A stretch of DNA of 44,355 nt from Nitrososphaerota archaeon. GTDB taxonomy: Archaea > Thermoproteota > Nitrososphaeria > Nitrososphaerales > Nitrososphaeraceae. The position numbers and the translations under genes were made by a program. Every line of letters starts with the position of its first letter. Position 1 is the first letter of the stretch. Of this stretch, positions 1 to 44,355 are shown in pieces. The notes under the pieces were generated by a model. The model ran no database searches. It had not been told where the DNA came from and saw nothing but the letters and a program-made list of their open reading frames with translations. The stretch lies in contig VBPX01000018.1 in NCBI GenBank assembly GCA_005877075.1, positions 1 to 44,355 on the forward strand, read 5' to 3'.

Positions 1-134
1 TATTCGTTAACCGCCTTTGTAAACCGTGGAATTTCCTTTACTGCCTCATCTGTTGCCTTTTTAACTGAGGATTTTGTTTCATCGAGAGCGATATTGAAAG
101 TTTCTCTATTTTTTACTTCTTTATTTGATGACAT
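1..134 (-). CDS. hypothetical protein, partial (N-terminal 44 residues)
   Basis: An open frame starts at the ATG at 134-132 and runs off the left edge of the window. The visible 44 residues are charged, rich in Lys, Glu and Thr, and lack hydrophobic segments. They look like the start of a small soluble, helical, possibly phasin-like protein, but no family can be assigned from this fragment. Confidence 0.5.
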   Translation of the reverse strand, partial: MSSNKEVKNRETFNIALDETKSSVKKATDEAVKEIPRFTKAVNE

Positions 135-482
135 GTAATATATTTAGGCGTAAGCCTATATATATCTTGGTATTAATTGGTATTCAAAACCATATAAGCC
201 CACATTTTCCCATATCCAGCGAGATCTGTCAATATTGAACACAATACAAATTCTACTATTCATTAAGACATATTTGAAAAATACAGAACTTTAATTTGAA
301 GATACCTTAACTTTGTTTTTGTTTACAATGAGAATCAATTCTATAATTTTAAAAATATTAAAATTGATTTTAAGGAAGAAAGAGTCTTTGCAACACATGA
401 CCATTATCAGTTTGCAGATCAAAATCTTACTATGCATTGTCATTTATAATGAAAAATCTGACATTAGATGAATTAATTAGAA
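135..482. other. intergenic, no convincing gene
   Basis: This is AT-rich sequence between a partial gene and a zinc-ribbon miniprotein. Short open frames exist on both strands (for example 328-471 plus) but have random-looking compositions. No RNA gene or repeat was recognised. Confidence 0.5.
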
Positions 483-614
483 TTAAGCTTCTATAGCACT
501 TGGATAGTATACTTGTGATATAAGCTTATGATAGCAATCATTGCAGACAAAGACATCTAGAAATTGATTTAAAGAAAGGATATTCTCTTTGCAATAATCG
601 CACTTATTCTCCAT
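483..614 (-). CDS. 43-aa zinc-ribbon-like miniprotein
   Basis: The frame runs from ATG at 614 to TAA at 483 and encodes 43 residues. It has two CxxC knuckles, CDYC near residues 5-8 and CNDC near 24-27, spaced like a treble-clef or zinc-ribbon fold. It is followed by a short tail rich in Tyr, Ile and Ser. The paired knuckles and tight ends argue for a real gene despite the length. Such microproteins are common in Thaumarchaeota; function is unknown, with DNA, RNA or protein binding plausible. Confidence 0.6.
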   Translation of the reverse strand: MENKCDYCKENILSLNQFLDVFVCNDCYHKLISQVYYPSAIEA

Positions 615-1130
615 TGTGTATTCATGAACTCTATATTATAAATAGATTCTAGAAATAAATTAGGGAATTTTTTACCACATTTATTTTCTGTATTATAAAT
701 ATTATACAAGATTAGTAACTTTATTTATAAGAAATGATCTTTAGTAAATAATTTTAGTAATGAGGAATAACAATTAGATAGTAAAAACTAATGAAATATG
801 CAGAATGTTGCACAATTGATTAGAACACTTCCAAAACGCACAACAACAGATGGGAAATTGGTTGTTTCTCGTTCATCCAATCAAATTAACTCCTTCCATC
901 AGTTGTCAATTTTTAATTCCTTATAGATATGATTACTATGAAAATAATCTGTTATATCTGAAGGTAACATGAAGAATGTCTTAATGTGATACGATAATTT
1001 TTTACATTTTTGTGGAAATTTAATTGCAAGACGATCGTTCCGTTCATTTAATTTAGCATTATTTACACTCAATTATGATCATTGTGAAACCAATTCTTCC
1101 TTATTGAAATAAAGAGTGGATTTAAAAGCA
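615..1130. other. intergenic, about 500 bases, little supported
   Basis: AT-rich sequence. A 42-codon frame at 798-926 (plus) starts with ATG and has a mixed composition, but it has no recognisable motif and was not called. No tRNA or repeat was seen. Confidence 0.4.
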
Positions 1131-1745
1131 ATGTCAGACAAATTAGAGAGAAAAATGGATTCAGTTTCAGGGTTTTTTTTAATTGTTACTTTCTTTATTA
1201 TAGCCCTATCAATTTTGGCAGTATATACAACCACTCTAGCAACCGAATTTGGCTTAACAAAGGATGATATGCAGATTTCTTCTCTTACCCATTTAATCAA
1301 ATCAATGGACTGGGAAAATGACTATAACGAAGAAAAAGTTGGTGAAAGAATTCTAAAGGCTCAGCTTGACGATCTGAATATTACTCTTCATAGTAATTTC
1401 ACTAAAGAGAATGTCGCTAAAATAGAGAATAACTTTGCTATGTATAAATCTCATCTTGACATTCTTGAAGGAATTGAAACAGCTAATGGTTCATTGTTAA
1501 ATCTAAAGTACAAAGCAGAATCTGAATATGACAGATTTCTCCAATCTGTAGATGACATTTCTGATATATCAAGGAGGATAGGAATATACGAACTTATAAC
1601 TATATTCCTAATCATAGCTGCAGGTTTAGGAGGAGTATCAGAAATTGCACTGAATAAATTGTTAGGATATCCAGCATTCATAATTGGTGGAGTAGGAGTA
1701 ATAGTACTATTTATGATAACGTTCCTGCCATCTACGCTAACATAG
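1131..1745 (+). CDS. three-TM membrane protein of unknown function
   Basis: The protein is 204 residues from ATG 1131; an in-frame GTG at 1116 would add five. There is one hydrophobic segment near residues 14-33, a polar mostly helical domain of about 110 residues with many Asp, Glu and Asn, and two C-terminal hydrophobic segments near 148-168 and 180-198. The layout suggests an extracytoplasmic or cytoplasmic sensor-like loop held by three helices, but no family signature was recognised. It stands alone, upstream of the convergent nickel transporter gene. Confidence 0.65.
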   Translation: MSDKLERKMDSVSGFFLIVTFFIIALSILAVYTTTLATEFGLTKDDMQISSLTHLIKSMDWENDYNEEKVGERILKAQLDDLNITLHSNFTKENVAKIENNFAMYKSHLDILEGIETANGSLLNLKYKAESEYDRFLQSVDDISDISRRIGIYELITIFLIIAAGLGGVSEIALNKLLGYPAFIIGGVGVIVLFMITFLPSTLT

Positions 1746-1844
1746 GCACACTATACAACATTATATTAATTGTTGTATTTGTAGTCGTTATATTTATCTC
1801 ACGTTCAATTTGAATAAAGTAGCAAATCGATTTGATCATAAATT

Positions 1845-2714
1845 TTAGTTTGTTGTTATATCCTCTTTTCCGTTCTCAGACTTATCGTTTGTTAGTGGTG
1901 AAACTGCACTCACATCATCTAGATTAACAACTTGTCTTTTTCTTGTTATGTAGGCAGATCCAAAAGAAACTGAAATTATTGTTATTGCTAAAATTGGACC
2001 GGTCATGTCAGGTAATATTTCTGAACTAGTTATTGTCTCGTATGATGTCACAGCTGCTATGGTCAACGCAACTGTGCTCAAAGCGTATGTCATGTATTTG
2101 AAACCTCTTGTGTTAAATATTCTCGAGAAGGCTGATCGGATTACGAAGCTATTTAGCGTATCGACCGGGATCATTCCCGCAGCGAAGAACCCTGCAAGAA
2201 CGAGGGCCATCTGGATTCCAATAGTAGCTGAGGCTACAGCTGATAGAGTAATCGCTGAAATTTGAGTAGCTGTATCGAATCCTAAACCGAATACCATTCC
2301 TGTAAGAAGGGCAGAACTAAAAGGCCTTATCAGTCCGGTCCTGGCTAAAACTTTGCTGGCAAGTATAGCAGAGCTGGTTTTACCCCATCTCTTCATTGAG
2401 TATACATTTATTGTCCCAATTATTCCCAAGGTAATGGCTCCTGTTACGCCACCCCAAAACGAGAGCTGATCGATTCTTGTTATATTTCCTATAACATATA
2501 TGATAAGAATCATTTCAGCAAGAACTGAAATCATATGGCCAATACTAAATCCACCTCCGACCCATCGAGATTTTCTTGTTGCGTTGTGGAGTCTTACTAA
2601 ATTATCTATTGCTGATATGTGATCTACATCAAGTGCATGACGTAGACCTAACAAGATCATCGGCGAAATAGATATCAGAATAAATGACGATGTGTCTACC
2701 ATTTTGTCATACAT
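1845..2714 (-). CDS. nixA/hoxN-like: NiCoT-family nickel/cobalt transporter
   Basis: A 289-residue membrane permease importing Ni2+ and/or Co2+. The family signatures are present in order: RHALDVDHI at residues 25-33 (the HX4DH metal motif in helix II), GFSIGHMISV at 55-64, and LGFDTATQ at 144-151. Multiple hydrophobic segments and a polar C-terminal tail complete the typical layout. Immediately upstream lies a ureD-like fragment, so nickel for urease was probably its original role. A cobalamin block starts about 6 kb away, so cobalt supply is also possible. The sequence does not fix the metal preference. Confidence 0.93.
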   Translation of the reverse strand: MYDKMVDTSSFILISISPMILLGLRHALDVDHISAIDNLVRLHNATRKSRWVGGGFSIGHMISVLAEMILIIYVIGNITRIDQLSFWGGVTGAITLGIIGTINVYSMKRWGKTSSAILASKVLARTGLIRPFSSALLTGMVFGLGFDTATQISAITLSAVASATIGIQMALVLAGFFAAGMIPVDTLNSFVIRSAFSRIFNTRGFKYMTYALSTVALTIAAVTSYETITSSEILPDMTGPILAITIISVSFGSAYITRKRQVVNLDDVSAVSPLTNDKSENGKEDITTN

Positions 2715-2764
2715 CTCCTAACAGTCATGAACATTGCCAAATTATCAAAAGATGATACTTGTAT

Positions 2765-2983
2765 TCAAGCTTTTCCTATACTACTGAAAGAAGCGCCAAA
2801 AATTGTTTGCCTCGAAATTCCTAGAATATCAAAAATTATTTTCTTAACGTCAATTGTAGTGTTCCCTAAAAATCTCACGATTAGACCATTGTTGTCTGGA
2901 AAGGATGATGTACCTCCATAAATTTTATTCTTGTTTTTTATTTGCCCATAAGCAGTGAAAATTTCCTTATGAAAGAGTAAATA
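2765..2983 (-). pseudogene. probable ureD/ureH (urease accessory) C-terminal remnant
   Basis: Reading the minus strand, a 72-codon open stretch ends at TGA 2765-2767 and contains no ATG. Its last 47 residues resemble the UreD/UreH C-terminus: SFPDNNGLIVRFLG, then V..I.F.I....R....G about 40 residues before the end, the spacing expected for this family. The frame is closed upstream by TAA at 2984-2986, and the rest of a roughly 270-residue UreD is missing. The stop is about 50 bases before the start of the nickel transporter on the same strand, the sort of neighbour urease genes usually have. The family match is by eye; the absence of a start is directly seen. Confidence 0.5.
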
Positions 2984-3213
2984 TTATTTCTCAAATTGCT
3001 GTTGTATTTCAGAAAGGGAGAATAAAATATGTCGGACTTGTGGTTGATAGGAATTACGTTTGCTTCAGAATAAACTTATTTAGTTAATCCCTTGGTAGGT
3101 TGTAAGATATGTCTGCAACAATCCTTCTTTTTGTGAAATAGATTTTTTATATAGTTCTCTCTAAAAATAAAGATAAGATTAAATTCAAAGTATTTACTAA
3201 CATGCAATAACTA

Positions 3214-3474
3214 TTGTCTTCAATTGTACCGATTTCGAAAAAATTATCACAAAAATTATTAAATTTGGATATTGATGAAGGAGTACGAATAGAATCAATC
3301 AAGACTAGGAAGAAGATGTATATAAACAAGAGAACGTCTGGGTGTTTTGTTCTTGAAATAATAAATAAAGATTCAACAGATATGTCAGAAATTAGATTTT
3401 GCAGTAATATTATAGATATTCATAATTTAATAGATAATATTTTTGGAAAGGAATATTCTGTTACCATTTATTAA
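3214..3474 (+). CDS. hypothetical 86-aa protein
   Basis: The frame starts at TTG 3214, since a TAA lies just upstream, and ends at TAA 3472-3474. The product is soluble and charged, with a basic stretch (IKTRKKMYINKR) in the middle and a hydrophobic/acidic C-terminal half. Alternating hydrophobic residues suggest a small alpha/beta fold. No family was recognised. It is isolated between two decayed loci. Confidence 0.5.
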   Translation: MSSIVPISKKLSQKLLNLDIDEGVRIESIKTRKKMYINKRTSGCFVLEIINKDSTDMSEIRFCSNIIDIHNLIDNIFGKEYSVTIY

Positions 3475-3573
3475 ATCTACATCATGGAATTATATGAAAA
3501 TGCAGGTGACTAGATAATAGGTTCATCTGAATCTAAATTTTAAAAGAAAAACATTGTCTTATTTTTCTAGGTA

Positions 3574-3927
3574 TCAAAAAATGGACCTAATTATAAACAA
3601 AATCAAACCTGCTACCAAGGCACTGGCCGGAATAGTAATTATCCAAGCATAAACGAGGCGTTTTCCGATTCCCCAACGAACAGCTGACAATCTAGTTGTT
3701 GCACCAACACCCATTATGGCTCCCGAAATTGCATGAGTGGTACTTACTGGAATACCCAACCATGCCATAGATGCGAGTATGACCCCTCCGCCAGTTTCTG
3801 CACAAAATCCTTGATTCGGTTTAAGATCGGTAATTTTAAAGGCCATTGTTTTAACGATACGCCAGCCTCCAAAGAACGTACCTAACCCAATAGCAGTTGC
3901 GGCCATCAAAATCACTTGAATTGGCAT
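3574..3927 (-). pseudogene. pitA (truncated): PiT-family phosphate permease, C-terminal part only
   Basis: About 117 residues match the conserved C-terminal half of PiT permeases: GGWRIVKTMAFKITDLKP, then ETGGGVILASMAWLGIP and VSTTHAISGAIMGVG, followed by two hydrophobic segments. Complete PiT proteins are about 330-420 residues, so the N-terminal repeat with its GANDVANAIG-type motif is missing. The frame stays open upstream of the ATG for a dozen codons into the neighbouring DUF47 gene. This suggests the ATG at 3927 is an internal Met and that a deletion removed the 5' part. Transport activity is unlikely. Confidence 0.82.
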
Positions 3928-3944
3928 AACGAATGATTTAGAAT

Positions 3945-4310
3945 CTAAAAGACATAATTTATTTCATTAGCAGAGTTGTTCAATGCAATAGCAGGTTCTT
4001 GGATATATTTAGAAGGTTTATTGATTTTAAATAATATCAACCTGTCAGAAAAACCATCAACATAATCTAGTACTTCGTCAATTGCACTTGTCAATTTCGA
4101 AATGTCTTCACGGTCCAGTGGAGTTACAAAAGTCTTATCAATTATTGTAAATAATTTATGAGTTATTTTATCTCCTTGATGTTCAAGTTCTTTAATGATA
4201 GAATTTTTTTCTAAAATATTGGCATAATTACTAACCAATTCCATTAAAGTGAAAGTTGCCTTTACCAGAGTCGCTATCCACTTGCCATCAATTGGGAATA
4301 ATAGTTTCAA
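3945..4310 (-). pseudogene. DUF47/PhoU-like Pit accessory protein, N-terminal part only
   Basis: The 121 residues match the N-terminal half of DUF47 (PhoU-like) proteins that accompany PiT permeases: a helical stretch containing LEHQGDKITHKLF and TFVTPLDREDISKLTSAIDE, then DYVDGFSDRL. Family members are about 205-215 residues; this one stops just after the third helix. Its partner pit is truncated from the other side and follows at once on the same strand. A single internal deletion across the DUF47-pit junction explains both. Confidence 0.8.
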
Positions 4311-4473
4311 TTATTAATATTTGCTAATTGATACAATGTTTTAATAATTCAAAATTATGATAATTGGGCAAAATAGAAATGAAAAAACTAAAGATCTTGC
4401 AGATTTATTTTGTTCTCAATTTATTACGTGAATCCTTCTTTAAGTTAGAAAATATACTGAAATCCCAAATTTT

Positions 4474-4767
4474 TTATCTAGATATTTGTACTTCTATAGT
4501 TGAAACGTTTCGCTCTCTACCATCTTCAGATTGCATTATTTGTGTTCCTATCCTTACAGGTCCAATTTTATATCCAATATTGTCCATACGTTTAACAATA
4601 ATTTGAGCTACGTCTACTGCACGAGTTATGCTTTTCCCTCTGGCTTTTACAAGCACCGTTGGCTCATTTGCCAATTGGACCAATGTTGCAGTTACATAGG
4701 TCATCAAAGGTTTCTTTCCTATCAAAACTTCATTACTCGCTCTTCTTGTTTCAGCGCTTGAAGTCAT
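4474..4767 (-). CDS. albA: Alba chromatin protein
   Basis: A 97-residue Alba (Sso10b) DNA/RNA-binding protein that dimerises and coats DNA or RNA. The signature IGKKPLMTYV at residues 16-25 carries the two nucleic-acid-contacting lysines, K18 and K19. RGKSITRAVDVAQI at 43-56 is the second conserved motif, and the C-terminal hairpin ends in STIEVQI. Length is normal. A TATA-like box about 27-30 bases upstream of the ATG implies a leaderless transcript. It is a single gene, not an operon member. Confidence 0.95.
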   Translation of the reverse strand: MTSSAETRRASNEVLIGKKPLMTYVTATLVQLANEPTVLVKARGKSITRAVDVAQIIVKRMDNIGYKIGPVRIGTQIMQSEDGRERNVSTIEVQISR

Positions 4768-4790
4768 ATTATTAGAGCGATGCTAAATCC

Positions 4791-4801
4791 TAAATATATT
4801 A
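4791..4801 (-). promoter_or_regulatory. TATA box for alba
   Basis: On the minus strand the sequence reads AATATATTTAG, centred about 29 bases before the alba ATG at 4767. That distance places transcription start at or within a few bases of the start codon, as is usual for leaderless archaeal mRNAs. Confidence 0.5.
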
Positions 4802-4813
4802 GTTGTTTATTTG

Positions 4814-5050
4814 TCATTCCTTTGAATGTTTTAGCAGTATGTCTTGCAAATTATTTGGATTTTTGATTATTTCTTGGACTACTGAAGAATCATCTATTTC
4901 GTAACAATGCGTGAGATTTTCTTCATCTTTATAAAAAATATAGACTTTGTTTTCAAAAATACAGTAATACATTTTATCAACTATCATATTCTCGGGTTTT
5001 ATCTTGATACCGTCCTTTTCAGAAATAACAGGGTATTCCAATAATACCAT
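4814..5050 (-). CDS. hypothetical 78-aa protein
   Basis: A small soluble acidic protein with a beta-rich pattern: MYYCIFENKVYIFYKDEE followed by THCYEIDD, then a short helix. It ends 47 bases upstream of alba on the same strand and may be expressed independently. No family recognised. Confidence 0.55.
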   Translation of the reverse strand: MVLLEYPVISEKDGIKIKPENMIVDKMYYCIFENKVYIFYKDEENLTHCYEIDDSSVVQEIIKNPNNLQDILLKHSKE

Positions 5051-5143
5051 AATAAATGTAATAAAATAAATTCTATACGGAATTTACAAAATGGCTCATA
5101 ACTAAATGACCTGGATAAATTACTTTGTGTATTCTCAAAGAAA

Positions 5144-6307
5144 TCATAATGCATTGTTTCCTAAAACTGTAAGGTCTGATATCCATTCCATTGATTCGGT
5201 TATATCCAATTCAGTTAATTTAATAAATCGTGCCTTGACAGGACCTTGCTTTAGATCATAAATTTCTGAAGGTGAGTTTGTTCCGGTTGAAGAGTAATAT
5301 TCAGCTGTTGTATATTTTTTGCCATCATTTGAAAATTCTACTGTGAAGAACTTTATTTTATTATCTGGGTTTGCAAAGGTTACTTTAATACCACATACAT
5401 ATTGCTGTTGACCTAAATCTAATGCAGTCCATCTGGGTTTAGATATTGAGTTATTAGAATTTACGTCAGAATTATTAATGTTTCTATCAGTTTGTACTCC
5501 TGCTATTTGAATTTCATTGTATTCACAATTGTTTTTTGATTGATCGCTGTTTGGTATGTTTGACACCGCACGTTGTTCATTATCCAAATTTACCATGTTA
5601 CCGTATTGATCTAATACGTGTTTCTCTGTAGGAGATGTTTGTTCCAAATTAGGTGAATTAGTGTTGGTTGATTGGAAATTTCCATTTGAATTATCATTTC
5701 CATTCATGATATTATCTGTCTCTGGTGCTATACCGGCTTGCTGTATTTCAGGCTTCTTAACTTCTATCAAGCATGTATATGTCACATATTTCCCGTCAGG
5801 ATATATGACCCTTAGCTCTAAGGTGTTTGGTCCAGAGACATCAGCAAAACTAAACTGATTTTCTCCAATTCTTTTGAGAGGAGTCATTTCAGTAGTGTCT
5901 GCATCATAGTCCACAAAAAATGCATTAATTTCGCGTGGTTTTGTTAAGAAACTAAATGAAATAGATTGATCTGATGGTATCTGAACTACAGGTGGAAAAT
6001 CATCTGGTAATTGTGGAAAATTGAGTCTTTTTAGTTGTTCATTTTCCACTACCACGAATGGTGACATTTCATAGGATTTACTGTTATATACCATTTTAGC
6101 AATTGGCACATGGCTATCTTGTATACTGCTATTGTCCGCCTCTACCGAGTTATGGTCGACAGGTAATTCATTTTTTGTTTTAGACTCTGCGCTAGCAGAT
6201 AAAAGAATAGTACTTTCAAGAGGGGATATGAATATCATAAGTAAAACTGACAAGAGCAAAAGATACTTTTTATTCGGATATAATGATCTTATCAAAATTG
6301 AATCCAA
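5144..6307 (-). CDS. secreted protein with C-terminal F5/8 type C (discoidin-like) domain
   Basis: The 387-residue product begins with a classic signal peptide: basic start, a long Leu/Ile core at about residues 16-36, and a likely cleavage after SASA. A central region holds a beta-rich segment followed by a low-complexity stretch rich in Asn, Ser and Gln. The last 100 residues resemble a discoidin/F5-8C carbohydrate-binding domain (WTALDLGQQQ, ..VTFA..DNKIKFFTVEFSNDG, ..ARFIKL, ending in a beta strand). This suggests a cell-surface or extracellular glycan- or mineral-binding role. Ligand and partners are unknown. Confidence 0.72.
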   Translation of the reverse strand: MDSILIRSLYPNKKYLLLLSVLLMIFISPLESTILLSASAESKTKNELPVDHNSVEADNSSIQDSHVPIAKMVYNSKSYEMSPFVVVENEQLKRLNFPQLPDDFPPVVQIPSDQSISFSFLTKPREINAFFVDYDADTTEMTPLKRIGENQFSFADVSGPNTLELRVIYPDGKYVTYTCLIEVKKPEIQQAGIAPETDNIMNGNDNSNGNFQSTNTNSPNLEQTSPTEKHVLDQYGNMVNLDNEQRAVSNIPNSDQSKNNCEYNEIQIAGVQTDRNINNSDVNSNNSISKPRWTALDLGQQQYVCGIKVTFANPDNKIKFFTVEFSNDGKKYTTAEYYSSTGTNSPSEIYDLKQGPVKARFIKLTELDITESMEWISDLTVLGNNAL

Positions 6308-6524
6308 GACTTACTGGTAATCTTTTATATTTACGCAATGTCGAAAAAATTACTGAAATCAACAACAATAAAATAAATTCATTGACTATAAGATAATACC
6401 ATAATATGTATGAAATCCCAGAATATTACCATCCAAAAAATTATGTCTACTCCAATTTCACATGTTACTTGGAGGCGTTTTGGAATAATTTTTTATTCCA
6501 AGAATTATTTAACGTGAAATAGCA

Positions 6525-7658
6525 TTGAATGAGGATATTTCGCAAAACGAAACGAGAAACAAAATAATTTTTCATATCGATTTTGATTATTTTTATGCAC
6601 AGTGTGAGGAAATACGAAGGTCCGATTTAAGAAATATTCCGAGTGTTGTTTGCGTTTATTCAGGACGAGAAGAGGATTCTGGAGTGGTTAGTACCTGTAA
6701 TTACGAGGCACGAAAATACGGTGTCAAGGCGGCCATGCCAATAAGGTTGGCAAAGTCAAAACTAAAAGACGTAGAAGCAATATTTCTTCCTACAGATATG
6801 CCATATTACCATGACATATCCGCAAATGCCATGAGGATAATTCATAATTATGGAGAATTATTTGAGCAAGTCAGTGTTGATGAATGTTATGTGGATTTTA
6901 CAAAGATCACCAATTCAGATTTTGATGACGCAAAGATTTTTGCGAGGTCGCTGCAAAAAAATATCAAAGATCAAATTAATTTAACCTGTTCTATTGGTGT
7001 TGGTCCCAATAAATTGATATCAAAAATAGCGTCAGGTTTCCAGAAACCGAATGGGATAACAGTTGTTACCGCCAATGATGCAAAGAATTTTATTTCAAAT
7101 TGCAATTTTGAGGATATTCCTGGACTGGGTCCAAAAACTGTCAAGAGACTTGAATCATTGGGGATTAAATCGATATCAGATATATCAAAGAAAGGTATTT
7201 TCGAGCTTAGGGATGCGTTGGGATACAAAACTGCGACCTTTTTAGTTAACGCATCAAATGGAATTGATTATTCACAGGTAAAAGTGCGGGGAACATCAAA
7301 ACAGATTGGCAAAATAGTTACCTTGAAAAAAAATGTAGATGATCTTGAACAAATCAACTTGACAGCTGAAAATCTTTGCAAATCTGTTTTTGAAAATTTA
7401 AGGGAAAAGAGACAGGCCTTCAGAGTGCTTAGTATAATATTAATTTTAGAGAACCTTCAGCATATTTCATTTTCGAGGAGTCTGAAGCTTTACTCAGCAT
7501 CTTTTGATGAATTGCAGAAGAACTCATTATCTATTATAAAAGAGATGATTAACAATAATTCTATAACTCTCAACAACATTAGGAGAATGGGTGTAGTAGT
7601 ATCTGATTTTAAAGATATATCCGGACAGGACTCATTATTGAATTATTTTGAAAATTAA
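6525..7658 (+). CDS. dinB: Y-family translesion DNA polymerase (Pol IV / Dpo4 type)
   Basis: A 377-residue lesion-bypass polymerase. The catalytic carboxylates are visible: D19 in HIDFDYFYAQCEE, and D119/E120 in SVDECYVDFT. Y24 occupies the steric-gate position that excludes ribonucleotides. A helix-hairpin-helix thumb (FEDIPGLGPKTVKRL) and a little-finger domain follow. The last ten residues contain QDSLLNYF, a good PCNA-interacting (PIP) box, indicating recruitment by the sliding clamp. The start is TTG at 6525; no in-frame ATG precedes the catalytic motif. It stands alone, followed by the CRISPR-like repeats. Confidence 0.95.
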   Translation: MNEDISQNETRNKIIFHIDFDYFYAQCEEIRRSDLRNIPSVVCVYSGREEDSGVVSTCNYEARKYGVKAAMPIRLAKSKLKDVEAIFLPTDMPYYHDISANAMRIIHNYGELFEQVSVDECYVDFTKITNSDFDDAKIFARSLQKNIKDQINLTCSIGVGPNKLISKIASGFQKPNGITVVTANDAKNFISNCNFEDIPGLGPKTVKRLESLGIKSISDISKKGIFELRDALGYKTATFLVNASNGIDYSQVKVRGTSKQIGKIVTLKKNVDDLEQINLTAENLCKSVFENLREKRQAFRVLSIILILENLQHISFSRSLKLYSASFDELQKNSLSIIKEMINNNSITLNNIRRMGVVVSDFKDISGQDSLLNYFEN

Positions 7659-7734
7659 ATTTTGTTTATGGTAGAGCGTTAATCTTTCTCAAGACCAATA
7701 TTATTAGAATAAATTTGCATAGTGTACAAGAAAT

Positions 7735-7835
7735 GTTTCAATCCTTGTTCTGATGGATTTGTTTTTTCGACCTTACGCCTAATAGTATACACAAAGCTGT
7801 TACCCGTTTCAATCCTTGTTCTGATGGATTTGTTT
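7735..7835. CRISPR. repeat-spacer-repeat, possible minimal orphan CRISPR
   Basis: Two identical 30-bp repeats lie at 7735-7764 and 7806-7835, separated by a 41-bp unrelated sequence. Each begins GTTTCAATCC and ends GGATTTGTTT, with the partial dyad AATCC/GGATT inside. The GTTTCAATCC start, repeat length, spacer length and dyad are all typical of archaeal CRISPR units. No third repeat and no cas genes are present in the window. The unit lies in the 400-base convergent gap between dinB and the AlaX gene, otherwise empty. Alternatives are a chance duplication or a small mobile-element scar. Confidence 0.55.
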
Positions 7836-8061
7836 ATAATATCATTGTTATTTTATTTAATCATCTCAAATGTATAACGGAAGTTCAAATAGAATCAATG
7901 AAACATAAAGGATTTGCATTTATCTTATGTTCTTTATTACATTTTCCGCACAAATTATTAATGTCTTTTTAATTGAAAACTAATTCTGATTCTGGTAGTG
8001 TTGTTTTAATCGAACTATTATATGATTGAAATTTTGCTATTAGATATTTGATTAGACGAAT

Positions 8062-9027
8062 TTATAAGGATAAAACCTTGAGTGATTCTTTGACTAAATC
8101 TTCCACAACTTTGTTTGACATTGATTTTGTTATTTGTGCGTTAACGAAATTTGATTTACCACCTCCTTTTCCTATATCCCGTCTCTTTCCTATGTTCTCA
8201 AATATACTTACACAATCTAAATTGATATCACTACTCCTTGCAAACACGAGACTTGCCATATCATTATCATCAGTGTTAACTAGAATTACAATTGTTCTTG
8301 CTTCACGTATCTTTTCTCCCACAAAAGTTTGAATCATTCTCCAATCAATATTGTCCAAGATTTTGGATATTATGTTTATTCTGTATTTCTCAAAGTACTG
8401 GCTGTGTATACTGGTTAATATTTTGTTTGTTAATATTTTCAATTTGTCGTGATACTGTTCTCTTTCTTTATTGAGCTTTTTAATAGTCTCTTCTACAGTG
8501 TTATAGTTTGCTCCAATTTCATTACAAATCACATTAATCTTTTCTGTTATTTTAACTGCTTCGTCCATCGCATTCTTGCCAACCACAAATTTAATTTCAT
8601 AATCGGATCCATTCATTGACATACTAGTTACCAAAAAAAATATACATTCAGACAAGTTACTAACATGCTTTATCGAGCATGCAGCGACATCATGGTTTTC
8701 TATTTCAACTACAGTAATATTATCCGCAGATGCCAATCTTTCTTCATTTGCTCTCAATTCAGGAATTTTCTTCTTCGCTTCAGCTAGTGACGGAAATGAA
8801 TGATGTAGTATATTTCGTCCTTCTATTATGAGTCGATTAACTTCCTCCTCTGCCAAAACGATCTTATCAAAATCCAGATCAAGTTCTGAGGATTCAATAA
8901 ATGCAACATTGTACGACTCTCTATGTTCTACCTTTCTCACATTCAAAGTCTTTTTTAATATTTTCTGCAATGATCCTATGAAGGCATGTTCAGCAGTGTG
9001 GGCAGCGTTAGTATTCATACTCATCAC
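8062..9027 (-). CDS. AlaX-type alanyl-tRNA editing protein with DHHA1 domain
   Basis: A 321-residue stand-alone homologue of the AlaRS editing half, expected to hydrolyse Ser/Gly-tRNAAla. The zinc-binding editing motifs are complete: HTAEH at residues 10-14 and CSIKH at 117-121. A long helical linker (about residues 170-230) leads to a C-terminal DHHA1-like domain with GKGGGKSNFVNAQI near the end. It is of the long AlaX class and lacks the aminoacylation core. It stands alone upstream of the cobalamin genes on the same strand, with 125 bases between. Confidence 0.85.
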   Translation of the reverse strand: MMSMNTNAAHTAEHAFIGSLQKILKKTLNVRKVEHRESYNVAFIESSELDLDFDKIVLAEEEVNRLIIEGRNILHHSFPSLAEAKKKIPELRANEERLASADNITVVEIENHDVAACSIKHVSNLSECIFFLVTSMSMNGSDYEIKFVVGKNAMDEAVKITEKINVICNEIGANYNTVEETIKKLNKEREQYHDKLKILTNKILTSIHSQYFEKYRINIISKILDNIDWRMIQTFVGEKIREARTIVILVNTDDNDMASLVFARSSDINLDCVSIFENIGKRRDIGKGGGKSNFVNAQITKSMSNKVVEDLVKESLKVLSL

Positions 9028-9152
9028 TCATCACAGAAGCATTTCTTTATTTTTGTTTTTTGTCAGGTATACGAATAAAATAAATTTAGCAAAATCAATT
9101 CAACTTATTTAAAACAGATTTATTGTGAATTTCCATTTATCAGTAATCTATG

Positions 9153-9881
9153 TCAAACTATTTTGTTCCTATTGATGTACAAAAGCATTAAGGCGTTAAT
9201 TATTGATGAGGCTACAGGACTTCCACCTTTTCTGCCAATGTTTGTTATAAATTCCGCATTTGTCTTTGACAATTCCAACTTTGATTCTGAGGCTGAAACA
9301 AACCCTACTGGTATTCCAATAACAAGTGAAGGTCTTACTGCACCTTCCCTTATCATATTAATTACCTCATATAGAGCGGTTGGAGCATTTCCTATGGCAA
9401 CAATTCCACCATCAATTTCTTGGGAGGAAAATCTCATTGCCAGTGCCGATCTAGTCTTATTCTCACTTTTGGACACCTTGATTAGCTCATGGTTTGATAT
9501 ATTACTAATCACTCTGGTCCCGATTTTTGCAACAGATTTCTTATTTATTCCTGACAGGACCATATCAACGTCAACAACAATGCATCGTCTTTTTTTAAAT
9601 GCCTCAAAAGCCATATCTATTGCGTTAGTTGAAAAGATAATTCTATTTTTATCAGGTATTGCAAAATCAAAATCAGCGGTGGCATGAATCACCCGTCTGA
9701 CTGTATTCCATTCTAATGTACTATAACCATGAGCTCCTATCTCTGATTCAATTATTTTCATACTTCTCTCTTCTATGCCCAGAGAGGCCTCAGACATATC
9801 TCTAGACCTTGCCCTCATCGATCTCTTTATCAAGTCATCATTTTCAGCCAACTTTTCTCTCGGCCTCTTTGGCTCTTTCAA
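9153..9881 (-). CDS. cbiC: precorrin-8X / cobalt-precorrin-8 methylmutase
   Basis: A 242-residue enzyme that moves the C11 methyl to C12 to give (cobalt-)hydrogenobyrinate. The motif VRRVIHATADFDF contains the catalytic His at residue 66. Later motifs FEAFKKRRCIVVDVDMVLSG and AIGNAPTAL..V, and GIPVGFVSASESK near the end, are typical of CbiC/CobH. The start overlaps the end of cbiX by 38 bases, indicating co-transcription in a cbiG-cbiX-cbiC string. Confidence 0.93.
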   Translation of the reverse strand: MKEPKRPREKLAENDDLIKRSMRARSRDMSEASLGIEERSMKIIESEIGAHGYSTLEWNTVRRVIHATADFDFAIPDKNRIIFSTNAIDMAFEAFKKRRCIVVDVDMVLSGINKKSVAKIGTRVISNISNHELIKVSKSENKTRSALAMRFSSQEIDGGIVAIGNAPTALYEVINMIREGAVRPSLVIGIPVGFVSASESKLELSKTNAEFITNIGRKGGSPVASSIINALMLLYINRNKIV

Positions 9882-10605
9882 GTACCAATTTAACTAGTTT
9901 TGGGTCTACTCCAAAATGCTCTGTAATATATATCCGGATATTTTTAACATTATATTTTTCTAAGGCAGAATTGATATCCTTTACAACATCATTTTTTATG
10001 TGGGCACCTTTGTGTAGAAAATAGGGAACTATTATCATTGTGTTAGCATCGCTGGTGAGTATTTTTTCTATTCCATTATCTATTCGTGGTTCATCCAATT
10101 CCAAAAAACAAAAAGTGACACTCTTAAAAAATGGTTTAAGTTTATTGACAGTATGCACAAACGCAATCCTGGCACTCTTGTCACTGCTACCATGACCTAT
10201 TATAAGGATGTCACACTTATCGTCATCTAGTATTATGCTATTTTTTTCTTTAGTAAAACTAATTCTATCGATAATAAGCGAGGTAAGTGATTCATGATAG
10301 CTCAATGGTTTGGCAATTGCTACTTTTATCTTTTTGTCGTAGCATATTTTGGCAGTCTTTTTTACAGAATCTTTGAGCTTCATCCCAGGATATAAGAAAT
10401 AGGGCATGACAGTAATAGAATCCACCTTGTTGGAAATACATGTGTTAATTCCCTCTTCAATGTAGGGAGGAATAACTTCGAGGAAGCAATGACCCACATA
10501 GGCGTAATCACTTTCTTTTTTAATCATCATACATAGTTGCGAAAGTTCTTCTTTGGCCTCAGGCTCTCTGCTGCCCCTATCAACTAGTAACAAACCCCTA
10601 TTCAT
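9844..10605 (-). CDS. cbiX: sirohydrochlorin cobaltochelatase, long two-domain form
   Basis: A 253-residue protein made of two tandem chelatase-like domains. It inserts Co2+ into sirohydrochlorin to begin the anaerobic cobalamin route. The N-terminal domain begins LLLVDRGSREPEA, where the usual His of HGSR is Arg. The C-terminal domain has an intact IIGHGSSDKSA with His at 138. DRGSR variants occur in known CbiX proteins, so function is not in doubt. It lies 5 bases downstream of cbiG and overlaps cbiC. Confidence 0.9.
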   Translation of the reverse strand: MNRGLLLVDRGSREPEAKEELSQLCMMIKKESDYAYVGHCFLEVIPPYIEEGINTCISNKVDSITVMPYFLYPGMKLKDSVKKTAKICYDKKIKVAIAKPLSYHESLTSLIIDRISFTKEKNSIILDDDKCDILIIGHGSSDKSARIAFVHTVNKLKPFFKSVTFCFLELDEPRIDNGIEKILTSDANTMIIVPYFLHKGAHIKNDVVKDINSALEKYNVKNIRIYITEHFGVDPKLVKLVLERAKEAERKVG

Positions 10606-10610
10606 ATCAA

Positions 10611-11687
10611 TTACTTACCTGCCTTACTGTAATTAATGCGACAAATGGCGATTGTCAGATTGGGAGGGAATTTTTGCTTCGTGACTATCAGCTCGCCACC
10701 TGAGCTGAGTAATGATGAAGCTTCGGAAACACTTGATGTTCCTTCGTATTTTTTTACAATGTCGGAAGGATTTGGAACCATTACTTTATCAAGCTTATCT
10801 TTATTAAAAAACTCCAGAGGAATTCCATGTTTATCAGAATATGATCCTAGTGAATTGGGAGGCCCATTCCTATTGATGGTTGAGAGATTTCTGATGCTAA
10901 GAAACGACAATCTGTTTTCTTCCAGCACCTTCGTGATTCCATTCTCTATATCCTTCTCAGTAGTATTCCAGTGAAAACCCAGCCCCACAACAAGGCTTTT
11001 TGGCCTATAAATAACAGATTTTCTAACAAGTATTGGATCATTTATGATTCTATCAGAAATTATTAGCCCGGCCTTGAAATCTTCTGATTTTAATTCTTCA
11101 ATAGTTTTTACTAATGTCACATTTTTTGGTAATTCTCTATCCCACCATTTTGTTTCACCAGAATCTTGATAAATTCCTATTTTTTCTTCATTTACCATAT
11201 GAGCACTAACCCTAGTAACGTTTTCAAAATTTTCTATGCGCCAGTCAAAACTGTTCCCTAAGAGATCTACTGCTATTGTTTCATTAACATCTGCAGCTGT
11301 TGTGATCACAGCCGTTGAACTTAAGATAGCGGCAATCGATTTGGATAAAGCGTTAGCACCTCCCAAGTGACCAGAGAGTGCACTTATGACAAAGTTTGCC
11401 TTATCATCTATGACGATAACTGCTGGATCTGTTTTCTTGTCTACCAAAAGATTTGATATCAAACGAATTACAGCTCCTAATGAAAAAATGCAAATAATAC
11501 TATCATACTCTTTGAAAATTCCTTCAACCATATTTTTTGTGTTTTTTTCAAACCAGATAATTCCAACAGAAGAATCTTTATGTTTTGACTGTGCAAAAAT
11601 TGATGCTAATGGAATTTTCTCTTTTATCCTTTTTGATATATTGATTCCATTTTTAGTAATACAAATAATTGCAATTTTGCTACTCAT
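10611..11687 (-). CDS. cbiG: cobalt-precorrin 5A hydrolase
   Basis: A 358-residue enzyme that opens the lactone ring of cobalt-precorrin-5A with loss of acetaldehyde. The N-terminal domain ends in the conserved region IICIFSLGAVIRLI...DPAVIVID. It is followed by the diagnostic SALSGHLGGANALSKSIA (about residues 104-121). The C-terminal domain begins KSLVVGLGFHWNTTEKDIENGI. It is the first visible gene of the cbiG-cbiX-cbiC string and probably provides its promoter region. Confidence 0.92.
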   Translation of the reverse strand: MSSKIAIICITKNGINISKRIKEKIPLASIFAQSKHKDSSVGIIWFEKNTKNMVEGIFKEYDSIICIFSLGAVIRLISNLLVDKKTDPAVIVIDDKANFVISALSGHLGGANALSKSIAAILSSTAVITTAADVNETIAVDLLGNSFDWRIENFENVTRVSAHMVNEEKIGIYQDSGETKWWDRELPKNVTLVKTIEELKSEDFKAGLIISDRIINDPILVRKSVIYRPKSLVVGLGFHWNTTEKDIENGITKVLEENRLSFLSIRNLSTINRNGPPNSLGSYSDKHGIPLEFFNKDKLDKVMVPNPSDIVKKYEGTSSVSEASSLLSSGGELIVTKQKFPPNLTIAICRINYSKAGK

Positions 11688-11787
11688 GCAATACTTTATA
11701 AAATTTATTCAAATAATATACTTTATGCTGTTTGTGCAGCTTTTCAAAATATAAATATTCAAACAACAGTATTGCTGTTGAGTTCAA

Positions 11788-11928
11788 TTGACATTAACTT
11801 TTTTTTGTAAAAGGAACCGACATACTGAATGTCCTGGTGAATGGCCAGTAGGTGATTCATGTGGCTCGGATCATGATTGCTCTTTTGATGTAAAGATGTC
11901 AAAATGTGAATGCTCATGCCATGTATAA
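11788..11928 (+). CDS. 46-aa cysteine-rich miniprotein
   Basis: An open frame from TTG 11788 (TGA just upstream) to TAA 11926-11928. It contains seven Cys and three His in about 40 residues, in the order C, TECPGEWPVGDSCGSDHDCS, then KCECSC at the end. The density and spacing suggest a metal- or Fe-S-binding microprotein, not chance. A TATA-like AATATAAATA at about 11748-11757 lies at a suitable distance. There is no ATG, and an eight-T run near the start makes the N-terminus uncertain. Function unknown. Confidence 0.5.
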   Translation: MTLTFFCKRNRHTECPGEWPVGDSCGSDHDCSFDVKMSKCECSCHV

Positions 11929-12043
11929 ATAAAAAGCATGTTGATTATGTTATAATTAGTCCGCTTTATAATTATCAGATTACTTTTCGCAAAAAATGAT
12001 CTTATCGGGGTCAGAAAATTTTGGTTTTTCGATCACTTTTATT

Positions 12044-12664
12044 TCAAACAGCCACCACATCATCATACCCCGTTAATAATTTACTATTTATTGATTTCAT
12101 TAATTCTTTAGCTTTTCGCCTTGTAGAATCATTAATCTTGACTAGTACTAGACCTTTCAGGGGTTGACCATAACATACCATGGAATTGTTTGGTGCAAAG
12201 TAACATGCAGGAAGTGTTAACAGATCCTCTTCACCAACAACCTGTAGAATAAAATTCTTACTGCTCGAAAGAGCAAATTTTATACTAATAATTGCTTCTT
12301 GCGTAATAGATCCAGGGGGATTAATACAAGAAATTTTTGTTGTGTTTCTACCTTCTAAAAGAAACATTTTGTCAATCAAACTAGCACTTTTCTTTTGCCT
12401 TCTCTCAATTCCGTCAACTATCGCAAGATCAGGAAAAATTTCAAAGGAAATAAGCTTGTCAGTAGAATGATCACCTACTGCAATTATCTTATGGCTATTG
12501 TTCATAATTTCTTTTCTTATTTTTTCTTCTGTTATGTCACTATCTAAAATTAGTTTACCTAATGGCTTCTTTAGTTCTCTAAGAATATCAGCTGGTATTG
12601 ACACTTTGAGGTTCTTTTGATTGTTCAGTTTCAGATTTTTCTTGTTCCTGGAGTTCGGCAGCAA
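12044..12664 (-). CDS. GTP-dependent dephospho-CoA kinase (DUF359)
   Basis: The archaeal enzyme for the last step of CoA synthesis, phosphorylating dephospho-CoA with GTP. Family motifs IIAVGDHSTDKL and PDLAIVDGIERRQ are visible in the first half, and FALSSSKNFILQVVGEEDLLTLPA and the GQPLKGLVLVKI region later. The longest frame (206 residues) overlaps the Mrp gene by 77 bases. A GTG at 12604 would give 186 residues starting just before the conserved PADILRELKKPLG and only a 17-base overlap, and is the more likely start. Confidence 0.88.
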   Translation of the reverse strand: MLPNSRNKKNLKLNNQKNLKVSIPADILRELKKPLGKLILDSDITEEKIRKEIMNNSHKIIAVGDHSTDKLISFEIFPDLAIVDGIERRQKKSASLIDKMFLLEGRNTTKISCINPPGSITQEAIISIKFALSSSKNFILQVVGEEDLLTLPACYFAPNNSMVCYGQPLKGLVLVKINDSTRRKAKELMKSINSKLLTGYDDVVAV

Positions 12665-13694
12665 TTATACTAATTCTTCCAGCAACGGTACGCGCGATTT
12701 TGTCAAATATGATTGCCTGAGTATTATTTGGTTCTGAAATCGTTATGGGGTTACCGCTGTCACTTCCTGTCATAATCTGTTGATGGAGAGGAATTTCACC
12801 AATGAAAGGAATATTGAACTGTTCACTGACTTTCTGACCGCCTCCAGTACCGAAAATACTAATCTTATTATTGCAATGTTGACATTCTAAATAACTCATA
12901 TTTTCTATTACTCCTATAATGGGTACATTTAATTTGTTGAACATACCTACCGCCTTGACTGCCACATTCATTGCTACATCTTGAGGAGTAGTAACTATAA
13001 CTATTCCAGTTATAGGTATTGTTTGGGCTAATGTCAAGGGTGCATCTCCAGTACCAGGTGGAAGATCAATTATTAAATAATCAAGCTCTCCCCAGTTCAC
13101 ATCGGTTAGAAATTGCTTTACAATTCCAGAGACGATTGGACCTCTATAGATTCCTGCCTGCTGTGATTGTTCATAAAAGAAACCCATTGAAATAACCTTT
13201 ACTCCTTGAGATAAGACAGGTTCTATTTTATTATTAGTTACTTCAGGGGCATTCTTAAGTCCTAACATCAAAGGAATGCTTGGACCATAAATATCAGCAT
13301 CCAATAAGCCAACCTTTGCACCGGTCTTTGATAACGCCAAAGCCAGGTTGACAGAAACGGTTGTCTTGCCAACGCCTCCTTTACCACTCGCAATAGCGAG
13401 TATATTTTTTACACCAGGAAGCAATTCATCCATTGATATTGAACGTCCTTCCATGACTCTTGCAGTTACTTTAAGATCAAGATCCTTAATCCCCAATTCC
13501 ATCATAGAATTGCGAACGGATTCTTCAATTTCGGTATTAAAAGGACAAGCTGGTGTAGTAAGTTCTAATGTAAATCCAACTTTTCCTTCGTTAATTGTAA
13601 GATCTTTTATCATCCCCATTGAAACGATGTCTTTATGCAATTCGGGATCTTCTATTGCTTGTAACTTGGACATAATTTGCTCTACGGAGATCAT
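12588..13694 (-). CDS. Mrp/NBP35-family Fe-S carrier ATPase with MIP18 (DUF59) domain
   Basis: A 368-residue P-loop ATPase thought to assemble or carry Fe-S clusters to apo-proteins. Residues 1-85 are a DUF59/MIP18-like domain, including TTPACPFNTEIEESVR. The deviant Walker A GKGGVGKT is at 104-111, and DLPPGTGDAPL is the Walker B region. A CxxC pair (LECQHC) near residue 260 is the expected bridging-cluster site. It precedes and overlaps the dephospho-CoA kinase gene, so the two are co-transcribed. Confidence 0.93.
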   Translation of the reverse strand: MISVEQIMSKLQAIEDPELHKDIVSMGMIKDLTINEGKVGFTLELTTPACPFNTEIEESVRNSMMELGIKDLDLKVTARVMEGRSISMDELLPGVKNILAIASGKGGVGKTTVSVNLALALSKTGAKVGLLDADIYGPSIPLMLGLKNAPEVTNNKIEPVLSQGVKVISMGFFYEQSQQAGIYRGPIVSGIVKQFLTDVNWGELDYLIIDLPPGTGDAPLTLAQTIPITGIVIVTTPQDVAMNVAVKAVGMFNKLNVPIIGVIENMSYLECQHCNNKISIFGTGGGQKVSEQFNIPFIGEIPLHQQIMTGSDSGNPITISEPNNTQAIIFDKIARTVAGRISIIAAELQEQEKSETEQSKEPQSVNTS

Positions 13695-13812
13695 ATTATC
13701 ATACTCTTGTCAAGAATATTTAAATCATACAATGTTGTCGGCCTTGATACTAAAAATCAAAAGCAATGAAAAGGTTCATAAATTGATAATTTAAACCAAT
13801 TCACAATAAATA

Positions 13813-14412
13813 ATGTTTGCAATAGTACACATGGATGATGTTGTAAGGATACCTCCCAATATGATGAAGAAATCTCTCAATGAGACTACAATGGAAATCC
13901 TCAAAGAGAAATATGAGAGTATGATAAATCCTGAATTGGGGTATGTTGTCATGATTATTGATGCAAAAACAAATAAGGTAGGAAAATTGGTTTCCGGTGA
14001 CGGTGCCACATTCCATAAGGTGTCTTTTAAGGCGTTAACATTTTATCCAAAGTTACAGGAAATTGTGGAAGGGGAAATTGTTGAAATTACTGATTTTGGG
14101 GCTTTTGTTAGAATAGGTCCTACTGATGCACTGTTACACCTTTCTCAAATTACAGATGACTATCTGAAGAGTGATGTCAAGCAAGGGGTAATAGTGGCAA
14201 ATCAATCTGCAAAGTCCCTCAAAATTGGTTCAAAGCTCAGAGCTAGAGTTACTGCGATTAGCTTGGGAAAAGGTTCGGCCATGGGCAAGATCGGAATTAC
14301 ATGCAGACAACCTTTTTTGGGAGCTCTTGATTGGATTCAGGAAGAAATTAAGAAGGCTAGGGCCCCAGTCACAAGCAGTCAAAAAGAAAAGAAAGGGACG
14401 GTAGCTGCTTAA
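13813..14412 (+). CDS. rpo7: RNA polymerase subunit Rpo7 (RpoE')
   Basis: A 199-residue stalk subunit of archaeal RNA polymerase, which binds nascent RNA together with Rpo4. The N-terminal tip domain (about 1-80) is followed by an S1-type OB fold beginning GEIVEITDFGAFVRIGPTDALLHLSQI. The tail (about 175-199) is Lys/Ser-rich. It is separated from spt4 by zero bases (TAA then ATG), forming a transcription-factor pair typical of archaea. Confidence 0.95.
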   Translation: MFAIVHMDDVVRIPPNMMKKSLNETTMEILKEKYESMINPELGYVVMIIDAKTNKVGKLVSGDGATFHKVSFKALTFYPKLQEIVEGEIVEITDFGAFVRIGPTDALLHLSQITDDYLKSDVKQGVIVANQSAKSLKIGSKLRARVTAISLGKGSAMGKIGITCRQPFLGALDWIQEEIKKARAPVTSSQKEKKGTVAA

Positions 14413-14601
14413 ATGGCTAAAGAATCCGCATGTAAAAAATGTAGAGCCATTACTATTGGAAAGGTCTGTCCTATCTGCAAATCTACTGTACTTTCATCTG
14501 ATTGGTCGGGTACAATAGTAATATTTGATTCAAAGAATTCACTGGTTGCATCCACCCTTCAAATAACAACACCGCATAAGTATGCACTAAAAGTAACTTG
14601 A
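14413..14601 (+). CDS. spt4: transcription elongation factor Spt4
   Basis: A 62-residue zinc protein that partners Spt5 to keep RNA polymerase processive. Cysteines C7, C10, C19 and C22 form the zinc site (CKKC...CPIC), followed by the WSGTIVIFD strand common to Spt4. It abuts rpo7 and overlaps the nadC start by four bases (TTGA). Confidence 0.94.
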   Translation: MAKESACKKCRAITIGKVCPICKSTVLSSDWSGTIVIFDSKNSLVASTLQITTPHKYALKVT

Positions 14602-15476
14602 CTTTTAAAAAAAAATCAAAAGATCTAAATCAATATTTTAGTTTACGAGATTCTCTCGTTAGATTTCTCCGAGAAGACATAGGAAAAGGCGATTTAACAA
14701 GCGAGTACGTGATTGACGAGAGCTTGAAATCTTCATCGTTCATAGTGTGTAAATCCGAAGTAGTAGTCGTTGCAGGATTAGAAGAAGCTCAAACTATATT
14801 TGAAATTTGTAATTGTGATTCAAATCCATTAGTCAAAGACGGTGATATTGTAAGAAAAGGTCGCAAGGTTATGAAAATCGAGGGAAATACCAGATCAATT
14901 CTAAAAGCAGAAAGGACGGCATTAAATTTGATCATGCGCATGAGTGGTATTGCTACAGATACTAAGAAATTTGTGGATATAGCAAGAAGTATATCAAATG
15001 ATATAAAGATCACCGGTACTAGAAAAACTGCACCAGGCTTAAGGTTCTTTGATAAGAAATCAATAGTTTTAGGGGGTGGATTTGCCCACAGAAATTCTCT
15101 GCATGAAATGATACTAATAAAGGATAATCATCTTGCAGTAACCAAATCGATTAGACGTTCAATTTCAATGGCTAAACAAAAATCTAGTAAGAATATGATA
15201 ATAGAATGTGAGGTTAGTGATACCAAGTCGTCATTAGAAGCTATTGAAAATGGTGCAGACATAATAATGCTTGATAATTTTTCGCCTCAAGAAGCCCTGA
15301 AAACAATTTTGTATTTGAAGAAAGCTGGTTTACGAAAAAAAATTTTAATAGAAATTTCAGGACGGGTGAATCTTTCAAATATCAAAGAATATGCATCTAC
15401 ATTACCAGATATGATATCAGTAGGCTCATTAACCCATTCTAGTAAATCAGTTGATTTTTCACTAGAAATTAATTAA
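14598..15476 (+). CDS. nadC: nicotinate-nucleotide pyrophosphorylase (carboxylating)
   Basis: A 292-residue quinolinate phosphoribosyltransferase that converts quinolinate and PRPP to nicotinate mononucleotide. It has the motif TGTRKTAPGLRFFDKKSI, the substrate-contact region GGGFAHRNSLHE, IKDNHL, IECEVSD and the DNF loop. The start is TTG at 14598, overlapping spt4. It completes the NAD de novo set with nadA and nadX nearby. Confidence 0.95.
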   Translation: MTFKKKSKDLNQYFSLRDSLVRFLREDIGKGDLTSEYVIDESLKSSSFIVCKSEVVVVAGLEEAQTIFEICNCDSNPLVKDGDIVRKGRKVMKIEGNTRSILKAERTALNLIMRMSGIATDTKKFVDIARSISNDIKITGTRKTAPGLRFFDKKSIVLGGGFAHRNSLHEMILIKDNHLAVTKSIRRSISMAKQKSSKNMIIECEVSDTKSSLEAIENGADIIMLDNFSPQEALKTILYLKKAGLRKKILIEISGRVNLSNIKEYASTLPDMISVGSLTHSSKSVDFSLEIN

Positions 15477-15515
15477 GTATCCTTCAATTCCGTTATCAGT
15501 AACTGTTTTACTTGA

Positions 15516-16466
15516 TCAGGATATCTTCAACATACGTTCTATAGCAGTCCTTGCACTATCTGCAAGATGTTTTGGAACCTTTACTTCATATTGTTTGTGT
15601 ACTAGAGAGTCGACTACTTTTTCTAATGTTATCTTTTTCATGTATTTGCAGACTGCGTTTTCGTTAACTGGTATGAACATTTTATCTGGATTTTCTTTCT
15701 TCATTCTATACAGGATGCCTGTTTCTGTTGCTACAACAAATTGACTACTATCTGAATTTTTAGCATGTTGCATCATTCCTTCGGTGGACAATATGTGAGC
15801 TTTCTTAGTTATGTCACCACATGCCATACCATACAACATTGAGGAGGTGCAACCACATTCAGGATGGACCATAAATTCTGCATGATTGTATTTTCGAAAC
15901 ATGTTATTAATGTCGTCTGTGGTGATTCCTGCATGAACATGGCATTCCCCTGGCCACACATACAAATTCTTCCTTCCAGTGACCTGTCCAACATATGAAC
16001 CCAGGAACATATCAGGCAAGAATAAGATTTCAGTATCCTTTGGTATACTGTTTACGACCTTAACTGCATTAGATGAGGTACAGCAATAATCAGAAAGTGC
16101 TTTTACCTCTGCACTAGTGTTAACATAACTAACTACAACTGCATGAGGATGTTCTTTTTTCCATTTTTGTAATTCATATGAATTAATAGTCGAAGCAAGC
16201 GAGCATCCGGCATCTAGATCTGGAATTAGTACGGTCTTTTCAGGACACAGTATGGACGCAGTTTCTGCCATGAAATGTACACCACAAAAAACAATAATGT
16301 CGGCATCTGTCTTGGCAGCTTCTCGTGATAATGCTAGCGAATCTCCAATAAAATCAGCAATGTCCTGGACTTCAGGAATTTGGTAATTGTGCGCCAAAAT
16401 TATAGCGTGAAGTTCTTTCTTCAATGAGTTTATTTGATCAAGATACATGGGTTGAACTAATGTCAT
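15516..16466 (-). CDS. nadA: quinolinate synthase
   Basis: This [4Fe-4S] enzyme condenses iminoaspartate with dihydroxyacetone phosphate to give quinolinate. It has the repeated NadA pattern of AHNYQIPEVQD, VFCGVHFMAE, PGECHVHAG and HPECGCTSS; the Cys residues in these motifs supply the cluster. I chose ATG 16466 (316 residues). The upstream extension to 16559 is unlike the family, and a TATA-like TTTAAAT lies about 31 bases before 16466. It is convergent with nadC, so the NAD genes sit in two adjacent units. Confidence 0.95.
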   Translation of the reverse strand: MTLVQPMYLDQINSLKKELHAIILAHNYQIPEVQDIADFIGDSLALSREAAKTDADIIVFCGVHFMAETASILCPEKTVLIPDLDAGCSLASTINSYELQKWKKEHPHAVVVSYVNTSAEVKALSDYCCTSSNAVKVVNSIPKDTEILFLPDMFLGSYVGQVTGRKNLYVWPGECHVHAGITTDDINNMFRKYNHAEFMVHPECGCTSSMLYGMACGDITKKAHILSTEGMMQHAKNSDSSQFVVATETGILYRMKKENPDKMFIPVNENAVCKYMKKITLEKVVDSLVHKQYEVKVPKHLADSARTAIERMLKIS

Positions 16467-16601
16467 CGGATGTGCTTGTTTACACGATTGTAGATTTAAA
16501 GTAGTATAATTTAGGATAACATTGCCATATTGACAAATGATAAAGGCAATACTTGCCACTTTGATTTGGTTCTAGGAAATAGAAAATTCTCTTTAGTAAT
16601 A

Positions 16602-16613
16602 GATATATTATAT
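16602..16613 (+). promoter_or_regulatory. TATA box for S30e
   Basis: An AT-rich element reading ATATATTATATT is centred about 27 bases before the ATG at 16634. It supports a leaderless transcript and the choice of that ATG over the upstream TTG at 16616. Confidence 0.5.
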
Positions 16614-16633
16614 TATTGTCAAGAGTATACCAA

Positions 16634-16816
16634 ATGCCAACTCATGGATCGCTAACAAAGGCGGGAAAAGTAAGAGGTCAAACTCCAAAAATCGAAGGAA
16701 AAAAGAGAGTAAGTCCTATATCAAAATTAAGAAATAAAATAAATTTTGTAAAGAGATTTGAAAAAAGACGTCAACCTGGACAAAGAAAGCCAGAACGTAT
16801 GAACAGAAGACGATGA
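16634..16816 (+). CDS. rps30e: 30S ribosomal protein S30e
   Basis: A 60-residue basic protein of the small subunit, known in archaea and eukaryotes. It starts [20 protein letters not shown], the family's usual N-terminus, and ends in a run of Arg/Lys residues. An upstream in-frame TTG at 16616 exists, but the family start and the TATA spacing favour ATG 16634. Confidence 0.94.
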
Positions 16817-16923
16817 TTTGAATTTTTAAATTTTTCTTATTCTCTTCCGTTTGTAAGTCAATATATGATGCACGAATCATGTAAATCCAGATTATCAGAA
16901 AGAAGGATGTAAATTAGTACAAT

Positions 16924-17757
16924 ATGGAAAAAAAAGTTGCGGTAATCGGTTATGGGAGCATTGGCAAAGAGATTATAGCGGCAACAGAAAAAGGTGAGAT
17001 CCCAAACGCCAAAATAGTAGCATTATTTGATAAGGAAGCTCGAGTCATTCATTCACTAGATAATGATGATATCGAATTTCATTTGTTTACAAATTTTGAT
17101 GAATTCTATAATTCTCCAATTTATTCAGATTTAGATGTCATAATTGAGTGCGCTTCAAAAGATGCTGTTAGAGATTATGGTAAAAAAATCATCGAGTCAA
17201 GAAAGGATGTCATAATTTTAAGTGTAGGAGCTTTTTCTGACAAACAATACTTGACAGAATTGCAGAACTTGTCCAATTTAAACAAAACAAGAATATTAAT
17301 ACCCACAGGTGCCATAGCAGGATTGGATTCGATAAGAAGCGTAAAAAAATATCTGGATAGTTTAACTATTACAACAACAAAGCATCCCAAATCACTTGTA
17401 GGAGCTCCATATTTCAAAAGTTCAAAAATAAAGTTGGATGAGATTTCAGAAAAAACAGTCCTCTACGAAGGTAATGCTATTACTGCCATAGAATATTTTC
17501 CTGCGAATGTGAATGTAGCAGTTTCAATAGCGTTGGCAGGAATTGGCTTGGAAAAAACTCAAGTAAGGATAATAGCAGATCCAATGATATCGGTAAACAA
17601 ACATGAGATATTAGGAAAAGGGAGTTTTGGAGAAATACTTATTATTGTTCAAAATATTCCAAGTCCTGCAAATCCTAGAACAAGTTATTTAGCATCACTG
17701 TCGGCTATTGAATGCCTGAGATCCTTATGTAATGAAAATTTCAGAATTGGAACTTGA
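16924..17757 (+). CDS. nadX: L-aspartate dehydrogenase
   Basis: A 277-residue NAD(P)-dependent enzyme giving iminoaspartate, the first step of NAD synthesis in place of NadB. The Rossmann motif GYGSIGKE is at the start. The region KHPKSLVGAPYF...FPANVNVAVSIALAG is diagnostic, and the C-terminal KGSFGEILIIVQN is also typical. It is near nadA and nadC, so the cell probably makes NAD from aspartate without oxygen. Confidence 0.93.
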   Translation: MEKKVAVIGYGSIGKEIIAATEKGEIPNAKIVALFDKEARVIHSLDNDDIEFHLFTNFDEFYNSPIYSDLDVIIECASKDAVRDYGKKIIESRKDVIILSVGAFSDKQYLTELQNLSNLNKTRILIPTGAIAGLDSIRSVKKYLDSLTITTTKHPKSLVGAPYFKSSKIKLDEISEKTVLYEGNAITAIEYFPANVNVAVSIALAGIGLEKTQVRIIADPMISVNKHEILGKGSFGEILIIVQNIPSPANPRTSYLASLSAIECLRSLCNENFRIGT

Positions 17758-17814
17758 TTTGTATCATAAATTTTGACAGTTTATATGTGGAATAAATATT
17801 TGACAAGATTAACT

Positions 17815-18114
17815 ATGAGTTACAACGGATTTAAGACAAACGATATGTTTGGTCCAAAACCAGTAGAAGTTGGAAAGGAATATGATGTACAGATCACAGA
17901 GTTAAGCAGAAAAGGAGACGGAATTGCAAGGATACAACGATTTGTAATATTTGTAAAGAATGGAAAGGTAGGCCAAAATACGAAAATAAAGGTACTTCAA
18001 GTCGGCAATAGATTTGCGACAGCAGAGATTGTTAGTGATGCTGGGAGTACTCAAACTGAGAATGCATCTGCTAGTTCTGATGCAAGTTCTGATGCAAGTG
18101 CAAACGCAGAATAA
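17815..18114 (+). CDS. TRAM-domain protein (small RNA-binding)
   Basis: Nearly 100 residues from ATG 17815; the longer frame from 17773 adds a non-conserved N-terminus. A TATA-like TTTATATGT lies about 30 bases upstream. A TRAM beta-barrel covers roughly residues 15-70, with VGKEYDVQITELSRKGDGIAR and FVIFVKNGKVGQ. The last 25 residues are a low-complexity Ser/Ala/Asp tail. Stand-alone archaeal TRAM proteins act as RNA chaperones; that role is inferred here. Confidence 0.85.
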   Translation: MSYNGFKTNDMFGPKPVEVGKEYDVQITELSRKGDGIARIQRFVIFVKNGKVGQNTKIKVLQVGNRFATAEIVSDAGSTQTENASASSDASSDASANAE

Positions 18115-18240
18115 TCGACATCGCAATTACTTTTGAAAACTCTAATTATTTTATGTGATTTACAAAATATTTAATTTTTGAAATTTACGTTAACTAAATT
18201 GAATCTTTATCTATACCAATTTCTAATTTAGAAAATTGGC

Positions 18241-18621
18241 TTGAATAATAACATTATAGCTATTGTAGCAATTTCTTTTATCGTTGTGGGATCAATATGG
18301 GGAATTGGGAATTTAATTTCTCAAAATAATACCCATCTCTCAAAAACCAATGGAGTACTATTGTTAATGAAAGATAATAAATTTAATGTTACTAATCCTG
18401 ATATTATTGTTAAAATCAATCAACCATTAAAAATCAATATTGCAAACCAAGATTTTAGAAAACATGATTTTATAATTGATGATCTAAATATTAATACTGG
18501 GTATATATCCAGTGGACAAGAATTTACCACAGTAGTTGCTTCTAATAAAATGGGAGTTCATACATACTATTGCTCAATTCACCCAGACATCATGACAGGA
18601 AAAATTATAGTCAAAAACTAG
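18241..18621 (+). CDS. membrane-anchored cupredoxin (blue-copper-like)
   Basis: A 126-residue protein with an N-terminal hydrophobic anchor (about residues 5-26) and a single cupredoxin domain facing outside. Likely copper ligands are H75 (RKHDF), C111 and H114 (YYCSIHP) and M118. It starts at TTG. Such small copper proteins are typical electron carriers in ammonia-oxidizing archaea, replacing cytochrome c. Its partner is unknown. Confidence 0.8.
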   Translation: MNNNIIAIVAISFIVVGSIWGIGNLISQNNTHLSKTNGVLLLMKDNKFNVTNPDIIVKINQPLKINIANQDFRKHDFIIDDLNINTGYISSGQEFTTVVASNKMGVHTYYCSIHPDIMTGKIIVKN

Positions 18622-18674
18622 AGACACATTAAATTAAGAAGATCAACTTTAAAAGTTCATTTACATAACTAATA

Positions 18675-18836
18675 TCAGCTCTTGAACGAATCAGTTAATT
18701 TTTTATGATACATACTTTTGCAACCATCTTTATGTAACATGTCATGTGGAATTACATGTAGATATTTCATTTTTCTTTTATCGTATATAGTACTCAGGAA
18801 TTTGTAGCATATAGAACAGACAAATTCTTGCTCCAT
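18675..18836 (-). CDS. 53-aa cysteine/histidine-containing miniprotein
   Basis: The frame runs from ATG 18836 to TGA 18675. It carries VCSICYKFLS near the N-terminus and HKDGCKSMYHKK near the C-terminus, with five His. The CxxC followed by later Cys/His could bind zinc. It is convergent with the cupredoxin gene. No family recognised. Confidence 0.5.
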   Translation of the reverse strand: MEQEFVCSICYKFLSTIYDKRKMKYLHVIPHDMLHKDGCKSMYHKKLTDSFKS

Positions 18837-18985
18837 TTACCTATCTCTTCATACTTGGGAATTAATCTTTTTAATTGAATTGAAATGAAAGACGTTGAGT
18901 GAGCCCTTTATACAATTACCTCTCTCAATTCAAACTTAAAAAATCGAACCAACACTTAAAATTAGGCAAAATCCCAGTCTAAAAA

Positions 18986-19144
18986 ATGGCTGCACGAAAG
19001 AATACATCAAGGAAAAAAAGACTGATAAGGAGAGTTAAACAAAATAGACCTGTGCCAGCCTGGGTAATAATCAGAACCCATCGTCATGTTAGAACAAATC
19101 CTAAACGGAGAGCATGGAGAAGATCTGATGTGAATGTTGGATAG
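18986..19144 (+). CDS. rpl39e: 50S ribosomal protein L39e
   Basis: A 52-residue, very basic protein of the large-subunit exit tunnel. The sequence MAARKNTSRKKRLIRRVKQN and the VPAWVIIRTHRHVRTNPKRR region match L39e. L31e follows 16 bases downstream, the usual archaeal pairing. It is too short for routine length cut-offs. Confidence 0.93.
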   Translation: MAARKNTSRKKRLIRRVKQNRPVPAWVIIRTHRHVRTNPKRRAWRRSDVNVG

Positions 19145-19160
19145 ATAGGAATGAAATAAA

Positions 19161-19487
19161 ATGTCTGAAGAAAATACAACGAGAATATACACAGTAAATT
19201 TAGCAAAGGCCTGGGATACCCCAAAATATAGAAGAACTGATAGAGTGATAAACATCATAAAGGAATTTACCCAACATCATATGCAAACCGATAAAGTCAA
19301 GATAGATCAAGACCTGAACAGGCATATCTGGTCCCGAGGAAAAACCAATCCCCCAAGAAAGATTAGATTGAGAATGATAAAGGAAGAGGACGATACAGTT
19401 GTTGTCAGTTCATTTATTGAAGAGAAAAAATTAGAGTCAATAGCTGAAGAAGAGATTGAAGCTGAAGAAGAGAAGAAAAAGGGCTAA
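19161..19487 (+). CDS. rpl31e: 50S ribosomal protein L31e
   Basis: A 108-residue large-subunit protein: YTVNLAKAWDTPKYRRTDRV and IDQDLNRHIWSRGKTNPPRK are diagnostic. The C-terminal 20 residues are a highly acidic Glu-rich tail. It lies in an operon with L39e. In many archaea the next gene is aIF6, which is absent here. Confidence 0.95.
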   Translation: MSEENTTRIYTVNLAKAWDTPKYRRTDRVINIIKEFTQHHMQTDKVKIDQDLNRHIWSRGKTNPPRKIRLRMIKEEDDTVVVSSFIEEKKLESIAEEEIEAEEEKKKG

Positions 19488-19585
19488 TAGAAACTATCTA
19501 AAAAATATTTAAAATAACATATCAAATTTTAAAATCAATTTCTAGATAATTTAGTTTGAGATTTATTGAAAAATCAAACTTGTTA

Positions 19586-20554
19586 TCAATCTATTAATGG
19601 TAAAGGTAAATCTATGTTAGGATGTGATTCGGGTATATCCCAATCTAAAACATTTTCATCGGGTATAAGGTTTAGAGGATCGTAAAAATCAAATTTTGTC
19701 TTTCCTTTTATTGATGCTATGAGTTGCATATTATTTCTAGAAGAATCAGTAACTACAAAGGAAACATCATTAGTTTCCCCTTCCATTGAATTTTGGAAAT
19801 TATTCAAGATTTCATTTAGTCTACCAATTGGCTCATTTCTTGCGCCGTTTACGTAAAGAATAGATCTTTTAATGGATGATGTACCCAATGATGAATATAG
19901 CTGTGCGACTAGTTCTTTTATGCCAACATCAATGCTGTTCTCTTTCAAATTTCCAGAAACTAGGTTTATTCCCAAATTCAATGTTATCTCAGGAATTAAT
20001 TTGATCATATTGAGTATAATCTCATTTGTTATTTTTGAACAATCTTCAACGGTAAGATGAGGATTTATTTCTACATAAGCATCATTATCAATTATAAAGT
20101 TAATATCAGAATTTGATGATATTCTCTTGAGTGATATACTAGATTGAAATAATCTATCCTTCTCATGACCAAATGGCATAGTCACAAGTGAAATAACTTT
20201 CTTGTTCAGTAAGCACTTTGCAATATGAGAAACTATAGGTGCAACGGCGATGCCAGCCTTTTCGGCCAAACTTGTTACTACAATGACAGTTTGGTATTTT
20301 GATAATTTTGAATAAAGTTCTTCTTTATGAGATTCTAGAAATGACCGGATTTTGTAAGTTGAAGGATTTATCCAAGATTTGCAGTCAATGTAAAGTGAGT
20401 TGTTGTTAACTTCAAGTTCTTCTTTATGGTTACTGATTAATAAAAAATCATGATCAAAATCATTCTTTAATTTTGAAACAATATTTTTACCAATTTTACC
20501 GATTCCGATTAATAACACAGGTTTTCTTAATTCAAGACTATCCCCTAACATCAA
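19586..20554 (-). CDS. degenerate FtsZ/tubulin-superfamily protein
   Basis: A 322-residue protein with an FtsZ-like plan. The N-terminal GIGKIGKNIV occupies the place of GVGGAGNNAV. The signature loop position reads TSLAEKAGIAVAP, not GGGTGTGAAP. It is followed by IAKCLLNKKVISLVTMPFGHE, which matches the FtsZ strand VVTKPF.FEG, and INFIIDND. The glycines that contact GTP phosphates are therefore missing. It may be a structural or regulatory tubulin relative. Divergent FtsZ-like proteins are known from Thaumarchaeota, which divide with the Cdv system. No GTPase activity can be assumed. Confidence 0.72.
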   Translation of the reverse strand: MMLGDSLELRKPVLLIGIGKIGKNIVSKLKNDFDHDFLLISNHKEELEVNNNSLYIDCKSWINPSTYKIRSFLESHKEELYSKLSKYQTVIVVTSLAEKAGIAVAPIVSHIAKCLLNKKVISLVTMPFGHEKDRLFQSSISLKRISSNSDINFIIDNDAYVEINPHLTVEDCSKITNEIILNMIKLIPEITLNLGINLVSGNLKENSIDVGIKELVAQLYSSLGTSSIKRSILYVNGARNEPIGRLNEILNNFQNSMEGETNDVSFVVTDSSRNNMQLIASIKGKTKFDFYDPLNLIPDENVLDWDIPESHPNIDLPLPLID

Positions 20555-20659
20555 ATCAACTCCTAACTCCTAATCAGGACATTAATTATTAGAATAAAAG
20601 TTTAGTTGATTAAATCAAGCATATTAATTGGTACAAAAATGTTGATACAATTATAGGAA

Positions 20660-22048
20660 TTAGAAAATTAATTCTCCTAATAAGGAATAATTTGAAATTT
20701 CTACCACTTTTACTGATAGATAATCTCCTAATGACCGTTTTGAATCTAATTTTTTTAATCCTTTTGAATCTATTATAACTGGTCGATATGCATAATTTCT
20801 CCCTTGTATTTTGTCATCATCTAAGAGTTCATCAATCAAAATCTTGCCTTTCCACCCGCACCAATTACGATTTCTTCTAAGTGTTGTTTTCTTGATTGCT
20901 TCATGAAGCCTAACACTCCTATCTTTTATGATATTCATATCGAGTTTTGGATATTTCGAGGCAACCGTACCAGGACGGGCGCTGTATCGTGAAGAATTAA
21001 CAACGTCAGGCTGAGTTTCTTCAATTAGACTTAGTGTCTGTTCAAAATCACTTTCCGTTTCTGATGGGAACCCAGTAATAATATCTGTAGCAATAGTCAT
21101 TTCAGGTATCTTTTTTCTAAATTCTTTTACTACATCAAGAAAAATTTTAGTAGTATGCCCTCTTTTCATTTTACGAAGAATTCTTTCACTACCACTTTGA
21201 ACTGGTATATGAAGAAATTTGAATATCTTTTCATTATTACGGTAAATTGAAATCAATCTATCTAGAAACTTTGGAATGTACATGGGATTCATCATGCCAA
21301 CACGGATTTTAAATTCTCCCTCAACTTTAGAACATTTTTCTAACAATTCAACCAAATCGGTTTTCAAATCCAATCCATAACAGCCATTGTCAGTAGAAGT
21401 CAACCAAAATTCCTTACAATCTGCTACAACATCAGCTTCCATTTGTCTAACTACTTCGCCAATTCTATAGCTCTTTAGGGTTCCCTTTGCCAATTTTGTT
21501 TGACAAAAACTGCATTCACTAAGGCATCCACTTGAGATTTCAATAATGCTAACTACTGGATTAAGTCTTATTCTCGGAAGATTTACTTTTGTTGCCATAG
21601 TATTTTCTAATGCTACAACTTTTTTACCGCTTAAAGACGCATCAACCACATCCAATGTTTTATCTAAGGACTGTGGCCCTAAAAGAGACGAATCAGGAGA
21701 GAACGATTCAACCAGTTTTTTGCTTGTCTTTGGAAGACATCCGGCTACAACGAGAGGTTTTTCTTTCGAATATTTTTTTATTCTTGAGATCATCTTGTGT
21801 TCAGTGGCATCCTTTACCGCACAAGTGACTAGTATGTTAATATCAGAATTTCTTCTACTGGAAGTCAGGTCATATCCATTACTATAAAGTATTCCTTTGA
21901 TTATTTCTGCATCTGCAATATTAGCTGAACATCCAAATGCTTCCACCCAAACCTTTTTTTTATCATGGATTTTGAAATTTTGAAAATCAAGATTAGTGTT
22001 ATTGCTTGAAAAATTTAAAAGCTGATCGATCTTCTCCAATGCGATCAA
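20660..22048 (-). CDS. tRNA N6-threonylcarbamoyladenosine methylthiotransferase (e-MtaB/CDKAL1 type)
   Basis: A 462-residue radical-SAM enzyme that makes ms2t6A37 in tRNAs. Cys40, Cys76 and Cys104 bind the auxiliary cluster in the UPF0004 domain. C175, C179 and C182 (GCLSECSFC) bind the radical-SAM cluster. A C-terminal TRAM domain follows from about residue 395. Archaeal/eukaryotic e-MtaB is the closest class. Its start lies 61 bases beyond the end of the aminomutase-like gene on the same strand. Confidence 0.9.
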   Translation of the reverse strand: MIALEKIDQLLNFSSNNTNLDFQNFKIHDKKKVWVEAFGCSANIADAEIIKGILYSNGYDLTSSRRNSDINILVTCAVKDATEHKMISRIKKYSKEKPLVVAGCLPKTSKKLVESFSPDSSLLGPQSLDKTLDVVDASLSGKKVVALENTMATKVNLPRIRLNPVVSIIEISSGCLSECSFCQTKLAKGTLKSYRIGEVVRQMEADVVADCKEFWLTSTDNGCYGLDLKTDLVELLEKCSKVEGEFKIRVGMMNPMYIPKFLDRLISIYRNNEKIFKFLHIPVQSGSERILRKMKRGHTTKIFLDVVKEFRKKIPEMTIATDIITGFPSETESDFEQTLSLIEETQPDVVNSSRYSARPGTVASKYPKLDMNIIKDRSVRLHEAIKKTTLRRNRNWCGWKGKILIDELLDDDKIQGRNYAYRPVIIDSKGLKKLDSKRSLGDYLSVKVVEISNYSLLGELIF

Positions 22049-22108
22049 GTATAAAGGAAATTATTGGTACTATATCAATCAATTTATATCCGAATAATCA
22101 ATGACCCG

Positions 22109-23494
22109 TTATATTGCAGCCTTCATAGTCATGTTTGACTTGTTCTTCATTTGGTTATGAAGGACGCCTGAATTGATTATTTTTTCAGTGACATCGAGAA
22201 GTCTCCGAATATCCTCCAGAGTGTGTACATTTGAGATGGCGCCCATTTTATGAGGTAGGAAAAAAATTCCATATTTTGCCATCAGTGAAAAATGATATCT
22301 AGCAAGCTTTCCACCATCAGATAAAGCTACATCATTTGCATTGGTTATTTCATTTACTTTATCCGAAAGAAAATGTGTCAGAAATAGCGAACCAACACCG
22401 GTTACATGTGATTTTATCCCATAATCTGAAAATAATTTTTTTAAACCAGTCCTAGTTATAGCTCCTAATTTATTGATTTTATTATAAACTGTTTGACGAT
22501 TTTTACTAATGTAATCTAAGGTAGCGTATCCGGCATTCATGGTAAGAGGATTTGAAGAAAATGTTCCTCCGCCAATATGACATAGCTCTTGCTTATTCCT
22601 GTTCACTACAGGATTAGCTATGTTCATTATTTCCTTTTTCCCGCATACTACTCCTATAGGGAGTCCTCCTCCAACAATCTTGCCAAGGGTAATTAGATCT
22701 GGATCCAATCCATATTGCGAGGAAACACTACCAAATTTCAATCTAAATCCGGTAACAATTTCGTCTAAGATAAACAAAATGTCATTTCGCTTACAATATT
22801 CTTCCAAACCTTTCAAGTAATTAACATCTGCAGGGATACAACCTGCACCACCCAATAATGGTTCAATTATTATACACGCCAAATCATCCTTTACGCTATC
22901 CAGTAATTTGATAGATCGGTCTAAATCATTAAATGGAATTGACTCAACAAAATCTCCCTCTCTACCGGTCATACCAACTCCTTCATCATTTTCAAATGGA
23001 TAATTGACAGATTGCATCAAATCTGTATTAAATCCATGCCATCCACCAATTGTTTTGCATATTATCCGTTTTTTAGTAACGCCCCTAGCAAGTCTAATTG
23101 CATACATTGTCGCTTCAGATCCAGTAGAACAGAATCTCAAAAGTTCGCTAATAGGGATCGATTTTTGTATGACTTCTGCCAGTTTAATGCTAATATCATT
23201 AGCAGTACCATATAGCGTACCCCAGAATATTTGTTTATCAAGCTTCTTAATGACTACATTTGGAGAGTGACCGAGGATTAAGGCCCAATGGCCCATCCAG
23301 TAATCAACATATCTATTGCCATCAACGTCAAAAAGATGTTTATCTTTTGCTTTATTAACAAAGAAAGGATATGGTTTGAAGAATCGGATATTATGACTTA
23401 TTCCTCCTGGAAAGATCTTTACAGATTTATCATAACATTTTTTTGAATTGTGAGTTTTTTTTTTATACAGATCCGTTAAGATGTTGGATATCAC
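22109..23494 (-). CDS. glutamate-1-semialdehyde 2,1-aminomutase-like class III aminotransferase
   Basis: A 461-residue PLP enzyme. The binding site is visible: STGSEATMYAIRLARG (124-139), LDEIVTGFR (243-251) with its Asp, and K272 in TLGKIVGGGLPIG as the Schiff-base Lys. The fold matches HemL, which makes 5-aminolevulinate, and its relatives. The usual HemL glycine-rich region and C-terminus are only partly similar, so it may be a paralogue with another amino-ketone substrate. It lies between 23S rRNA and a tRNA-modification gene. Confidence 0.75.
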   Translation of the reverse strand: MISNILTDLYKKKTHNSKKCYDKSVKIFPGGISHNIRFFKPYPFFVNKAKDKHLFDVDGNRYVDYWMGHWALILGHSPNVVIKKLDKQIFWGTLYGTANDISIKLAEVIQKSIPISELLRFCSTGSEATMYAIRLARGVTKKRIICKTIGGWHGFNTDLMQSVNYPFENDEGVGMTGREGDFVESIPFNDLDRSIKLLDSVKDDLACIIIEPLLGGAGCIPADVNYLKGLEEYCKRNDILFILDEIVTGFRLKFGSVSSQYGLDPDLITLGKIVGGGLPIGVVCGKKEIMNIANPVVNRNKQELCHIGGGTFSSNPLTMNAGYATLDYISKNRQTVYNKINKLGAITRTGLKKLFSDYGIKSHVTGVGSLFLTHFLSDKVNEITNANDVALSDGGKLARYHFSLMAKYGIFFLPHKMGAISNVHTLEDIRRLLDVTEKIINSGVLHNQMKNKSNMTMKAAI

Positions 23495-23559
23495 TACATC
23501 AATCCTTCACAAGACCTATTTATTACGATTATGAAATACCAAAAAGAAATAAAAAAAGT

Positions 23560-26729
<3,170 letters not shown>

Positions 26730-26763
26730 GATCATTACAAGCTATTCGCTTGCTTCATCCTTC

Positions 26764-26786
26764 ATTTCTTCAATGTATGAAGAAAT
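26764..26786. repeat. hairpin in the 16S-23S spacer
   Basis: ATTTCTTCA and TGAAGAAAT form a perfect 9-bp inverted repeat around a 5-nt loop. It lies in the spacer, where no tRNA gene is present. It may be part of the processing structure. Confidence 0.45.
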
Positions 26787-26799
26787 TGCATATAATTTA

Positions 26800-28375
<1,576 letters not shown>

Positions 28376-28513
28376 CATGTCAGATTCAATTTTATGATTG
28401 AATCTCCATATTATGAGCGCAACTGGAGGTCGATGAATCATGAAATGGCCAACTGACCAAAAATCATCTACGACGCCGCCTATATGATTGCGTTCCTAGA
28501 AGTTCTTGCTTGA

Positions 28514-28531
28514 TTAAAATATAAACCTTCG
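28514..28531 (-). promoter_or_regulatory. rRNA operon promoter (BRE + TATA)
   Basis: On the minus strand CGAAGG is followed at once by TTTATATTTT, a strong BRE/TATA pair. Transcription should start about 25 bases downstream near 28490, roughly 180 bases before 16S. The element sits in the 337-base gap between 16S and the divergent DHH gene, which is otherwise leader sequence. Confidence 0.6.
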
Positions 28532-28648
28532 CCCACCAAAAAAATTCAAAATTTTTATGATAAATCTGATAGGTTGGGTAATCATAACCTTAACTATAAT
28601 TTGAAATAGGTACACTTAAAATATTCACGCATCAGAAATACTTGGTCT

Positions 28649-29644
28649 ATGAACAACAAGGTTTGTATATCCCATAAGGAAGATGTTGATGGTGTTTCTT
28701 CCGCAGTTCTTATCAAAACTGCATTCAAGGTTAATTCGGTAGTTCTTGTGGATTACGCAAATATGATTAAAACATTACGCAGTATGGTATCGAATATTCT
28801 TAATTCCTTAACCAAAATAGATCATTTATTCATATGCGATTTAGGCTTAAGTAAAAAAAATGAAAATGAATTTGTTAAAATACTGAAGGAGATTATTGAA
28901 GCAAAATGCAAAGTTACTTACATTGATCATCATGATTTGGACAAAAAAATTTTATTGGAATTGAAAAAAATTGGAGTCAAACTCCTGCATAGCACAGATG
29001 AATGCACGAGTATTCATATTTACAATAAGTATAAAAGAAAATTTGGTTCGTATTCAGCATTTCTTGCCTCTGCTGCAGCGTTGACAGATTATTTGGAAAC
29101 AAGACCTATTGCATCAAATCTAGTGTCTAGATTTGACAGGCAATTTTTGATGCTTGAAGCTACTGCTTTGTCTTACATGATTTCTTCAAGTCAGCATAAT
29201 AATGATTTTCTAATGACAATCGTAGACGATTTATCACAAAATAAATACCCACATGATATTGAAGGTGGTTTCCTAAAGGTTCAGAATCATGCAAGGAAAG
29301 TCTTATCAGTAGTAAAGTCCATTGAAAATTCAATTATTCTAAACAAGAATTTGGCCTATGTTCAAATTAATTCTGAATTACCATCCAGCATGGTGGTTAA
29401 TTTTGTGCTTGGAATATCTGGGAAACCAGTTGCCCTTGTATACAAGACTAAAGAAGATATTAATTCTTGTATTATCTCCATTAGAGGATCAAATGAATGC
29501 AAAGTTCATCTTGGCAGAATTGTCAACAGCTTATCTTCCGTGTTATCTGGAAGTGGAGGAGGTCATGAGAAAGCTTGTGGAGCAGTTATACCCAAAGATA
29601 AGTTATGGGAATTTATTAAGCAACTAGACAAAAAAACAAGATAG
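28649..29644 (+). CDS. DHH/DHHA1 phosphoesterase (archaeal RecJ-like)
   Basis: A 331-residue Mn2+-dependent phosphoesterase or exonuclease of the RecJ/NrnA superfamily. HKEDVDG at 9-15 stands for the DHxDxDG motif, FICDLGL follows at 61-67, and Y91-I-D93-H94-H95 is the DHH signature. The C-terminal DHHA1 domain ends in SGSGGGHEKACGAVI. Possible substrates are ssDNA, RNA 5' ends or oligonucleotides. It is divergent from rRNA and convergent with korB. Confidence 0.85.
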   Translation: MNNKVCISHKEDVDGVSSAVLIKTAFKVNSVVLVDYANMIKTLRSMVSNILNSLTKIDHLFICDLGLSKKNENEFVKILKEIIEAKCKVTYIDHHDLDKKILLELKKIGVKLLHSTDECTSIHIYNKYKRKFGSYSAFLASAAALTDYLETRPIASNLVSRFDRQFLMLEATALSYMISSSQHNNDFLMTIVDDLSQNKYPHDIEGGFLKVQNHARKVLSVVKSIENSIILNKNLAYVQINSELPSSMVVNFVLGISGKPVALVYKTKEDINSCIISIRGSNECKVHLGRIVNSLSSVLSGSGGGHEKACGAVIPKDKLWEFIKQLDKKTR

Positions 29645-29680
29645 TTCTCATTGTTCATTTATAAATTAATATGAATAATT

Positions 29681-29789
29681 ATTCTGGATAAGCGATTAAG
29701 CCTATCCAGAATATGTTCCCCATCGGTTTGGTCGATGTAATTAAACGATTCTGGACAAGGCAATTTAAATGTGATCCCTTGATATCCAC
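29681..29789. other. three consecutive hairpins in a convergent intergenic gap
   Basis: Hairpin 1: ATTCTGGATA/TATCCAGAAT at 29681-29690 and 29703-29712, a perfect 10-bp stem with a 12-nt loop. Hairpin 2: CATCG/CGATG at 29721-29725 and 29733-29737. Hairpin 3: TGGACAAGG (29753-29761) pairs with CCTTG and TCCA (29778-29782, 29786-29789) around a 3-nt bulge. They could be bidirectional terminators, a structured RNA, or protein sites. TCTGGA recurs in hairpins 1 and 3. Confidence 0.5.
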
Positions 29790-29876
29790 TATATTGTTTT
29801 TATAACTAGTGTTTATCTAATTAAACAATTAAGAAATTTCTCATTGTCAACTATTGCCTACTGTCAACTTTTAACC

Positions 29877-30836
29877 CTAATTGACCTGAAATTTGTTCAA
29901 AATTCTATCAATTTTTGCAAGAGGTTTATTTCCGTTATCCGAAATTTCTTGATGAGAAGGGGGTCTAGCAAAATAATCCTTAATATTTTCAGAGATTCTT
30001 TCATGGTACGAAGGAACTAATTCGTTCTGATAAAAGATACCAATCGGAATCTTATTTTCCCATTCGCTTGCGAATTCTAAGATCTTTGACATTTTTTCAT
30101 TAACTTCAGTTTCATCATGTATCGTACCATCATATCCAGTTTCCTCAATTTTATAAATCCTAGGAGTTGGCTTTTGAGAATCTAGATTGTCTTTTCCTTG
30201 GAACCATTCTCTAGTATTGATATCATTGTATGTTGGACATGGCTGAAGGACATCTACAAAGGCTAAACCTTTATGTTTTATGGCTCGTTGGATAATATTT
30301 TTTAAATGTTTGACATCATATGAATATGAACGTGCAATAAAAGTAAATCCCGATATCAAAGCTAATGATATAGGATTAACAGAATTACTGGTGTTTGGAG
30401 TAACAAGCGACTTTGTTTTTTCTCCCAGCCTTAAGGTAGGTGAAGCCTGTCCCTTTGTGAGACCATACACTGCATTGTTAAAGATAAGATATGGGAGGTC
30501 AACGTTCTTCCTACCTGCCCCAACAAAATGTCCTGCCCCAATTCCAAGACCATCACCATCACCTCCAACAGCAATTATTTCCAGATCTGGATTGGCGATT
30601 TTTGCACCTTGCGCAAATGGCAACACTCTACCATGCAAAGTGTGAATACCATAGACATTTATGAAATGTGGAGTTTTACCCGAGCAACCAATTCCAGAAA
30701 AAATTATTGCTTTATGTCTCGGTATCTCCATTTCACTTAATGCCATTTGAATTGCATTTAATATTCCGAAATCTCCACAACCAGGACACCAATCATTGTG
30801 TACGGTTGTCTTATAATCGGCTAGCTTAAGTGCCAC
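29877..30836 (-). CDS. korB: 2-oxoacid:ferredoxin oxidoreductase, beta subunit
   Basis: A 319-residue TPP-binding subunit. It has WCPGCGDFGILNAIQ at the start, the region GIGCSGKTPHFINVYGIHTLHGR, and the TPP motif VGGDGDGLGIGAGHFVGAGRK followed by YLIFNNAVYGLTKGQ. With korA it oxidises 2-oxoglutarate or pyruvate to acyl-CoA and reduces ferredoxin. It overlaps the end of korA by 11 bases. Substrate cannot be decided from sequence. Confidence 0.93.
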   Translation of the reverse strand: MALKLADYKTTVHNDWCPGCGDFGILNAIQMALSEMEIPRHKAIIFSGIGCSGKTPHFINVYGIHTLHGRVLPFAQGAKIANPDLEIIAVGGDGDGLGIGAGHFVGAGRKNVDLPYLIFNNAVYGLTKGQASPTLRLGEKTKSLVTPNTSNSVNPISLALISGFTFIARSYSYDVKHLKNIIQRAIKHKGLAFVDVLQPCPTYNDINTREWFQGKDNLDSQKPTPRIYKIEETGYDGTIHDETEVNEKMSKILEFASEWENKIPIGIFYQNELVPSYHERISENIKDYFARPPSHQEISDNGNKPLAKIDRILNKFQVN

Positions 30837-32781
30837 CTTCTAATACAATCCTCCTTTCATTAGTACCAGATAATATACTCTTTAGTGCAATATAAATCTC
30901 AGTTGATGATATTGGTCTTCCATTGAATTTTACTATTTTATAATCAATTTCTCTAGCAGTATTTTGTTGTACAAGTGATCCCAGTTGTGAGGAATAATTC
31001 ATTTCTACGTCTATAATTAATTTAGTATCCATCAAAAATTTTTTAATAGTTTCAGTAGGAAAGGGGTGAAGTAATCGAATCTGGATAAATCTGAATTTTT
31101 TTCCTTCCGCGGATAATTTTTCTAATGCTTCTAAAATTGCCCCTTTTGTGGATCCCCAGCTGATAACAACATTTTCGCTATTTGAGTTAAAATTATAGCA
31201 TATTGCTTTATCTTCTTCAGGTATTTTTTCCAATGCAAGATCTAACTTTTTCATTCTCTTGTCCATCATCTTGATCCTATTATCAGGATCTTCTGAGATA
31301 TGACCCTCCTCGGTATGTTCATCTCCAGTATTCCAAAATATTGCGTTTTCTGTACCAATAGGTACTCTTGTTGAAATAGGAGAATCTTCAAATTTGAATC
31401 TTTGAAAATGACCCGCAGCGCCCTCACTTTCATTTTTGTCCACAACAGTTTTGAACTTTCCTCTTTCAATTTTCAATTCGGTGCTAAAATTTTTGCAGGT
31501 TTGTATACTACTACTAATTGCCTTATCGAGTAAATGAATTACTGGCAATTGATAAATTTCTGCAAGATTAAAGGCCTTGATGGCATCGTAAAAAGATTCT
31601 TCAATATCTCCAGAAGCCAAAACTATTTTTGGAAAATCACCATGTCCTGCATTTATGGCAAACAAAAGATCGCTCTGTTCATGTCGGGTAGGTAATCCAG
31701 TGGATGGTCCAGCCCTTTGGTACATTGTAACCACTAAAGGAACCTCATTCATTCCGGACCAACCCAGTGCTTCTGCCATCAAGGAAAACCCAGGACCTGA
31801 TGTTGCAGTAGCTGTCCTGACTCCAGTTAATGAAGCTCCAATTGCCATTGTTATTGCAGCAATTTCATCTTCAGTTTGTACTACAACTATAGACCCATGT
31901 TTACCATCTATCTGGTCAATAATCTGATTTGATTCTAAAAACTCACTTTCGTCACTTGCTGGTGTAATGGGGTAATAAGTTTGAAATCGACAACCGCCAA
32001 CTATTTTCCCAATTGCGGCAGCTTGACTGCCTGAAAGTAGCAAATAATTCTTTAACGTATCCTTAGGTGTTATTTTTTTGATATTTTTTGTATCAAATTT
32101 AGTGTTTATATAGGAATATGCATATCCTGCCGCCGCTATATTACTAGCAAGCAATTTAGGTTTAGATCCAAAAATCTCTTGGATAGCTTCAATCATTTTA
32201 TCTTTATTGATACTAAGTAGGGAAATAGATGCCGATATTGCCATAACATTAACCACTCTAGTAAGTTTACTAAGTTTAGGATCGTCCAAATTTTTTGATA
32301 GCTCTTCTATCATTTCAAAGTATGGCAACCCATATACTATACAACCTTTTGATTTCGCAAGATCCAACATGCCACCTAAATTAAGAGAATGTCCTGAATC
32401 CTCCAATAATTTACGTATTCTTTCGTTTGCTTCAAGATCAATTGTTGGTACTTCCTCTAAAACTGTTTCGATAAGAGATGAATCATATATTATTGTCCCT
32501 CTGGGGGCAACTTTGTCTGCATGTCTAAAAACCGTTTCAGCATCAAATGATACTAGCATGTCGATTTCTTCTAAATGTGAGCTTACAGGTTTTTCTGAAA
32601 TTCTGATTGTAAAATGGCTGTGTTCGCCTTTAATGTTGGAATAAAATTCTCTCTTTCCAAAAATATGAAAGCCTTGTTTTGCACATGTTTTTGCAAAAAT
32701 ATTTGCAGCTGAATCAACACCACTCCCTTGTGGTCCACCTATCAACCAAGATATAGAATTCGCATCAGTCAAAAAAGACAA
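30826..32781 (-). CDS. korA: 2-oxoacid:ferredoxin oxidoreductase, fused gamma-alpha subunit
   Basis: A 651-residue subunit. Residues 1-200 form the gamma domain (GGPQGSGVDSAANIF and FYSNIKGEHSHFTIR). The alpha domain follows: YYPITPASDESEFLE, TEDEIAAITMAIGASLTGVRTATATSGPGFSLM, and a C-terminal region with the VISWGSTKGAILEAL motif. The gamma-alpha fusion is the common archaeal layout. Its start is separated by about 60 bases from the next gene on the same strand. Confidence 0.93.
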   Translation of the reverse strand: MSFLTDANSISWLIGGPQGSGVDSAANIFAKTCAKQGFHIFGKREFYSNIKGEHSHFTIRISEKPVSSHLEEIDMLVSFDAETVFRHADKVAPRGTIIYDSSLIETVLEEVPTIDLEANERIRKLLEDSGHSLNLGGMLDLAKSKGCIVYGLPYFEMIEELSKNLDDPKLSKLTRVVNVMAISASISLLSINKDKMIEAIQEIFGSKPKLLASNIAAAGYAYSYINTKFDTKNIKKITPKDTLKNYLLLSGSQAAAIGKIVGGCRFQTYYPITPASDESEFLESNQIIDQIDGKHGSIVVVQTEDEIAAITMAIGASLTGVRTATATSGPGFSLMAEALGWSGMNEVPLVVTMYQRAGPSTGLPTRHEQSDLLFAINAGHGDFPKIVLASGDIEESFYDAIKAFNLAEIYQLPVIHLLDKAISSSIQTCKNFSTELKIERGKFKTVVDKNESEGAAGHFQRFKFEDSPISTRVPIGTENAIFWNTGDEHTEEGHISEDPDNRIKMMDKRMKKLDLALEKIPEEDKAICYNFNSNSENVVISWGSTKGAILEALEKLSAEGKKFRFIQIRLLHPFPTETIKKFLMDTKLIIDVEMNYSSQLGSLVQQNTAREIDYKIVKFNGRPISSTEIYIALKSILSGTNERRIVLEGGT

Positions 32782-32838
32782 TGAATTACATTCTTCTCCA
32801 AATTAATAATTAAATTATTGATATATAAAAGATAAAAA

Positions 32839-32988
32839 TCATCCGCCGCCTGTAGCAGCATCGTATAAACAGCATTCACATGAATCGCGTTCTCCGCAAT
32901 AAGGACAAGAACATGTGCATGCTTCGATTACAATGCCACAAATGTCACATGTAATACTTTCCTCAGACGAATTATCCTTCGAAGACAT
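32839..32988 (-). CDS. 49-aa zinc-binding miniprotein
   Basis: From ATG 32988 to the stop at 32839; a longer frame to 33066 is not likely. Nine Cys lie within 27 residues: CDIC, then CTCSCPYC, then CECC, followed by a GGG tail. Two zinc knuckles are likely (CDIC...CPYC). The last residues AATGGG are unusual. It lies upstream of korA on the same strand. Function unknown. Confidence 0.68.
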   Translation of the reverse strand: MSSKDNSSEESITCDICGIVIEACTCSCPYCGERDSCECCLYDAATGGG

Positions 32989-33102
32989 CTTGCAATATAA
33001 AGCTAAGCTAGAACTTATACTTTGCATTAAAAAGAATTTGTAAAGATAATTCTTTTTTATTCTCAAAGATATATCGTATCATTTAGTGTAAATATAATTC
33101 TA

Positions 33103-33128
33103 AATAAAAAGAAAATAAAAATAAAAAA
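33103..33128 (-). terminator. T-rich terminator after amoA
   Basis: On the minus strand a run of T-rich blocks (CCTTTTTTATTTTTATTTTC) follows the amoA stop by about 10 bases. Archaeal transcription ends at such oligo-T tracts. Confidence 0.55.
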
Positions 33129-33138
33129 GGATGTGGTT

Positions 33139-33789
33139 TTAATCCCACTTGCTCCATGCAGCCATCCATCTATATGTCCATGTATTGAGTTTTGCACCTA
33201 GTGCAGCTATTGGAACACTTAGCACGGCCCCAGCTCCCGATCCTAGCGCTACGGGACTATTGTAGAATTTACCGACCTGAGGCTCAATTGGAGTCATATA
33301 TGGAGGCAATGTAGGTCGAGGATACTTGAATGCCATCTCCAGAGGATCTCTTACTAGCAGCAGATTGATCATATTGAACATTGGCAATGAAAGTCCAACC
33401 AATGTTCCGCCAATTATAATGGCAGCATGTTTATTCCTTCTTGTTGCCCAATATGTCAAATCTAACAACATTGCTGAAGGTATCCAAACAGGCGTCACGA
33501 CGAAGTCATATGGATATCCTAATGCAAACCATGCACCTTTAGCTACCCATGTATAGATAGTCATAATGGTTGCATAATATGTTGCAGTCCCTGGTACTCC
33601 GGTGAATAGCATGTAATAGATTGCGCCTACTACGAGCATTGTTGATTGTGAGATTGAGAATACGACGAATGACGTCCACGCCCAATCGGTATAGAATATG
33701 TAGTCTCCTGCGTTGATTGTCAATAATGTACTATTTACAGCAACTACAACTATGAATAAATAGTGTGTAGTGCGTCTAAGCCAGACCAT
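33139..33789 (-). CDS. amoA: ammonia monooxygenase subunit A
   Basis: The 216-residue membrane subunit of archaeal AMO, which converts ammonia to hydroxylamine. It starts MVWLRRTTHYLFIVVVAVNS and ends WTYRWMAAWSKWD, the usual limits. An upstream in-frame TTG at 33795 is not needed. Conserved regions include GDYIFYTDWAWTSF, FTGVPGTATYYA, YTWVAKGAWFALGYPYDF and YPRPTLPPYMTPIEP. It has several TM helices. It has its own TATA box and a T-rich end, so it may be transcribed apart from amoX. Confidence 0.97.
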   Translation of the reverse strand: MVWLRRTTHYLFIVVVAVNSTLLTINAGDYIFYTDWAWTSFVVFSISQSTMLVVGAIYYMLFTGVPGTATYYATIMTIYTWVAKGAWFALGYPYDFVVTPVWIPSAMLLDLTYWATRRNKHAAIIIGGTLVGLSLPMFNMINLLLVRDPLEMAFKYPRPTLPPYMTPIEPQVGKFYNSPVALGSGAGAVLSVPIAALGAKLNTWTYRWMAAWSKWD

Positions 33790-33811
33790 TACCAAATGTC
33801 TGCTAAAGGTT

Positions 33812-33822
33812 CTATATAAAAT
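33812..33822 (-). promoter_or_regulatory. TATA box for amoA
   Basis: On the minus strand the sequence reads ATTTTATATAG, centred about 27 bases before the amoA ATG at 33789. This predicts a leaderless amoA mRNA. Confidence 0.6.
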
Positions 33823-33960
33823 TTTATTTTGATAGTCTAATTTTTTGCCAGCGATAAATTTGATACATTTTAAAAATTTTTAGAAAAATTTGTTTTATGG
33901 ATTTTTTTATCTTATTATTAAGATTATTCTAATGATCCTGAATTAGCTATCAGAATTGAA

Positions 33961-33997
33961 AATTATTAAAAATAAAAAGTTAAAATAAAAAATTAAA
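33961..33997 (-). terminator. T-rich terminator after amoX
   Basis: Immediately past the amoX stop the minus strand has TTTTTTATTTTAACTTTTTATTTTT. This separates amoX from amoA and favours individual transcripts. Confidence 0.5.
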
Positions 33998-33999
33998 GT

Positions 34000-34320
34000 T
34001 TAGGCGTAACCTAATTTTTCTCTTGTGATTTTCATTATAAAGAAGAACCCTAGTGATTCAATGACTGTTAATACTGATAGAGCATAAAGTCCACTTGGTA
34101 ACGGATATGCCCATGGGTAAACAGTTACACCAACATACACACCACCAGCTGTTGCAACCCAACATAGAATGAAGCCTATGATGTAAACTGGGGTCAACTT
34201 CTCTACACGTCGTCCTATCATGTGTTCAATTTCGTCACTACTACCACCTGTACTGGTACGGCCACCGCCGCCGCCACCGCCGCCATAACCCTTTGGTAAA
34301 GTCATTGTGTTTACCATCAA
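34000..34320 (-). CDS. amoX: AmoX, small membrane protein of the AMO locus
   Basis: A 106-residue protein that accompanies AMO genes in Thaumarchaeota and is a proposed accessory AMO subunit. It has a glycine-rich N-terminus (KGYGGGGGGGG), a charged segment MIGRRVEKLTPV, then two hydrophobic helices (about 46-67 and 75-96) and a short basic tail. It lies 211 bases upstream of amoA on the same strand. The exact start is uncertain because several Met codons are close together. Confidence 0.9.
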   Translation of the reverse strand: MMVNTMTLPKGYGGGGGGGGRTSTGGSSDEIEHMIGRRVEKLTPVYIIGFILCWVATAGGVYVGVTVYPWAYPLPSGLYALSVLTVIESLGFFFIMKITREKLGYA

Positions 34321-34554
34321 AGGATTCCTTTTTAAATTTTGCGTCCAAAAACTGCTAATTCTAAGGATTTATGAAAGGGAACTTAGAAATAACTAGTCTT
34401 GCCATTGTTTGTGCAAGTTTTTCTTTTCGTGATTAGAAATTCCTAGTAATGTAACGAATAATGTAAGAATAATTGATGCACTCTGCTGAATATTATGCTT
34501 AATTATTAAGCAAATTAGAATTGAGAATGTATAATCATAGCAAAGCATATATCT

Positions 34555-35145
34555 TTGTTTTTTCTGGTAAGGCTAGGTGTAAATTATACGTCGACCATAA
34601 AGATAGCGGTAGTTGTCCTATTCGCAATAGTAATGTCCACTTCGACAATGATAGCAATTACTCAAAGTGTAGAAGGACATGGTGTTCAGGCTCAGCTTCA
34701 AAGTAGATTCGTGAGAATTCAGGATGAAGCTTTCTCGGCACAAACATTGAATACAGGTGATCAGCTTATAGTGACTGGAAATCTACAAAGTCTTGTAAAC
34801 AAACCATTAAGAGCATGGTTGTCATTATTCAGTGAGTCAATCAACGCTGGTAATAGATGGGAATTTATTGCAAGAGATCCTCCAGGAAATATATTTGATA
34901 TTCCTCCACAAGGAACAATTCCGTATTCAATTACTGCAAAAGCTCTTGAACCAGCTGTTTACCATGTTCATACACAGTTAAATATAGAGCACGTTGGTCC
35001 TGGTCTCGGTCCTGGTCAAACTATCCAAGTGACTGGCCCAGCAATATTGAAACCAGTTCCATGGGGTAATGTAGCATATCAGGTCATGCTGATTGGCGCC
35101 GGACTCGGAGTAACATTTGCAACAAGACCGTGGCAAGTAATTTAA
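34555..35145 (+). CDS. amoB: ammonia monooxygenase subunit B
   Basis: The 196-residue periplasmic subunit that carries the copper site. A hydrophobic N-terminal segment (about residues 14-36) is followed by EGHGVQAQLQSRF, whose His is the first copper ligand after processing. YHVHTQL near residue 140 supplies the other two His. Motifs SESINAGNRWEFIARDPPGN and VGPGLGPGQTI are typical. It starts at TTG 34555, the only sensible in-frame start, and a TATA-like TATAATCA lies about 23 bases upstream. It is divergent from amoX. Confidence 0.95.
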   Translation: MFFLVRLGVNYTSTIKIAVVVLFAIVMSTSTMIAITQSVEGHGVQAQLQSRFVRIQDEAFSAQTLNTGDQLIVTGNLQSLVNKPLRAWLSLFSESINAGNRWEFIARDPPGNIFDIPPQGTIPYSITAKALEPAVYHVHTQLNIEHVGPGLGPGQTIQVTGPAILKPVPWGNVAYQVMLIGAGLGVTFATRPWQVI

Positions 35146-35154
35146 AAATCCTTT

Positions 35155-35201
35155 ATTTTTTATCTATTTTTTTGTTAGATTTTAAGAATCTTTTTTTTAT
35201 A
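35155..35201 (+). terminator. T-rich terminator after amoB
   Basis: Several long T-runs (ATTTTTTATC, CTATTTTTTTG, CTTTTTTTTATAG) follow the amoB stop within 60 bases, typical of archaeal termination. Confidence 0.5.
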
Positions 35202-35265
35202 GTTCCTGTACGTAGTAACTATATGAAATAAAATCAATCATACAGAGAATAACTTGAATAAAAAA

Positions 35266-36180
35266 TTATAATTTTAGATGTATTTTTAGACCTTTGTATC
35301 TATTTCTTATTGTAACTTCAGTTACTCCTGCAGCCTCGGCAACATCTTTTTGAGTTTTATTTTCACCGTTCATTACACAAGCTACGTACAAAGCAGCCGC
35401 AGCTAAGCCCATAGGATCTTTTCCTGCAGAGATTTTACCTTGTTCAGCCTTTTTCAATATCTCCAAAGCTTTTCTTTTGGTTTTTTCAGAAAGGCCGGAT
35501 TTACTTGCTATTCGCGCTACACATTTAACAGGATCTACTACAGGCATTTTCAAGTCAAGCTCTCTAATCAATAACCTGTAACATCTGGCTACATCCTTTT
35601 TCTTGATGTTACTTGCATGAGCAATATCTTTTAATGTTCTTGGAGTTTCGGTGTCTCTACAGGCAGCATACAATGCGGCTGCTACAAGAGCAGAAATGGA
35701 TCTTCCTCTTACGAGTCCTTTTTCGAGTGCTTTTCTGTAAACATATGCAGCTTTCTCGATTACTGCATCGCCAACTGCAAGCTTATCTTTTAGTCTATCT
35801 AACTCACTAAATGCCTGCCTAAAATTACGATCTACTGGTTCGTGAACCTGACTTCGACTGTCCCAGGTTCTTAGTCTTTCGATAGTACTTTTCATGGATG
35901 CCGACAATGGTTTTCCAGATGCATCCTTATCAACGGGTCCAATTATTGTAGCAAGTCCCATATCATGCATTGCGAGAGATGTTGGAATACCAGCACGACT
36001 ACGATCTTCATGTTCTTCTTTTGAAAATGCCCTCCATTCTGGTCCAGTTTCTTCAATACGTTCTGTAACTACAAATCCACAATTTCCACAAAACATTTCT
36101 CCACTAGAATTATCTGTGACCATAGGACCCTTTCCACATCTTGGACATCGATCACTGAATAAAGAAATATCCTTAACCAA
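35266..36180 (-). CDS. tfb: transcription initiation factor TFB
   Basis: A 304-residue TFIIB homologue that binds TBP-promoter complexes and recruits RNA polymerase. The zinc ribbon has C12, C15, C31 and C34. The B-reader/linker region (GPEWRAFS, RAGIPTSLAMHDMGLATIIG) is intact. Two cyclin repeats follow (about 110-200 and 205-300), ending in the helix-turn-helix QKDVAEAAGVTEVTIRNRYK. The start is TTG 36180, preceded by a GGTGA-type Shine-Dalgarno sequence, so it is not leaderless. Confidence 0.95.
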   Translation of the reverse strand: MVKDISLFSDRCPRCGKGPMVTDNSSGEMFCGNCGFVVTERIEETGPEWRAFSKEEHEDRSRAGIPTSLAMHDMGLATIIGPVDKDASGKPLSASMKSTIERLRTWDSRSQVHEPVDRNFRQAFSELDRLKDKLAVGDAVIEKAAYVYRKALEKGLVRGRSISALVAAALYAACRDTETPRTLKDIAHASNIKKKDVARCYRLLIRELDLKMPVVDPVKCVARIASKSGLSEKTKRKALEILKKAEQGKISAGKDPMGLAAAALYVACVMNGENKTQKDVAEAAGVTEVTIRNRYKGLKIHLKL

Positions 36181-36527
36181 TTCTAATCACCAACAAAAAT
36201 TGAGACAAGGTTTGTTTCTTATATTTATGTTTTTTTCTCATATATATGCATTGTTGTAAATCTTTCTAACCTACAGATATACATATGAAATTTTAAATAT
36301 TTTCCGAATTGAACTTAATAATTACGCTATTTTTTCATGTTTATTATAAAATTTCGATATTTTATTATTATCTTGGGGTATTTCTTTTTCTTCTTTTAGA
36401 CTTTTCTATTTTTTTACTTTCAGATCTTCGAGCGCTATATGCATGGGTTTTTCGATTTAATTTCACACAACAAATAAAAATTATTCAATATAAATACTAT
36501 ATAGTACTAATTTGTTTGATAAGTCCT

Positions 36528-36956
36528 TTGAGCATAACAGATAATCACAGCGATGAGGAAATCCGAAAAATTTACAATTTTAGAAATTTAGCTGTTGTAG
36601 GAATGTCAAGAAATCCCGGCAAGGCTGCCCACTATGTTCCTAAATACATGATAGAAAAAGGATATAATATAATACCAGTAAATCCAACAGCTAGCAATAT
36701 ACTCAATAGAAGAACTTATTCACGTGTATCAGATATACAGTCCCAGGTAGACATAATCGATGTATTTAGACCTTCTGAAGATGTCTATCCAGTAATAGAA
36801 GATTCCATTAGAAAACCAGGAATTAGAGTTATTTGGTTGCAGGAAGGAATTCACAATATAGAAGCAGAAAAAATTGCCTTGGATAACAATATTGATATTG
36901 TATTTAATAGATGCATTATGGCCGAGCATATAAGATTATTTGAACACAATGAGTAA
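36528..36956 (+). CDS. CoA-binding domain protein (YccU-like)
   Basis: A 142-residue small Rossmann-type protein. AVVGMSRNPGKAAHYVPKYM carries the nucleotide-binding loop, followed by GYNIIPVNPTA, VDIIDVFRP and VIWLQEGIH, all typical of CoA_binding_2 proteins. TTG 36528 is the likely start: the domain begins there and a TATA-like ACTATATAGT lies about 26 bases before. The frame is open to 36309, but that stretch is only hydrophobic and AT-rich. The function is not known in detail. Confidence 0.85.
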   Translation: MSITDNHSDEEIRKIYNFRNLAVVGMSRNPGKAAHYVPKYMIEKGYNIIPVNPTASNILNRRTYSRVSDIQSQVDIIDVFRPSEDVYPVIEDSIRKPGIRVIWLQEGIHNIEAEKIALDNNIDIVFNRCIMAEHIRLFEHNE

Positions 36957-37015
36957 TGGAATTGCTTGGTCAAAGATTTTGATTTTTTGTTATTTGTTAG
37001 GATGGATATTATTTG

Positions 37016-37597
37016 TTAGGGATAGATTTGATGTCCTGTATATCTATCTATAATCTTTATTGCTTTTGTTGGACATGCTTGAGCTGCCATAATGATCCTA
37101 TCTAGAGTATCAGCTGTTTCTGATTCGACTGTTGCCTTTGGGTTTATGTGTTTACTCTTATCAACCACAAATACTTTTGGCGCTATGGATTCACATCCAC
37201 CAAACGCCAAACACAAGCTAGGTTCAATAATAATATGAAATCTACTTCTTATAGTATCTAAAAACAGGTTGTCGTAACCAACATTACTTTTGGAATCTGC
37301 GCTTGCAAATTTATATGAATTCATTTGTTTATTTGATGAATTTCCTTCTTCCTCATCAATGTTTTGATCTTTTTGATCAAATATATTAGACGATTCTAGA
37401 TCATACTGTTTTCTTTTTCTTTTATCAGAAAGAATTTCGAATGCTTCATTAATTTTTTTGATAGTTTCTTCTGCATGGGGTGATTTGTTTCTGTCGGGAT
37501 GATATTTTTTAGCAAGCTTGCGATAGGATTTTTTTATTTCTTGAAAATTAGCATCTTGCGAAATCCCGAAAATGGCATAATAACCCCTATTATCCAT
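37016..37597 (-). CDS. DnaJ-ferredoxin fusion protein
   Basis: A 193-residue protein. Residues 5-67 are a J domain with the HPD motif at 33-35, which stimulates DnaK-type chaperones. A low-complexity linker (about 70-100) joins it to a bacterial-type ferredoxin domain (about 118-185). Its cluster Cys are C129, C135 and C175 (CPTKAI). The usual middle Cys of CxxCxxC is Phe132, so three ligands remain, as in 3Fe-4S or atypical clusters. Thaumarchaeal DnaJ-Fer proteins have been proposed to come from chloroplast lineages by gene transfer. It may couple redox state to protein folding. Confidence 0.88.
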   Translation of the reverse strand: MDNRGYYAIFGISQDANFQEIKKSYRKLAKKYHPDRNKSPHAEETIKKINEAFEILSDKRKRKQYDLESSNIFDQKDQNIDEEEGNSSNKQMNSYKFASADSKSNVGYDNLFLDTIRSRFHIIIEPSLCLAFGGCESIAPKVFVVDKSKHINPKATVESETADTLDRIIMAAQACPTKAIKIIDRYTGHQIYP

Positions 37598-37694
37598 CTA
37601 AATAGACTAACACTACCTGTTATTTATTCACTTTTCATAAAATTCAAAGTATTTTAACAAAAATGTGATAACTTTTCAATTCTGGGATGTTATT

Positions 37695-38060
37695 TTATAG
37701 TTTCTTATTGATTACATAAGAGTTTATGACATTATAATATTTTTCCAAAGCCTTTTCATCATTATAGCATTTTTTACATATACATAACTGTGAAACAAGA
37801 GCTCTATCGCAATTTTTTTCAAATTCACATTCAGGACAACCAGCTAATGATCCACAAATCGCACACTTTAGTTGTTTAGAATTAATTGAAACATAAGATG
37901 GATTTGATAAATCCTTTGTATGACATTCAACATGTTTTATCGCTCTGTTTGATCTTGACCATAATGCTAATTCACCTTTTGATATTTTTTTTCCGCAGGT
38001 TTTGCAGTTACTACTAAATTTCACAGTAAGATTGATCCAATCATTAGCATTCGCTTGCAA
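37695..38060 (-). CDS. zinc-ribbon protein of unknown function
   Basis: A 121-residue protein with two metal-binding units. The first, CKTCGKKISKGELALWSRSN with a later HVEC, resembles a PARP/treble-clef-type finger. The second combines CAICGSLAGCPEC, EFEKNC and CICKKC. The tail is basic and asparagine-rich. It lies about 100 bases upstream of DnaJ-Fer on the same strand. Nucleic-acid binding is plausible but not shown. Confidence 0.68.
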   Translation of the reverse strand: MQANANDWINLTVKFSSNCKTCGKKISKGELALWSRSNRAIKHVECHTKDLSNPSYVSINSKQLKCAICGSLAGCPECEFEKNCDRALVSQLCICKKCYNDEKALEKYYNVINSYVINKKL

Positions 38061-38151
38061 TAGACTGAATAATGTAAATCAAAGATAATAATCTAACGAA
38101 AGATTACAATACAATAACAACATTGTAAGTGAGAAAGAATAATGAAATGGT

Positions 38152-38409
38152 CTATGTACAAGTTTTTTCAATTTTCTTAATACTAGTTTTTTTATCATAA
38201 AGAATATTCATTGCCATATTAAATAGAGCAATTGCTTCTTGTTCAAATGATTGTATAAGATAATGATCCCCATTTATGGTTACTTCTAATGAATAGTATT
38301 TTAGACCGTTTAACATACTGGACAACTGGTTAGATGCTTGTGTAATTTTTCCTCCCAAATTCAAAATTGTCATCAAGGCATCAAGGCTATCTTTGTAATT
38401 CACGGTCAT
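38152..38409 (-). CDS. hypothetical 85-aa protein
   Basis: A small soluble protein with a helical first half (MTILNLGGKITQASNQLSSML), a beta hairpin (YYSLEVTINGDHYLIQSF) and a helical, Lys-rich end. It could be a small dimeric regulator. No family recognised. It is the last gene before a 250-base gap. Confidence 0.55.
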   Translation of the reverse strand: MTVNYKDSLDALMTILNLGGKITQASNQLSSMLNGLKYYSLEVTINGDHYLIQSFEQEAIALFNMAMNILYDKKTSIKKIEKTCT

Positions 38410-38660
38410 TACTCAAATTACTCACAAGATATGCCAAAAATTGTTCATAGAATAAATCAAAAGAAAAAATGTAAAAACAGAAAAAATATTTTTTTGTAAT
38501 TTTGTAGACATTAAGTTAAACTTGATGAAAGACGATATAGTTATTGCATCATATCTAAGAGAGGGGGAGGAACACTTTTACAAAATACAATTACTATAGT
38601 CTTGCTAGACTCAATGCATTATTTGTAAATTAGACAAGATATAGCAATCATGGTTTCAAT

Positions 38661-38789
38661 TTAATTAAATAAATTAACGTTATTCTTCTTGCATTGTTTA
38701 CAAATACCAAACCAATCGGCTATTCGATTTTCCATTTTGATTTCGACAACGTTTGCACCACATTCAAAACAAAAGTATCTTTTTTGCAT
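38661..38789 (-). CDS. 42-aa zinc-ribbon miniprotein
   Basis: ATG 38789 to TAA 38661. It has CFECG near the N-terminus and CKQCKK near the C-terminus, separated by about 19 residues, a compact zinc ribbon. Lys and Asn are abundant. It is too short for normal gene finding but has clear knuckles and a clean start. It was not recognised as a known family. Confidence 0.6.
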   Translation of the reverse strand: MQKRYFCFECGANVVEIKMENRIADWFGICKQCKKNNVNLFN

Positions 38790-39007
38790 TTGTTATCATT
38801 ATATAATAAATGCTATCATAGTATATCTTTATGATACCGTCAGCACATGATCTGAATGGACATAAATAGTTCTATTAGAAATCATCATTCTACTTGATAT
38901 TGAATACATTTTCTACTTACTTTTCTCTACTGTATGATAAATTCTCATTTTGACCTTACTAGAGGCTAAATCCTTATACCTGTTTGATTTTTAGACAGTA
39001 TCCAAGA

Positions 39008-40129
39008 TTAATGTGGTTTTACAATAAATAATTTTGAGCTGTTTCCATTGTGACCTAAAAGATATGCCTGGTTTGTTGATGGATTGAGGACTATATCGTC
39101 AAGTATCGAATCTGTCTCAAATTTATTACTGATATTACCTGTAACGTTTACTGCTATTGCCGTACTTTTAGTACCGGCTGAATCTTTAGACAAAATGTTG
39201 GTCATGTTTTGATCTATTATATAGAGTAAATTGTCATTAGGGTTGTATAAGATATTTTTTACATATTCTCCCTGTATACTTGATATATTTTTCTTACTTG
39301 ACAGATCAATAGCATTAACTTTTCCATCAGTACCTGCTTCATACAATATCTTTTTTTCCTTGTTGAGAGTTATTGCTATTGGATTTTGTGCTGTTATATT
39401 ATCAATTATTTTATTATTTGATTCATTTATTACTGAAATCATATTGTCATATCTTGCACCAGCATATAGTAAACGAGATTCGGGATCTAATTGAATATCC
39501 TTTATTCCATATCGCCATTTATCTATATGCATAGGTTGTAATGTATTTCCATCTATTTCATACATACCTGGATTTCCGCCCTCAGGATATAATGAGCCAA
39601 TGTATATCTTATTGGTAACGGGATTAACAGAAATCCCTGCCAAACTACCTTCTTTTCCTTCTTCAGTTTCTCCATACAATTGAATTCTCTTAAATTTCTT
39701 ATCAGTCGAGTTAATCGCATATAATGAATCAAATGCAAAGGTAGTGTCGTTCTCATTAACCAAATGCTGCCCTGTTACGTAAATAATTCCTTTGACAGGA
39801 TCTAAAGCAATATTGGATAGAAAATCATTTTCTTGGGATCCAATCTTTATAGTGTCAATCAGTTTGTTTTGAATGCTGTCAATAACATAAATTTGATTTC
39901 GGAAATTCTTTTCTCCATTATTGGCTCCAAATATTGCATAAATTTTGCCAGTTTTTTGATCCAACGCCATAGAAAGAGGTTTGTCTTTACCGAGGACGAT
40001 AGAAGAGACCGAAAATGTGTTAGGGATATCTTGTGAAAAACCTGGATGTAATATAGTAGCTCCCATTAAATTAATACTAATATAGAATATGGAAAAAAGG
40101 AATATACCGAAATTCCTAGAATTAGACAT
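39008..40129 (-). CDS. secreted YVTN-type beta-propeller protein
   Basis: A 373-residue protein with an N-terminal hydrophobic signal or anchor (about 7-26). It is followed by about six blades: repeated units of the form I.LDP..G.IYV or NPVTNKIYIG with AINS or VIDS strands. This YVTN/YncE-like propeller suggests a surface or periplasmic binding protein. Ligand unknown. It is divergent from the next gene, with a 330-base gap between them. Confidence 0.8.
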   Translation of the reverse strand: MSNSRNFGIFLFSIFYISINLMGATILHPGFSQDIPNTFSVSSIVLGKDKPLSMALDQKTGKIYAIFGANNGEKNFRNQIYVIDSIQNKLIDTIKIGSQENDFLSNIALDPVKGIIYVTGQHLVNENDTTFAFDSLYAINSTDKKFKRIQLYGETEEGKEGSLAGISVNPVTNKIYIGSLYPEGGNPGMYEIDGNTLQPMHIDKWRYGIKDIQLDPESRLLYAGARYDNMISVINESNNKIIDNITAQNPIAITLNKEKKILYEAGTDGKVNAIDLSSKKNISSIQGEYVKNILYNPNDNLLYIIDQNMTNILSKDSAGTKSTAIAVNVTGNISNKFETDSILDDIVLNPSTNQAYLLGHNGNSSKLFIVKPH

Positions 40130-40460
40130 ATAAATAATTATTAAATTTACTTATTAAAGATATAGAAACTTAATGATGGAAAAATGTTGTTTTATAATCT
40201 AATATTGCACGTGTAATAATATCTTAAAGCTCAATTTTAGAGTCATTAGATCTATCTCATGTAGCGTAAAATCCCTAATCATTTTTCTATAAAGTAAAAC
40301 AAGATGACATAGCTAACCAACTGGTGCATCAAGAATCAGGAATGTAATTGAAAAGACATAATGAGGTTTTTGAATAAAGTTTTCGTTATAGTGATATGAT
40401 GGAAATATTCTTACAGGGTTTGATATTGTAAGATTTATTAGATAATTAGCCTTATCTTAG
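40130..40460. other. intergenic, nothing seen
   Basis: AT-rich gap between divergent genes. It must hold both promoters, but no clear paired TATA/BRE element or RNA could be assigned, and no convincing open frame was seen. Confidence 0.4.
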
Positions 40461-41000
40461 ATGATGAGTCGAAAGGTTAATCTAATATATTTTCTGATTT
40501 GTTTCTTCTTTGCAGTACTTGTTATCATTCCAAAGTTAGAGGAATCAGGTTTTGGCTTTTTACAATGGCCCTCCAATATGCTAAATACCACCAACGCTAC
40601 AGCGACAAATAATACACTAATTTCGAAATCGGTACAAATTAATTCTGCTGATACTAAGGAAGTCACGGACGGAAAAAGTGTAAATATTGATTTACAAATT
40701 CAACCTTATCCAATATCAAAAAATGTCGATTCACAATTCATGATCACCTTCTTGCAACCATCTACTCAAACAGTGCAAGTCCATGTAGATTATGATTTTG
40801 CAATAACCAAAATGAATAGCGAAGTTTTTCGTGCCTCTTCTAAAACCGGACAACCATTACTACACACAGCTGAAGGAATTGTTAAAATTCCCTATAAATT
40901 TGAAGAACCGGGCCAATACTCATTACAAGTAAGTATCATGGGAATTAATTTTATCCCAATAAAAACAGAACAGACCTTATTTGACCTCAAAATAAGCTAA
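40461..41000 (+). CDS. secreted beta-rich protein of unknown function
   Basis: A 179-residue protein with an N-terminal TM or signal segment (about 6-23), a low-complexity Asn/Thr/Ala linker (about 40-60) and a beta-sandwich-like C-terminal domain containing VQVHVDYDFAITK and PYKFEEPGQYSLQVSIMGI. The pattern is like archaeal extracellular domains of the YtkA/PEFG type. Two His (in VHVDYDF and LLHTAEG) could bind metal, which is speculation. Confidence 0.65.
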   Translation: MMSRKVNLIYFLICFFFAVLVIIPKLEESGFGFLQWPSNMLNTTNATATNNTLISKSVQINSADTKEVTDGKSVNIDLQIQPYPISKNVDSQFMITFLQPSTQTVQVHVDYDFAITKMNSEVFRASSKTGQPLLHTAEGIVKIPYKFEEPGQYSLQVSIMGINFIPIKTEQTLFDLKIS

Positions 41001-41080
41001 TGTTAATTCCGTTAGTTATTCGAATAGAAACTGTAAATTTGTCTAGTGATTAACTAAAATTACTTTGTTATCAAAAGAAA

Positions 41081-41260
41081 TTATTGGTTTTCCGTTTCAT
41101 TTGCTGTTTCATTAACAGATGTTGTGTCAATTTCTGGGTTAGAATCGGAGTTGGAGGCTTCATTGATTAATTTGAGACTACTATTGTTGATAAATGCATA
41201 TGCGACAAAAAGCAATAGGAGTATACAAAATATGGTGCTTACCAATAGGAAGATATTCAT
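41081..41260 (-). CDS. 59-aa single-TM protein
   Basis: ATG 41260 to TAA 41081. A hydrophobic segment covers residues 3-23. It is followed by a polar tail rich in Ser, Asn, Asp and Glu (ending NETANETENQ), an N-glycosylation-like region if outside. It lies between a secreted protein and the ClC gene on the opposite strand. The composition is typical of a small membrane protein, but no family is known. Confidence 0.5.
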   Translation of the reverse strand: MNIFLLVSTIFCILLLLFVAYAFINNSSLKLINEASNSDSNPEIDTTSVNETANETENQ

Positions 41261-41425
41261 TATTATTCTGAAGTACTTTTCTTTGAGTAATTTAAATTAG
41301 TATTAAAATTGTGAGAACAAAGTTATAAATCCAAGAAAGCAACGATAAGCTTGATGAAGTCATGTCAATGAGACATAAATGAGGATAATAAATTTAACAA
41401 AAATTGTAAACATTAACTGAGCTCA

Positions 41426-43405
41426 ATGAATATGAGCCAAATGTCATCACAATGCCCATATATCAAATTGAATTTATCAAGATTCATCCATAGATTTGTT
41501 ACGAGATTTGACTGGACAACAATCGATCTTGTCTACTTGAAAAAATGGACTGTCCTTGGTATAATCATAGGAGTTTTTTCGGGATTATTAGTAATTGCTG
41601 CTTTTGAATCAATTAGGATTTTTTCCTCATTTTTTCTCAGTGATATGATTAGGTATATTCAACCTTATCCAGAAGATGTCGCAAATTTGTCTTCGGATTA
41701 TTCATTGTATGTCTTAAAGCCATGGCTTATTCCAGTTATTTTAGGATTTACAGGTTTAGTAATAGGAATAATTTCAACAAAATTATCACCAGCCATAGGC
41801 AAGAATGGAATAGATGAGATTAGTGATGAATTTCATAATAAGAAATCCCAATTCAGTCTAAAAATTTCATTTTTAAGATCTTTTTCCAGTATTTTAGCTA
41901 TAGGAAGTGGGACAAGTGGTGGAGTTGAAGATTCTCTGGGACACACTGGATCTACATTTGGAGCAATAATAGGCAGAATTTTCAAACTTGATCAGGAGGA
42001 AATTCGTATTGCAATTGCGGCAGGAATGGGTTCAACAATAGGAGGCGTCTTAAGGTTACCATTTGGTGGATCAATTTTTAGTTTAGAATTACTATATCGC
42101 AGGGATTTCATTATTAAATCACTTTATCCAGCACTATTAGCATCAATAACAAGTTATATCATTTCAGGAATAGTTCTTGATTGGCCATCTTTTTTATATG
42201 TTCCACATGAGTTTATTACAAAAACTAGTTTTCAGTCCTTAGCAGCATATGCCGCTATGGCTGCTATTATAGGAATAATAGGAATAGGATATGTAAAGAC
42301 AGTTCAGATTTTTCGAAAACATTTTGAAAATATGAAAATTCCACTTTACTTTAGGTCAGCACTTGGCGGAATAATTATTGGAATTTTTGCAATTGGTTTT
42401 CCAGAAATATTAGGAACGGGTTATGGATGGTTGCAACTTGCGACAGTTGGTAATCATCAACTCTTTCCACTCTGGATTATGTTTCCAGTAATTGTAATGA
42501 AAATCTTCGCAACAGCAGTTTCAAATGGATCACGTAATAGTACGGGTCTACTTGGTCCATCATTAGTTATAGGTGGTCTTATTGGTTCAGCTCTTATTAC
42601 ATTGTTTCATTCATTTGGAATTTTCATGTTTATTGACACAACATCTGCAACATTGATATCAATATTTGCTTTCTTTACTGCGAGTACTAGAACTCCGATC
42701 TCGGCGATTGTAATAGGCATTGAAATTGTTGGAAGTTATACATTACTTATTCCAATAGTCATATCAGTGATTATATCAAATATTATCTCTGGGCAAAATA
42801 ATTGTATTTATAAGAATTACGTTTCCAATATGAAGCTACAATTGCTAAACGCAAAAAAAAATAATTCAGAATTAAGAAATTACTTGGTAAGAGATGCGAT
42901 GAATTCAGATTTCTATAACATAAATCGAAATACAACAATTAATGATGCCATTAATATAATGAAAGATCTGAATGTTAAATCACTAATTGTTACTAACAAT
43001 GAAGATAAACTTCAAGGAATGGTTTATTTTGAGGCTTTATCAAATGTTTCTACGATTCAAAAAAATACGATAGTTGAAACTATAATGGTATTTGACCCAC
43101 CAGTCCTACGTCCTCTGGACCCAATTCTGAACTATTTTGAATTGATAAGTAAAACAGCAGTGTCTGAAGTCCCAGTAGTGTCACCAGATGATGACAAGTT
43201 AGTTTTATCAATATTATCAATTAGAGATATAGACAAATTATTAAACAATATCAACAATATCAATGATCCAATTTTACCTGATCTAGAAGATAGCAAATTG
43301 CAAAAACATATCACTAATAATCTCTCTCATGATTTTTCTATAAATCAAGATATTCATAAGAACAACAAAATCTTGAATAAATTAAGAAATTACTGGACAC
43401 AATAG
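41426..43405 (+). CDS. ClC-family chloride channel/antiporter with CBS pair
   Basis: A 659-residue membrane protein with about ten or more TM segments (residues 40-460) and two CBS domains (about 485-630) at the C-terminus. The N-terminal filter motif is IGSGTSGGVEDSLGHTG in place of the usual GREGP-type motif: the gating Glu is retained, but the Gly-Pro after it are Asp-Ser. A later motif, NGSRNSTGLLGPSLVIGGLIG, matches the GxFxPxxxxGA region. CBS pairs bind nucleotides and gate ClC proteins. It probably exchanges chloride or another anion for protons. Confidence 0.88.
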   Translation: MNMSQMSSQCPYIKLNLSRFIHRFVTRFDWTTIDLVYLKKWTVLGIIIGVFSGLLVIAAFESIRIFSSFFLSDMIRYIQPYPEDVANLSSDYSLYVLKPWLIPVILGFTGLVIGIISTKLSPAIGKNGIDEISDEFHNKKSQFSLKISFLRSFSSILAIGSGTSGGVEDSLGHTGSTFGAIIGRIFKLDQEEIRIAIAAGMGSTIGGVLRLPFGGSIFSLELLYRRDFIIKSLYPALLASITSYIISGIVLDWPSFLYVPHEFITKTSFQSLAAYAAMAAIIGIIGIGYVKTVQIFRKHFENMKIPLYFRSALGGIIIGIFAIGFPEILGTGYGWLQLATVGNHQLFPLWIMFPVIVMKIFATAVSNGSRNSTGLLGPSLVIGGLIGSALITLFHSFGIFMFIDTTSATLISIFAFFTASTRTPISAIVIGIEIVGSYTLLIPIVISVIISNIISGQNNCIYKNYVSNMKLQLLNAKKNNSELRNYLVRDAMNSDFYNINRNTTINDAINIMKDLNVKSLIVTNNEDKLQGMVYFEALSNVSTIQKNTIVETIMVFDPPVLRPLDPILNYFELISKTAVSEVPVVSPDDDKLVLSILSIRDIDKLLNNINNINDPILPDLEDSKLQKHITNNLSHDFSINQDIHKNNKILNKLRNYWTQ

Positions 43406-43585
43406 TCTAACGAATAGTAGAATATATAGAAATTTTAAGCATAGCTAAAGTTGTAATTTATCTTCAATATATGATACAACTTTTCGATATCTTTCTCCCG
43501 TCGCATACTTTGTACCTTAATATTTTTGAATTACTAGTCGAATATAAAAAAGATCAATGAAGAGAATAGTTGATTTTTGTTATTT

Positions 43586-43600
43586 AAAAAAAGAGAAAAA
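43586..43600 (-). terminator. T-rich terminator after plastocyanin gene
   Basis: The minus strand reads TTTTTCTCTTTTTTT just past the stop of the copper protein gene, a typical archaeal terminator. Confidence 0.5.
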
Positions 43601-43606
43601 GGAGAT

Positions 43607-44355
43607 TTACTTTACCACTACTTGTCCCTTCATATAAGGATGAAGAGTACAATAGTAGTCAAATGTTCCCGCATTACTAAATGTCCATTGAAATGTTTTT
43701 CCTCCAGCCAAATAGCTTGAGTCAAACGCTGTACCTGATTCGCCTCCTTCAGCACTGCCCGATGTTACTGTATGTAATGTGGAATCTGCATTTTTCCAAA
43801 GTACCGCTGCGCCCTTTGATATCGTTATTGTTGGAGGATCAAAAAATTTGCTATTGCTTGGTGTAGAGGAACCTGGTGAAATGGTTACTTCAGAAGTTGA
43901 TGTTGGTGCTGCGGATTGGTTTCCTCCCATAGTAGTGGAATTTCCACTCATATTTCCACTCATACCAGTCATATTTCCACTCATATTTCCACACATATTT
44001 CCACTCATATTTCCACTCATATTTCCACTCATATTTCCACTCATATTTCCACTCATATTTCCACTCATCATTGTTCCGTTACCTGTCATGTTACTACTTG
44101 TATTGTCCATTGTAGCGTTTTGGGTTACTTCCTTATCACCTGTATTTGTGTTAGATTCGGATTTTGATGATGAAGATTCTGATGAAGATTTTGATGAAGA
44201 AGATTCAGAAGAGGAGGATGGTGAAGAGGAGGATGGTGAAGAGCAGGTTACACTCTCACTGCCTTTCGGTGCAACACATGTTCCTGTTGGATGATCAGTT
44301 GCAGTTGAATTATCCATTGCAACTACTGCAAAAGCAGCACCTTTGATAACATCTT
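43607..44355 (-). CDS. plastocyanin-like blue-copper protein with MSGN repeats, 5'-partial
   Basis: A secreted electron-transfer protein that runs off the right edge. The frame stays open upstream of the Met at 44317 to 44355, with a hydrophobic AAFAVVAM stretch that looks like a signal peptide end. A Ser/Glu/Lys-rich low-complexity linker and about eleven MSGN-type repeats lead to a cupredoxin domain of about 85 residues with likely ligands His (STLHTVTS), Cys and His (YYCTLHP) and Met (PYM). Copper carriers of this type serve the AMO electron chain. Confidence 0.88.
   Translation of the reverse strand, partial: DVIKGAAFAVVAMDNSTATDHPTGTCVAPKGSESVTCSSPSSSSPSSSSESSSSKSSSESSSSKSESNTNTGDKEVTQNATMDNTSSNMTGNGTMMSGNMSGNMSGNMSGNMSGNMSGNMCGNMSGNMTGMSGNMSGNSTTMGGNQSAAPTSTSEVTISPGSSTPSNSKFFDPPTITISKGAAVLWKNADSTLHTVTSGSAEGGESGTAFDSSYLAGGKTFQWTFSNAGTFDYYCTLHPYMKGQVVVK
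43941..44069. repeat. 12-bp tandem repeat coding MSGN
   Basis: The plus-strand unit CATATTTCCACT (MSGN on the minus strand) repeats about eleven times with minor changes: one MCGN, one MTG and an inserted CATACCAGT. The unit is a multiple of three, so copy-number changes keep the frame. Confidence 0.9.

Follow-up and report, generated by a model that had tools for sequence, protein, structure and literature searches.

The window, i.e. the whole stretch of 44,355 nt analysed here, carries archaeal 16S and 23S rRNA genes. Judged from gene content and relatives, it probably belongs to an ammonia-oxidizing archaeon of Nitrososphaerales type. Two identical 30-mers, 71 nt apart, are found at 7735–7764 and 7806–7835 in the gap between dinB and a DHHA1-like gene. 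The earlier note had described a pair of identical 30-bp repeats at a convergent intergenic site. Both the repeats and the gene arrangement are present, with dinB on the plus strand and the DHHA1-like gene on the minus strand. The features of the locus are:

6525–7658, plus strand: dinB (Y-family DNA polymerase), Pfam IMS, E 1.6e-45
about 7664–7882, no strand: lineage-specific insertion holding the mini-array, ends judged by eye from the alignment
7735–7771, minus strand: full 37-nt CRISPR repeat GTCGAAAAAACAAATCCATCAGAACAAGGATTGAAAC, Rfam CRISPR-DR7, one mismatch to the four copies on contig C89
7772–7805, minus strand: 34-nt spacer GGGTAACAGCTTTGTGTATACTATTAGGCGTAAG, boundaries from the C89 copies
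7806–7842, minus strand: clipped repeat, last 30 nt (7835–7806) identical to the full copy, first 7 nt (7842–7836) diverged
8062–9027, minus strand: DHHA1-like gene, Pfam DHHA1 with E 0.00066 (below the cut-off), a conserved neighbour in congeners

The repeat unit and its intergenic site

Close exact direct repeats reached no more than 14 nt in 40 Markov-shuffled windows, which excludes chance as the source of the 30-nt pair at 7735–7835. The extent of the repeat follows from a second array of this genome. It lies at the end of contig C89, where at least four full copies occur that differ from the window repeat by one base. Since these copies include the bases corresponding to 7765–7771, the latter belong to the repeat. 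Hence, the division into a 30-bp repeat and a 41-bp spacer, as proposed originally, is ruled out in favor of a 37-nt repeat and a 34-nt spacer. The spacing is regular, with a period of 71 nt in the window and of 71–75 nt on C89, where the spacers measure 34–38 nt.

The full copy (7771–7735, minus strand) matched the Rfam family CRISPR-DR7 with 42.3 bits over model positions 1–37 (gathering score 37); the clipped copy has no separate entry in the Rfam listing. The clipped copy (7842–7806), which is identical to the full one at 32 of 37 positions, has lost the first 7 nt of the leader-side repeat and retains the stem and the GATTGAAAC end. The internal dyad amounts to a 5-bp stem only (AATCC/GGATT), whose folding energy alone is not significant and whose position is that of the stem in the Rfam model. 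Thus, the earlier identification as a CRISPR unit is upheld by the Rfam match and the C89 array, but draws no significant support from the folding energy of the dyad. The unit has one spacer, no adjacent cas genes and a repeat in common with another array of the host, as is typical of an orphan mini-array. Judged from these sequence comparisons, it is a genuine CRISPR mini-array of the CRISPR-DR7 repeat family.

The gap between dinB and the DHHA1-like gene measures 409 nt in the window versus 95–201 nt in eight congeners, all of which lack an array at this position. Consequently, an insertion of about 220 nt, specific to this lineage, holds the mini-array. The same comparison rules out ordinary conserved intergenic DNA, a reading that had been considered together with a repeat confined to this site; the repeat recurs on C89. 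No mobile-element gene lies between the two flanking genes.

The left flank (GGTAGAGCGTTAATC...) has a tRNA-like look. This candidate was dismissed, since both ARAGORN and Rfam report no tRNA at this site. Near the other end of the window, at 43994–44063 (end approximate), a 12-nt unit, CATATTTCCACT, is arrayed in tandem inside overlapping ORFs on both strands, where its translation would give a repeat of four residues.

Related arrays and the transcribed strand

A relative from the same family (G034) has 48 repeat copies that differ from the window repeat in five bases and adjoin a type I-B cas operon. The gene order is cas4-cas2-cas1-cas6-cas3-cas5-cas7, and a large protein occupies the position of Cas8. 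Models of NCBIfam and Pfam matched Cas4, Cas2, Cas1, Cas3, Cas5, Cas7 and Cas6b. The best match of Cas5 is I-B Cas5b, under the cut-off of that model; Cas7 has I-B Csh2 as its best NCBIfam match, also under the cut-off, and lies above the Pfam Cas7 cut-off. The Cas8 candidate, a protein with no family match, is assigned by position alone. This locus and CRISPR-DR7 (RF01320) share with the mini-array a 37-nt repeat (32/37 identical), the same stem, the GATTGAAAC end and a spacer range of 34–38 nt, within which the 34 nt of the window spacer fall. In contrast, the window has one spacer instead of 47, one of its repeats is clipped, and neither cas genes nor a recognizable leader lie beside the array.

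In G034 a short gap separates cas4 from the array. This gap places the leader side, and the transcript would therefore correspond to the minus strand of the window. We infer transcription of the mini-array from this strand, in agreement with the strand of the Rfam match. A TATA-like string, TTAAATAAA, lies upstream on the minus strand and is a candidate promoter element, though such strings are common in this AT-rich DNA. The DNA upstream of the mini-array resembled the corresponding upstream DNA of G034 and of the congener G009 no better than shuffled sequences did, and the leader of the C89 array is located outside the assembly.

The C89 array stops at the contig edge, and its last repeat is cut to about 12 nt. 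One spacer is present twice there, 219 nt apart, owing to a genuine duplication or to a loop in the assembly. Another C89 spacer, AGAGTAACAGGCTAAACGAGCTGGCTGAACTAATAG (L007:318–353), has ACGAGCTGGCYGAAMTA in common with one of the 47 G034 spacers. A search for the same repeat in a larger array with cas genes, suggested in the earlier note, was successful in part: the larger array exists on C89, whereas an array linked to cas genes was found only in G034.

Traces of the repeat family also occur in congeners. G009 has a mini-array composed of degenerate, full and truncated repeats (L055:4060–4210, approximate) and, on contig C78, a C-terminal fragment of cas1. In G021 a single repeat is accompanied by a cas1 trace below the cut-off. 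Both cases fit a decay of the CRISPR-DR7-type repeat family across the group. The same 25-nt core occurs in a two-repeat unit on a contig of a Desulfobacteraceae MAG, where the second copy differs in two bases (L081:2280–2370). This unit has a different 5' part and is separate from the window array; all it indicates is a wide distribution of the repeat family.

Cas genes and spacer

The assembly of the window's genome is 94.9% complete and consists of 123 contigs. A search that detected Cas1 in 9 of 14 control genomes and 17 of 61 related ones found none in this assembly. The Csh2/Cas7 profile detected Cas7 in G034 and none in the window's genus (11 congeners). Among 13 genomes tested, Cas3 exceeded the cut-off in G034 only, and the Cas7 and Cas3 of G034, used as direct queries, found no match in the window's genome. 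Weak matches to Cas3 profiles do occur there. They were rejected as Cas3, since they fall short of the cut-off and appear in every congener; presumably they are other helicases. For Cas6 only PF10040 was used, a model that misses even the Cas6b of G034. These negatives cover Cas1, Cas7 and Cas3. Within that scope the absence of cas genes, as claimed from the window alone, extends to the assembly, and Cas1, Cas7 and over-cut-off Cas3, as expected in the genome for a functional type I-B system, were not found. It is possible that a cas operon is missing solely because the assembly is incomplete.

The window spacer has no second occurrence in 61 genomes, even when 3 mismatches are allowed over 33 of its 34 nt. 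The comparison with viral and plasmid sequences, also suggested in the earlier note, returned no target. Exact and part-pattern scans of IMG/VR with the window spacer and the C89 spacers gave no protospacer, blastn against phages gave matches at E ~4 for the spacer, i.e. at chance level, and a plasmid search with the spacer gave no match. Spacers of soil nitrifiers generally remain unmatched: a study that tested 487 arrays, taken from 550 genomes, reported no matches below two mismatches (PMC11849493).

The window spacer does resemble one of the C89 spacers (L007:173–206). Both are of equal length and are identical, in register, at 22 of 34 positions (65%). A likeness of this degree was reached in 1 of 20,000 shuffles (four C89 spacers, 13 offsets), and in local alignment no shuffle matched it; the likeness is a post hoc observation and involves 34 bases. 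The simplest reading is that both spacers were captured from the same protospacer in two related elements, as their sequences suggest. It is less likely that the window spacer is a diverged copy of the C89 spacer, since their flanking repeats are identical except for one base.

Origin and possible function of the mini-array

We consider it probable that the locus is an orphan mini-array of the CRISPR-DR7 family, which is of type I-B in the relative, and that it has lost the capacity for adaptation and is mainly a relic. It would derive from an array that was formerly larger or has been relocated, and that recombination or deletion cut down. Further spacers are probably no longer acquired, because the leader-side repeat is clipped and a recognizable leader is lacking. 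The array could still release one crRNA if it is transcribed and if a matching Cas6 and effector complex are available, encoded on a mobile element or in an unassembled part of the genome. Cuts in both intact 3' halves of the repeats would set this crRNA free, and the processed crRNA from 7772–7805 would bear the ATTGAAAC handle. Such a crRNA would target a relative of the element recorded in the C89 array. Without a matching Cas6 and effector complex the mini-array would be inert. Four observations argue against a relic that shrank in place. The stem and both 3' halves of the repeats are preserved, through selection or simply through youth; cas genes may be absent from the assembly only, since the latter is incomplete and the C89 array ends at a contig edge; the congeners show an empty site rather than a larger ancestral array; and the TATA-like string upstream may be a promoter element.

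The first two of these observations would also suit a working satellite array that acts in trans, with an AT-rich promoter on its right, processing by Cas6 and a host I-B machinery missing from the draft assembly, where a cas operon could follow beyond the C89 contig edge. The resemblance of the spacers, by which both arrays may serve the same defence, points in this direction as well, as do cas-less arrays with host-identical repeats reported in Thaumarchaeota (PMC6563490). However, a nearly complete assembly yielded neither Cas1, Cas7 nor true Cas3, Cas7 was not detected in 11 congeners, and the array has no recognizable leader; we regard this explanation as unlikely. The arrays in question, on the thaumarchaeal elements NCAV2-E1 and NitIsl-E1, have type I-B-like repeats and no adjacent cas genes, similar to the window. 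They differ in their 69–96 spacers and in a host with a matching I-B cas locus, compared with one spacer and no cas locus found here.

Delivery by a virus or a small mobile element, which would have turned the host CRISPR machinery against competitors and later been reduced to the insertion of about 220 nt, is improbable. The anatomy of one spacer between a complete and a truncated host-type repeat, in the absence of cas genes, is that of viral mini-arrays and solitary repeat units (PMC8616872, PMC6858448), and the locus is indeed a lineage-specific insertion. On the other hand, the window array is chromosomal, lies between conserved genes that are adjacent in eight congeners, and has no viral or other mobile-element genes, no recognizable leader and no known target. 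Moreover, the repeat core is absent from IMG/VR, and the insertion was not found in plasmids at the sensitivity used. More doubtful still is a transcribed satellite that acts in trans against the C89-related element, in a cas-less lineage depending on the cas genes of passing mobile elements. That the pair is a short intergenic direct repeat, due to chance or unrelated to CRISPR, can be practically dismissed, for although only two copies occur in the window and the repeat folds weakly on its own, this reading is refuted by the regular C89 array of the same repeat and is further opposed by the Rfam match and by the related repeat beside cas genes in G034.

The mini-array is probably an ordinary CRISPR remnant, and cas-less arrays, orphan arrays and single-spacer viral arrays have all been described before. 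The orphan I-F arrays of E. coli (PMC8616872) are likewise short arrays left without cas genes, but mostly carry spacers against cas genes, whereas the window spacer matched no gene. By itself, the mini-array changes no view of CRISPR biology. For this archaeal group it does provide a clean case of an orphan CRISPR mini-array, and eight congeners show the empty site. Should the likeness of the two spacers hold, both arrays record attacks by related, still unknown elements, and the two 34-nt spacer sequences are usable baits for finding them.
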